From Tubiluchus corallicola (Eukaryota > Priapulida > Priapulimorpha > Priapulimorphida > Tubiluchidae), in contig JAQGDQ010000011.1 of NCBI GenBank assembly GCA_030141605.1, positions 430,066 to 494,065 of the forward strand: DNA of 64,000 nucleotides. The letters run 5' to 3'. Numbering within the stretch: position 1 is the stretch's first letter; each line of letters begins with the position of its first letter. The position numbers were made by a program, and so were the translations under genes. Shown piece by piece: positions 1 through 64,000 of the stretch. The notes under the pieces were generated by a model. It ran no database searches. It saw only the letters and a program-made list of their open reading frames with translations, and was not told the DNA's origin.

Positions 1-605
1 TTTCAAGCAAAAGAGGCCACCGATGGTTTGGCCAATTTCTTCTGAAAACGAAAATGACATTAATTATAATTGCAACTGTTTTTTGTGAAGTACTGGATGC
101 ATAGATGGTAACACGTAATGTATCACATTTGCGCTGTGGAGTTTGCAAACAGTTCAACATGGCTTACAAATTTCTTATAGAACCTACGTATCGAAGTCTA
201 ATAATAAATTTACAAAATGAATATGACGCAAGGTAAGCGATATTAAACGCAGGCAAAACATGACTGTTATAGATGCGAAGAAAATGATGTAGTAAGTGCG
301 TAAGCAAAAAGCACCGCTGAACCGGTACAAAAAACAAAGCAAAGAATTGTTGATCATTTTGACATAACAAGGTAAAAAGGTGTTATACGTGTATTACATG
401 AAGTCCTGGGTTCACATCCTGAATGAGGACGATTTTTCATCGTTTTATTTCTACTTCACCGTAGCAGTTTTCACTTTTTCCTAAGTGAAAGAACATTTTA
501 TTTAACGTACACATTTTAAAGAATTTCAGTTTCAGTAACAGTGATGGACCTTTTTGTTTCGTTAAAGATAGGGTCTTATTGATTTTTATTTGTTATTTCT
601 TTCAG

Positions 606-1070
606 CCACAGAAGATAACATGCGGTTCGTCTTTGACACGTCAACGATTGGAGGCACCGAGGAGATCATTCAAGCAGAATTTCACATATTCAAAATAAAA
701 CCGCGGCGCCACCACCGGCCCTTGTCGTCCTCCCACTCAGACCACATCGTTGAAATTCGAGTTTACCAAACGCTACCGTTTGACAAGCACAATCCGGTCG
801 ACCGGAATTTGTTGGAAGTTCGCAGGATCAGCTTATACTCCGTCGGCTGGGAAGTGTTCCGTGTGGGACAGGCGGTCCAGGAATGGGTTCGAAACCCGGA
901 GCTGAATCTGGGTCTAGAGGTAGAGATGATGTCATTGAATGGCAAGCGCTTGGCACCTGGAATGGGACGCATGGCGAAGAGGAGGGAGCACAGCACGGAG
1001 AAACAACCCTTGCTGGTGGTGTTCACAGATGATGGAAGGACAAAATCCAGAAAGAAAGAAGGCAGAACGG
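606..1070 (+). CDS. ADMP: ADMP-like exon: propeptide
   Basis: Acceptor TTTCTTTCAG ends at 605 and the donor GTAACT starts at 1071. The exon begins and ends in phase 1 and encodes about 155 residues of the latency/propeptide region, with basic stretches RRHHR and KSRKK and the VVFTDDGR end typical of BMP propeptides. Confidence 0.85.
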
Positions 1071-1976
1071 GTAACTGAAAAATTTGTTCAAATTATTGTT
1101 TAAATTATTCACAAGTTTAACAAATCGTCTATGCCTCTAGTAGTAAACTTTTTCTGCAAATCAAGTAAATGTTTTTTATATTTGATGTTAAAAGTTCGTG
1201 TATCGATATGTAGAAGTCAGAGTTGTATGTTTTAACCTACCAGCCTATAAGTTTCCACAACTGGCTGAATCAAGAAAGCTCTGTCAGACGAACAATCTCA
1301 CAGTCGCTTATTGAAATGCACCAGTTCTATTATATATTACTTCATTTTGCAAATACGTAGAATAGAACTCTTGCTGTGAACAATACTAGGCCTCTAAATG
1401 TTCGAGGAAGATTTTGGATTTTGGAAAAAGCTGTGCTTTGTACTTTTCGTATTCATGCATGCAGTGGGAAATTTGTTGCCATATAAGTACAGTTTTGTCC
1501 TATTTTTTCTAGGAAATGCTACGGAAACCAACATGATCTTCCAGAACACGAATGCAGCCAGAGCTAGAGTGAAAAGAGAAACCGAAAGTGCATCGGACGT
1601 TTCCGCTCACTTGCCGACGTCTTCTGGAATGAAAACGATAGGTAAAGCTAAAGAAAACGGACTGTGCATCAGGGAGGAACTTTATGTGGATTTCGAGTCC
1701 ATCGGTTGGTCAGACTGGATAATATTTCCTAAAGGTTATCAAGCATACCACTGTAAGGGTAGTTGTCCATTTCCTCTAGAGGAAGAACACAAACCTACGA
1801 ATCACGCCACAGTGCAGAGTATAGTAAACGCATTGCAATTAACTGAACAGGTCACAGAGCCTTGTTGTGTGCCGGAAAAGCTCTTGCCAATAAGTTTGTT
1901 ATATTTCGACGAACACGAAAATGTGGTGTTAAAGCAATACGAAGACATGGTGGTGGCCAGTTGTGGCTGTCACTGA
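606..1976 (+). CDS. ADMP: ADMP-like BMP/TGF-beta ligand gene, last two coding exons (5' partial)
   Basis: Secreted BMP-class growth factor made as a proprotein, cut by furin, and acting as a cystine-knot dimer on BMP receptors. Exons are 606-1070 and 1513-1976; the intron is phase 1 (GG|GTAACT to TTCTAG|GA) and the joined codon reads Gly. The first exon carries the end of the TGF-beta propeptide, including GWEVF and LLVVFTDDGR. The second has the cleavage site RVKR (ends at 1577) and a 132-residue mature region with all seven family cysteines: one before LYVDF, then YHC, GSC, PCC and the final CGC. CPFPL, TNHATVQSIVNAL, NVVLKQYEDMVV and the SCGCH end fit ADMP best; BMP2/4 is the next choice. 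Signal peptide and first propeptide exons are not seen and must lie upstream. Seen: domain and splice sites. Inferred: the orthologue name. Confidence 0.85.
1513..1976 (+). CDS. ADMP: ADMP-like terminal exon: furin site and mature cystine-knot domain
   Basis: Acceptor TTTTTTCTAG ends at 1512 and the stop TGA is 1974-1976. RVKR is at 1566-1577. The mature domain keeps the adjacent CC pair, whose second Cys normally forms the inter-chain disulfide, so covalent dimers are expected. The BMP2-type NST glycosylation site is absent; the equivalent stretch reads KPTNHAT. Confidence 0.9.
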
Positions 1977-3140
1977 AGCAGGTTATGGTTACATAATTAT
2001 ATTTATTGTTGTTTTTTCGTAGGTTTACGTGTTTTTTAAGGCTCTGCCCAGTGAGATGTACCAGGTGAGGGGTACAGTTGATGCTTGCACCTAATTCTTG
2101 CGATAGAGAAAAACACCTTTGGATCTCAAGCTATCCCACTTTTATGTATCAAGAATTATGAAACTTTGTTTGTAATCGGAATTCATAATTTATAAGCTTT
2201 TATGTCTGGTACACCGAATTAGTACTTAAAGTTTTGTTTCTCAACTAAAGCGCGTCACATTTTGTTCAAGAACTAAATTGAAATTGAAAAAAAACAATTC
2301 TAGCGATGTATTAAATTGCAAAAACTCAAAGATTTCATAAACATATTTTGGTGTGCTCCGCTTACGCTACAGCTTCGCCCACACTATTTTTTAGCATTTT
2401 CGAATTTGTTCTCCAATGAGATCACAGATTTTTTGTAATTAAAAGCAAATTGAAACAAATCAAATTTCTCAAAGCATTGGTCGTGATTTTCGCATGATAT
2501 TTCAACTTTTTTCTTTTGCAATTTCTTGTCAGATTTTCAGAGTTAAGGATTAGGGCCATCAACTGGATACCCCAAGCTGGCCCTTTGTTGTTAATGCTTA
2601 ATTAGCGCCTTGTAAATAGTGTAATTTATAGAGCGTATGCTTTTACTATGAGTGTGTAACATAAGTTTAATTTTAATTCAGTATATTGTAAGGAACAATA
2701 ACGTCATTTATTATTATTTTAAAAATACAATTTGTGCATTTGACCGTTAATAACGTGATAATTAATACTATAAGTTTGCAACATGTAAGATCGAAAACTA
2801 CTTATATATGACTACACATGCAGTCCCCACTAGTAATGATACTATTGTAAGTTTTTGTTAATTTTTTTCAACTATGACAATTTTAGCGATGCTTCGTGTA
2901 GCTTAACAGTAGAGTTCGCAAAAAGCTTGTAAATAAATTGTACAGTAATTATGATTTAGACATGTGTATAAACTGTGACGTTGGTAAATTATTTTGTATA
3001 TATAGTTTTTATGTAAGAAATAATAATTAAAATAATTTTTTTATAGTTTCGTGTGTTTCTATTTTCCTTTTCTATCCATTTTCATCCGTTCAAAAGCATT
3101 GTACATGTAATTAACTTAATAAACGTTCTGCGCTTTTATT
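1977..3140 (+). other. ADMP: ADMP-like 3' UTR with candidate poly(A) signals
   Basis: AT-rich sequence after the stop with no coding signal. AATAAA occurs at 2932-2937 and again at 3118-3123; either could end the transcript. The choice is inference, since no transcript evidence is available. Confidence 0.45.
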
Positions 3141-3926
3141 TCAAATTAATTCCTCACCTAATTTCTAGCAAAGAATACCAGCTAGTGCGTTGATTACCAC
3201 AAATTCTAAACATGGTTCTAATAAGCCTTTTCTTAGCTCCAGCGATTGATGATGATCGTTAAAAGATCAAAGATGAAGTGTACCAGACAATGCGTTTCTG
3301 CAAATTTGACAACGCCTCGGAGCCCATGCTGTTTTAATAGTAACAGTTTGAACAGCTAGCTAGAACCTTGCCTAGTACATTTTTGCTTGTTTCTAAGCAA
3401 GAACCTGCTAGTAAATCATTCCATGCACAAGATAATGCATAACTAAGTAAAGTCCACGTAAAACAACTGAAGTTACTTAACTGATGTGACGGACAGCTTT
3501 GCTTTACACACATGTCGGGTGTAGTTAAGACACATTACTGTGGTGCACTTAACCTTTGACGCGTGCGCACAATGAAACGGTGAAAAGGCTTACTAACGCA
3601 ATTTATATTTTTATTATTGTTTGCAATTGATTTTTTTGTATTTAGCTACTGTCTTTATTTAACTAATGGTTCTAATTTGAAGAAGTGCTAATTAATAGTA
3701 TTAATTAGTAAATAATAGGAGCATGATGAATACGTAGTTACTTAAATCATAATTACCTAAGGATTATACTAGGCTCAAATTTACTTGAAGAACAATTAAT
3801 TAGTTCTACAATGTAATTACTCTAGGGTGAGTAAACGAACTAACACTTGGAAATGTTGAATTGGATATGCAGTTATGAGGGTTGAAGTAAGAGGCAATTT
3901 CTAGTAGTTATCGTACGCGACTTATA
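3141..3926. other. Intergenic AT-rich sequence
   Basis: I see no exon, RNA gene or clear repeat here. It separates the 3' end of the ADMP-like gene from a hAT transposon relic. Confidence 0.5.
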
Positions 3927-4883
3927 ATCTAAAGCAGTGGTTTTCAACTTTTCTCTGACGGGGACCCAATTGCGTCAGCTGCCCACGGTGCATGACCCCA
4001 ACCATTCGAAACTTAACTTTGATACTTATCAAAGAAATGAGAACATGTGCATCAAAAGGCCTTTTTGCAACTACTGGCAAATATTTGCTTTAAAATGTTC
4101 TAAAAATGTTTTAAATAATAACAGTTAGTTATAGCAAGGTTGTAATCAGTGAGAAGGTTGAGCTTGCTTTTCAGAAACCAACTTCTCGATTCGAGGTGCG
4201 GTAGCTGACAATGCCAGAATCATATCGTGTTCCAAATGTAGTCGATTTCTGTACTTATTTTTGACAACCACCATAGCAGAGAATGACTGCTTACATGAAT
4301 AGGACAAAGGATAAGACATGAAAACTTTGATGGCATGCCTCACCAAGGTTGGGTATGAAGGAATATTTTCAGGCAGAATGTGGGCAGTGAAAGTGACTGT
4401 GTAAGAACCTTTGCTCCTGTATCTTGCTGCAGCTGGACAAGCTCCTCCTGAATGGTATCCTCCTCATCAGAAATTGAGTTCAGCGGAGTTTTGAAAGGGG
4501 TCATGTACCACTGCAAAAGACTGCACACCCAACTCAGGAAAGTAGTGTTCAAACTCTTCAATGAGTAACCGAATATGACCCGAATAAGAAAGATGGTCCA
4601 TTTCATTACTTTTGCATTGGGAGACTCCTAAGTCCTCACTCCGACGAAGCAACCGGGTGAAACGTTTAGCAGCCACTCTCTTTTAGTAATTTTAAAGTTG
4701 CAATGACAATGGCAGTACAATGACAGAGAAACATGATAGTTTGCAGCTTATCCTTTGAGCGCAGGCAGTTACTGAAATTGTACAATTTTTTACGTATCAA
4801 GCAAATGTTCGCGACTCCAGAAAAGTTGCTTTGCGATCCCGTTTGGGATCGTGACCCCAAGGTTGAAAAACCACAATCTAAAG
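3927..4883 (-). mobile_element. Internally deleted hAT transposon with target-site duplication
   Basis: Element proper is 3935-4875. The left end starts CAGTGGTTTTCAAC and the right end, reversed, starts TGTGGTTTTTCAAC, so the inverted ends match over about 14 bases. An 8-bp duplication ATCTAAAG flanks it at 3927-3934 and 4876-4883, the size made by hAT transposases. Inside, on the minus strand, are the C-terminal parts of a hAT transposase. At 941 bp it is far shorter than an autonomous element, so most of the transposase is missing. Confidence 0.85.
4146..4676 (-). pseudogene. hAT transposase C-terminal fragment, frameshifted
   Basis: Three minus-strand reading segments (4467-4676, 4340-4606, 4146-4346) together resemble the C-terminal half of ZBED/GTF2IRD2-type hAT transposases. 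Landmarks are EEFEHYFPEL in the first, QEELVQLQQD in the second, and in the third SYSCKQSFSAM followed by KNKYRNRL and the ending EKLVSEKQAQPSH before the stop at 4146-4148, which is the hAT dimerisation region. The segments lie in different frames, so the copy is dead. The DNA-binding and catalytic N-terminal parts are absent. Confidence 0.85.
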
Positions 4884-5477
4884 GTTTCTGGTCCAGAACC
4901 AGTTGACTGACGATTTTTCACAGTTTCTTTTTTCGCCGTAATTTTCACGCTTCATTTTTAACAATCATTACTGTTTTTAATCCACATTTAGGTTGTACGA
5001 AAGGTAAAGCAGTAAAATATGTAAAACAGAATTCAAGGGAAATGGTTATAAGGCAATTTTTTATTGTTTTTCTGCTCATGTAATGCAGCTTAATGCAAAA
5101 CAATTTCTACTGAACATTGCAAAACTAAAATTTAAAAGTAAAACTTAAAAATGATGATCGATAACGAATTAGCTGAACAATACAAGCACGCACTGAAACA
5201 GTTATGTGTGAATACTAACTTTCATTAACTAACAATTTAACAAATAGAAGAGCCATAATTTGATTAGCGGATACTTTAAACATATGAAACTGCTGCCATC
5301 TAGCGCAGGATTAGGCAAGCTTGCATAGGTCCAGTATTAGGGAAAGTTTTCTTGTCAAAACCTAGCTCAAATATTTTAGCAGTAGTTATAGTGGCTTCTA
5401 ATTCATTTGGTTATTTACTAATATAAAGTACAAAGCTATATTTTAATATAAAGTAGATTTGTTTTAGTAGTTATGGA
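4884..5477. other. Intergenic sequence between transposon relic and SLC23 3' flank
   Basis: AT-rich with no exon recognised. TTTATT at 5060-5065 (AATAAA on minus) is a possible distant poly(A) signal for the SLC23 gene, about 900 bp past its stop; this is weak. Confidence 0.3.
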
Positions 5478-5955
5478 CTAAAGCTTTAAAAATTCGTCTT
5501 GAAATTTTGTTTCACTTACATGCTGTGTTATTGCATGCAGTGCTTGTGTTAGAGGCAACGCTGTATAAATCTTGTATATTTATATTCTGCGATGACCGTT
5601 AGGCGTAGCCATTTTAATGGTAAGTCGTTTGAAACAAGTTTAGATAACATTACGTAAAAGTGAAAAGATAATCAAAGCACTTGTAGCACACTCTTCGCTA
5701 ACTAAGCAAAAGTATAAATTACTTCATATTGTTGAAAATATCAATAATATGCTTTTGCTGAACCGGTAATGCACACTGGGATGGTGATGCCGTTTTATAA
5801 GGTGGCGCGAATATTTTGAATTAAGAAGTTTCTTTTTCAAATACATAAGTCTTTCAGATAGGTTTACAAGCGTAATGTTAAGTAATATAATTTTGTATGG
5901 AAATTCCATTTCTTTGAGATATGCTTTAAAAGGCCGTCTTCTTTCAGTTTACGTC
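5478..5955 (+). mobile_element. Decayed copy of the TTAA-flanked MITE family, abutting SLC23 stop
   Basis: Shares with five other copies in the window the landmark GACCGTTAGGCG then AGCCATTTTAA near 5594-5620, and the later blocks TGCACACTGGGATGG and TAATATAATTTTGTATGGAAA. Its terminal TTAA ends have decayed, so the boundaries are approximate. It ends within about 10 bp of the SLC23 stop codon, so it probably forms part of that gene's 3' UTR. Confidence 0.7.
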
Positions 5956-5960
5956 AGAGA

Positions 5961-6340
5961 TTACAAAGATGAAGCGCCTCGTTCTTGTCCTAACGTGGAT
6001 GGCCTTCCGTCTCCCTCGCGACGTCCCGGAGATTGACAGGAACAAGAACATCGGCTGGAACATTTAAACCATTGAGAACACAATGCTGGAGAGAACGTAG
6101 GCAAGAATGTAACGTACTGCGCCCACTTGGACGCCTCTAGTTTGGGCATGCTGCAGGGTAGTTTGTACACCCGCTCTAGTTCAGTGTCTGGTGCTATGCA
6201 GGAAATTCCGGTTGCAATGCTGATTCTGCGCAGATCGAGTTCTGTTAAAGTCGTGCCTGGTCTTAGACAAACATCTAGTTGTGTTGTTCCACGCCTCATG
6301 TGTCTGACTGGATAATCTTTTTGTTCTCCACCTCCTCCTC
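5961..6340 (-). CDS. SLC23-like exon 13: cytosolic C-terminus
   Basis: Joins as GGGGG then EQKDYPVRHMRRG. The block VYKLPCSMPKLEASKWAQYV resembles the cytosolic [20 protein letters not shown] block of SVCTs. It ends with a Cys/Ser-rich stretch (CSSRCSCSC) and TAA at 5961-5963. Acceptor CAACTATAG. The Gly run at the junction comes from a GGA microsatellite. Confidence 0.82.
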
Positions 6341-9300
6341 CTATAGTTGTAAAAGAAAATTACAGCAAGTTGGCGACAGCAACAATGATAAAACAACAAA
6401 AGTAGTAAAAATACTGACGATGACAATGACGACAACGACTGCAATAGTAGCAATACAGTGATGGAAATGGCACTGGCAACAACAGCAACTAGGCTTATTA
6501 TAGTAACAGTAACAGTAGCAGTAACAGCCACAACAAGAATAGTGACAACAACAACATTGACAGCAACAGCAGCAGCAGCAACAACGGCAACAGCCGCAAC
6601 AACAACAGTGGCAACCACCGCTGCCGCCGCCGCTACCGTAGCCGAAGCAGCAGCAGCAGCAACAGCAGTAACAACGACTACAACAACAACAACAAAAACA
6701 GCAGAAATTGCAGCGGCTGAGCCAGTAACAAAAATTGTGAATAAAGAGCGAAAAATAGTACATTTTCAATAAAAATAATGATTCAGAATTTCAGAAGAAT
6801 CAATTTATTTACCTGGTGCAGTCACGTCTAGTAAAACACCTACGATAATAGTTACAAAGGCTCCACCAAGAAGACTGAAAAGACCATTATCAATTTCCTT
6901 GACTCCTGCAAAAATAAACAATAATCTTTTCATCAACAAAGCCTCAGAATTCTGTAAGCTACACAGGATCTAGTCACGTTAGTTTAGGAAATCTGTAACC
7001 TAGAACAATGTGGGGAGAGGGAACCCAGATTGAAGGACACGAGGGGAGGGGAACTGAACTCAGCTGTCTATGTCAGCAAGTAAGTTGTAAGAACAGTTGT
7101 AAACTATAAATACACGAGGAAATAAAAAAGATGACAAAAAAGATCTGAAAATTATTGCAATAGTAATAACAGCCATTTCGAGGATTTCTGTGAAGGAATA
7201 AGAAAAGGAAAATTGGGGGGTTGGCTTGGGAGACTTCGGCGAGTCAATCTCTCATATAAGAGCAAGAGTAACAAGCCATATTTCAAACTTATATTAGTAT
7301 ATACGCCGCCACATTGTAAAGTATGCTGTTGTTTAAAAAACAAAATGGCGGACGTGAAACTTAGGAAACGTCTTGATGACAGACAAATGTCACAAATTGT
7401 TTTTAATAGTTTTGCCCATTACCTACGATCTTTTTTTAGAATCAAGTACTTCATATACCTGTACTTATGTTTCTGTAATTTTCCATGATCCAGGCCGAAG
7501 CTGTCATGGCTGCCAATATTGTTGTTCCAAAAGTGATTAGATTCCTGTGAGATAGTAGGCTAGACTGTTGTGCGTAACTTATGCCTGTAGAAATAATGGC
7601 GCCTGCGCAGAAAACGAAAACGGTTCCTACGATTACCAGAGGTACGGTTGTGAAGGCAATGATGAACTTGACAAAGAAAGCCATGATCAGCAGCATGACA
7701 GCAGCAGTGATTATGGTTGTACGGCTGACAACCTGGAGAAAACAGAAAACATGTTATAGATAAAATAGGATCTAGGAAATGACTGACTAACTTACCGATT
7801 CGTTGACTAGGAGACTAACTGATTATCTGGCAAAATTATGAGTACACGACTGCCTCGTTTGGCAGGCGTTACAAGCAACCAAAGTGCTTGAGCAAGAATA
7901 CACCAAAGATGTAGGATGGCAGAAATCAGCAATGAACATAAAACAGATAGACAGACGAGTTAGGACATACTGAACAAGCTAGCAAACAAATAAACACACA
8001 GACGGACGGATCGACAGGCAGGCAGGCAGACCGGTAGACAGACAAAAACAAACTGACAAATTAAAGAAACAGACAGACAAGACAGGTAGACAGACAGATA
8101 GACATACAAATCAAAGAAATAGATGAAGCAGCTAATATACGAAAAAGGCAGAGAGCTGGTGACCAGCCATGGACAGAAGTCAGTAATTTTAATTCCAGGC
8201 TAACAAATTAATCTGCTAGATGCTTTGCAAATTTCATTATTCACTTTATCGTTCACACTATTCAGACGCTATTGAAATTTTAACTTTCTCAATTGAAGCA
8301 ATTGAGTTTTCACTGCAGAATACAGTTGAGTTACCTGAGTTAGTGCAGTTATTCCAACACTGGGTACAAAAGTTGTTAGTGCAGCACCATTCACAGAGCC
8401 TCCTATAAGTGAAGCCAGACCTTCCACCATGATGGCTCTGTTCACTGCATGTGCTGGAGGTAGAGGAACCTATAATTCATCAATCTGATATAGTGTGGGT
8501 ATGCCATAAAATATGAGCAAGGTGATAGAGGAGAACATCGCATAATTGTTCAGGACAGATTATGCCAGTTCAGGTCAGGTCACATCAGGCCAAGTTTGTT
8601 TGAATCACTCCAGGTCAGATTAGATCAGGTCAGGTTAGGTTAGGTTAGGTCAGGTGACATTAGGTAAAATAAAATGGAACAAGTCAAACCTACTTATATT
8701 ACATTAGACAAGCTCAGATGAAATTACAGTAACATTATGTCAGATGAAATTAAGTAAAATCAAGTCTAGGTAAATTACGTCAGGTTAGATTGTTTCAGGT
8801 CGAGTAAACTAGACTTGGTCATGGGAGGCCTGATTAGGTAAAAAAAAACAGATTTTCTATCTGGTACCAAGCTAAGCCAAGCCAAGCCAAGTCATGCCGA
8901 GCTGAGCTGAGCCGAGCCAAGCCAAGCCAAGCCAGGTGGGGTCAGACCAGGCCAGGCCAGGCCAGGCCGAGCAAAGCCAAGTCAAGCCAAGCCAAACCAA
9001 GACAAACCAAACTAAGTCAACCCAACCCAAACCAGGCCAAGGTAACCTAAGCCAAGCTCGGTCAGCCAAGCCAAGTAAAACCAAGTCAAACCAAACACAG
9101 ACAAGGTAAGCGAAGTGCAGCTAATCAGAGACAAGCTGAGCCGACCGTAGTAAATTCAATGAAAGCCGAATGGAGCTGAACGCGGACAAGACAGAAAAGG
9201 CAAGACGAAGATGAAGGCGAGGCAAGATAAGGCAAAGCAAGATAAGTACAAAACAAGCACAAGTTAAGGCAAAGCAAGGCAAGGCAAAGCAAGCCAAGGC

Positions 9301-12300
9301 AAGCAAAGCCAAGACAAGGCAAGCCAAGCCAAGCCAAACCAAGACAAGACAAGGCAAGGCAAGGCAAGGCAAGGCAAGGCAAGGCAAGGCAAGGCAAGGC
9401 AAGGCAAGGCAAGGCAAGGCAAGACAAGACAAGGCAATTCAATGTAAAAAAGTCTAGCAAATCAAAGCCAAATCAAGCCAGGTCAAGTCACACCAACTAC
9501 ATTCGAGTCAAGTTGTGAAGTGGTGATGGTCTGGAAAAAAGGGTGAGAACCATCTTGTGTTAGATTAAAACAATGCATAACATCGTACCTGAGTTATCTT
9601 GGAAACAGCAATATAACAGCATATACTGTTTGCAATAGAAGATATTGTGCATAACATACAGCCTGCACACGTCAATGAGTGGAATCGAGGTGTTCCAAAC
9701 TGCCCTGTGAATTAAGAGAAAAAAAAATCAATGCACCACAAAATTTAACTACTTTTCCTTTTTTTGCTGCTTAACAGTTTTATTTCCCGATTTTGCTTTC
9801 ATCGTAGGAAGTTTTTGTCATCTCCATTTTCTTCGTGTATAATTTGTTCATTAGTAATTTTTCTGGAAAGAAGTTTCCTTCTGAACAAAAAGACCCTTCT
9901 GGACTAAGCCCGTCATGTTTTTCGAGTAACGAGGCCTGGACATATCAATTTAATCTTCTTGGCATTGAAGCTTGCAGATACAACACAAATAATTACAAAA
10001 TACTAATATTTTGGATTTTATAATATTTACAGAGCTATGAATGTGTTCATAAAATAAGCCACTGAAGCACACTAAGTCTTCACAAAATTGCTGTTGCCAA
10101 AATCAACAATTTTTGTCACTTTGTTGCTTATTTCAAAAAAAGTCTAGTTTTAGTTTAGTTTAGTTTAATTTATTTAGACGTACGTACTAAAAGATACAAT
10201 AAAAACCACAAAAGTACTGAAATTGTTGAACAGAAGGAGTTTACAATTCCCCACACAATTTAAATACCTTAACCCTAGCCCTATTCCTAACCCTAACCTT
10301 ATCCCTAACCCCAACCCTTAATCCTAACCCGCTTCGCGAACTAATTTCTTCTGTGTGGGGAAATGTTAACTTTAGCCTGTTGAACAATGAATTTAAAGAG
10401 TTGTTACGTAGATGGCAGAAGGAATTTTGCGTTTAAGGTGCGAAAGAGACGTATGTACACTGCTTATGTGAGCGGCGAGCCTTATGTTAGATACTACACA
10501 ACAGAACGAAATACAAATTTGGCATGATTAAATTAATAATTCATTCATTTTTTTATTTGGTTCTTTATTGTTGCGTAATATCAAATTGAAGGCTCCTGAT
10601 TTGATTTCTTGCTTAGGGTGATGACTCTCAATATTATTAAAGGACAAGAAAAGGGGTGCCTGAAGTAGGTTTCAGAAAAATCACCTTAAAAAATTATGTT
10701 ACTTCACAGCAATTTTATGCAAATATCGCACTCTCGTTAAAAAGAATTTTTGTTTGTTTTCATTTTAAATCTCCTGCAATACTGTTCCAACCGCGCCATT
10801 ACATGACATCACCTATCCCAACGTAAATCAGGGCAAGAAAAGGAAATGTTAAATTATGTTCCAAAAATGTTCTGATTATTTTTCAAACTTCACGCAATGT
10901 TATCTAAGCTTGGATCAAACGACTTACTCCTAAAATGGCTGCGCCTAACGGTCATCGCGGGAGTTTAAATTGACAAGTTTTATACAGCATTACTGCTAAT
11001 GCAAACCCTGCGTACAAAAAGACAGTATGTGAGTGGTATAAAATTTCAAGACGAATATTTCCGCTGCTTTATTTCTCTTAATTTTTCAAGTTACGCTGTT
11101 TTTTGATTTTGATAATATTGGCCACTATAATAGCTTGCACTAGAATTCGCACGATGACGACGTCATTCGCCAAATTTATGGCGGCTTTTCAACAGCATTT
11201 TGTTTCAATTAGCTTATACCAGCGCTGCGTCTTTTTATTACTTTCTTTACATTTATTATATCAAGTAGTGCAGTGCTTATCGCTTACCGATGTTGCTTAC
11301 AGACAAATGGTACTCGTTCGACTACCGAAGTGCAAGTTGTACAATGATTCAAGTAAAACCGTGCACATGCCATTGAATGCATTGAATGTCAGTTCAACCA
11401 TTTTTCCGACACCCTAGAACGCTGAAACACTTCTGGCTTTTGATTAACTTATTGAAACATAAATAATGCAAAACAACGGCATAGTTGTACATGCGTAGAT
11501 CTGTAGTTGCGATAAAATCGTGCAAGTGTCATGACACTTCACTGACTTGCGCACATTTAGTTACCAAATGAAAGTCTCAATAACATGCAGGGAAAATTGC
11601 AGCGTTTGCTAAACAACTTTCGCTCTTACCTATGCCGATTTTAATTGTTAGTGACTGCCGAGGACAATGATGATGGCAAAATTGTGTGCTGATAATGGTG
11701 GCAACACTATGTTTTATTAGTAATGGCAATACTGTGTGCCGACAATGATGACAACACTGTGCACTGTTACAAATGGCAACACTGTTTACTGATAACAATG
11801 GCAGCACTGTACACTGGTAAAGGTGGTAACACTACGCAACTATTCCAATGGCGGTGCAATCATCACCGCCCGCGTTTTACAGTTTCAAGAAAATCTCGTG
11901 AAGTAGGAAGTCCATAAACTTTTTAGAGGATTTTAAAATGTCTTATCGTTGATGGAATTAAACTGCTGCTGGCAGAGAAACGGTAACTGAGTTTGAGAAG
12001 CGGTGGGAATGGAAGGCAAGAAGAGTTACACACTTTCGTTCAATTGTTATTCAATTAGGCACAATTTTCACACGTTTACAAAAGAGAGCTCAACTAGTTA
12101 GAAAAAGTAAATATTCTACGCCTTTGTTGTATTAGCTTTTTTACGGTATTTTTTTCTTGTTCTACTTGTTTTGGAGCAGATACTACATATGAACATTTTT
12201 AAAATCAACCATGAAAATGGAGTAATAATGGGCCTAAATATATAAATAAAATAGCTAACGAATGCGTACAGGATTAAAATAAATGTGTGTGAATGAATCA

Positions 12301-12656
12301 CTGCCTGAATGAACAAATGAACGAAATAACGAATGAACTAACTTGCATGAATGCATGAATGAACGGGCGAATGACCGAACGAAAGAATAAAATTAATTAA
12401 TGTGTAAACGAATGAATGAATGGATAAATAGATGAATGAATGATTAAGTTATACACTAAATAAGTTTAATGAATGTGGAACTGACCGACTGACCACCCGG
12501 TCAGACAAACGTGCTGATGAACAAACAGATAAGCAAATCAAAGAAATAAACAAACAAAGAACAGACCAATAATATACAACTGTAATGTAATCTTTATTTT
12601 ATTTTGAACACATACACACACGCACGCACGCACACGCACGCACGCACACGCACGCA

Positions 12657-12709
<53 letters not shown>

Positions 12710-15700
12710 GCACGCACGCGTGCGCCCACACACTCACTCACACACGCACGCATGCACACGCGTGCACACGCACACATACGCATAGTCACCTACAGATATA
12801 ACCTAGATATACGATAGTTTAAAAATATTTTATGAAGAATGGGTAGCGAAAGACCATTTTGGTCATCTAGTCAGCTGCCCTTTCAATAAACAGAACGGAC
12901 ATTTGACTCTTACCAGGGTAATACATTTGCCACCAATTAGCCGCAGGTATCCACTCAGAGTAGTGTGTTGCGTTGCGTGAATACGCCCCAAAAGTTGCAG
13001 GAATGAAATCGAAGGTGATTAATAAAACTAATATCATATATGACCCTGATATAGCAATTAAAACCTGAAAGCAAAAAATATGTGGCTAGAGTTAAAGCAT
13101 CAAGTGTGATTATGATTTTTATTTGATTATATTTACATTTATAATAACAAGTTTATTTTAACTATTAATACATTTTGCTAACAAATAAAAGTAATTGGAT
13201 AACATATTTTATCGTTTGTCAAGTTCTGGTCACTGCACGTGAGTCTAAAGTCACAGGACTTAACTCATTACACCAAGTCTCAAGCAGACTTAGCTGAGGA
13301 GATTCTAAGATAGTCCACAGTTTAGTCTGTCAAATTTCAGAGCTAACCTACAATATTGTTAGCTGTTCCTAACGAGATCAAGTTTCTGTAGACATAAACA
13401 TGAAGTTTGATCATTTGCAATAATCGAGCATCAAGCAGTTTGTTTAATAAAAGGGTGATAATCCTAAAAATTACTTCTTCGAATGAGCTATATTTTGACT
13501 TTCTTGGAATACTTTTGTTTTGCCATAAAATTGTGGCTTCTCGTCTTGCGACTTGTGCACATATTTCTTGCGCGCAAATAATTGCTATACTTCAATTTTT
13601 TATTGTACCCATCCCCATCTAGACCTGTCATGTTTTATTCTACAGACAGTATGAGTTATACTGTCTGCAGAATAAAGGTATAGTATATGCTATACACATT
13701 TTTATAGTATAATCAAAATTTTTGCTTCTTGTATACTCTTCTTCTTCTTCTTCTTATCAGGTTGCCAAGCTAACATTGTATGCCCTGTCATAAATACTTC
13801 AGACTTTTCTGTTTCAGTTTTTCTTTTCTCTAGCTTTGTTTTAGTGGCGCATGCATCGGTCGTTGGCACACAGTACTGAAGATCAAGTTACGACCTAAAA
13901 GTAGAAGGTCTTGTAGAAGGGCGAACTGTGCAAACTGCTCACCGAAAAGAGACGGAACACTGGGTAGGATATTCGGTGGATCCTCTTCTTCAGAGTGCAT
14001 TGTAAGCAAGGTATCATAATCTTGCTAGCATACAGGGATGAAAAAAGCAGCAAAGCCAAAGTTCTGAAAAAACGTGAAAAAATAATTATTTAAACGCCAT
14101 CAACATTGCGAAAAACAATGACTTAAATGCTTACAATATTGTAAAAAGACAATTATTTAAATGCCCACAACAAAGTGAAAATACAATGATCTGAATGCCC
14201 ACAATATTGTAAGAATACAACGTTTTAAATGCCTACAAAATTGTATGAATACAATGATTCAAATGTCCACAACATTGTAAGAATATGGTGACTTAAACGC
14301 AACCAACAATGCAAGAATACAATGAACGCAAGAACGCAATAACTTAAATGCACAGAACAATGCAAGAACACAATGACTTAAATACACCCAACAATGTAAG
14401 AACACAATGATTAAATTGCATTGAATAATGTAAGAACACAATGACTTAAATACACACAACAATCTAAAAACGCAAGACTAAAATGCACTGAATAATGTAA
14501 GAACACAATGATTTAAATGCACACAACAATGTAAATATACAATCACACACCAGCACAAGAGCACAATGACTTAAATGCACACGAAAATGGAAGAATACGA
14601 TCACTTAAATGCCTACAGCACTATAAGAATAAAATGACTTAAGCACCTACAACATTGCAAGACTACAATGACTTAAATGCACACAACAACATAAGAATGC
14701 AATGACTCGAATGCACACAGCAATTTAAGAACGCAATAATATAAATACACACAACAGTGTAAGAACACATGTAGACAACAGTGTAAGAATACAGTGACTT
14801 AAATGCCCACGACATTGTGAAGCTACAATGATTTAATTGCCCATAATGTTGTAAGAATACAATGATCTCCACAACATTTAAAATCGTCTGTTATCGGTTA
14901 ACCATAAGCTTCACAAGCTTACGTTAAGAATTGCTTACGTTCAGTGTAATGTAGCGTAGTGCAGTGTAGTTCACTGTAAGTGTAGTATAATGTAGTATAG
15001 TGTAATGTAGTGTAGTGTAGTGTGGTGTGGTGTGGTGTGGTGTGGTGTGGTGTGGTGTGGTGTGGTGTGGTGTAGTGTAGTGTAGTGTAGTGTAGTGTAG
15101 TGTAGTGCAGTGAAATGTGTTGTAACAGTGATGATTTTGAGACATAAGCATTCTAATGACCTCTGTCGTGTTTATAAACACTTTTTAGTTGACAGTTTTA
15201 CTTTAATAGTCTACATACAATAAAGAAAATCCCCAGTGCATCTGGCATAGACTCCTGCATGCTGAAAGAACTTGAACAGAAGTTATGGTTATACTGGCTG
15301 CTATTGTCAGAGAACTGAGACGATGTAATAAATAACCAAAAATTCCCAGTGAACCAAGTAATATCTCCAAGCAACCTGCTAGCATTACACCACCTTGCAA
15401 CTGAAAAAACAAAATCGGTTCCCGTTTATTGGTAGGGAGACAGTGCCCAAAATTGAGTAAAAACGTGCATTGAACTTGCAGGAAACGGTGTCTCTGTGAA
15501 TTGTTAACTAAAAAAAATTGCTTTTTAATTACACAAGACAATATGACTAATTTACCTTTTCCATGTTGACAATCCATTCTGGAGTGGTAGTGTTGACTAT
15601 AATGGAATCTGTAAAACTATAAACTGAAAGAATAACCCAGTAAATCCACAAAATTATAATTACTTCTAAACGATTTATATTCGCATTATGTCTGTAGTAT

Positions 15701-18700
15701 TAGCATGTCTTTCAATTACATTCACGTGACATGAATAGGGCCACGGAAATAGTCGAATGAGTTAGGCTGTACACTTGGTTATGAATGTTAAACAGCGCCG
15801 AGTTTGATTAGCAAATTGTTGGGCGAGCACCAGTAATGCCATAATGTAATTACTATAGATACTATAAATAATTGCGGAGAGTTATTGAATATCATGATGC
15901 CATGATGGATTACTGGTGCATCAGTAACTATAGTTTACTCGCAGTAAGGTTACTAATACATTAATAATTTCCCTCATGGTATCTGTACTTCCAAGAAAGC
16001 ATACTGTAACTGTCCACAATTAAACACAATATAGAAAAACGTGTGTCAGCTTTAATTTGCTATTGCTAAAACGATCAAGTTTAGTTTTAATAACCTACGT
16101 CGGGATATTTTGTCTGCCCGTTTGTCTCAATGAGGACCGTGTTAAAAAACGACAGGGTTTCACTTTGATTACTAGGTATATTCCGATTCCACCACAACTG
16201 TTTAACATTGCATTGTAGAGGCACGATTGCAGTATTCGCATGCGCACAGTAAGCAAAATATAAATGAGATAAATTAATTGAAAACTCTTATTTTTCCTGC
16301 GAGTCTCTCTCGGGTTTACTTTTGTACGATAAATTTTGTAAATTTCAACTAGCAGAGTATCATTTTGCAAGTTTTTATGCATTGCATCAGACTGTGAGCC
16401 TGAATCTGGCACTGAAAACTAGAGAACATGCTTAACATGGATATTAGTGGTGGGACCGAAACTTACTCCATTATCAAAGCTTATCTCTACTATCCTCGGG
16501 ATTTAATGTTTCTTTCATCATTGAGAATAACTGAGGGTTATATGGCCCAAAGTATTTTTTCCTACAACCATTTATCCATTCGCTGATCAGGTTCACCGTT
16601 ATTTAACTTGGTTGTCAGGCACATATCGTGGCCACTTAGGTGCTTTCTTCAGCTTAGCATGTACATTAGATTGTAATTAATGTAGATGTGGTACTAATGC
16701 GGCTACTAATAATACAGATTACGCTGGTATGCGAAGGTATCAAATATTATATATTCAGAAGAAACTTATACCATTTAAACTTGTGCTGTTTTCAAAACAA
16801 TCTTCTTGGAGAGTAAATAATGGAAACGACTGTCCAGGTAACGGTACCATCATCAAAGGCAATCTAAAAACATTCACAAATTACATAAACTCAAAAATAT
16901 TTTTTTTAAATTATATATACTAGGTGTCAGGAAATGATGGATCCCTATACTCAAAAGTTACCACAAGCGGACACAAACCTATTTTTAATAGTTTAATCGT
17001 ATAATATCATATAACTATTTAAGATTTAATCAGTTTTAAAATTCCTTCCACTCCTTATTGTCAGAAATCAAAAGTCAGCGAAGTTCTTGAAGAAATGTGT
17101 CATGACATCACTTTCATTGAGAAAAATTGATTAATCGTCCATTTGTGGCTTTCAGAGCTCCAAATAAAGGTAGTTGTTGACATTATAATAATTGTTGTTC
17201 ACTTAAACTCAATCGAGTAATTAATCAATTAATTAATTGAAGAATGTAGCTAGTTAAATGACGTGTTATTTTTCACAGTATTAGTAATCGATGTTTGTTT
17301 TCAGTCTTTGGTAAAAATTTTTTAGCAAAAAAGCATTCGAACCAAGAACACCCGTTTCGATTTGAGGGAATTTCGATTTGAGGGAATGATCAGCTGAAAT
17401 TGTAGACATTGGGCAGGTTGATCACCAAAATAAAAGAAATATGCTCTCAAGGTAGATAAACACAACAGTAATCCAACAAAAAAAAAACAGATACTGCTAT
17501 TTCAGTGGCTTGTCAGTACCTTTTTCTGCAAAAGTACTTGTGCTTGGAAGTGGTGCTAACAAGCTAATGGTAGAACAGTATTTTTGCTGAATTACTGCTG
17601 TGTTTACCTGTCTTGAGGGCGGATTTCTTTTATTTTAGAATTCTGTCCTCCCAATGTCTGTAATAGATATAATTGGCATATGATGATGATGATGACGAAG
17701 AAAGATCAGAGAATTATAAAAATGCATGTTCCGCGGTTCGAAGGAAAATAAATTCTCAGCAGTTGATATAATTTGCACCAATGAAGCTAGGAATCTGCCA
17801 TGACAGCCAAGGCCCGCAATTCTTCACAGCACACAGAAATACTTCAGGAAGATTGCTGTAATTAAGTTTCATTCATAAAGTAATAGTATTTTTTCATCAA
17901 GCCATTGATATAATATTAGTTTTGGGCACTGCTAATCCTGCTTGTAGTTTTTTATAGAGTGTATTCAAGAAACTCAACTCGGTTTCTTAACAGTCTGTAT
18001 CTAATAGTTACCAACTTTTCAAGAGTAAGACTGTCTTAAAAATTTTGAAATTTTTTCAACAGTGACTCGAAACGAAACGCAAATTCTACCAACAATAACA
18101 TTATACAATACAGTAAGTCCTCGCTTCGCGACGTTAATGCGTCAAGCAAAACGCGTCGTTAAGCAAAACGTCTCTGGGCATCGCTAAACGAGGCCTTGCT
18201 GTACAATGTACATGCATACAGCATAAAATTTTTAAAATGCCTGTGAAATCTCACTGATTGTTTCTGTTAATTGTCTCACCTGCAACCAAATAACACTTGT
18301 AGGATAGTCGCAAAACCAGATGTTGCCGCCATACTGGCAAAGAGACTGGATTTCACTTTAGGTTCGTCACTCAGACAAAGATGAAGTGACATTGAAAGAC
18401 ACGAGAGAAACACAGCGCCAAGAAGCACTACCACATGCTGCAATACAAGAGAAATTAAAATAAGTATAACTTATTGAAAAAATATACTTATAAATTATAA
18501 TAGACCTGCCCACAAAGGTGACACAGTAAACAGCAATGCAAATTTCATTATGCCACCTTGATAAGTGACAATGAGTTTTAAGTGATTCTAAAAGATAGCG
18601 TAAGTATGTCTATTTTATTGTAACGAACACGACATTTGTGAGTGTTATACGTTTTAGTTTGTGACGTTATTATACTTATCAGTTTTACGTTGAAATGTGT

Positions 18701-19941
18701 TCGATGTATCGACGTATTGATGTTGTGTATGGATATTATTACTTGTATTATTTGCTTGATGTCGTTTGTAGATTTGATAGTTTCACACCTTAACACTGTT
18801 GCAAACAAACATCAGTTAATTTTAACTGGTTATAAATAATCTGTTTGCCATTATATAATTTTTGCACTTTTAATAAATGCCACATTACATCAGCAAGTTT
18901 AAAATCTTTAGCTGCTTCAAGACTAAAGACAATAATTTGAATTGCGCTTTGATTTTATCAGCATTTACCATGAAAATGTGAAAGTTACAGTCAGTAGAGA
19001 TGTCTGCCATATTCGGCTATGCATACATACGCCCTCAACCAGGTCAGTCATCCTGCGTAGCATGGCAGACGAAATCATCCAAAGACAGTTATCCACTTAC
19101 TGACTAAGCTAGGCATTACTTAACTTTAGTCGCTAAGTGTACAGAGTGACCAATATTCACGAAAACAATGCACGTAGTCAATAGATAGAGTAACTGCGAA
19201 CTGTGAATATATTACAGTACTGGTGACTGATTTGAAACACTTGATGTGAAGAATGAAAATACTGTAGATCGCATCTTGAAACTACCGCATAACTACATCA
19301 TTACTACATCGAAGTTACCTGAAAGGCAAGTGCAATGTTCAAGCACCATGGTGGACTGTCATTGTATTTGTACAGCAACTGAGACTGATTGCCAGCTTGG
19401 AAATGCCTTTCCTCAAAGACGGCACCAGATGGTCTTCTTGAAGGATCTTCATTGGGAATTGTCAGGTTAAAGTCAAAATCGTCTATAACACAGTGGAAAA
19501 ATGCTATTCAAATCATTACCATATTAGTTGGTTAGATCTAGCTAAGCACCAATACTTTTTCCTGCTGTTCAATTGTTATACATACAGAAATCAATCAGAA
19601 ATGTCACTTGTCACTGTCATTCAAAGGCGTAAAATTTGCATTGAATGTTATCGTGATTATTAAAAAACACCATGCATCAAAACTTTCGCTCGTTAGTGTT
19701 AGTTACAGAGATTTGGTAGTACTAAACGCACTAAAATGTTGTTGAAATATTAGATTCTGTTACTAAATGCAACGAGAATAAAGAAAGTTAGTTTTCAGAT
19801 TTGTTGCGGACGCCCAAAGGCTCTGATTTGAGGTAATCTAGAAGAAAATGTTTATTTCTGTCTGGCTATGATGCAGAATTTCAGATATTGAACTCTTTCG
19901 AACTTACCATTATCAGTTTCCGAATCTGAATCGTTCGTCAT
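5961..19941 (-). CDS. SLC23 (nucleobase/ascorbate transporter) family protein, complete, 13 exons
   Basis: Multi-pass membrane protein of the SLC23/NAT family, normally a Na+-coupled ascorbate or nucleobase carrier. Exons (minus, 5' to 3'): 19908-19941, 19319-19482, 18280-18437, 16772-16863, 15556-15623, 15219-15400, 13943-14063, 12914-13064, 9589-9704, 8335-8469, 7459-7732, 6813-6905, 5961-6340. All join in phase to 655 codons plus TAA, close to the size of vertebrate SVCTs. Diagnostic order: DSPPWCLNIALAFQH before TM1, GCRLPL near TM3, HWGFSLL, GQFGTPRF, LPPAHAVNRAI, SVNGAA, NGLFSLLGGAF. Two N-glycosylation sequons (NST, NTT) lie in the loop where SVCTs have theirs. Substrate motifs of TM3, TM8 and TM10 are badly eroded, so transport activity is uncertain; an SLC23A3-like orphan is possible. 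Start ATG at 19939-19941 is the first in frame with exon 2. Confidence 0.88.
6440..6712. repeat. CAA/CAG-type trinucleotide repeat in SLC23 intron 12
   Basis: Interrupted ACA and GCA triplets fill most of the intron 6341-6812. Long ORFs on both strands here come from the triplet periodicity only. Confidence 0.85.
6813..6905 (-). CDS. SLC23-like exon 12: last TM
   Basis: VKEIDNGLFSLLGGAFVTII and LLDVTAPG, matching VDQILIVLLTTEMFVGG..LDNTVPG. Flanked by TTTTGCAG and AG|GTAAAT; phase 1 to 1. Confidence 0.9.
7459..7732 (-). CDS. SLC23-like exon 11: TM11-TM13
   Basis: Starts VVSRTTIITAAVMLL, the counterpart of SRRVVQYGAAIMLVL, and runs through FVKFIIAFTTVPLVIVG and SSLLSHRNLITFG (family: MNSSRNLFVLGFS). 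Acceptor TTCTCCAG, donor ACAG|GTATAT, phase 1. Confidence 0.93.
7981..8110. repeat. (CAGA/CAGG)n tetranucleotide repeat
   Basis: Degenerate ACAGACAG and GGCAGGCAGG units in SLC23 intron 10. Confidence 0.75.
8335..8469 (-). CDS. SLC23-like exon 10: TM9-TM10
   Basis: LPPAHAVNRAIMVEGLASL matches PPPPVHAINRGIFTEGICC, followed by SVNGAA for the GTGNGST loop. Both borders are in phase 0 (ATTATAG and CAG|GTAACT). Confidence 0.92.
8550..9475. repeat. Pentanucleotide satellite in SLC23 intron 9
   Basis: Successive 5-bp blocks: AGGTC/AGGTT (about 8560-8680), CCAAG (about 8870-9080) and AAGGC (about 9240-9432, almost perfect from 9350). Alu-like or coding explanations do not apply; the ORFs across it are repeat artefacts. 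Confidence 0.85.
9589..9704 (-). CDS. SLC23-like exon 9: TM8 with lost acidic motif
   Basis: GQFGTPRF matches GQWGLPT. The downstream IIESIGD signature of TM8 reads IANSICC here, so both acidic residues are gone. Acceptor AATTCACAG, donor CAG|GTACGA. Confidence 0.88.
10222..10388. mobile_element. Foldback element with telomere-like core
   Basis: Inverted arms of 36-37 bp (10222-10257 and about 10352-10388), with perfect 11-bp inner ends TTCCCCACACA and TGTGTGGGGAA. Between them lies a degenerate CCCTAA array (10269-10330). Lies in SLC23 intron 8. Confidence 0.7.
10637..11081 (-). mobile_element. TTAA-flanked MITE copy (reverse orientation)
   Basis: Starts TTAAAGGACAAGAAAAGGGG and ends TTTCTCTTAA. 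Carries the reverse-complement landmark ATGGCTGCGCCTAACGGTCA near 10936, shared by the family. Confidence 0.75.
12290..12455. repeat. (GAAT)n-type tetranucleotide repeat
   Basis: Degenerate GAATGAAC/GAATGAAT units in SLC23 intron 8. Confidence 0.7.
12607..12780. repeat. (CACG)n/(CA)n alternating repeat
   Basis: About 170 bp of near-perfect pyrimidine-purine alternation, beginning some 130 bp from the exon 8 donor. The threonine/histidine ORF over it is an artefact. Confidence 0.9.
12914..13064 (-). CDS. SLC23-like exon 8: TM7 and loop
   Basis: A hydrophobic helix SGSYMILVLLITF, then AYSRNATHYSEWIPAA, equivalent to the AYGFQARTD..APWIRIPYP loop. NAT is a further sequon. Acceptor GCTTTCAG, donor G|GTAAGA, phase 0 to 1. 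Confidence 0.88.
13943..14063 (-). CDS. SLC23-like exon 7: TM6 and cytosolic loop
   Basis: Encodes LALLLFSSLYASKIMIPCLQ and the basic stretch KKRIHRISYPVFRLF, placed as the family's LFSQYLRN to QIFKMFP. Acceptor CGTTTTTTCAG, donor TCG|GTGAGC. Found only by phase matching; the fit is exact. Confidence 0.85.
14082..14870. repeat. 34-bp minisatellite beside SLC23 exon 7
   Basis: About 23 diverged units of the form AACAATGTAAGAACACAATG then ACTTAAATGCACAC. It begins within 20 bp of the exon 7 acceptor. Confidence 0.85.
14940..15118. repeat. (GTGTA/GTGTG)n pentanucleotide repeat
   Basis: TGTAG and TGTGG units in register, about 100 bp from exon 6. Confidence 0.9.
15219..15400 (-). CDS. SLC23-like exon 6: TM4-TM5
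   Basis: Starts LQGGVMLAGCLEILLGSLG, matching the family's IQGAIMVSS start of TM4, and ends at HWGFSL. Acceptor TTTTTTCAG; donor ATT|GTATGT in phase 2. Confidence 0.92.
15556..15623 (-). CDS. SLC23-like exon 5: glycosylated extracellular loop
   Basis: Encodes SIIVNTTTPEWIVNMEK, the counterpart of the PLNTSHIWHPRI loop of SVCTs, with a sequon at NTT. Acceptor TTCTTTCAG, donor AAG|GTAAAT; phase 1 to 0. Confidence 0.85.
16772..16863 (-). CDS. SLC23-like exon 4: TM3 region
   Basis: Completes GCRLPL with the previous exon. The family's QG.SF.F substrate motif is replaced by MMVPLPGQSFPLF. Ends with the sequon NST, then AATG|GTATAA in phase 1. Flanked by GTTTTTAG. Confidence 0.82.
17612..17700 (+). 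mobile_element. GAT-tailed interspersed repeat, copy 1
   Basis: GAGGGCGGATTTCTTTTATT then AGAATTCTG and a short (GAT)n tail. A second copy lies at 20973-21137. Retroposon-like 3' end; family not identified. Confidence 0.6.
18109..18203. mobile_element. 91-bp pogo/Tigger-like MITE with TA duplication
   Basis: Element 18111-18201 begins CAGTAAGTCCTCGCTTCGCG; its right end, reversed, begins CAGCAAGGCCTCGTTTAGCG. TA flanks both sides. Ends of this type mark pogo/Tigger transposons (Tc1/mariner superfamily). Confidence 0.7.
18280..18437 (-). CDS. SLC23-like exon 3: TM1-TM2
   Basis: Begins with His of the family QH motif, followed by a hydrophobic VVVLLGAVFLSCLSM segment and a second helix SGFATILQVLFGC. 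Flanked by TATTGCAG and GTGAGA; phase 0 to phase 2. Confidence 0.9.
19319..19482 (-). CDS. SLC23-like exon 2: N-terminus to start of TM1
   Basis: Starts after GTTATAG and ends CAG|GTAACT in phase 0. Encodes an acidic tail and LLYKYNDSPPWCLNIALAFQ, matching the family's YGIEDVPPWYLCLFLGLQ region. Confidence 0.9.
19908..19941 (-). CDS. SLC23-like exon 1 (start codon)
   Basis: Encodes MTNDSDSETDN and the first base of an Asp codon, then donor G|GTAAGTT. Acidic cytosolic N-terminus. The phase-1 end fits exon 2. Confidence 0.75.
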
Positions 19942-19942
19942 G

Positions 19943-20113
19943 TTAAGAACAAGTTTCGGAACAACCCGTTCTATTTCCATAGTTCAGGAACGTTCCAGGC
20001 ACACTCAACATTACGCGACTAACAGGTCTGATTATCAAACTGTGTCCAACCACCAGGTATAACATGCACAGCAGTGGCTTCAGAAGAACTAAGACGAAAG
20101 AGAAGCCAAACAT
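19943..20113 (-). other. Possible upstream ORF before SLC23 start
   Basis: A 56-codon ORF starts MFGFSFVLVLLKPLLCMLYL and ends TAA one base before the SLC23 ATG (TAACATG). If it lies in the 5' UTR it could limit translation. Its hydrophobic start could also be chance. Confidence 0.35.
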
Positions 20114-20972
20114 CTCCGTGTGTGCGGGTAGTAGTAGCCCTATATTCCTCGTTCTATAAATAAAACTCAACTAAACTGAATTGTGTAAGTATTTTTTCAG
20201 CCTATAAAAATTAACTGCTAGCGATCTACCAGCTGGCTGGTTTCTATGCATAAAAGTGGCTTCCTTTAAAGACTGAAGGCGCTAAGCGTGCATTAGTGTA
20301 AAAAAGAGCAGATGATAAACATGAAATTATATAAAAGTTGTGGACTTTAGGTGTGCATTTAAACAGAATAATAGAAATTCTAGGCGTATATGTAGAGTCA
20401 CATAAAATCTGTTGGTTGAAATTGAAGGAATCTGTCTATTTTGATGCAGGCTTTTTTAATGACATGTAAACAAAATGGAGGTTCTATAACTGTTGGCAAA
20501 TCTTTTGTTAAAGATAGACCAGCTTCTGTTAGTTCGGTAATAATTTTAGTAGATGACGACACAAGCATTGTAAATCATGCTGGCAAAAGTATATTAGTTC
20601 ACCCAGGGTGTCCTAATTGAAAAGGACAATATAGAGAAGGCGCAACTCGATTGCGTTCCTGACACAGTAGATATAAAATGCAACACGCATCCATATTTAA
20701 TATGTTAATTCACATTCATATCAGAAGTCAAATTAAGAACTCTTAGCCAGTTTTGTCTAGGTACAGCGTCCATGATTGATTTCAACATGGCTGCTTGACA
20801 TTCACGGTGTCAAGTCATTTCCGAGCATGTCTTTATCGTTGACATTGAAAGTCAGACGTAGGCCTGCAATCCTGAGAGCTCAATACACTTGCGAATAATT
20901 GACAAATGTCACATTAGGTTACGTTGCATTATAATTATTGCGTTGCATTACGTTATTTTATAATCCCTGTTT
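20114..20972. other. Intergenic; candidate SLC23 promoter region
   Basis: Upstream of the SLC23 gene on minus. TTTATTTATAGA near 20155-20170 (minus) is TATA-like, but nothing fixes the transcription start. No other gene seen. Confidence 0.35.
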
Positions 20973-21076
20973 CTTCGAGGGCGGATTTCTTTTATTTCAG
21001 AATTCTGCCTGTCCAATGCTCACAGTAGAAGTAACGGGCGTTGATGTTGATGATGATGATGACGACGATTATGATA

Positions 21077-21137
<61 letters not shown>
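20973..21137 (+). mobile_element. GAT-tailed interspersed repeat, copy 2, with long (GAT)n
   Basis: Same body as the copy at 17612. The tail is expanded to about 90 bp of (GAT)n (21046-21137), which causes poly-Asp, poly-His and poly-Ser ORFs that are not genes. Confidence 0.65.
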
Positions 21138-21138
<1 letters not shown>

Positions 21139-21884
21139 GTTTCTTCGAGACGCCATCTATTTGCTTTTGAATAGTGGATATGCCATTCCCTGAGACAACC
21201 ATATCCAATTCTGAGCGTAACATCTAATTCATATCGAAATAATGTAGGTATGGGTGCCATTTCAAGGAGGAATTGAGCTATTATTCTGAGACAAATACAT
21301 TACTGTGTTCAACAAGTATTTTAAGATGGAATTTTTACAATGTCATGTCCTCTGAGAGTCCATAATAATGTTGCTTCGTATGAAGAGTTTTAAAACTGAA
21401 TTTGTGTCCGAGTTTTTATAAATTTAATACAATAGTAATAGAGCGAAGAGTCTGCCGATCAAGTTACACCATTCACATTGTGACTGACAAAGTGTGAGCT
21501 GAACAATTAAGCATTGGAAAAAATTATTTTTGTAAACAACAATAAAAACATTTATTCAAGTCACACATAACAAGAAGGAAGCTCAGTGGTCAGTTTAACA
21601 AGCCTCATAAGTTTTATAATTTTTATGCATTAAAATACTTTTGTACAAGATGTTAAAGAGCACCATAGCGCATTAATACAAAAGTCATGAAGTGACTATG
21701 GTTTTTTAGTACGAAGCCAACTTATAATTTGTGGATATTCACTGTAAGGCTCAATCAAATTAAAACAAACCTTGTCTAAGGCTCTTTAAATACATACGTC
21801 AAAAATAATAATGAAAAACTCACCGAGATTAAAGAGGAACAAATCACATAAGAAGCATCATAGGGTTTATTTTAACAAACCGAA
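21138..21884. other. Intergenic sequence
   Basis: AT-rich; no exon or repeat recognised. Confidence 0.4.
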
Positions 21885-22295
21885 CTATATTTTAGGGGTG
21901 AGCATTCTCTATCTGAAAGCGAATTTGAATCGAAGGGCATTTTCTACTTTTGATTGCGAATCAAACCGAATTTCAAGATTTCCAATCCGACTCAAATTTG
22001 AATTCAGTTTTAATGATTTTCAAATCACTAATTTAAAGCAGACTTACAAATATCGTGCAAATACTTGGTTTTCTTTTGCAGTAAAACACTAATAATTTGT
22101 TTAGAAATTGTCCACAGAAATCACAGTTAAATTGCGCTGATCATCAGTGCTGTTTCAAACGTTTTAATGATAAAAAGCTTTTGTAGTTGAACTGGTGAAT
22201 TATTCGAATCCACAATTTTAGATTCGAATTGAATTCGAATTAAAAAAACTCATCGAATCAAACTCAAACGTTTGATGCTCACCCCTACTATATAA
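21885..22295. mobile_element. hAT-like MITE with imperfect 8-bp duplication
   Basis: Ends TAGGGGTGAGCAT and ATGCTCACCCCTA are exact inverted repeats at 21893 and 22287. The flanks CTATATTT and CTATATAA match at 6 of 8 bases. The interior is rich in GAATCGAA/TTCGAAT words and has no transposase. A 93-codon ORF crossing its left end is not a gene. Confidence 0.75.
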
Positions 22296-23485
22296 TTATT
22301 TTACATGAACTTTAAACAGAATTAATACGCCAAGTGACAAACTCCATATCCACCTAAAAATTAAGGTAGATACTACCTTACTTACAGTAAGTTATTTACA
22401 GTAGCCGTGAATAATAATAATTAATTTGAATACATTACTCAATAATGTACCATTAATAGCAGTATTCGTACGATTATATAATATTAGAATCAAATAATAT
22501 ATTTTATAAACAATTTTTTTCTTATCACAATACTGTATTTTATAGGCAATTTTTATACTTAGTTAAACCAAAAAACTGATTTAGTCTGAAGCCAGACGAT
22601 GAATTCAGACTGAATCAGACACCTAGTTCACTTTTTTACAATAAAATTAGTATTTACAAATGACAGAACATTATTTCGTTCTGTTACTAGGAAGAACAGT
22701 TCATACGGCTTTGGTTACTACTGTAGTTAAATATTGCACTACAAATTTAAACTGCAAAGTGCCTGTCACGTAGGCTAAAATTTAATTACAAACTCTCAGT
22801 TGGATATCTAGGGCTGATTCATTAAAGCCAACAATAACACTCGACACAAAGCCTGAAAAGCGCAAATTACTTTACCATTTACTAGATAATTGTGCAACCA
22901 ATTACAACTCAACTTCGTGGCTAAAAGTATGACACTGATAGTTTCATATCTGTGACGATTTAGTTCAAACTAGAGTTCCTGAGTATCACAAAATTAAACT
23001 GCCTGCTCCAAAACTAATACCTGCTGCCATCTGCAGAGAACGAAGTGAGGTAAAAGTTTTAAGAAACTACAATGCTTTACGAAGTGAAACAATAATTTGT
23101 TGGAAGAAGGCATTTAAATTGTTCTCACACGAAAATTAATTTATTACTAGTATAATCTAAAACGTAATAAATCGATTACACGCTTTTTTGGAAAACACCG
23201 TACCCGTACATCATGGATTTTTTTACAAACGCATTTCACGAAGTTTATCTATAGCCAGTCAGTATATAGGCCTATAAAATCGGTTGACTGGCTTGTTATA
23301 AGTTCGAAGGCCCAGATAAGAATTCATACACGTAAGAGACTCGTTGGTGAAAAGAAAGGCTTTTTCTTGCAAAACTGAAAACATCTTCCAGGTTTCCGTT
23401 TTTCTCTCCATCAGCATGTTTTGGAGCTCACACATTTTTGCAGTTTACGGACCGTGTTAAGTCCAAAGTTTAGGCCTAATAAGAC
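22296..23485. other. Intergenic sequence and PKG 3' UTR
   Basis: Below the PKG stop, TTTATT at 23140-23145 (AATAAA on minus) is a plausible poly(A) signal, giving a 3' UTR of about 350 nt. The rest is AT-rich without recognised features. Confidence 0.4.
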
Positions 23486-23584
23486 TCAAAATTCACGGTC
23501 CCAGCCTGTGACGTCATCAGGTGGTGGAGTGTCAGTGTCTTCCGGGTAGTCGTCGAAATTCGACATGTCAAACGGATCAACTAC
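23486..23584 (-). CDS. PRKG1: PKG terminal exon: AGC C-tail and stop
   Basis: [20 protein letters not shown] then [12 protein letters not shown] and TGA at 23486-23488. Acceptor TTTTTAG. Confidence 0.95.
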
Positions 23585-26500
23585 CTAAAAAGAAAAAGTC
23601 GCTAATAAAACAAAAGAATATTTTACAGAAACTACGACACTACATTACATCCGTTTAGATACTCTAGAATGGTTAACAATTATTTAAAAATTAAAACAGA
23701 CAAAATAAAATTCAAAATTTAAAGTGTTTTCTAAGAATTATGCAAAAGCTGTTAAAACAAGTAAGTTTTCACGTTCGACTTAAAAGTGTCAAATTTTCTT
23801 AATACATATGGCAGCAAGTTCTAGTAATATGGGCGTTAAGCAACAGATTCCCAGCTTGAAGCAAAAACTAGATTTGATGGCGTGTTATGAATACTCAGTG
23901 GACAAACTTACCATATAAATTCTAAATACACGCCTTTTCTTCTAGAACATGGAAGTACCTACACCTGCATTGTAGGGCGCTCTAATCTGTTGTAGTTTCA
24001 TTGTAAGTTCTAGCATTCACAACAATTTTACATAATTGCTAAGTTTTAATGGGCTATTCACATAAACACTCACAAGTTATCTTGAAATAATGTTACCTTT
24101 GGACGGATTGGTGCGTCCAGCGTACCACTTTCAAGCCCCGTCCAATTAAAACCCTCGAACCATTTTTGTTTCATGACGTCGGCCATACCGTTACCCTGAA
24201 CTCCAATTCTTTCATGTGGATTTTCCCTATAAATAATTAAAGTTAAGCAGCATCCACTTTGGACGTAATGTGAAAACATTTAGGGACGTTCTAGTAACGT
24301 TGCTTACCGACAGAGGCGCTTGATGACTACTTGTGCAGGTTTGGAAATCTTCCTTGGAAAGTCGATAATATCTATTCCTTTTAATATCCTGTTATAAGTC
24401 TTCATGGGATCAGATCCAGTGAAAGGCGGACTGAAACAAAAGTTATAGTTGAGCTAAATTATACAGGGTGGTTCTATAATATCTTACGTTTCTATGAACA
24501 TAGTTTTATCATTTTTTCCTGTAAATGTAATGAATAATTTATAAGTTTTAGCACTTTTTATAAGCACAAGTATGTTAATTATTTTATTTTTATTTTATTT
24601 TTTCTTTCTTCCTTCTTTTTTCTTCCATTTTCTTTTCTTCCTGCTTTTTTTATTCATTCATTTGTTCAGTCATTCATTTACTCGTTTGTTGATGATATGT
24701 TTAGTGATCTATTAACTAATCGATTTATTCATTCATTTATTGTTAAGTAATTTCTTTATTCGTTCGTTTGTTCATTCATTCAACTAGTCAGTCAGTCAGT
24801 CTTTCAGTTGAGCCAGTCGGTCGGTCAGTCAGTCAGTCAGCCAGTAACTCATTTACTTAGCAATATTAAACAAGTGTATAAGCCATTCTGAAAATGCTTG
24901 AATTTAGTACAACGTGAACACACCTTCCCGTTAGTAACTCAAATATCAGAATTCCTAGTGACCAGTAATCAGAAGAGAAATCGTGCCCCTTATTGAGGAT
25001 AATTTCTGGAGCCACGTACTCGGGAGTTCCACAGAAAGTCCACGTTTTTCGACCGGATCCAATCTTTTTTGCAAATCCAAAATCACACTAGGTAACAAAT
25101 CACAAAAACTGCTGTTAATTAAATGTCTAAATCTAAAAGAGTTAAGATGACTATATAAAGAGAAGGCCTAAAACAAAATTTGAAAAAGCGGCTAAAAGAT
25201 GGCACTTCACCAGTTTAGCATATCCCCTGTCGTCCAACAGAATGTTTTCTGGCTTCAAGTCTCTATACACTACACCTTTAGCATGCAGGTACTGGAATGC
25301 TTCCATGACGCAACCCACGTAGAAACGTGTTGCACTGTCGTCGAAACTACCCCTGAAAAACGCAAGAAATGAATTACACAATCTGTGCCAAGAAAGCACT
25401 CGGAAAATCACATTAAGATAAGCCTTGTAGATCCGTTACAGAAAATGTGCTGAATGTTTTCAATAAACCTACAAAAACGTGTTGTCAAAAGATGTCCTTG
25501 CCTTGGTCGCGAAAACAAAAATATACATTCTTATAATAGATTGGAGGCATTGTAAAAAGCGTTTGAAATGTTTTTAATAAACCAACAAAAATGGTGTTAC
25601 CAATCTGAATACGCTCTATGCTGTGTTCTGAACTTCTGATAATTTGCAACAATTACATTTGATTTTAATATTTTAAATCTTAAGAAAGTGTTTTGCACTT
25701 TGTTTGTTTTAAATGCGTAATAGACATTTTAAGATTCTCTTGCGATTGCTAAAAGCTAATTTCTGGATGAAGGCAAGCCATTAGGGAAAACAACAACAAT
25801 TTTAAACCATTTTCTTCGCTGCACTTCCAGCTATAAAGCTCCTTTTCATAATAACAAGATAATTTCTTTAAAGGACAAAAAAGGCGTTTGGTACTTAATT
25901 AGTACACTTTATATAATACACGTATAAGCCTAATACATGGGTACCAAATGCAATTTTTGGGGCGAGCCCGGTGGTGTAGACATTCTGGAAACTGTTTCAG
26001 AATTACAGTCTAGTTAAAGCTATACTTATCTGCAACACAGCTGGAACTTTGAGTAACTCAAAGATTACAAATTCTTCAAATTCCAAGAGCTTGTTTGTCA
26101 CCATGTTCACCAAAGTAGCAGCGCGCGACTTTAATGGGAACAATGACATTTGGATCACGCTCTACCTACGAAAACAATTCTCGTTGGTTTTAAAAAACGA
26201 AGAAGGTTGTGGGTTCTCAAAATCTGTTACATTTAAAATGCGAATGAATCAGCAGGCTGCTTGTTCTTCCAATAATTAATGTAAGCTGAGTAAGCGTATC
26301 CTGCCGCCTTCCGCAAATCTTCCAGAAAATTGGCCAGCTATATGTTATTGTTTAGACCACGGATTTTACATAGTTTAGAAAACATAGAAGTCGAATTGGC
26401 TCACTCGTTTATAACCTTGACCCAGAACTTTTTAGCTGAAATATAGGGCAGAGGAGGGAAGGTTTTATTCGCTTATCCATTGTTCGTAATGCAACCCAGA

Positions 26501-29275
26501 TTTGTGGTGAGGGCTTTGTGATTGCAAGATCTTTCTGCAAAAGTTAGCAAAATGAACAGCAGATGTAAGTCGAAGTCTCAGCGTTCAATCTGCGAAGGCT
26601 CTTGGGCAAACAGCGCCGGCGGGATCCCCTAGCATTGACCACAGATGTCTAAACTATTACTTCAATTTGCTAGGAATTATAGGAGCTTTAACTGTAATGT
26701 ACAGCACACATATACTGGATTAAGTCGGCTCAGTACCTCTCTGTTAAACCATATAAAATAATCAGTGTTGGTTTATCTCTAAATTTTAACACAATAATAG
26801 GCTCTTACATGTTTTTTCATTTGGGCTGCTTCTCTATGGGCTTGTCAACGCGTTTTCTTAACGAGAATCGTCGACATATTTTAATCAAAAGTGAAACAAA
26901 TGAATAAATCAACAAAAGGAAAATATTTGTGTTACTGAAAAAGAAAAGTCCCTTTATCAAGGGTCGAGAAGCAGGCTCGTCAACAGTGTCAGTGGCCAAA
27001 GAACTCTTGCCTTTGTTCTGACATTTTTTGATTAATTTTCCTAGCAGTTTTCTCTATTAATTTTAATCCGCAACACTCGACAATACAGGCTGCTGTTGGT
27101 TTTCTGTCCTCACACTGTTAAAATTTGAGTAAAGGCTTCGTGAATTCAACTGCCTTTAGGCCTGTTCTAAACACGCAAACTGAGTGCTGGCGCACTGGTT
27201 TTTAAGTTATTAAAAATGGCTTCTAGTCTAGAAGTTCTAGGATCAGATTCTAGGTTCTAGAAGATCAGAAAGATCCTGAGAATCAGACAGGGTTATTTGT
27301 GAAAGTTTATACTTTTGGCATCCGAGATTTTCACCATCTCAAATTTCTCGTCTAATTTTTTTTGTCGGCGAGTTGCCATCACTGAGAAAACCTTTTCATT
27401 CACTGTTTTTGTAAGCGGCTAATGTGACCATTTAAAAAATAAATTGATGTTGCTGGGAAGAATAATTTAGCTCTAATGAGCTGGCCAACGAAGTCCAAAA
27501 GTTACAAGCTTGATTTTTTGCACCTATGAAATCTGTTTTATTGTATAGTAATTAATTAATTAATTATTTTCGTTTTTAAAATTGTCTGGAGTAAAAAATG
27601 ATTGCCAAGCATAAAATTCTAATAATATATATTTGCATATAAATCATATTGATATAGCACGCTATAATCTTCCACAATTGATATAATGAGTTATCATTTT
27701 CCACTGCTTCATAAAGACACAGTATTTCAGTGGAGATGTAATGAGTTGTTCACAGATTTTCCACAATTCTACGAATTGTTCTTGGCGGGGCTGAGCCGCG
27801 CGCGGGGGGAGGGGGTAATAGTCGGTTATTACACCTGTGAAAAGAGAAGCTATCGAGTATTAATGTACACATCATACAGCTAAGCCGTTTAAAGCAAAAC
27901 CGGACACAATCTTAAACTGCAGGTCAAAACAATCTACTCTTGCCTTACGTGAAAGAATTATTACCACACAAACACAATTTCGCGTTCGCGCTACTGGTTC
28001 TTCGCCGTATCATGCATTTCGCCATTTGCTAATTAGACGGGCACTAGCTCCTGCATTTCGGAAACGCGTTGCGCAAAAACAGTTGCTGTATTTCTCAGTT
28101 CAAATGCGTTAATTTGTGACGAACTACACACGTTCGACAGCGCATGCGTTAGTACAGCAGAAAATTTGAAATTTTAGATTTGGCAATTAGATTTGGCAAA
28201 CACGCTCGTGGAATATTTTTAATGTTGAAAATAGTGTTAGTTTGTGATGTCGTCAATAGTTGGGCTCGCCCGCCTTATCAGAAACGCGTTTGCAGTATTA
28301 GTTGTGTTAAAATGTATAGTTTTTATCGGACTTGAAAAAGGAGTAGTAAATGCAAAATCATATTGTCTTCATTTAAAGGACTGCTTCTGTCAAAATACCC
28401 AGTCCAAATTATGAAATATTTCTTCCAAATTCTGAAGATGTGGCAGCGTTTGAACCAAGAGAATGGCTTCATTATAAAAACCTAAATGCATATGTGAAAT
28501 ATAGAAGTCAAAAATTTTACATTTCTCTGCATACATTTTCTATGTCATTTTGCATAGAAAAAAAATCTCCGTGGATATCCGAGCAAAGGGAAGTAAAACA
28601 ATTCAAACCAAATGCACTGTTTGTCCGACCTTTGTAAAGCCTTGCCCATAATGTAATTCTATTAAGGCCGCCATTTTCTGTTATTTAAAATATACGTCTC
28701 TGATCTGCGTAGACTGTTTTGAGGTCTGGCTTTGGAACATAAGTCAGTAAAAATCAGTATCTGCTTATTGTTAATGGCAACATTGTTAAACAGAAAAAGC
28801 CTTTACTAGATAGATGACAGCATGTTACAAAGGAAATGTTTAAGCTATTTATCACTTACTTTGCTTGCTTTTTTTCGTATTTAGTTTTCAAATGCAGGTG
28901 CCTGGTAACATGTGGTTCTTAAATTCCGGCATAGTCACTGTTGCGTCTGCTATAATTGTTTTCTACGTAATAGGATCCTTCTATTTTTTTGCTCGACGAA
29001 AGTGTCTTGTGCTTCGAAAAAGATGAATTTAGTTGAGAAGATTTTTTTCGTTTTTTTTCGAAACGTGTGAAAGCATTCTCCTGCTTTAAGGATGTCTATT
29101 GCGTACCATTAGTTTGTAAACGTTCGCCTGTAGCCGCTTATATTGTTGCTATATTGTGCAATTTGCTGAGAAAAAGTAACAGATTGAGAGAAATAGGGAG
29201 AAAGCCAGAGAGACGGAAAGAGAGCGGCAAAGGGCAAGAAGGCAAAAAGAGAGAGAGAGAGAGAGAACGAGAGAG

Positions 29276-29339
<64 letters not shown>

Positions 29340-32300
29340 GGGGAGATGAAAGATGAAAGAAGATTATATTATTAAAACAACGCAGATTACTGAAGCATGG
29401 ATATGTCTTATATATATGAGCATCGATATGAGCTTTCCGTAGTATATTACCAGACAGTTTTTGTGTTTGTCCAAGATCTTTGCAGTAAATCTCTAAGCAG
29501 ATTTTCTAAGCTGTTGACACAAGCCACCATTTAACTGATAAACATCTGAAATGTCCATTCAAAACTCAATCTTCCTTCATGACCTTTGTTTAGCCATGAA
29601 CCTGTCACAATGTGCATTAGACATGATTAGTGAAAGTTTCCTTTATCACCTAGAATGCATGTTGTCAGGAGTTGCACTAATTATGACTAATGCACATTGT
29701 GTCAGGTTCATGGCTAAACAAGGACCATGAAAGAAGATTGAGTTTTGAATAGATACTTCAGATGTTTATCGGTTAACAGGTGGTTTGTGTCAACATTTCA
29801 GAAAATATGCTTATGTGTATTGTATGTCAATAATTTTCTTGGGCAACTCGCATGCGCCTTTTCAAACACTTTTGGAAATACTGTATGCACAACACTATAT
29901 ATCAGAAAAATCCTAATGAGGTAACTTGTAAACAAGAGTATTCATTTTGCTCTGATGCAGTTAAGTGAAGTAGCGTGCGTGTTTACGTAAGCTTGTTGTT
30001 TGCGGAAAAGGTTAAATTATAAAATAAAAACGCTGTCATGCGAAAAAAGAGCTTGCAGAATCGCAAAAAACAATGTTTCTCTCAATTCCCAGTTTTGCAA
30101 ACATAACAGATGCCCTACATTCAAAAAAATGGTTTTTTAAACGCCCACCAAAAGCGCATAGTTTCAAGATTCAATTACCTTTGTCTAGCATACAGGTTTC
30201 TTCGTTTCACTTTAAACGCAACCGTTGTTCTTTATTTTGGTGTGAGTATGGCGGCTCGACCTAGATCTTTGAAACTGAAGTGTGCTAGTTTTTCTTCAGC
30301 CCAGTAGCAAACTTCGGTTTTCAGTTAAGTTTTTTGTATTGTTTTTCTGTCCTTTAAAATTGCTATCGATACTTTGCAGTCAATTAGAAGTGTGATAAAG
30401 GCATTTTCACTTTCTCGGTTTTCTCCGTGCTCTCTGTGTGTCATTATCCACTGGTAAGACGAGCAAATTGTTAGTGAATGTGAATTGAAACTATGAATAA
30501 GAATAGGATTCTGCTGTGTCGGAGATTCTTAATTAATTTGTCCGGAATGCGAATGATTCGGTTACTCGCTTATTGGGTCTCTCTGCCCAACTGCCTGTAC
30601 ATGTTGTTTAGAATGCAATTTATTGTTTCATGAAACTGCTTTCTCGTAAAAATACAGAGAAAACTCTGCTGTAAGGTCACAATATTAAACTTAAAAACTT
30701 ATAAAAATCTAGTACAGGAACAACGACAATGAGAAGGAAAACCGCATCGCGATGAAATGGACGTCATTACAAAGTTACTTCTCAACATTTTTTGTTTTCT
30801 AATTTCGTAATTTTTCTGTTGCAGTTTCTTGTGTGTTGCACATTCTGTGCTTAATTAGTCACTATGTTGTAAATTATAAAATGCAAGACAAAAAATGGCG
30901 TGTTTCTGTGATTTTTGGTTTTTCCTTTCAGTTAAAGATAGAACCCGGTCGTGTAAAAAGCGGTGCGTGGTTTCAATTTATTTATACATGCATCAACTAT
31001 TAATTGTTGGCAATAAGTTTGTTTTGTATAGCGTGAAATTAATGAAATGCTGGAGGTATGGACATTCACCGTAAAAAATTCCAGAAAAAATTTGCGAAAT
31101 ATAATTCCTCTCTCGCACTGCACTTTTAATGGAAGTTGTTAGTCTTATTACAGTGGTAAACTATAAATGTTATAGGCGGACTGGTAAAAATTTGTGATTC
31201 GCTGAAATCAAACATAAGACTGCACGCTGTGAATACTTGCGAAAAACAAAAACGTTTATTAAAAATCCGTAGAAGCCAGGTACAGCAGAAATCTTTCGTC
31301 AAAAATTTCGTATTTACATTGAAACAATCAGCATGTACTGTATTGGCAGTGAAACCAGAAGTTCACGAAAAGGCCAACATATCTTCCACTCGTTTCAATT
31401 GTTTTCTTTTCCCCTGTGTTTAGTTTACTTGCTACCTGTAGCCAAATAATACATGTAGGTATCCTGCTTTTAGCATTTCTTGGATGATTTAATGAAACGA
31501 TCGATCTTCTTAACACGCGGAATAATTCCAAGGTCGCGAGGGCTTCTGACTACTGGAGCGTGAAACTGACGCAGGTGGACAGCCTTGAGGTAATCTAGCA
31601 TAGCTGCGAAGCCTTGGAACAGGAAATGAAACCAGGTACGAGTAATAATGAGAGAACTGAGCTGATTGTAATCTGGCTTTGTGAAGCCATGTACGAGTGA
31701 CAATGAGCTGAGCTAGGCTAGTCTGTCTGCATGAATTCGATTACGCAGGTTTGCAAATGTATACAATACTGACTGGCAGACTGCCTTTGTAAGATAAGCC
31801 AAAATCTATAACACGCTCCTGGGTAATAGAAAAGAAAATTTATGGACCAGTGGAGCACTGTGGGATAGTATCAGGTTGTGCGCTCAGCTTTGGTTACATT
31901 ACATGATATGCATTTGAGTTTTCGTTTTAATGTACAAATCGATTTAACAAAATTACCACTGGTACAACCAAATCCAATTTGGGCAAAACGGTCAGCTGCT
32001 TTTTAGTCAAAGTAAAAGGAAAACTTGCATTGCTACAAGTACAAAAAACTAATCGCAAACTAATAAATTAGGAACTGTGCAACTGCAAGAACTTTACTGC
32101 CTTTAATTAGAAAAGAGTAGAATCAAGGAGGCCATCGAGAACCTTGAATACAGTTTGTGGTTGTTTGTTGAACAGATGGTTCACGCTCTGCAATGACTGC
32201 TGCTTATTGTAAAATGGAAACAAATTGTAACATATGCAGGTCGACAGTCGTAACACTTCAAGAACGACTTGACGTAAAAAGTTGCCATTCTACCCTGGTT

Positions 32301-35300
32301 AAGCATCCAAGTTGACTGCCTGGCTCTCTGTTTTAGGACGTGATTAAGCTTTATAGAAAGTGACAATCGAGGACCTCAGTACAGTCTAATGGAAAAGCTT
32401 CTTGTCATTTCTTTTTGTTGTTTCTGACACCTGAGCCTGTACCTGTGCATGCAGCAGTTGTCCACTGTTTACCTTTCCTTACAAATGAATAAACATTACC
32501 GTAGCGACCGCTAAAGACCCTGGAGAAAACTAATGAAGCTTGTATGCGCGTTTGTTTATTTTGTGCTAATTTGAAGATATTGTTTTCACAATTTTCCTTT
32601 ACGTAGCTGCTGCCTGTTGCCTTTTCGTTGGTGTCAAATTCCATGATCATAGTCGCCACGATCATGTTGAAAAATGGGATTCATGTATTATGCAAAACTA
32701 GTATTTTATAGCCAAGTAGGGTTATATAGTGCTCAAGTCTGGCAAAGCCTGCTGTGTTTTAACGACTAATAAATAGTCTGATGGGAATATGAATTTTATA
32801 ATGAAGCCGTCTAGATAGGGGCGGTTCCAGCAGTAAGTTTTAGAATAGGACTTCGCATGGGCGACGACCCGTTTTTATTTGATATCCCAACACTGCATTA
32901 GGTACTATTTTGGGTGGGGCGCCTGTACATGGATTGTGGAAAGGGGCCCCTGTTCATAGCCACGTCTTTGTAATTTTAGTTAATTACAGGCCAAGTTATT
33001 ACGTTATTACTCTAAGTTTTTACTTTATCTAACAAGATCATTCAGTCCTACTTGACAGAAATGAGAAATTCCAAGAAATTGTCGACATTTCTCGCCTTGT
33101 GATAATTAATGTAATTGAATTCCAGGGCAGAATGAATAAGCAAGAAAATTCAAGTGCCTCGAGCAAAGAAATTTTGTACAAGAGTTACTAAAGTTTTGGT
33201 GATATACTTCCTAAAATGAATAAATGAATGACTGGCTGACAGACTGATTGACTGAATGAATGAGTGAGTGAGTGAATGAATAAACGAATAAACAAAAGAA
33301 CGAACGAACGAACGAACGAACGAACGAATGAACGAATGAATAAATGAATGAATAAATGAAGGAAAAGTTTCGAAAGCTGCAAGCATATCATTGATGAAGT
33401 GAATGATTGATTGAATGAATGAATGAATGAATGAATGACTCATAAACTGAATGAAAATGAAAGAATGAATGAATGAATAAATGAAGGAACGAACATGTGA
33501 AGTAGTAAATGAATAAATGGGTGAACAAATAAACAAATAAAATAAAATAAAATGAAATGAAATGAAATGAAATGAAATGAAATGAAATGAAATGAAATGA
33601 AATAAAATGAAATAAAATAAAATAAAATAAAATAAAATAAAATAAAATAAAATAAAATAAAATAAAATAAAATAAAAACTTCAAAAATGTACGAAAAGTT
33701 GCTCGCAGTTCGAACTGAGAGGAACAATTCTGAAAGACCGGTACAAAACTTTGAATTTTTGCATTTAGTATCATTGTTATACACTGTATATAATTTTACA
33801 AAACTGATGTCAGTGATGTGGCACAATAATATAACGGAAGTTTTTCTCAATTTTTAGACATTATACACAAAGAGCACTGTAGTTGTCGTTTTGCGCGTTC
33901 AAAATGTGTGTTCATCCACAGAATAATCAATAAATAAACAATGCGACCCAAACAACTCACCTATCTCTAAGAATGGTCCACAATTCACCACCGAGACATG
34001 CTTCAAACATCATGTAGAGAAATTTTCTATCTTTAAACGTTCGATACAACCTAAAAATGCCCAAACCTAAGTATGGTGACTTCAAACTACAACTCTCAGA
34101 AAATAACCGATGTTCTAACACCATTAAGCCACACTGTTTAAAAACAGTTTACCAAGCCTAAAGCGATTGAGCATAAAAACTGTATATTAAATTGTTTGTG
34201 ACTAATGCTGAATAGTGCTGTGACCATAGTACTCAATACGGGAAATCATCCTAAGCTAAAGCAACAGATGTTGTGAGGTTCAAATGTTAAACAAAGTCAG
34301 AGCAGTATGTCTAATGCAATTTCTTTAATTTTACAAAGCCGTGGTTTTCATTTCGGGCAAGTATACATTGCAGCACACTCTACCACTGATGCTCTGAAGC
34401 TGATATCAGAGCAGCAACAGCCTAACAGTGATAACTACATTAAAATTATTTGTCTTACCAAGCGATGAAATAACACTGGCAAGCTTGCATTATTTGCTGT
34501 CTTATCTAGTAATGAAATCACACAGGCAAGCTTGCATTATTTGCTGTCTTATCTAGTAATGAAATCACACTGGCAAACTTTCATTAATTGCTGTCTTACC
34601 TAGTAATGAAATGGCACTGGCAAGCATGCATTATTTGCTGTCTTACCTAGCAATAAAATAACACCGACAAGCTTGCATTATTTGCTGCTTTACCTAGCAA
34701 TGAAATAACACTGGCAAGCTTGCAGTATTTGCTATCTTACCTGGTAATGAAATAACACTGACAAGCTTGCATTACTTGCTATCTTACCTAGTAATGAAAT
34801 CATACTGGCAAGCTTGTATTATTTGCTATCTTACCTGGTAATGAAATAACACTGGCAAGCTTTCATTAATTGCTGTCTTACCTAGTAATGAAATAACACT
34901 GGCAAGCTTTCATTAATTGCTGTCTTACCTAGTAATGGGCAAGCGTGCATTATTCGCTGTCTTGCCTGGTAATAAAATAACACTGCCAAGCTTGCATTAT
35001 TCGCTGTCTTGCCTGGCAATAAAATAACGCTGGCAAGCTTGCATTATTTGCTGCTTTACCTGGTAATGAAATAACACTGTTAAGTATGCATTACTTGCTA
35101 TCTTACCTAGTAATGAAATCACACTGGCAAGCTTGCATTATTTGCTTTTCTGACATGATATGGGTTTGCTGTCTTGTGTCGACAATGTGTTTCTTTTTCA
35201 TAATTTTTAGTGCAAACGATCGCTTCTCATCTCCCTCTATCTGTACCTAAGAATAATTACAAAATAAGCATCTTTAACAAAAAAAAGTACAGAGTAATTA

Positions 35301-35497
35301 AAACATTTAGTAGAATAAAGTTGTCCATATAAAATGTGGTATTAATGTGCCCGATACACTTTAGGACAAAAAAGCAATAGTTCAATGCTAGCAGCGACAG
35401 TGACGAACATAGCAGCAACACCAGCAACAGGAACCACCACTGTTGCATCCTGCCTCATCTTCTGCTACTACAGCTGCAAACAACTGTCACTATAGCC

Positions 35498-35543
<46 letters not shown>

Positions 35544-38500
35544 CCACCATTATCATCATCATAACCATTTTTGATGGTTCTGAGACAGTAAAGGAAGGAC
35601 TTTTTTAAAATTGATACTTATATAATACTTTAAGGACCTGTCTGATGTCAACCTATCAACGTTAGATAATGCTGCAGCGACACCCAGAATCCACTTTATT
35701 TTATTAGCAAGAAAGAGCATAATTTTAAAGTGCACTTACTAGTTCTACACGTCCAAAGCCACCAACACCAAGAGTTCCCACAATGGTCAAGTCCATCAGC
35801 TTGAGCTTGGCAAATTCATCTGGCAGCCTATTCAGAGAATACATCATCTTACTTTGTTAATTTATTTAATTAGTGCTCGAATTAATTAACGAATTAAAGC
35901 AATTTCGAATTACGCATATTACAAACATTGAACGACGCACATTGGAATGTAATGGTTTTAATGCTGTTGCCAAAATAAGCGCTTTGTCAAGAATCGAACT
36001 CGTATTCAGAAAAGCCACTTATCAGTTATTGCTAGATTTTGCCAAAATTAATAATGTGTATTCACACTAATTATGGAATTGCACTCGGGGAAAAAACCAA
36101 TCAGCTAATGTAATGGGCATTAATGTTTATCTTTGCGAGTTATTAATTTCAGTCTGGCTGCAATTGTTCATGTCTTGATTATTATAGAAGTAAAATGATC
36201 CACAGTTTCATATCCTGACATAATAACCGATTACACAAAACCGCAGTTTTGCGTATTGTGAATACACTAATTATGATTGCACTTGTTTTATAGAAAGATG
36301 TCCATAATTCCTGCCACACTGTGCTTGATGTTACTGCAGCCGAAATAAATTTTAAACTGAACAGCAAAAAAGGAAAAAACAAACATAAAAAACTGCTGAA
36401 AATTATTTGTTACCGCTGTCGAAGATAGGCCTTATTGTCAGGGCCGTCTTAACAGCATTATAGGCCCCAAGGCAAAGCAGGAATAAAAATGTAAATGGCA
36501 GATAAAATTAAACATATATTTATTGTATTGGTACTTCCAACAAAATCAGTGTTAACCCCCCCCCCCGTGATTAAAAACACCCTGTACAGAAAAGGTTAAT
36601 CAACACAAAGGTTTTGACAATATAACATGAGCATAACATTTATTTATTGACAGCCCAGGGCGTGCCCATCCGTTAAGAAGGCCCTGCATATTGTCATGAC
36701 AGGGAGTCGCGTTTATTAAGCTGACATGGCACAGCATTTGTCTCTTTTTAGTGAAAATATCTGCAATAACATTAATTTAGGTAAAAATAGTCTAGAATTG
36801 GCAATATATAACCATACGATGTGAGTAACATTTAAGTTTTAGATCACAATCCTGTCTAATGGTAAATTTGTGGTAGAAATGAACACGATTTATAAATAAT
36901 TTGATATATTTATTTTTGGAATACACGAATTCAGATTGACAAGTACAAAATGAGAAACCGAGCACAATTCCGCCTCTGTCTCATTTTTACTAATGGTTGT
37001 ATACCTCACTTCTTCTTCAGACTCAGCTTCTGTGCGCTCATACTGATGGTTTTTCACAGCTTCAATGTTAGATATGAGTAAGTTAAACGCACTGAAATAA
37101 CAACAACAAACCATGCGAGACAATGGATTAACAACACAGATGATAACCATTCGTGCACGGATTAGACAGTCCAAATTATTAATGTCGAAAAACAATGAAC
37201 TTGCAGTCAGGTTTTGCATGTCAATGCTAACTATGTAGGTAAAACTACAAGACATCTGCAAGTAGCAGCATGTAATCATTTGGGGATTTCTTCAAAGAAC
37301 TGGGAAAAAAATTCCTCAGATTGCCAACTTTAATTTAATAATTATTTGTAATCATAATTTCAAAATCACCAATTAATGAGATATATTGAGCTTGTAAACT
37401 AAAAATCCCTGGTTAAACCTAATCACACCGTTTTTTACATTTCTTTTTCAGAGTTAAAGTACGCCGGCTTACACGTAATCTTAAATAACGGTATCGAATG
37501 AGAGTACGTCTATTCAGTTACTTTCAATCGCCAAATGTTCTCAAAACAGTTAAGGTAGTTAAGTTTTATAACCTTATCTTTGTTCTTTAAAGCACAGGAA
37601 AACCCTCCACTTACGTAAAGCTGAAACAATCTATTTTTAAATTTTACACAACTTACATGATGTCTTTTTGCAAACAGGGTTTGCGTCGTCAGTAACGCCG
37701 TATAAAACATATAAATTCAAACTCCCACAATGACGGTTAGACGCAGCCATTTTGACGGTAAGTCAATTGAAACAAGTTTACATAACACTTAGTAAAGTTT
37801 GAAAAAATAAACAGAGCAATCATAGCGCACACGTCTCTAACTACGTAAAATTTTAAATTACTCTACCTTGTCAATAAGAATAAAAACACGTTTTTTCTGT
37901 TAGTGGGTGGGGCACCCTGGAGGTGAGTCAACGACATGTTACCAATATGTGAAAACATTTTTAATAATTAGTAAATTTCTTCTCTAGTTAATTAAGTTTT
38001 TTAAGCAGGTAAGCGAAATGATAAGTAATATAACTTTGCATGGAAAGGTTTTTGGGACATACTTTAACATTTCCTTTTCCTCTTCCTCTTTCCTGATTTA
38101 TGTTGTGCATATATGACGTCATGTAATAGGCGGGTCGGCAACAGTATTGCGGGAGATTTAAAATGAAAACAAACAAAAAATCCTTTCACCGCGAGTTTGA
38201 TATACTCATAAAATTGTTATAAAGTAACATAATATTTTAAGGCGATTTATCTGAAACCTACTTCGGGTACCCCTGTTCTTGTCCTTTAAATTTATAACAG
38301 CAAACGCTTAATTGCTCATTCATATATAAGTTTTATTATTTAGAGAGGGAAATTCTCGGAAAAGTTGATAGTTAGAAAAATGCGCGCATTTATCTTACAT
38401 TATAAATGTGGAATAGAGGGCGCCACAATCGTTTGCATGCATGTATCGACACGTGTCATGCGGGTCACGTGAACAAAGGTCATCCCGACCAGGCCTGATT

Positions 38501-41294
38501 ACTCACCGATAGCGTACTAGCAGCGGCGAGACAGGGATATCGTTCAAGTCCCCATTGAGGTCATAGGTTATATCCTGATAGGAACTGTCAACGAAAATCA
38601 GAATTCGCTACTTCATATCCATTCAAGTTTATTGACAACTAATTACTAATTTCTGTTGGCAATTATTGATGATATTCAGTATTTGTTTTACATAATTGAC
38701 AAGTTCAAAAAGAAAAAAAATAAGAATAATGAAAGATTGGGACCTGAGCATATGCTTTCAGTTTTTGGTTTCTTGACTGTCTACTACTACTACTACTACA
38801 TAATTTATAAGATAAGAAATGAAGTAAGTCTTATTTCAAACTGATAAAAAAAATAATAAATGTTATTTTGAGAGCAACAAACACAATACGTGACTGCACA
38901 TTTTGTTCTGCATGTAACAGAAAACCAGTCTTTACTTAAACGACGTTCTACAAGGATTTACCATTGGTCCTGAGTTATTTTTAAAACAAATTGATTTTGC
39001 TTTTCATACTCACTCTCTGTCTAGGCACAAACAGGTGACCCCTTCAGGGTCATTTGCTATGATATTAGCCGTCCTGATTTCATCTCTGAAAATGAGGAAA
39101 CAAAAAATATTTCAGTTATGAGTGGAACGTGTTTTCCAGGAAATTTCTGAAACGTCTCAACATAGACGTGTTTTATTGCTCCTGTCTTATTATTAATTTA
39201 ACAGTTGGAGTAATATTAGATGCTGAGTAATAAAGGGGATTCATAAACCTGCGTTGGGCAATTTATTGTCCCCATTGCACCCTGTATTAACGTGTTGTTG
39301 CGTGAGAAAAAAATATAGCAAAATAAGCTTATCAGGTTAAAGGCTCTGGGGATGCTGAAATGGCTAATGTAGCGGTTCTGTGTGAGATATTCTTCACTTT
39401 AAGAGAAAGATGCCGCAGTTAAGCGGACTGACATGCAGTTAAGCTTCCAATCTTGTTCCTACTGCACAAAAACGCAGTATGCTATTGCAAGATTGGTTGG
39501 ATAAAAAACAATGAAAAGAAACATTACTTAGTTAAATCAGTGACTTATCTCCTATCCTTTAACTTAACTTTTATTGCCCTTGTCCTGTGGTGTTTTACAG
39601 GTTTTTAATAAACATTACTGGGATCTCGCACACAAAAAATGAAGGTAGCAGGATTATTGCAATGCCATCTAATGTTAAATTCAACGAAATAATAATGAAA
39701 AGATGAATACTAGTGTAACTGTGTTAGGTAAATGTGTCTTACCCTTGCAAGGCACGTTCTCCGAAGAAATCTCCTTTCTTCAAAGTTCTAATGAACGTCT
39801 CCTCGTCGGGACGGTGAGCTCCTGAGGAGCGATTGGTCACCTTGACCTGTCAGGTAAGAAAATTGGAAAACTAAAAAACGTGTGTTTTCTACGCTAAGTG
39901 GATCAACTTTTTACCATGTATTTATATCGAACTAAACATGCAGAACGCAGTTTCGAACTAATGTAAAGGGTGACACGTAATCTTTGCTGGGGGGGGGGGG
40001 GGGGCACAAAACAACGAATAATAGCACAGAACAGTTTACCACATCGAAATGTTGTTCAGACAATGGCGAATGTATCATTTATCAACAAATCTATCAAAAT
40101 CTAGTATCACAGCCTCATGCGTCTCACACAGCTTCAATGTTGAGGGGTATGATTGGAGCAGTGACCCTCGTACGTCTCGCATAGCTTCAATGTTGAGGGG
40201 TATGATTGGAGCAGTGGCCCTCGTACGTCTCGCATAGTTTCAATGTTGAGGGGTATGATTGGAGCAATGACTCGAATAACTCAAGATCCTCCAACACATC
40301 CTGCGGATATCTCACAAGCTTATCTAGCGAATGCTGATCAATGGCTTGTTTTTATCATCTTAGCGTCCATTCTGTCTTTCAGGAAAGTTCCAGTGTGTTT
40401 GGCGGGATTAAGGTCCCGGTGTATTTCCAGGCCACTCAGTTAAATCGAAAAAAATGATTCCAGAGTTTTCCGGTCGCTGCATGGATCATATACACTGTAC
40501 TCATCGAGATTGCAGATTGCAAACTAAATTCTGAGGGCAATTTCTATTATTCTAACCATTCTTTGATGTAATAAATTGCTCTGTGTTGTTATTTACTGTT
40601 TCTCTACTCCATAGCAGAAGGTTATGTACTATCCTGCATATTGTGTGAGGGCCTTTTTCACAATGGATGATTGTATACTGACTTGAAAGTACTTTGAGCA
40701 TGTGATGGACAAAGTAAATGACACAGAAACCTTTTGAAACCACTTCTGACACAAACTGCCTCAGCATAAAGAATAAAGCCTCTTTATTTGTTTCTGACTT
40801 GGATCGATGTCAAAGTGCTTCACTCTAGAGCTCTTTTTGAGGAATGAAAAAGGGGAAGGTTTTTTCCCGACAGCCTAAAGCTCAACTGACGTTTCCTGTA
40901 TTAGTAGGAAAGGGCAAAACATTCACTCCTCAAGTTTATCGTTTATACCGAGCAGTAAATTACACAACCGAGTTCTGAATAACTCAGTTTAGTGCCTTGT
41001 TGGCATGTAAACAACGAAAAAAATCAAAAGATTTATATAACACCAAGTGCGGGGCATCACAAGTGATGTGTTACGGATAACAAGGGCTAAGGAGAGGGCC
41101 CAAATGTTTGTAAATTATGTTAAGATAAAAAACTGTTTATTGCTGTTGACGCTGTCACTGCTGTTTCTCTTGCTGTTGCTGTTACTGAAGTTGTTGTTGC
41201 TGTTGCTTCTATTGTTAACGTTATTGTTTGTTATGGTTGTAGTAATAGTAGTAGCAACAGCACTAGCAGTGGCAGCAGTAGCAGCAGCATCAGT

Positions 41295-41340
<46 letters not shown>

Positions 41341-44300
41341 ACAGCAGCAGCAGCAGGAACAGCAGGAGCAGCAACAGCAGCAGCAGGTGTTGGTGCTGGT
41401 GCTGCCGCCAATACTGCTTCTATAGTTGATGTTGCTAGTTGTCTTGTTGTCATCATTGTTATTGTTGTTGCCATTCTTGTTGTCGTCAACCATTGCCATC
41501 TTTAGTGTTAATGTTGTTGTTGTTGTTGCTGCTGCTGCTGTTGTTTTTGCTGTCATAGTGTCACGGTAATCATTTTGTTGCAACAGTAAAAATCTTAAAT
41601 ATCTTCACTTATAACGTGCACAATGATTGAGCTTTTTCATTTCAGAGAAAGAGAAACTGATTATTTACCTTCCCCCTGGCAATGATATAGAATGTATCAC
41701 CACGAGCACCTTGCCTGATTATGTACTGTTGGTCTTTGTAAGACACCTGTAAAATATAATAATTTATCTAAGTCCTGGGCTACAATTATCACAATCATCG
41801 TCATCGTTATCGTTATCGTCATCATTATCATTATCATCAACATCGTCGTCATCATCGTCATCATCATCACAATAAATATGGTCATCGTCGTTGTTGTCTT
41901 TGTGTTTTGCCAAACTCAAGAAACACGAAGCAAATTAACAAAACTAAAGGAAGTTGCAAGACTTCTAACTACACGCAGAAAATATGATTTCAGTAGTACA
42001 ATTACATTATAACCGTTTCCAAGAAATAGTAATTTTAATCTCTTTGCAGTGAAACTTTATTATAGCAGCGATGGAAATTCATGGAATGGATTTTTAAAAC
42101 CTATCTCAATATAATCGTGAGCATGAAGAAGCAAGCCGCCATAACGTCTTTTAACAATCCCAACAGAATAGAAAAACTGCGTTCCATTAACTTCCCGTCG
42201 TCTTATTGAGTGTGGGAGGTGAAAGAGTTAGAGAACAAAGAACTTTGTTTATTTAGCTATAGGATGAGAGTTGATATTAAAAGCTGCCAAAAGTAAAGAT
42301 GTATATGGTTATTATTGTTGCTTATGACTTATGCTCAATGTCATGTTTGCATTAAAGCACAAGAAAACACTCTTCATAAAAAAACTTAAAGATTTATTTT
42401 GAAACTTTGTATCATTTACAGGCTGTCTGCATACAGAGCTTGTATTAGCAGTAACAGTATATAAAAATTGTAAATTTAAGCTCCCGTCATGACCGTTAGG
42501 CGCAACCATTTTAAGGATAAGTCGTTTGAACGTGTTTAGATAACGTTGTGCAAAGTTTGAAAAAATAATCAGAGATTTCATTCGTAATTATTCTTTGCTA
42601 ACTAAGCAAAAGTTTAAATTGCTTTGTATCGTTAATAAGATCAATAATGTGTTTTTTTGTGAATCAGTGGTGCACACTGTGATGGCGATGGTGTGCCGTT
42701 TCGCCAGGTGGCACGATCGTTTTTTATTAAGTCTTTCAAGCATCTAGCCTTAACGCTATGTAATATAACTTTGCATGGAAAGTTTTTTGGGATATACGTT
42801 AAAATTCCCCTTTCTTGCTCTTTAATCTTGGTCGTTTAAATGTGCTCATTTCAGGCTACCTGCACTTCTCCAGCAGCTATAAGTAGGCGGGTTCAAATTC
42901 TACTTATGCCGAAAATATTTTCTGCTTTAAAACGTACCTTATTGTACGCTAAAACAAAAACATTCTAGAGAATGAACTATATTTCTTTGCAATATGTATT
43001 TAGTAGGAATTTGTTGCTCACTGCCTGCTTTATGTAATTAGTGGCTAATAAAGAACCATAGTTAACGCTGTAAATGTAATTACTTTTTAAACTGTCGGAC
43101 AGCAAGTCAGGCATATAGACATGGTCGGGTTATGACCTTTTGGGGCACCTAGGTTAATGAAATTATGGTCCTCTTTCAGAAGGTGCCACCCTCTTACTCG
43201 CCGATACCCGTCTTGGATATTTTTTACGATATATTTTACCGACGTTTACATAGCTTGAAGTAAACTTATTGCAACTTCTTTAAATAAACTAGAATAGCTA
43301 TCTTTTGTTGGTCAATATTCTTTAAGAAATACCACTATTTTACTATTTATTGCAAAACAAATTAGCACATGTTTCAGGACAACCGTAGTGGAAAAACTGA
43401 TATTTTACCGAATGTTATCAAAGCTTGAAACCCCCAAACTTGATGGGCCCTAGGATATAGCCTGTCTTAGCCTATAGGATAGTCCGGCCCTATAGAGTTT
43501 TATTTATTTAAGTTAACAAATTATTTTTACAAATTTTTAGAGTAATACGGATATAGTGGGCTAGTTAAATAAATATGTCATATGTCATATCTAAAAACTA
43601 TATATTACAAGAAAATGATAAATGTATTCACCTCTTCGAGTACATCAGCAATTTTTGCCAGCGTGTCATCTGGAAGTGACGCAAAGGCAGGAACACTGAA
43701 ACAAAAAATATTTCAAAGATCAAATAAATTAAATAATAATATTGAATGTCATCATTATTCAAGCAAACTAATCAACAATCGAGCCGTGAATGTTCATGAA
43801 ATTCATTACGAAAAAGCGAGGGTTCAGAGCGTGCCCTCAATAAATTCGTCCACACTAACTTCATAACCATTTTATATCTATACATTATGCGTTATAAATA
43901 AATTACGAAAACACAATAAAAATCAGTGACATTAAAAAATGTAAAAATGTAAAAAACTGATTTAGGTTTTTGCTCTTTGACCAGAAGAAAAAGCTTGAAG
44001 AGATGATATCCTTAATAGTAAGATAGAAATCTGTAGTTCGAAACCCGCACTTAACAAAGTTTTTAACCGTATTTCCACTCTAAGACGCATAGAGTTTACA
44101 AGATTCCCAACATTAATATTAAACTCTAACAAAAGATTCAGACTTCGTAGCGGTAGGAGGTGTTTAAATACATCTTACTTAGTTGCAGATGGATATTGAA
44201 AGTTATAGGTTACAGCTTTTATTCCTTATAATTCTCATATCCTAGTCCACTTTTACAGTGATTAAACGTGGGCTCTTGTACTTAAATGTCAGACATGCAG

Positions 44301-47300
44301 GTTTTTAAAGGTTAGACGAATAAAATAATTGCAATATGTGTAATTTGTATGGCGACTAAGAGTGTGGGGGAAAAAGAAGGTAGAAGCGTAAATATCAGAC
44401 TGTTACCTCGTTTGAATTCTTAGGCACGCGCTACTTAAACAACTTGTTTTAGCATTTAAACAGAAAACTGAACCCATTTATTTGCTAATTTATACCTTAC
44501 TTTATCATAGTCATTAAATACTTGCTGTACATCAAATAATTTCTTTAAATTCTAGCTAAGAGCTGCAATAAAAGGAACATAGTAATTCTCTTTAATATTT
44601 TTCCACTTAAAAGGAAGACAAATACGAAAGAAAACATTTCCGCTAACTTTTTATTACCCAGAGAACTAAGAAAAATGTCCGCTCAAAGTCCTATGGGAGA
44701 TGTTACTATTAATTTCTTTCTAGTTCCCTATTAGAAGCAGCAGTAAATACAACGCAATAGTTGAAATCATAGCCCCATTAGCAATAGGGTTTACCCATTA
44801 CTTAACGTCAAGTCACGTGACCTGGCTAGTGACGTCAATTTGACATTGATTCTTAGAGATTTAAAGCCATGATTTCTTAAAATTACTATTACTCGCCTTT
44901 AAATAGGTAACAAATCTGTCGCAGTATGACGGAGCATTGTGCCTAAAGCAGCTGATTTAGCGGGGAAACTTGAATTTCTCCGAAAAATGAAACAATAAAA
45001 TATGTGTTTGACAGTATCATTAAATCCTTTCACAGTTAATTCTACTTCAGTCACTTCACGACTTTCGCCAAGAGTTGTCAATCAAACCAGATGAGGTGTT
45101 ACAGTCCTCAGCAGAGACCGAGACCCCATGCTTTTAGCTTTTATGGCAATAACACGAATAATTTATATATGTATCTATGGTCGTCTCCACCAGACATGAA
45201 TATGAGGACGAAAGGTTAAAAGTCAAATTCATATGTCAGCATGGAAAATGCATTTAGAGGGCTGACATTACTTTCAGCTGGCCAACATTGCCCTGATTTA
45301 GACAACATAGAGTGCACAAGTAACATGGCCGCATTTACACTGAATTGAGTCACACAAACCATTCATTTGCATTACGGTAAAACAGACAAATCCAAAGATT
45401 TGTCTGCTAAGCCTGTACATAAAATACTAGTAATAATATAAGGTAAATCATTAAAGAAATGTAAATGTGGCCGACATTATCTTAATATACTATATAACAC
45501 ACTAATGCTTGTATACGGATTTTTTGTAGACATTTGGCTTTGACCTTTGACCTTTTGATCTTATAGTAATGCTAGACGGAAAAGACATATAAAAGCAGGC
45601 GAACTACAAGACTTGGCGAAATTAGATCTTCATATTCGTTTTACACAAACAATCATCGAAGGTGAATAATCTCTCCAAGTTTTTCTGGTATTTAGCACCA
45701 TAATAAGATATTTTACTTTTTTTGCAGTCATAATTATTAATTCCACTTATGAGTGACTGAATGAATGCAGCAGTTTTATCTGAGTATTGAACTTCCTACT
45801 TATATTCGGGTTACGTTTGTCATGGAGTAGGTGTGTAGACATTTAACATTGGATGCCAGACAATTGATAACATTTATAAGGCCTACTAACCTGGAGGGAG
45901 ACCGGTCGTCTGGAATTTAAAAATAGGCCGCCTTATAACTAGGCCAGTTGTTTATAGGATTAAAATGCTTTATTACTAAGTTTAAGCAATTAATAATAAA
46001 GAAAATTATTCACAAAAAAAACTGACTATACCACGTAAAAACCATGTTTGCTTCAGTAAAGTCTAGAGTATACAATCAAGAGTTGTAATGTGATTTATCG
46101 ACTAGAACGCTCGATATCTCTAAAGATTATTTTATAGCGAAATAAGTAATTTTACCTGATTATTTAAAGAACATCGGAGGGCACTGTTTAATCGGGACAT
46201 CAACTGTGTCATTGTACGACATTTTTATAATGAGCACAGCCTCATATTATGGGGCATAAACTCTTCTTGGAAAAATTGTACCAGGAATCATGCTAAATCT
46301 TTGCCAAAAGCTCCTACCGCTGTCATATTAATAGGAAAGTGCAAAGACGGTTGACAGAGAGGTTAGGGAAAGACACATTTGACAGAAGGAGTAGGAAAAC
46401 CTTCGGAACTCCTCTTCTGCTACTTAAAATGTTCCTGTGATTGGGAATCGTCATTGTAAATTTATTTGGAAGAAAGCAACTTGAATTGAATTTCGTTGAA
46501 TTTGGCGTCAACAATATTAAGCTAAGATTGGGCATATTATACTTTTGGCTACGTATTTTTGAAAAGGACGTCTACTGACGTATATAAAATGCAAAAAGAT
46601 TTAGTAAATATAACTCTAGATCTCAGAGATGATGCATCGTGGGTGGTAGTGGTGAACAGGAATGCATTGCATCAACAGGTGGGGAGTGCCATGTTTTCCA
46701 ATGTAGAAGCACTGAAATTATGATAATCAATGTCAAATATTGATATAAAAAACACTACATTTTACTGCAACAAGCGTGGTTATTTATTTATTTATGTAGT
46801 ATAATTCAGAAACCACTAACCTTTTGAGGAACTGAATGTACTCTGTTTCTCGTATCAGGCCTGACCGCATCATAACAGTCTGAAAACACGACCTGTCTAT
46901 TTTCCATAGTTTACAGTTGGTTATTGCTGAAATGACAAAGAAAGTTGTTAAACTAGGTTTCTGATTTTCTGTCAGACTGGCTTAAGATGTCAGCAAAAGA
47001 ATAGCCTTAGAAGTCACTGATTGTGAGATGTACATTAATTTACTGTCACTACGTAAATATTTAGTAGGTAAAACCAAAATCGTGTTTTTGTTAATTTTTT
47101 AATATTAATTTTACTACAGATATATAATTACCATAGTACAGCCAATAAAACAGTGCAAGCGCACAATACTATCACGACATTGGATACTCGTCTGTTTTGT
47201 AAGTATCTTTCGTACGCGTTTGTGGTTTCTTACACTGAAATAGATGATGATGATGAATCTTTATTCATATGTTCGTAAATGAGCCTCTAGATGCAGACAA

Positions 47301-50300
47301 AGTTGAACTTAATTATAAGTACACACATAAGTACACATTATTACACTGTGACCTCGTAAGCCAAGAAACGTGACCAACTACCAGTTTAGCAGCTCGCACC
47401 ATTTCCGACGCCTACATAATAAAAAAGGAATTTTTACTTGACTAACATAAGAGAAAATCGTCCTTTTGTTGCTGTTTGTATTGTCGAAACGTTGCCAATG
47501 AATCTTCCACACGTTCTTAGATTTTCGGGCACTCTTTGCAGACAGCTGGACATTGGTCAAAGTGTAAAAGAGTCTGTTCATCTGACGTCTGCATTAGTTT
47601 CATTGCATGAACTTATGAACCTAGCATGAATTTATTATGAAGCCAACTGCTTGTATGCGTCAAAGAGCGTCGTATATCCTATCTGAAATGATCTTTACCG
47701 GCTAAGGCCAATGGGGATTGCAGTGTCGTCATCCTGCATTATTTGAGAGATGTATGACAGCAGCATTTTACAGTCAGGAGCTCAAGACGTCCCTTGCCAG
47801 ACTTTGATGACGAATGCCAAATGGCTTCTTATTATGTCATTTGCGAAAATATCAGCCATTCATGAGTGACGCCAGAGACATTCACATAATTCAGATGTAT
47901 TGTATTAAAATCATACGTAATACACAGAAATCATAGCTCACTTATTGAAGCACCGCAGAACACCGTGAACAGTAAATACTGCATACATGGAAATGAAAAA
48001 GTCCTTCGTGGGATTAGGTCGTTCTCGGAACCAAGTTAGTAAAAATAAAAATCTTCAGGGTCATTCGTCGTTGGGAACTTTACCACCAAGTCGAAGGTCG
48101 TTTTAAGGTGCCAGATGGCTTGAATGGAGTAAGCACTTGAACAAATGCGCATTTTGGGAGACTACGTATCATACGTCTTGCGATTATTACAGCTGTAAAG
48201 GTTGTGAGCTAATATTTGTCCTGGGTTGTATGGCAAAGTGGTCTAGATCTCGAAAAGCAACCAGACAGTCTTGAGTTCAAGTCTAGCCGGTGCCAACGCC
48301 AGGGCATATACCCATCATATTATTCGTTATTTGCAGTCGCTAAATAGCCATTAGTGCCAATGTTGTTTGTTAATGGAAAACCGAATGATTGTGTAAACAT
48401 TAGTTCAGAATAAAGAATGCTCTAAAATATTGAAAACTACAATAGCTTTTTTTAAAACAAAGCTTATTTTAAATAATGATTACCTCGGATACTCAAATTT
48501 CGTTAAACTTTCAAATTTACGCGCGGCTCAGTGAATCTACTAAGATTGGCAGTGTCTTCTTTTTGTTACATTCGAGTGGCCGACAAATTACAAGGCAGTA
48601 CCGTGATAAGCATGATCATGAACTGCAGTGTTAGTCTCTGGCGTCATATGACGTAGATCCCCTTTTCGTGACAACACGCGTTTAAGCAGTAACAGTTACG
48701 CAAACGTGCTTGACGCACAAGGGAAGATGCCTGCCATTGCACAAACTGTGGTTAGTTTCTGACGTAAGCAATAGGTGTTCGGTTGCCGTTAATTAACTTT
48801 TATAGGTAAGAAAATGTATATTTTAGACAGTAAATAAAAATGAGATTGTTTCTAAACAATCGTCCTGTCTTCCTTTAAACGAGCGAAGGTAAATAAATGT
48901 TTCTTTGTTTTTCAATAAGTAGAAAAATGACCTTCACTCACAAAGTCGGGTATGCTAAGTGCGCGGGACTGCGACTATTTTCTGAAACTGCGTGTTGTGC
49001 AAGTTTCTCTGGCTAGATGAGCAGTTGTGCTTGCCCAGTGAACGAAGTTATGCAACGTCAAGTCAGGTCAATGCATGAAAGGGTGCGTCAAGTACTAGTT
49101 CTGAGGGGTTCCATCTGCGGAACTATCCATGGACATTTTACTGTATAAGCAAAGACGTATATACGTGACCAAAGACGCCTGAGTCCAGTGTCTCAAGTCT
49201 GTCGTTTTAGAGGATTAGCTTTGATAATGCGTACGTTGAGGTCCCGCCACAAGTATGTACATTGAATAGGGCCCTGTTGTTGAGTTCTGGACCCCAGCTT
49301 AAAAAACGCAAGCTGTTTAAGAAGACTAAGCCAGCATCTGTCTGAAATCACCATGACGCGCGTGCCATCAAGATGTTCTCTAATAAAAAGCGTGTAAATG
49401 CGGGCCGGGATTGCCCCTGTTTACATAGCCCAAAGAAATAGACGCCAGAAGCAATGGCTGTACAGAATTAAAAGAACGGTGAAGCTGTTTTAGTTAACTT
49501 CTGACCAAAGCCTTGAGCTGTTAACAGCAGGCAGTTTTGTTTATACTTTCGCTAAGGTAACGTGATCATCGCCTCAGCTAGAAGCTGGGACTACTGGATT
49601 TAGCTTGCAAGCCGTATCACAATAAACATGGCGTCGATACATCAACAGTATTCGGTAACCAATTAAAGTAAATAAAAGGTTGAGGAAACAGTGCATCAAT
49701 GATGAAAAAATAGAGTCCTGTTGATGGGCAAGTGGACAAATGCCACCAGACTGAATCACCAGAAAAATGTGCTAGATAAAGTGGACAAAATGTCACCAGG
49801 CTCAACCACTAGAAACTCAGCGAAATAAATCTGGTGGTGGAAAAAGGCGAACAAATGCTACCAGGCTCAGCAACCAAAAGAAAACGTTTCCTTGGTGATG
49901 AGTAAAACTTGTTGCTAAGATGTCAACTACCAGAAAATAATATACCTGGTGCTGGATAATGTGGACAAATTGTCATCAAGCTCAATTACTAGAAATTCTA
50001 TCAAATAAATCTGGTGTTAAAAGTTATGCCGAAAAAGAAACATTAAAGAAGAACTTTAATAATGATGTTTGATGATGATACGAATGTCGTGAATTGATTC
50101 ACGAGTTTATGTTATGAACTTTGTAAACTCTTTGCAGTAACATTATAGCTGGCTATGCTACAGTGCCCAAATGTAACCATTTTCTCACCTGACTGGTTTC
50201 TGTTGCATTGTTCGAGGACAATCAGCTGCATCTGGTTTGAGCTTTACAGTTTAATCAAGTTATTCACAACGTAGTGTACACGGAAAAGCAATCAATAATA

Positions 50301-53300
50301 AAGTTTTAGTGTGTTTGTGGAATTAAATGAATTTGGATTACGTTGCTACACATATTGACAAGAGCTTTTCTCACAACAAACGACAACCCTTACCTCGTTT
50401 TATCGGTTGGGCAAGCTTGGCGTGCGTTTATTAAAACCTTGGTGCAATGTCAAGCCAATTACTTTCCATTATATTGCACAACTTTTCCTCAAAACTAATT
50501 TAAAGCCATGATTCATTAAAAGACAAGCGCCTAGTTATTACCTTATAAGTTGGGGGTGTAAATTTTACAAGCAAATATCGCCCGCATGGGAAAATTCAGA
50601 AATTAATTTCATTTTAATATTAGGCAATCAATTTTAGCATTAGCGCGAAAACAGAAAACTAATGAATTATGTGGGTAGCCATTATAATTCCAGGCTGTGA
50701 CTTTGGCGCCCGCATATCAGGGCATTGCTCAAAAAAGGTAAAAACGATGCTTGTAGCTGTAATTCTGTAAACTCTGTATTACAATTTTAGCCAAATTACC
50801 AGAGAATGAACCGTGGAAAATAAATGGGTCATCATGAAAGAAGTGCATAGCGATAAAATAAAGTAAATAATGCATAAAACTGCTAACATAAATTAATCAT
50901 TCATTGTATCATTATCACAAGCTTTTTTTGATTAGATTTCTTTATTTCAGCATAAAAACAATACAAAAACATGAAAACATAACATTAATAAAATATTACA
51001 GTTTGGAAAAATTTGAAGCGCTGCCTAATGCACAGTTTCTATAAAAAGAGTCGTTTTGTGCTAGTAAAAATTGTGATTGTTTTATATAGGCTAAAAATAT
51101 AAAATCATTTTACTGATAGTTTGGAAATAGAAGAGAAGATATATCAGGTTGACAGTCTAAAATTTGCGTTTATGCTAACGGGTTAGTTTCACAAATTTTA
51201 TGTCTTGAAATCGATTGCACCTTTTTAGAAAACTTAAAATCTTTGCTTGCATTACATAGTACATAATTTGAGCACAGTTTTGTATAGTGTTCTGTCCAAT
51301 TTATACCTTTAAATGTATGTATAATTGTCATTTATCTACAATACAATCAGTAGCGTTTGTTTTATTTAATAATTCGATTTTAAATACAATTTTCAATTTC
51401 AATTTTAAGCAGTTAAGCAGAAATTAAGAGGTTATTTTCGTGCCCAACTATCAGTGGAATACTTTATAATTTTTATATTGTAAAGTCAATTACAACTGTG
51501 GCAGCTTTTGGCTCCTTTTGCAGAAATTGTGTATTTAATTTTTTTGTTAGCTATCTTTCCAAACTGCAACAGTGATATGCTGAATTATTCGTATTATGTT
51601 AGCAGTTTCATGCCTTTATCGATTGTACTTCGCTTTACTTTATTTCTTTAAAGTACAAGAAAACACTCTTCATTGTTGAAAAGGTTGAAAATTGGTCTTG
51701 AAATATTGTATCATTTATATACTGTCTTACAGCGCACAGAGCTTAAATGGCACCAAATACTTAAATTTAAACTCGCGCAAATAACCGTTAGGCGCAGCCA
51801 TTTGAATGGTGTCATTTTTCTGAAACAAGCCTAGACAACATCACGTAATGTTTGAACAAATAATCAGAGCATTCATAGCACACACTTCACTGCAAAAGTG
51901 TAAATTACTTTATATTGCACCAATAATGTGTTTTTTGATGAATCAGTGGTGCACACTGGGATAGCGATGCAGTGACGTTACATACAAAACTGAAATAGAC
52001 TAATACAAATAAACAAATAAAATAACTGTGTGTGTAATTGTGTATGTATTCGTTGTTTGATAACATCATTCCATTGCAGTGGTAATGCAGTATTTATTCC
52101 AAATTTGTTCTGTTCATTATAAACTAATATGTTTTTTTATCAATCTGCTACCAGCTGTTCTTATACCACCCACTTACCGCCAAGCCATTTGCTCAGCGCA
52201 TAGATAGGTAATAAAGGTCTTGCGGCATAAACTCGTTAAGTTTTTAAAGCGGGAATCAGTGCTCCCCAGGATAAATATTATTCCTACATGTAAAGATGTG
52301 TGTTGGCTTAGTGCTAAGATTCTAGAGCTACTTAGCCAAATATGAAAACAATCAGGCAGCAAAAACTGTGTCAGTAAAGTTATTAAACTGGGTTTCGTTC
52401 TAGCTATATGGTGTAGATTACAGCATCTTGGTGGAGAGCTTATCATGTTGTCTGTAGCAATCCAACGTAAACAAAGCAACCCACGACGAGAGGCATACCA
52501 TGGAGTCCAAGTAAATCTTTAAATATCTGAGCAAACCGAGCCGAGGAGAAGAAATATTTTCCGTTCGCAGATTTGAGGAACTGTGCTTTTCGTCTTTAAA
52601 TTATAATGTTCACGAACTTTGTGTTCCAGCAGTGACTGTAGGGAAATATTGGGGCTCTCGTTTTCAAACAAAAACTTAGTAGATTGTAAAGATCAATAAA
52701 TTCTTATTGCCAAGAATTGTGTCCTTGCAAAATTGTTATATGAAAATATTGAAAGTCAAGTTTTATCTCTCTTTTGGAATGTAACTTAAAATATTGCGTT
52801 GCTGTGCGTTGATTTGACAATTTACGTATCATACCTACTGACTTTGACTGCCCATTTATTTGGTAAACCAAATCAGTTTTTAAAAACAAATTGGTTAAGA
52901 TTGATGTAACCAAATTTCCATTTTTGACATAAGCACTTGCATCTTGAATGTTTCTGTGTTGTCTCTGCCATGCGTATTTTGTGATTCGTTCATTTGTGTG
53001 TATTTTTGTTATTTTACTGTAAATATCTTAGGTGTTCATTTTTTATGGGTAAAGAATTGTGTAGGCCTTAGTATGGATGGATTACATAGGTAATTAAATA
53101 AGTAAAGTAAAAAATTAAAAACAAACTATTTATTTATTTTTATTGTGCTTGTAAATAATAATATGTTTGTTTTTGCATGTCTTATATGACTATAAACTTA
53201 TAAAACTCATCAACTCACTGTAACTCAGTCAATTTACCTTTGAAGTTCAACTGAAGAACAAAATACTCGATTTTAGATTTGCTTGTTCACTAACGATGTG

Positions 53301-56300
53301 CTTACTATTTTCAAAGTCGTCGATCACGCATTTATTTTGCGAACCATCCTAATCGGTAGATTATTATTAAAGGAAAGGACAAGTCACTTGGCATATTGGA
53401 TTTATTTTACTGTTATCACTTAAGCTTAGAAAAATAAAACAAAAAAAAAATCCAAAAACTACTGTCCATAAAGCATAAAGTTAATTTATTTTACAGCTGT
53501 ATAGAAATTTTCAGCCTCGGTGGTTGCTGCCACTCACTTGAAAATTCTGACGTAACTGGTGGATTTCGTGACTTTTCGTAAGCGCGAGCGCTTAAACTAA
53601 TTCAAGCTTTTGCAGTTTACTTAATGTTGTTCGCGCAAAAATATCACAAAATTAGCTATCCAATTTTTGTTGAAACTTCTTATACCTTTGACCGATAGTG
53701 TGCTGCTTTTCTTCAGTCGATGAATACGTTACAGGCGGAAGAACGGGCGTTCAAAGTGGAAGCACCCAAGCCTGAAGTGATCGCAAGTTTAAAACGGCTT
53801 TACTAATTGCACAAGGCACTTTTATTGCAAAATCTTTCTAACATTTTTCGCGAAAATTGAAATAAGCATAACTTTCTAGAAAGCTTGTCTTTTCCTTTAA
53901 TAATTGTGAGTTCATTCTACTATTTTGTAAGCATTGTTCTTGATTATCTTACCGCTTAAATAAACCTTTATGCAGCAGATAATAAGAATGGCTTTAAGCA
54001 GGAAAATTGAACAAACCATATTACATAAATAATAGTCTAATGTTTTGTTTTATTTTTCGCCAAGTAAATTGTTTACCAGATAAGTAAATAAGCCTAGATA
54101 ATTTTATTAAAATAATTGTTCACTTGGCTAATCTTTAGTAATAGTGAGCACATAATACAACAATAATTTATTGTATCTTCTAATACCTGGGGCGATTTTG
54201 AAGACTGGGTACCTATTTTTCGAAATCTTACACTTTAGGTGTTTTGTGTGTTGCTTGGACGTATTTTATAAATGACGCTTTTTGCTTGTTCGCTTTTTGA
54301 TACATTTTAACAAATCTAATGCAAACGTCTTACTTTTGCTATAGTGTAACCCTTTCTTCCTGACGATGCGCGGACTTTCCTCTTCACTGTCCGTTGACGG
54401 AATAGAGATTCGACGAGGAGGTGGAGAGTAGCCGCGCCTTCCGAGAGACGGTGAATTGCAGATCCCGATGCCGTATCTCCGCTGGGTCTGCCTATTTTGC
54501 CCTTGTCCCTCCGGGGATTTACTTTGAGATACTTTACTTTTCAGCAGGCTCTTCCGCATTTCGTAATGGTTCACTCGTCGCAGAGGCACCGGCGAAGGTT
54601 TGCTCGCCAACTGAGTCCGTTCCTTGATGTTGATGGTGACGACAATAGAGTCATTTCTATCTGTAGCGCCAGCATCGGCTTTTTTAGGGCGATTCACAGC
54701 ATTTTTGATACCCAAATTAGTTCGTTTGTACCTGTAACTCTCCTCGAATGCGTGAGTTGAGGGTTTCTCGGAAGAACCACGTATTGGAGGCGCAGGCGGC
54801 GGTTGTTCCAGGTGCGTCCGATTCTGCACTGTAACTCTTTCATTAGGTATCTTAGAAGACACGTTTGTTGTTATGGCACTGATAGGGTTTGACGCGGAGA
54901 ACACTTTGCGAAGGCTTTTCTGCGACCGGTTCAACAGAGCTGAGAAGGAATCGTTTAACCGACTCCTAGGTGAGTTGTGCCGGGTGTACGAAGACGGCTG
55001 GCTGCCTCGAACAGCGGTGGGGTCGGTGGCGGTGCGAGCCAAGGCCGGATGTGCTGACTTAGCATAATTCGATCCGGTATTTGCAGAAAATGTTACCTTC
55101 CGCGGCGAGCTTGAGCCGTAGGACAGCGGATTACTTCTAGCCGGCGCCAGTGGTCGTCTTGGGAAGCCTTCCATTGTTAAATCTGGAAATGCAGGGGACG
55201 GAAGCCAACCGGAGTACCTCCCCTAATCACCTTTTCTCAAATGAATTCACTAAAGCAGATGTCTAAACTCAGCAGTAACTGTGTCATTTACGGTTAATCA
55301 CATTTGTTATCTCAAACTAACGCGTTAACGAGCAAGCCCCGGGGCGTTACGCCAAAGTCATGCACTAGATCGTTGCCCTGCTGAAGCCATCTAGCAATCA
55401 CATCACATCATTGCCCTGCGGATAACGCTGCATTGAATAATATTGAAAACGAAATCAGTGCAGTCTAAACAACAGCGTTTTTCACACAAGGAAATCCGTA
55501 TGCAGAACTGGGCGCTATGCAGTGATGATGCGAAAAGAGAAGCCCAGTAGGCTTATACACTGCAAGAAACTGAATGTTCAAGGCTTTTCCAATTGATGCT
55601 AGTCACCCTATACACATACATATACATATACCAGTGTCCAAAGCAGACACACACGTGTAGGTACAGGAAGCCAAACTAACATTTCGAACGCCTTTTGACA
55701 AGAGTTTTCAACAGAATTCTTCGACACATCTGCTTGCTGTTGGTATATACATATACAAGTGGCGTGAAGCTTATGTCGCGTTACATTTAGGTCTTGTTCG
55801 TACAAAGGTTCTGGAACAAGCCGCAAATAGGGTCCCAATCACCGAACACATTAAAAGAAAACGTCTCTGACAAAAAAGTTTTACCTTCAACATTATCCTT
55901 GCACTGCACTTTAAATTGTTGTTACAGGAATCGATTACTTACCAAGTAATGGTGATAAACCTAAATGAAGTCACTAGAAACAAGGTATAATGTATCTGTT
56001 TTACCTTGACACTTTGGGATGACTAAGCTGTAAAAACTAAGTCAACAATCGCAAAGGTAGTGAAATTAAATGCAAAAAATGCTATACATCAGTATTACCA
56101 CAATTCATCAGTTTACATGGTTCAACAACCACCAGACTACATTTTCAGGGGTGCTTTCGACAGAACGGTGCTATCTCATGTCTCTGTTCTACTATGGTGA
56201 TATAGAATTATGCACCAATTGACTAGTCTTATATGAAGATGTCTTCAATAGAACATTATTGTACAGCAGTTTAGTCTTACACGAAGATATTTTGTGCAGC

Positions 56301-59300
56301 AGGTGCCTATTCTGGAATGGAGATATCTTCAATAGAATACAATTGTGCGGTAGTTGGCTAGCCTCATATGAAGATATATTCAATAGAACATAACTGTGCA
56401 GCAATTGGCTAGCCTCACATGAAGATGTCTTCAATAGAACATAATTGTGCAGCAGTTGGCTAGTCTCATATGAAGATGTCTTCAATAGAACATAATTGTG
56501 CAGCAGTTGGCTAGCCTCATATGAAGACATCTTCCGTAGAACATGATTGTGCAGCAATTGGCTGGCCTCATATGAAATTATCTGCAGTAGAAGGTTGTTG
56601 TTCAGCAGTTACGTGTTCGTAATAAATGATTTCGAAGAACATTGTCGTGATGTAGCCGAAGCTAACGCAAGTGAACCCGTCTTTAATATGTCAGCGGTGT
56701 AATTACACAAGAGAATTTTAGAAAAAGAATGCTGTGTGGCAACCCGAAAATCTTCCAAGTGAGGATGTCTTCAGAAAAACATCGTTACGATATTAGCTAA
56801 ACCTCTATTCAACAAGAGATACAGAACATTGTTGCAAGGTATAAAGCTGATTTCACAGAAATTTTTCTTTCAAACAACTCAACTTTCTGCATTTAACTGC
56901 CCTTTGCTGCGCAATAAACTTCAGCGGTCTCTGCTGGCAACGAACACTTCATTTACGACATTCATAAAGATTTTCGCTGTGCTCAATTGCGCTCATTGCT
57001 GATACTTGGAAAAAATTCACGGCATCAGCCGCTGCTGCCAGGAGAAATGACAGTTGCGCGTCTGGTTGTGCAATATAAAAGCGGCAAGACAATAAACTAC
57101 ATCATGCCGTGGAATACATCGCGTTTATCTGTTGCTGCGCAGACTCTGCAAGCTTCCATCGTGAACTGCTATTATCTATAGTTAGCTAGGGCAGGTATTT
57201 GCTTTGCAAATGAGTGTCTCATATGGCAGAACGCGGAATCACGACACGGTTTCTCAGCGAACAATTGCGCACGCTAGCAGCAAGTTTAGATGTAATAACA
57301 GCTCTGGGCAATCAATGTATGTGTACTTTGGACATTGACACCTTGACTTCCTCGGCTTCTTGAAGCCATGTTGGATAATCTTCTTCAATAATGCATGTCT
57401 AGTGATTCTTAAATCTCATGCAATTGTCTCGCGTGGGGGCTAAGCTGTATTAGCTTTGTGTATGTAAATTGTTAATGCAATGTAGGCGACTGTTTTTCTT
57501 GTAACGTAGCTAACTGGTTATGATTGGTTAACTATTTTGCAATGTGAATGTTAGTTGAATAGAAGGTTGCCAGGCTGCGATTTGGCTCAATAACGTAAAA
57601 AACTGTTTCATCAGAGCCCTTTCTACTAAAAACAACAGATGCTGGCCTCTTGACATAGTGGTTGCTTTATTGAAAGTGCTCACTACTCCAGTTTATTGCG
57701 CATTAAGCACTGCTTATCTTTAATCAGCAGCTTCCAGTAAAGCTACAAGCGCGACTCTGTGCTACGCAAAATAGTAGACTGGAAGAGCATTGTTTTGAGC
57801 ATTGTACTGAACATAATACTGAGCATTGTATTAATGACAGAAATGTTTGACTCAACTCGGTCATAGATAATTGCTTTGGGGTAATTGTTTTTACTAAGGA
57901 CAGCTGATGTCATGTTTTTCTTATACATGCATACATATAATATATTCTTTTACACGTAATGTTTCTTATCTTGCTCCAAATAGTTCGTAAACATAAATTT
58001 TTAACAAGTACATGACTTTGCCACGTAAATCTTAGCACAACAAAAATTGATATAACACATAACTAAAGATAGTATTTTGTGTTTTTGCTAACTATAAACA
58101 TCTATTTTGTGGGCGAAGACTTGGTTTTTGCTAAAAAGTGAAATTGAGATTTCCGAGTTCTGTCACCCGGCAGCAAACATTCAAATTTCGACGTAAAATA
58201 TGCATGTTTAGGAGAATTTTCCAGTACAGAATCAGATCAACACATGAAACGTAATTAATTTCAAAATAATGATAAAGTATTTACACAGATGCAGTTTTGT
58301 TTCTTCACAGAGTCGCGTTTTGGATTCCACCCATTTAAATCCACGATTCCATCCCGTTTTTTTAACATTACGTCATTTTCAACATGCTATTCATATTACC
58401 AAAACTTATTGTGAAAGTGTATATAAAAAAATCTTAGATTATAAGCGAAGAGTTAAGCCTATGATGCACTAAAGCTTCTGACTTGCAGCGTTTAACATTT
58501 ACTGGGTAGTAAGTTAATAACAAAGCGTCCGGGGTCCAGTCTGTGCGTTCTTCACAGAAAAACAAAATGGACGATATCAAATTGATTTTTGCAATGCTTT
58601 CTCTTTTACGTTGTTTATTCGTATAATAATTCGCAGGTTAGTCACCATTGTTGAGGAAAGTAGCTGGACGCTGGATACGCAGTAATAGCAAGAGCTTTTC
58701 GCCTCTGGTTTCCAGCGTCCGCTGTCAAAATATTTGATTTCATCGCCCATTAACAATACATCCGTTCTTTCTCGCTTCCAAACGCTGCACACGAATGTCA
58801 GATGCTAGGCCCTTTGATGCATCATAAGTTTATAGTAACTGGTAAAGGCTAAATAAAAGTAAAGAGTCGTTAAGGATATGAGAACATTAGAAAATATTGT
58901 TAGCTAAAGGGAGTTTATTATAAAATATAATTTAGGGATTTTTTAATTATAATTTAAATCAAACAAATTAAACAATTAAATTAATTACTCAGTGTGTCAT
59001 TCTCGTCGTATGTTTCTGTTAGCACAAAGTAAAATATTGCAATTTTAGAACGAAAGTAGCACGTTTTGCTGGTCATACTATAACTTAACTACTAATCGGC
59101 TTAATGGACAAGGTTTCTGTGCTAACAGCAGCAGACATGATTGGGCTTTTAAAGCAGAAACTAAATTTCCTTTAATTTCTGTTCGGTTCTGTTCTTGGTT
59201 CTTCAAAAAGGCGAATTTCTCTTCACCGCGCAGCTCTGGTAGACAGAGTGGCATTTCTTGAAGCTTTTCCACGAAAGTGATGACAAATCTTGGCTTCTAA

Positions 59301-62300
59301 CTTGAGCATTTTATCCTTTTAGCCGATGTACTGGTTAGACACTTGTAAACATGCTCAGAAAAAGCCTGTCAAAAAATCTGACTGTGGGGGCTAACTAGAA
59401 GAAAAATGTTCAGCCTGTGTAATTCCTTTAGCCTGTTGAAGAATGCTGGCCAAGTGCTGTCAAGCGAGACAACAATTAGACAACGTACAATTATAGTGCA
59501 ACACGTACACATGTACTACAGCAAGTACATTTTATAGTACCGCTGTAGTCCAGTCATGTAGTACTGTAATGTTTTTAAAATGAAAGTAAAGATAAACGTA
59601 TAAAAAGAATTCCATAACTGATCTGCAAATTTTTTGAACATTATATGTTCGTTTGTCTGTTCGAAGTAATGCAGTTATTTACGTAGAAACCTGCTATGTT
59701 GCTAAAAGTCGAGAGATATCGTCGATGTTTTCACTTCACACCACTGCTTTACTAAAATTATACAAAATTCCGAAAGACCCATTACTATCAGCCACAACCA
59801 CAAATATAAATTAAGATTTTTGAAGAAAAACAAAAGTGACGATACAGTTAGGAAAATGATTAAGACGGAAAGGCATTTTTATTGTGATCGTATTCATTGC
59901 CTGACATTTGTTAACATACAAATATAGAAAAACTTGGAATCCCTTGCTCTCTACAGGGTAAGAAGAAGATAAAAAGGAGAAAACCAGTGGTTTCCTGAAT
60001 TTTCTCCCGCAGCGACAAACATTTAAAGAAGGGCGTTTCTTTACTTCAACATGCAACTCCAAAACCAAAGACGTGTCAGTTTCTTATTCTATGTGGCTTT
60101 ATGCGCAGTCAAGGTCGTACAATGGCTTCTTACACATTATTACACATGGATGGATGGTAGGCTGGTTTCGCTTTATGAAATGTGACTACCTGTTGAATGG
60201 TCTCAAAAGTAATTCGGCGTGACAACAGACAAAAATCAATTCTGGATGAAAGACTTCTCATGAGGGAATTTCAGTTTGATTAAGAAGACAAATATCAGAA
60301 CAGCCATTGACGTATTGCTTCATATCACTTTGTTACTTCAATATAATAATATACGGCATACCTATAAGTGTTTCGGCTTACTCGACCGCTCTGTAACTAT
60401 ATAAAGAGATTAGTTTCGCCGTGAACCTGGTATTGTTCTTCTTGTTGTCATTCATGTAATAAGTGTCATATATTGTGACGTCACAATGGGGTAACTTCTG
60501 TATTCTAAATTTCTACTATAAAACTAATTATGGCAATGTTAAATGGCGTTCTAAACAACATTCCAGACAGTTGGGCACAAAACTCGATGAGCGGGAAGCA
60601 CAGTACTTCGCATTCCATACTAGTTTGAATTAATTTTGCTAATACATTACGCAATTGCTATTGTACACAGACCTTAATTATTAGTATCGTGGTTGCTAAA
60701 TCTGTACAAGTTTTATGACGTCAAAAGCTAAGTGTATGAGCAACGATAATTAAAGGCATTAAGCTTATCCGTTTATTTATAACCTCAGCTTCTCTTGGCT
60801 CATTAAGAGCTTAAGTGCCATGAACAAGGTCAGTAATTACTGCAATTAACACTAGATGACGCATTAGCAATAATGATTATGCTATGATTATGCGGCTAAA
60901 CTCACCCATAAACCCATAAACTGAAGTCTGAGATAAGAGGAGATGAGAACGATGACGTTAAAGATAGCTCAGTATTAGTTTAAGGCAAAACACACACTGT
61001 TCTAAATGTCAGATGCAAGCTTAGGCTATAAGAGCTCCCACATTGGCCATGTTTCAAAATTTTAGTACTCAAAATGTTGTATCATTTGGAACTTGTAAAT
61101 TTTGCTAGTTATTCTAGTGCATTCTCTGTCTATCTATCTGTCTGTCTGTCTGCCTGCCTGTCTGTCTGTCTGACTGACTCTATCTGTCTGTCTGTTTGTC
61201 TGTCTTTATGTTTAATGCTGATTGCACCAATTTTTACTGGTGTCGCTTGAACACATTTTATTTTTGCAATCTTAGGCAACTCAAAGTTGCATATAATGTA
61301 TCAACGCGAAAACTATTTAACCTTTCAAATGACATTAGCGCTAGATATATTTTTACATGACTCAACCTTGTTTATTCTGATGTGATTCACAGAAAATGTG
61401 CATATACATGTAGTTTGTACGTCAGGCTGAATAAGAGTAGAAATTTTATATACCAGAGAATTTTGAACAGTAATTTTGAATGTAAACTTTTCTTCTGAAA
61501 TTAGACGTTAATGGCGAAGTTCGTTATGTCGTTAATTGTTATTTATGTTATTGTTGTGCGTCATAATTTATTGTATTTTTTGTATTCATTTGTGATGTTT
61601 ACATGAACTTTGTGAAATTTGAAATAAATATTAAATCAAAATCAAATCTGTCAATCTGTCTGTCTGTATATTACTGACCATCGTATTTAAATACTGTGTA
61701 TAGTCACTGACTTAAGTCTGGAGTAGATTCCTTAACTTGGGCTTTGCCAGCTCGATTAGTAGTTGGATAGGTGCTTCCAGGATAATCTGTGACTGGGAAA
61801 GACGATTTTGAACCAGGTTAGTCTTTGGGTGTTTTGTGGCTGCATAAATTTTCAAGGCGAGCTTACTTATTATCATAAATTATTTGGGAATGGGACGTTG
61901 GCAGCTTGTGGGTTGGAATTTTTTCTACAACTTTTACCAGGAACTTTCCTTACCTTTGACAGTTGCAGTTCTAGTGCAGTTATACAGTATAGCAAGCTCT
62001 CCAAACACCGTTCCTGGCTTTATAGTGTTTATCCTGTTTCCTCCTTTGAGTACCTCCATAAGACCATCTAGAAATATTTATTAAAAAATTACCTATTAGC
62101 AGTTAGCGAGAAGCCGACACTTTTTTCACACTTTCTGGATAAAATGTTTGTGATTTATTTCTGAAGTTTTTTCGATTAAGTGCGGCATGGTGATGGAAAT
62201 AATCCAGCTGACGTGATTTACAGAAAATTGTTTAGCGAAATTTACACAATAAATTTGCGAGTGATTAGATAGTGATGCCTATTACGAAATGACAACGTAA

Positions 62301-63774
62301 AATAATCTTATTATTTCGGGATAAGAAGATTAATAAGATAGATTAGTTGGGATAAAATCGCAATTTGATAGGAAAACAAACGCCCGCGCGTTCTAGAGAA
62401 TAGAGAATAAAATAGCTCTATTTTTTCACATTTTAAAATTGTTGGTAGTGGTAATTTATTGTCAAAAAACTAGTTGATATAAAGTTTACCTAAGTAGGTA
62501 AAATTGTAAACATTAAAGCTGTACACACATTCCCGCCTATAAGTGACAAATTTAGTTGAAAAAAATATTTATAAAACTGTACAAAACTTCATGTACGTGA
62601 ATATATTTTGAGACTTTAGTACTTTGAGACTTTAATAATGAATTTTCCTTAAAGGAGAAAATGGAATTTTAAAGTATATCCCATCGAAATTTCCATGCAA
62701 AGTTATATTACTTAACATTACGCTTGCCCGTTTGAAAATCTGATGTAATTGAAAAAGAAAATGTTCGTGTCAACTGGTAAAACTGCTTCGCCGTCCCAGT
62801 GTGCACCAGTGTTAATTCACGAAAAATCACGTTTTCCATTTTGTCTACAATATTAAGTGATTGAAAGTTTTCCTTAGTTAGCGAAGAGCTACGAATGCCC
62901 TGATTATTTCTCAAACTCTAAGCAATATTATCTAAATTTCTTGATCTGAAGTTTCTGAATTAATCTGAATATTATTCAAACTACTTGCTAGCAAAATGCT
63001 CCTACCTGTCAACACGGGAGTTTAAATTCACAACTTCTATACAGTATTACTGCTAACACAAGCTCTGTATGCAATAAGATAGCATGTACGTGAAACAAAA
63101 TTTCAAAACGAATTTTACAAGCTTTATTTAGGAAGAGTGCTTTTTTGTACTTTAAGTATGTGTAATTGAAAATTTTACGTTTTAGGGACAAAATCCAAGT
63201 TTTTTACTTAACACATTTTAAAAGGACGAGCATAAAAATTTAGCCCAATACTACTTTTAAAATCCGTGATTTACAACGTCCGTTTTAGGTGTCTGAAACC
63301 ATGTAAATCACCACGTTTCATATAAAAATTTTTTCCAGACGTTTGGCTTTGATAACTTCAGAACATTTTCTAATTGGACAATGCTTCGCGTGTAATCTAG
63401 TAGATTACGCATGGGCTTCTCTTTCTACGTGTTTTCTAACATTTAACGCAGGTTTAAAGTTTTTTTTGGAGTATGGCGTGTTATGCTTTTTTACTTTTCA
63501 TTAACGCTGCGTGTGGCTTCTGTTTTCTTTGTTGGTTTAGCACTTCGCTGTTTAGTGTTGCCTTGATAACAGTTACATCTCAGTAATTGCATTGTCGCTC
63601 CACCTACCTTCCATCACGTAAACTGATGAACCTTCTTCGCCTTCTCTGATGATAATGCTGCCTTCTTTGTGTTCCACGCTGAACATTATGGCTACAATGT
63701 CGTTTATTTGTGGCTTCTCTAGATGCTTCATGAATTCGTTTTCCAGTATGGCGTTCTTTATCAAATCTCTTGTT
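23486..63774 (-). CDS. PRKG1: cGMP-dependent protein kinase (PKG), 17 exons, N-terminus off window
   Basis: Ser/Thr kinase switched on by cGMP. Exons (minus, 5' to 3'): 63608-63774, 61954-62067, 46821-46926, 43632-43695, 41669-41746, 39743-39846, 39014-39085, 38507-38584, 37005-37091, 35740-35827, 35107-35246, 33961-34050, 25211-25352, 24924-25087, 24308-24430, 24097-24226, 23486-23584. All join in phase: 614 codons plus TGA. Order: CNB-A ([16 protein letters not shown]), CNB-B ([16 protein letters not shown]), linker, kinase ([10 protein letters not shown]; Lys in [35 protein letters not shown]), and AGC-type C-tail ending [14 protein letters not shown]. Both cGMP sites keep the phosphate-binding Arg and the cGMP-selective Thr. 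The leucine zipper and autoinhibitory segment are missing (past 63774). Exon 8 is probably alternative to exon 9. The C-tail favours PRKG1/foraging over PRKG2. Confidence 0.95.
24097..24226 (-). CDS. PRKG1: PKG exon: end of kinase domain
   Basis: [20 protein letters not shown] then [20 protein letters not shown]; phase 2 to 0. Confidence 0.95.
24308..24430 (-). CDS. PRKG1: PKG exon: kinase C-lobe
   Basis: [20 protein letters not shown] to VIKRLCR; phase 2 to 2. Confidence 0.95.
24571..24845. repeat. Pyrimidine-rich and (CATT)/(CAGT)n repeats
   Basis: ATTTT/TTCC runs, then CATTCATT and CAGTCAGT units, in the PKG intron between exons 24308-24430 and 24924-25087. Confidence 0.8.
24924..25087 (-). 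CDS. PRKG1: PKG exon: DFG, activation loop, APE
   Basis: [20 protein letters not shown] then [16 protein letters not shown]. The activation-loop Thr (TWTFCGTPE) is kept. The residue before DFG is Cys where vertebrate PKG has Val. Confidence 0.96.
25211..25352 (-). CDS. PRKG1: PKG exon: catalytic loop
   Basis: [20 protein letters not shown], then [20 protein letters not shown] and L. YRDLKPEN holds the catalytic Asp. Donor CTG|GTGAAG; preceded by an 8.6-kb intron. Confidence 0.96.
25353..29239. other. PRKG1: PKG 8.6-kb intron (part): no exon recognised
   Basis: Contains TTTAAAGGACAAAAAAGG at 25866 and TTTAAAGCAAAACCGG at 27887, ends resembling TTAA-type MITEs, but no full element could be delimited. 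A GC-rich run lies at 27786-27811. ORFs of 60-76 codons here lack any family match. Confidence 0.4.
29240..29336. repeat. (GA)n microsatellite
   Basis: About 95 bp of nearly pure GAGAGA, which could form triplex DNA. The Arg/Glu ORF across it is an artefact. Confidence 0.95.
29501..29806. mobile_element. Long inverted repeat (foldback hairpin)
   Basis: Arms of about 134 bp (29501-29634 and about 29673-29806) separated by about 38 bp. Long shared blocks include GATAAACATCTGAA, ATTCAAAACTCAATCTTC and TTTAGCCATGAACCTG. A foldback transposon or an unusual hairpin RNA; no ORF inside. Confidence 0.85.
33211..33676. repeat. (GAAT)n, (AAATG)n and (AAATA)n block
   Basis: Tetranucleotides to about 33535, then AAATG and AAATA pentamers (33536-33676). 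The Phe/His/Ser-rich ORFs on minus come from it. Confidence 0.95.
33961..34050 (-). CDS. PRKG1: PKG exon: N-lobe to hinge
   Basis: [20 protein letters not shown] then GELWTILRD. Its phase-2 start fits only the authentic donor at 35106; acceptor TTTTTAG. Confidence 0.95.
34454..35145 (-). repeat. PRKG1: 15-copy 47-bp array copying an exon end and its 5' splice site
   Basis: Donor-like positions on plus at 34454, 34501, 34548, 34595, 34642, 34689, 34736, 34783, 34830, 34877, 34924, 34961, 35008, 35055 and the real one at 35102: spacing 47 bp, with one 37-bp unit. On minus each unit reads AAATAATGCAAGCTTGCCAG, TGTGATTTCATTACTAG, then GTAAG. Ten copies besides the real one keep GT, two are GC, two have lost it. 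Confidence 0.95.
35107..35246 (-). CDS. PRKG1: PKG exon: catalytic Lys and helix C; 3' end copied in a tandem array
   Basis: [19 protein letters not shown] to [16 protein letters not shown]. The Lys in FALKIM is the ATP-binding lysine and the Glu of MSEKQI is the helix C partner. Donor ACTAG|GTAAGA. The last 39 or so exon bases plus this donor form the unit of the 47-bp array lying just downstream. Confidence 0.95.
35497..35567. repeat. (CAT)n microsatellite
   Basis: ATCATCATC units with few interruptions in the intron between PKG exons 10 and 11. Confidence 0.9.
35740..35827 (-). CDS. PRKG1: PKG exon: start of kinase, glycine loop
   Basis: [13 protein letters not shown] then [13 protein letters not shown]. 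Acceptor TCTGAATAG, donor CTA|GTAAGT. Confidence 0.95.
37005..37091 (-). CDS. PRKG1: PKG exon 9: linker between CNB-B and kinase
   Basis: [20 protein letters not shown] then EAESEEEVR, closely matching the FNQLISNLDEIK helix of insect PKGs. I chose donor AG|GTATAC over the nearby GTGAGG because only it keeps the frame into the kinase exon. Phase 2 to 2. Confidence 0.88.
37587..38289 (+). mobile_element. TTAA-flanked MITE copy
   Basis: Starts TTAAAGCACAGGAAAACCC and ends CTTGTCCTTTAA; landmark GACGGTTAGACGCAGCCATT near 37731. At 703 bp it is longer than sister copies, so it may hold an insertion. Lies between PKG exons 8 and 9. Confidence 0.75.
38507..38584 (-). CDS. PRKG1: PKG candidate alternative exon 8
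   Basis: 78 bp, phase 2 at both ends, encoding [15 protein letters not shown] and [10 protein letters not shown]. Good donor CG|GTGAGT; the acceptor CGTTGACAG has a weak pyrimidine tract. Including both this and the next exon makes the linker about 27 residues longer than the family; either alone gives the normal length. Its sequence resembles PKG only at the first residues, so it is less certain than the others. Confidence 0.6.
39014..39085 (-). CDS. PRKG1: PKG exon: CNB-B, RTA motif
   Basis: [20 protein letters not shown] then LDR; holds the Arg-Thr pair of the cGMP pocket. Phase 2 to 2, donor GA|GTGAGT. Confidence 0.93.
39743..39846 (-). CDS. PRKG1: PKG exon: CNB-B, first part of cGMP pocket
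   Basis: VKVTNRSS to [14 protein letters not shown]. Acceptor CTGACAG, donor GG|GTAAGA, phase 2. Confidence 0.95.
39989..40005. repeat. Poly-G run
   Basis: An uninterrupted run of about 16 G next to CACAAAAC; length may be unreliable in assembly. Confidence 0.85.
40112..40275. repeat. 53-bp tandem repeat, three copies
   Basis: Units carry TTCAATGTTGAGGGGTATGA then TTGGAGCA; starts at 40132, 40185 and 40238. Lies between PKG exons 39743-39846 and 41669-41746. Confidence 0.9.
41137..41535. repeat. CTG/GCA trinucleotide block
   Basis: CTGTTG, GCAGCA (almost pure near 41298-41338) and GTTGTT triplets. ORFs in three frames here are artefacts. Confidence 0.9.
41669..41746 (-). CDS. PRKG1: PKG exon: CNB-B beta strands
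   Basis: [19 protein letters not shown], 26 codons, phase 0 to 0; identical to the family at RQGARGDTF. Confidence 0.95.
41783..41875. repeat. (ATC)n degenerate trinucleotide repeat
   Basis: ATCGTC and ATCATC triplets about 40 bp upstream of the PKG exon at 41669-41746. Confidence 0.8.
42352..42825 (+). mobile_element. TTAA-flanked MITE copy, intact ends
   Basis: Begins TTAAAGCACAAGAAAACAC and ends CCCTTTCTTGCTCTTTAA, so inverted ends match TTAAAG..CAAGAAA. The 474-bp body has landmark GACCGTTAGGCGCAACCATT near 42490 and no ORF of note. Confidence 0.8.
43632..43695 (-). CDS. PRKG1: PKG exon: CNB-A/CNB-B junction
   Basis: [20 protein letters not shown] then EE, flanked by TTTCAG and GTGAAT; a 64-bp exon, phase 2 to 0. 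Confidence 0.93.
44812..44837. promoter_or_regulatory. E-box palindrome plus CRE in PKG intron
   Basis: GTCACGTGAC (44812-44821) and TGACGTCA (44830-44837) lie 8 bp apart. Both are perfect palindromes known as bHLH and CREB/ATF sites. Function is inference. Confidence 0.35.
45541..45554 (-). promoter_or_regulatory. DR1 nuclear-receptor site in PKG intron
   Basis: TGACCTTTGACCTT is, on minus, two AGGTCA half sites one base apart, the HNF4/RXR type element. Occupancy is unknown. Confidence 0.35.
46821..46926 (-). CDS. PRKG1: PKG exon: end of CNB-A
   Basis: [20 protein letters not shown] and TEYIQFLK. Phase 1 at the start and phase 2 at the end; follows a 15-kb intron. Confidence 0.95.
48224..48295 (+). 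mobile_element. tRNA-derived SINE head (tRNA-like)
   Basis: A box TGGCAAAGTGG (48231-48241) and B box GAGTTCAAGTC (48273-48283), ending GGTGCCA. The layout resembles tRNA-Leu/Ser, but the stems are poor, so a SINE promoter is likelier than a working tRNA gene. Confidence 0.5.
49715..50018. repeat. Diverged tandem repeat
   Basis: Units of roughly 60 bp share GTGGACAAATG, CACCAGGCTCA and CTAGAAA; about five degenerate copies. Confidence 0.6.
51648..51975 (+). mobile_element. TTAA-flanked MITE copy, 3'-truncated
   Basis: Starts TTAAAGTACAAGAAAACACT and has landmark ACCGTTAGGCGCAGCCATTT near 51783. The right end is missing. Confidence 0.75.
54266..55174 (-). CDS. Nested 302-codon ORF: basic Ser/Pro-rich protein or alternative PKG first exon
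   Basis: I do not recognise the family. The ORF is by far the longest outside repeats and is GC-richer than its surroundings, with ATG in strong context (ACAATGG). The protein is rich in Ser, Arg, Pro and Lys with no membrane helix, so it is probably intrinsically disordered. It holds a proline run ([10 protein letters not shown]), [18 protein letters not shown] with an RRxS site of PKA/PKG type next to an acidic patch, and a basic end [10 protein letters not shown]. An in-frame TAG lies about 45 bases before the ATG. At 54334/54333 a good donor AAAA|GTAAGA in phase 1 could splice in frame to PKG exon 46821-46926, giving a PKG isoform with half of CNB-A. Otherwise it is a single-exon nested gene on the same strand. 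Orientation and phase are seen; expression is inference. Confidence 0.6.
   Translation of the reverse strand: MEGFPRRPLAPARSNPLSYGSSSPRKVTFSANTGSNYAKSAHPALARTATDPTAVRGSQPSSYTRHNSPRSRLNDSFSALLNRSQKSLRKVFSASNPISAITTNVSSKIPNERVTVQNRTHLEQPPPAPPIRGSSEKPSTHAFEESYRYKRTNLGIKNAVNRPKKADAGATDRNDSIVVTINIKERTQLASKPSPVPLRRVNHYEMRKSLLKSKVSQSKSPEGQGQNRQTQRRYGIGICNSPSLGRRGYSPPPRRISIPSTDSEEESPRIVRKKGLHYSKSKTFALDLLKCIKKRTSKKRHL
55175..56190. other. PKG intron 2: sequence upstream of nested ORF
   Basis: A possible promoter region for the nested ORF. I see no clear TATA box or exon. Confidence 0.35.
56191..56600. repeat. 51-bp tandem repeat, open in frame on minus
   Basis: Units with GAAGATGTCTTCAATAGAAC and CAGCAGTTGGCTAG, at exact 51-bp spacing for 56420, 56471 and 56522 and looser before. 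Because 51 is a multiple of three, one minus frame stays open for 121 codons as 17-residue repeats ([17 protein letters not shown]). No start context or splice support. Confidence 0.8.
56601..61120. other. PRKG1: PKG intron 2, 5' part
   Basis: AT-rich; no exon, RNA gene or clear mobile element recognised. Short ORFs (60-85 codons) lack family features. Confidence 0.4.
61121..61208. repeat. (CTGT)n microsatellite
   Basis: CTGTCTGT with CTAT and CTGC variants. The same motif reappears at 61648-61670, beyond about 440 bp ending in AAATAAATATTAAATCAAAA, as if a retroposon had inserted into the array. Confidence 0.75.
61954..62067 (-). CDS. PRKG1: PKG exon: CNB-A phosphate-binding cassette
   Basis: [20 protein letters not shown], with the Glu, Arg and Thr that hold cGMP all present. 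Acceptor TTTCTAG, donor AAG|GTAAGG, phase 1. Confidence 0.95.
62649..63155 (-). mobile_element. TTAA-flanked MITE copy (reverse), intact ends
   Basis: Starts TTAAAGGAGAAAATGG and ends AAGAGTGCTTTTTTGTACTTTAA when read with the flank (62649-63155), matching sister-copy ends. Lies in PKG intron 1, between exons 61954-62067 and 63608-63774. Confidence 0.75.
63608..63774 (-). CDS. PRKG1: PKG exon (first in window): start of CNB-A
   Basis: [19 protein letters not shown] to [11 protein letters not shown]. Acceptor TTTACAG, with a duplicated CTTGTTCTGTAA block just outside that offers a second AG. Donor AAG|GTAGGT, phase 1. Further exons toward the start codon are outside the window. Confidence 0.93.
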
Positions 63775-64000
63775 CTGTAAAAGACAATCTTGTTCTGTAA
63801 ATCTTACTGGTGATGGGGAAAACGAATTCTTAAAATGAAAATAGCATTTTCTTCGGTAGATTGTTGCCTGGATCATGAGCATGCTATGGTTGAAGTTGCT
63901 TAAAGGAAAACCGGTTCCAGTCTATCTTAAACTTAAGTTCAAAACAATCTACTCTGTGAAATATTTAAAGAGAACGCACTATTTTTTCATGAATGGGTTA

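Follow-up and report, generated by a model that had tools for sequence, protein, structure and literature searches.

A tandem array of a kinase exon end and its splice donor with the structure of a mirage minisatellite

How is a kinase still made from a gene in which the end of one exon, together with its splice donor, has been repeated in tandem into the intron behind it? This question is raised by an array on the minus strand of the window, which is the whole stretch of DNA analysed here, 64,000 nucleotides in length. The reading that we favour, with a probability of about 0.78, is that the array is a mirage minisatellite that arose when the exon-intron junction was duplicated, was spread by unequal exchange, and is normally removed whole through use of the exon-proximal donor.

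The minus-strand gene is a cGMP-dependent kinase (PKG) and is PRKG1-like. The top PDB match is human PRKG1 (E 8e-40), and the gene also matches Pfam Pkinase (E 7.4e-15). With the human PRKG1 kinase domain as the tblastn query, six ordered minus-strand matches were found that jointly span query residues 1-315, comprising the kinase domain and the C-tail; several of the kinase exons lie downstream of the array intron. The exons on either side of the array and the intron that holds it are the following.

35107..35246, minus strand: PRKG1-like kinase exon, the source of the array (PDB PRKG1 match, tblastn, sequence)
34051..35106, minus strand: host intron, GTAAG..TTTTTAG, about 1.06 kb (sequence, tblastn)
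33961..34050, minus strand: following kinase exon, which starts with G and ends with AG (sequence, PDB match, tblastn)

The 3' end of exon 35246-35107 reads CAA ATA ATG CAA GCT TGC CAG TGT GAT TTC ATT ACT AG, followed by GTAAGATAGC, with which the intron opens at 35106; the last exon base is 35107. Joining this first donor to the 34050 acceptor gives ACT AG/G TTG, a join that keeps the kinase frame, and the human PRKG1 alignment runs across it. The phase 2 that the initial annotation assigned to the real acceptor is confirmed by both the sequence and the PRKG1 alignment. The conserved PRKG protein is obtained only with the first donor joined to the 34050 acceptor, which supports use of the first donor. 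Simple repeats of AAATA and AATG are found in the next kinase intron (window 33535-33677 and 33215-33493).

TRF calls the array at 34451-35146, with a period of 47, 15.0 copies, 83% matches and a score of 916. The array starts about 39-40 bp inside the PRKG exon, 14 copies extend into the intron, and each unit holds the junction.

34451..35146, minus strand: minisatellite of mirage structure, a 47-bp unit of exon end plus donor in 15 copies (TRF, alignment)
35107..35145, minus strand: the 39 nt of unit 0 that lie in the exon, up to the real donor at TAG/GTAAGATA (alignment, donor scoring)
34928..34929, minus strand: decoy donor of the 37-bp unit, which has a 10-bp deletion (tblastn sequence, alignment)
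34458..34459, minus strand: farthest copy, TTG/GTAAG, followed by non-repeated intron (alignment)

The unit junctions, with the real one first, are at 35107, 35060, 35013, 34966, 34929, 34882, 34835, 34788, 34741, 34694, 34647, 34600, 34553, 34506 and 34459. That the unit is the PKG exon end joined to its donor, as the initial annotation proposed, is borne out by the PDB and tblastn matches, TRF and alignment, and the units do align to the exon end at 35107-35145, with a mean pairwise identity of 85.6% among the 15. A recount likewise agrees with the proposed 14 further copies, ten of them with GT at +1/+2 (two of the others have GC and two AT). The ACTAG/GTAAG-like setting attributed to the GT copies applies to the seven that read AG/GTAAG, but two read AG/GTAAAG and the last copy TTG/GTAAG. 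With the real site included, AG/GT is present at 10 of the 15 junctions. Most units are 47 bp, as was claimed of all of them, but the unit at junction 34929 is 37 bp.

A tandem duplication across the junction would have taken in ~39 bases from the coding end of the exon and ~8 from the start of the intron, with unequal exchange or slippage then multiplying the extra intronic copies and homogenising them in part. A sequence shared by the exon and the distal flank is a plausible breakpoint of the first duplication, the match being short and A+T-rich.

35137..35144, minus strand: CAAATAAT in the exon, possible duplication breakpoint (8-nt match to the distal flank)
34445..34452, minus strand: CAAATAAT in the intron past the last copy (8-nt match to the exon)

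Adjacent units (lag 1) are 86.6% identical, against the 85.6% overall. Because neighbours are barely more alike than distant units, the array as a whole does not seem to be a recent expansion. The Asp codon GAT of the exon is TAT in nine of the 14 units (GAT in three, CAT in one and deleted in one), which gives no indication of recent exchange with the exon; the earlier suggestion of gene conversion from the exon finds no support in this comparison. No second copy of the 710-bp array region was found in the 343.5-Mb genome, which makes the count at least one, repeat counts being lower bounds.

Arrays of this anatomy are present in other genes. The genome was scanned for runs of three consensus donors, with a reversed pattern as the control; the places counted are overlapping matches within a few arrays and do not stand for separate loci. 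AGGTAAG with gaps of 34-64 gave 5,946 places against 308 in the control, many among the matches listed being simple (AGGTA)n, and CAGGTAAGT with gaps of 15-45 gave 380 against 29, its groups being read from the matches listed (to C620). The full lists for TAGGTAAGA and AAGGTAAGT hold 19 places against 2 and 85 against 37, respectively, the latter being little above control. Among the matches listed, 26 distinct array groups were read ahead of the first donor. Families were counted once, C14 (AGGTAAG scan) was grouped with C2 from the printed letters alone, and C10, C18 and C19 (AGGTAAG scan) and C370 and C1580 (AAGGTAAGT scan) were left out as pure simple repeats.

In 16 of the 26 groups, no open frame or recognisable exon was seen ahead of the first donor: the C2/C14 family, C12, the TCAAATG family (C16/C17), C236, C265, C357, C482, the C507/C557 family, C598, C548, C1112, C1179, C1715, C929, C1340 and C1884. 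TCAAATG-rich 42/60-bp repeats with AGGTAAG (L036 2572-2804 and 8094-8326; L035 3812-3963; C16, C17) are apparently a non-genic repeat family. C217 is uncertain, and for C30 and C417 the stretch read falls short of the array start. The other seven arrays start on an exon end that is either recognisable as such or open, and each of their copies carries 14-41 bp of exon sequence along with the donor.

L032 (C5:110500-118500) 3522-5118, minus strand: PDCL3-like array, 33 bp, 48.5 copies (PDB PDCL3, Pfam Phosducin)
L034 (C16): ferlin array, 68 bp, 9.2 copies (FerB E 1e-22; myoferlin 3.3e-14)
L047/L053 (C620): EAAT/SLC1A array, 54 bp, at least 18 copies in the stretch (SDF E 6e-16; EAAT1 chimera 5.5e-19)
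L054 (C2083:290900-292700), minus strand: EGF-like array, 33 bp, 24 copies (EGF_laminin E 1.4e-4)
L065 (C1015): ANKRD13 array, 32 bp (E 9.6e-11)
L067 (C1693): NOMO array, 31 bp (PDB NOMO2 E 5.7e-13; the sole Pfam row is below its cut-off)
L063 (C828): array on a 60-codon ORF, with no family over its cut-off

The PDCL3-like gene matches PDB PDCL3 over two joined exons (E 2.4e-20) and Pfam Phosducin (5.5e-7). For the EGF-like gene, EGF_laminin passes its cut-off of 21 bits with a score of 22.4, and the top row, EGF_Teneurin, scores 23.5, below its cut-off of 24.3. A search of NCBIfam, a prokaryote library, gave no match. In the PDCL3-like array, 4 of the 33 sites of the exon copy depart from the consensus, whereas 46 of the 47 other units differ from it at 0-2. 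This indicates that the array homogenises without the exon.

Tandem arrays are prone to assembly error, and the PKG array could be an artefact, or a repeat collapsed or expanded in the assembly. We regard this as highly improbable. The 15 units are 74-96% identical in pairs and carry private substitutions and one deletion, and copies that differ from each other are unlikely to come from a simple assembly duplication. The same anatomy is also found on other contigs with other units.

If the first donor is chosen, the whole array would leave with the intron and the kinase would be made; this would still work because the exon-adjacent copy stays intact. The scoring of donors that the initial annotation recommended was done with a generic position weight matrix (PWM) and a computed U1 duplex energy. 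The real PRKG donor has a PWM score of 8.9 and a U1 duplex of -9.4 kcal/mol. By this matrix, seven of the 14 extra copies score no lower than the real donor, and two of the seven exceed it.

34834..34835, minus strand (also at junction 34741): decoy CAG/GTAAGA, stronger than the real donor (PWM 11.4; U1 -11.0 kcal/mol)

By the same matrix, the decoys that equal or exceed the real donor number 38 in the PDCL3-like array (all 38 equal to the real donor CAG/GTAAGT), 6 in the ferlin array, at least 17 in the EAAT array and 9 in the EGF-like array. Such decoys lead one to expect some mis-splicing, which counts against the first-donor reading. Of two strong donors, the intron-proximal one often wins, and against that expectation a faithful exon-proximal choice would be of interest.

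Read-through past the real PKG junction gives ACT AGG TAA, a stop after one codon. The stop comes after one codon in the PDCL3-like and EAAT genes as well, after 3 in the ferlin gene, 7 in ANKRD13, 12 in NOMO and 13 in the 60-codon ORF (C828). The stop was originally placed in every PKG unit; it is absent from the register of the two GC units, but use of any decoy would still lead to a quick stop, because the transcript first passes through the AGG TAA that belongs to the real exon. Stray decoy use would probably yield an mRNA that is degraded. The EGF-like array is the exception, with a read-through open for 264 codons, that is, 24 x 11 residues with the consensus GKTVNGDHCDI; a donor stands at the end of most units. 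This array could in principle give in-frame length isoforms. No coding constraint was seen in this array: diversity at third codon positions is 0.053, against 0.129 and 0.112 at the other two, and third positions that are not more diverse give no sign of protein selection.

These stops could also be read as a poison-splicing switch, in which decoy use leads to an immediate stop and nonsense-mediated decay (NMD) and so tunes the level of the kinase. The one-codon read-through and the seven decoys that equal or exceed the real donor in score fit such a switch. With several kinase exons downstream, a stop at this point would be NMD-competent. The donor columns are no more conserved than the others, however, and GT is lost in four of the 14 copies. 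The same structure is present in functionally unrelated genes, and the long EGF-like read-through shows that such arrays do not always bring a quick stop. Taken with these points, a poison switch is unlikely.

The comparison of columns covered nine donor columns across the 14 intronic copies, in which conservation was not above the rest (pi 0.188 vs 0.141); 77% of random nine-column sets were as low as the donor columns or lower. By this measure, the decoy donors show no sign of being under selection. Local RNA folding gave the real donor no accessibility advantage over the decoys. The conservation, folding and exon-exchange results speak against selection for decoys, short of excluding it.

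The initial annotation had listed selection on the real donor, U1 recruitment by the array and regulated NMD as possibilities. With U1 recruitment, the donors would speed the splicing of this intron, or guard the pre-mRNA against premature cleavage and polyadenylation. For each of the 10 additional GT copies the computed U1 pairing is at least as strong as -6.7 kcal/mol, and the U1 genes of the genome have the standard ATACTTACCTG 5' end in 6 of 6 read (11 matches, 9 above the family cut-off). Against this, the donor columns show no extra conservation and the host intron is only ~1.06 kb, and we consider U1 recruitment very doubtful. Regulated NMD or U1 recruitment by the array is possible but unsupported, and the array probably has no function of its own.

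Because AG/GT stands at unit borders, each unit is a potential GT..AG mini-intron, and the array could be an intermediate of intron gain or re-splicing whose units become exon pieces or are spliced stepwise. The 10 AG/GT junctions and a pyrimidine fraction of 0.60-0.65 ahead of the junctions are compatible with this. An intron of 47 nt is short for an animal, and this alternative has very little probability in our estimate. Recursive splicing of the units was set aside, as it has structural plausibility alone. Tandem duplication of an AG/GT segment is described as a route of intron gain, and in the potato case the duplication crosses an intron-exon boundary (PMC3443670, PMC4974935). The PKG array differs in that the duplicated junction was already an intron border. 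No new intron is seen within once-exonic PKG sequence, and the next exon follows at 34050 in the expected phase.

The preferred reading, a mirage removed with its intron, has a precedent in amphioxus. Tandem repeats that cross an exon-intron boundary received the name 'mirages' in the case of amphioxus Adh3, and they are also described in the globins BflGb6/BflGb9, troponin C and PGBD5, so that several genes per genome carry them (PMC3087553, PMC3902484). The Adh3 unit is 10-72 bp and many units have AG/GT signals; RT-PCR suggests that amphioxus mirages leave regular splicing undisturbed; and the clusters vary in length between haplotypes, with somatic instability for Adh3 (PMC3087553, PMC3902484). 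The cluster boundary is reported to be excluded from homogenisation, and the amphioxus globin paper proposes intron gain for mirages (PMC3087553).

As in amphioxus, the PKG repeat unit spans the exon-intron boundary while the real boundary is intact and the frame is kept, and the structure recurs in several genes of the genome (seven of the 26 groups read, among the matches listed). Some amphioxus mirages are on the acceptor side, whereas the arrays here were sought by donor patterns only. The amphioxus mirages are backed by RT-PCR and haplotype data, whereas the PKG array is known from one assembly. In its structure, on which class membership rests, the PKG array fits the description of a mirage minisatellite; it is real, but of an already described class of repeat. 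The conserved kinase frame and the amphioxus data together suggest that the exon-proximal donor is mostly used.

Related repeats in human genes behave differently. In the minisatellite of human IFI6 (6-16), the repeat units supply several splice donors (PMC4526556, citing Turri 1995). Two downstream units serve as donors there, and distinct isoforms are encoded by the transcripts (PMC4526556), so that minisatellites of this kind are not bound to be silent; decoy use in PKG, in contrast, would end the protein one codon further on. In human segmental duplications, variable internal tandem repeats are located at the exon-intron boundaries of genes and are said to cause novel introns to form, often with an alternative repeat-retaining transcript (PMC2812944). 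The PKG array resembles these only in being a boundary minisatellite.

The name 'mirage' for boundary repeats was not found outside lancelet papers, in a literature that included few subscription papers. If the host is not a lancelet, the class would extend beyond cephalochordates, although boundary repeats related to mirages are already known in human genes (PMC4526556, PMC2812944). Pooled over the window and loci L032-L068, some of which overlap, G+C is 36.4% (158,920 bases). Branchiostoma is higher, at ~41%. A search for COX1 gave no match, and neither did one for the mollusc haemocyanin domain Haemocyan_bet_s, in which the controls had no match either, so that this second result carries no information.

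A broader proposal, which we put forward tentatively, is that exon-end/donor minisatellites are present genome-wide outside cephalochordates, in dozens to hundreds of genes by extrapolation, and that the first of up to ~40 equal donors is routinely picked, by a strong exon-proximal rule or with regulated decoy use. If true, such a rule in this lineage, or such regulation, would go beyond what standard models of two-donor competition predict. The arrays are natural experiments in splice-site choice, in that donors of equal computed strength lie tens of bases apart and the first alone leads to the correct protein.

Other minisatellites in the window are at 14077-14866, 40113-40271 and 56292-56610, with units of 34, 53 and 51 bp. 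The TRF list for the window has 54 rows, some of which cover one and the same array.
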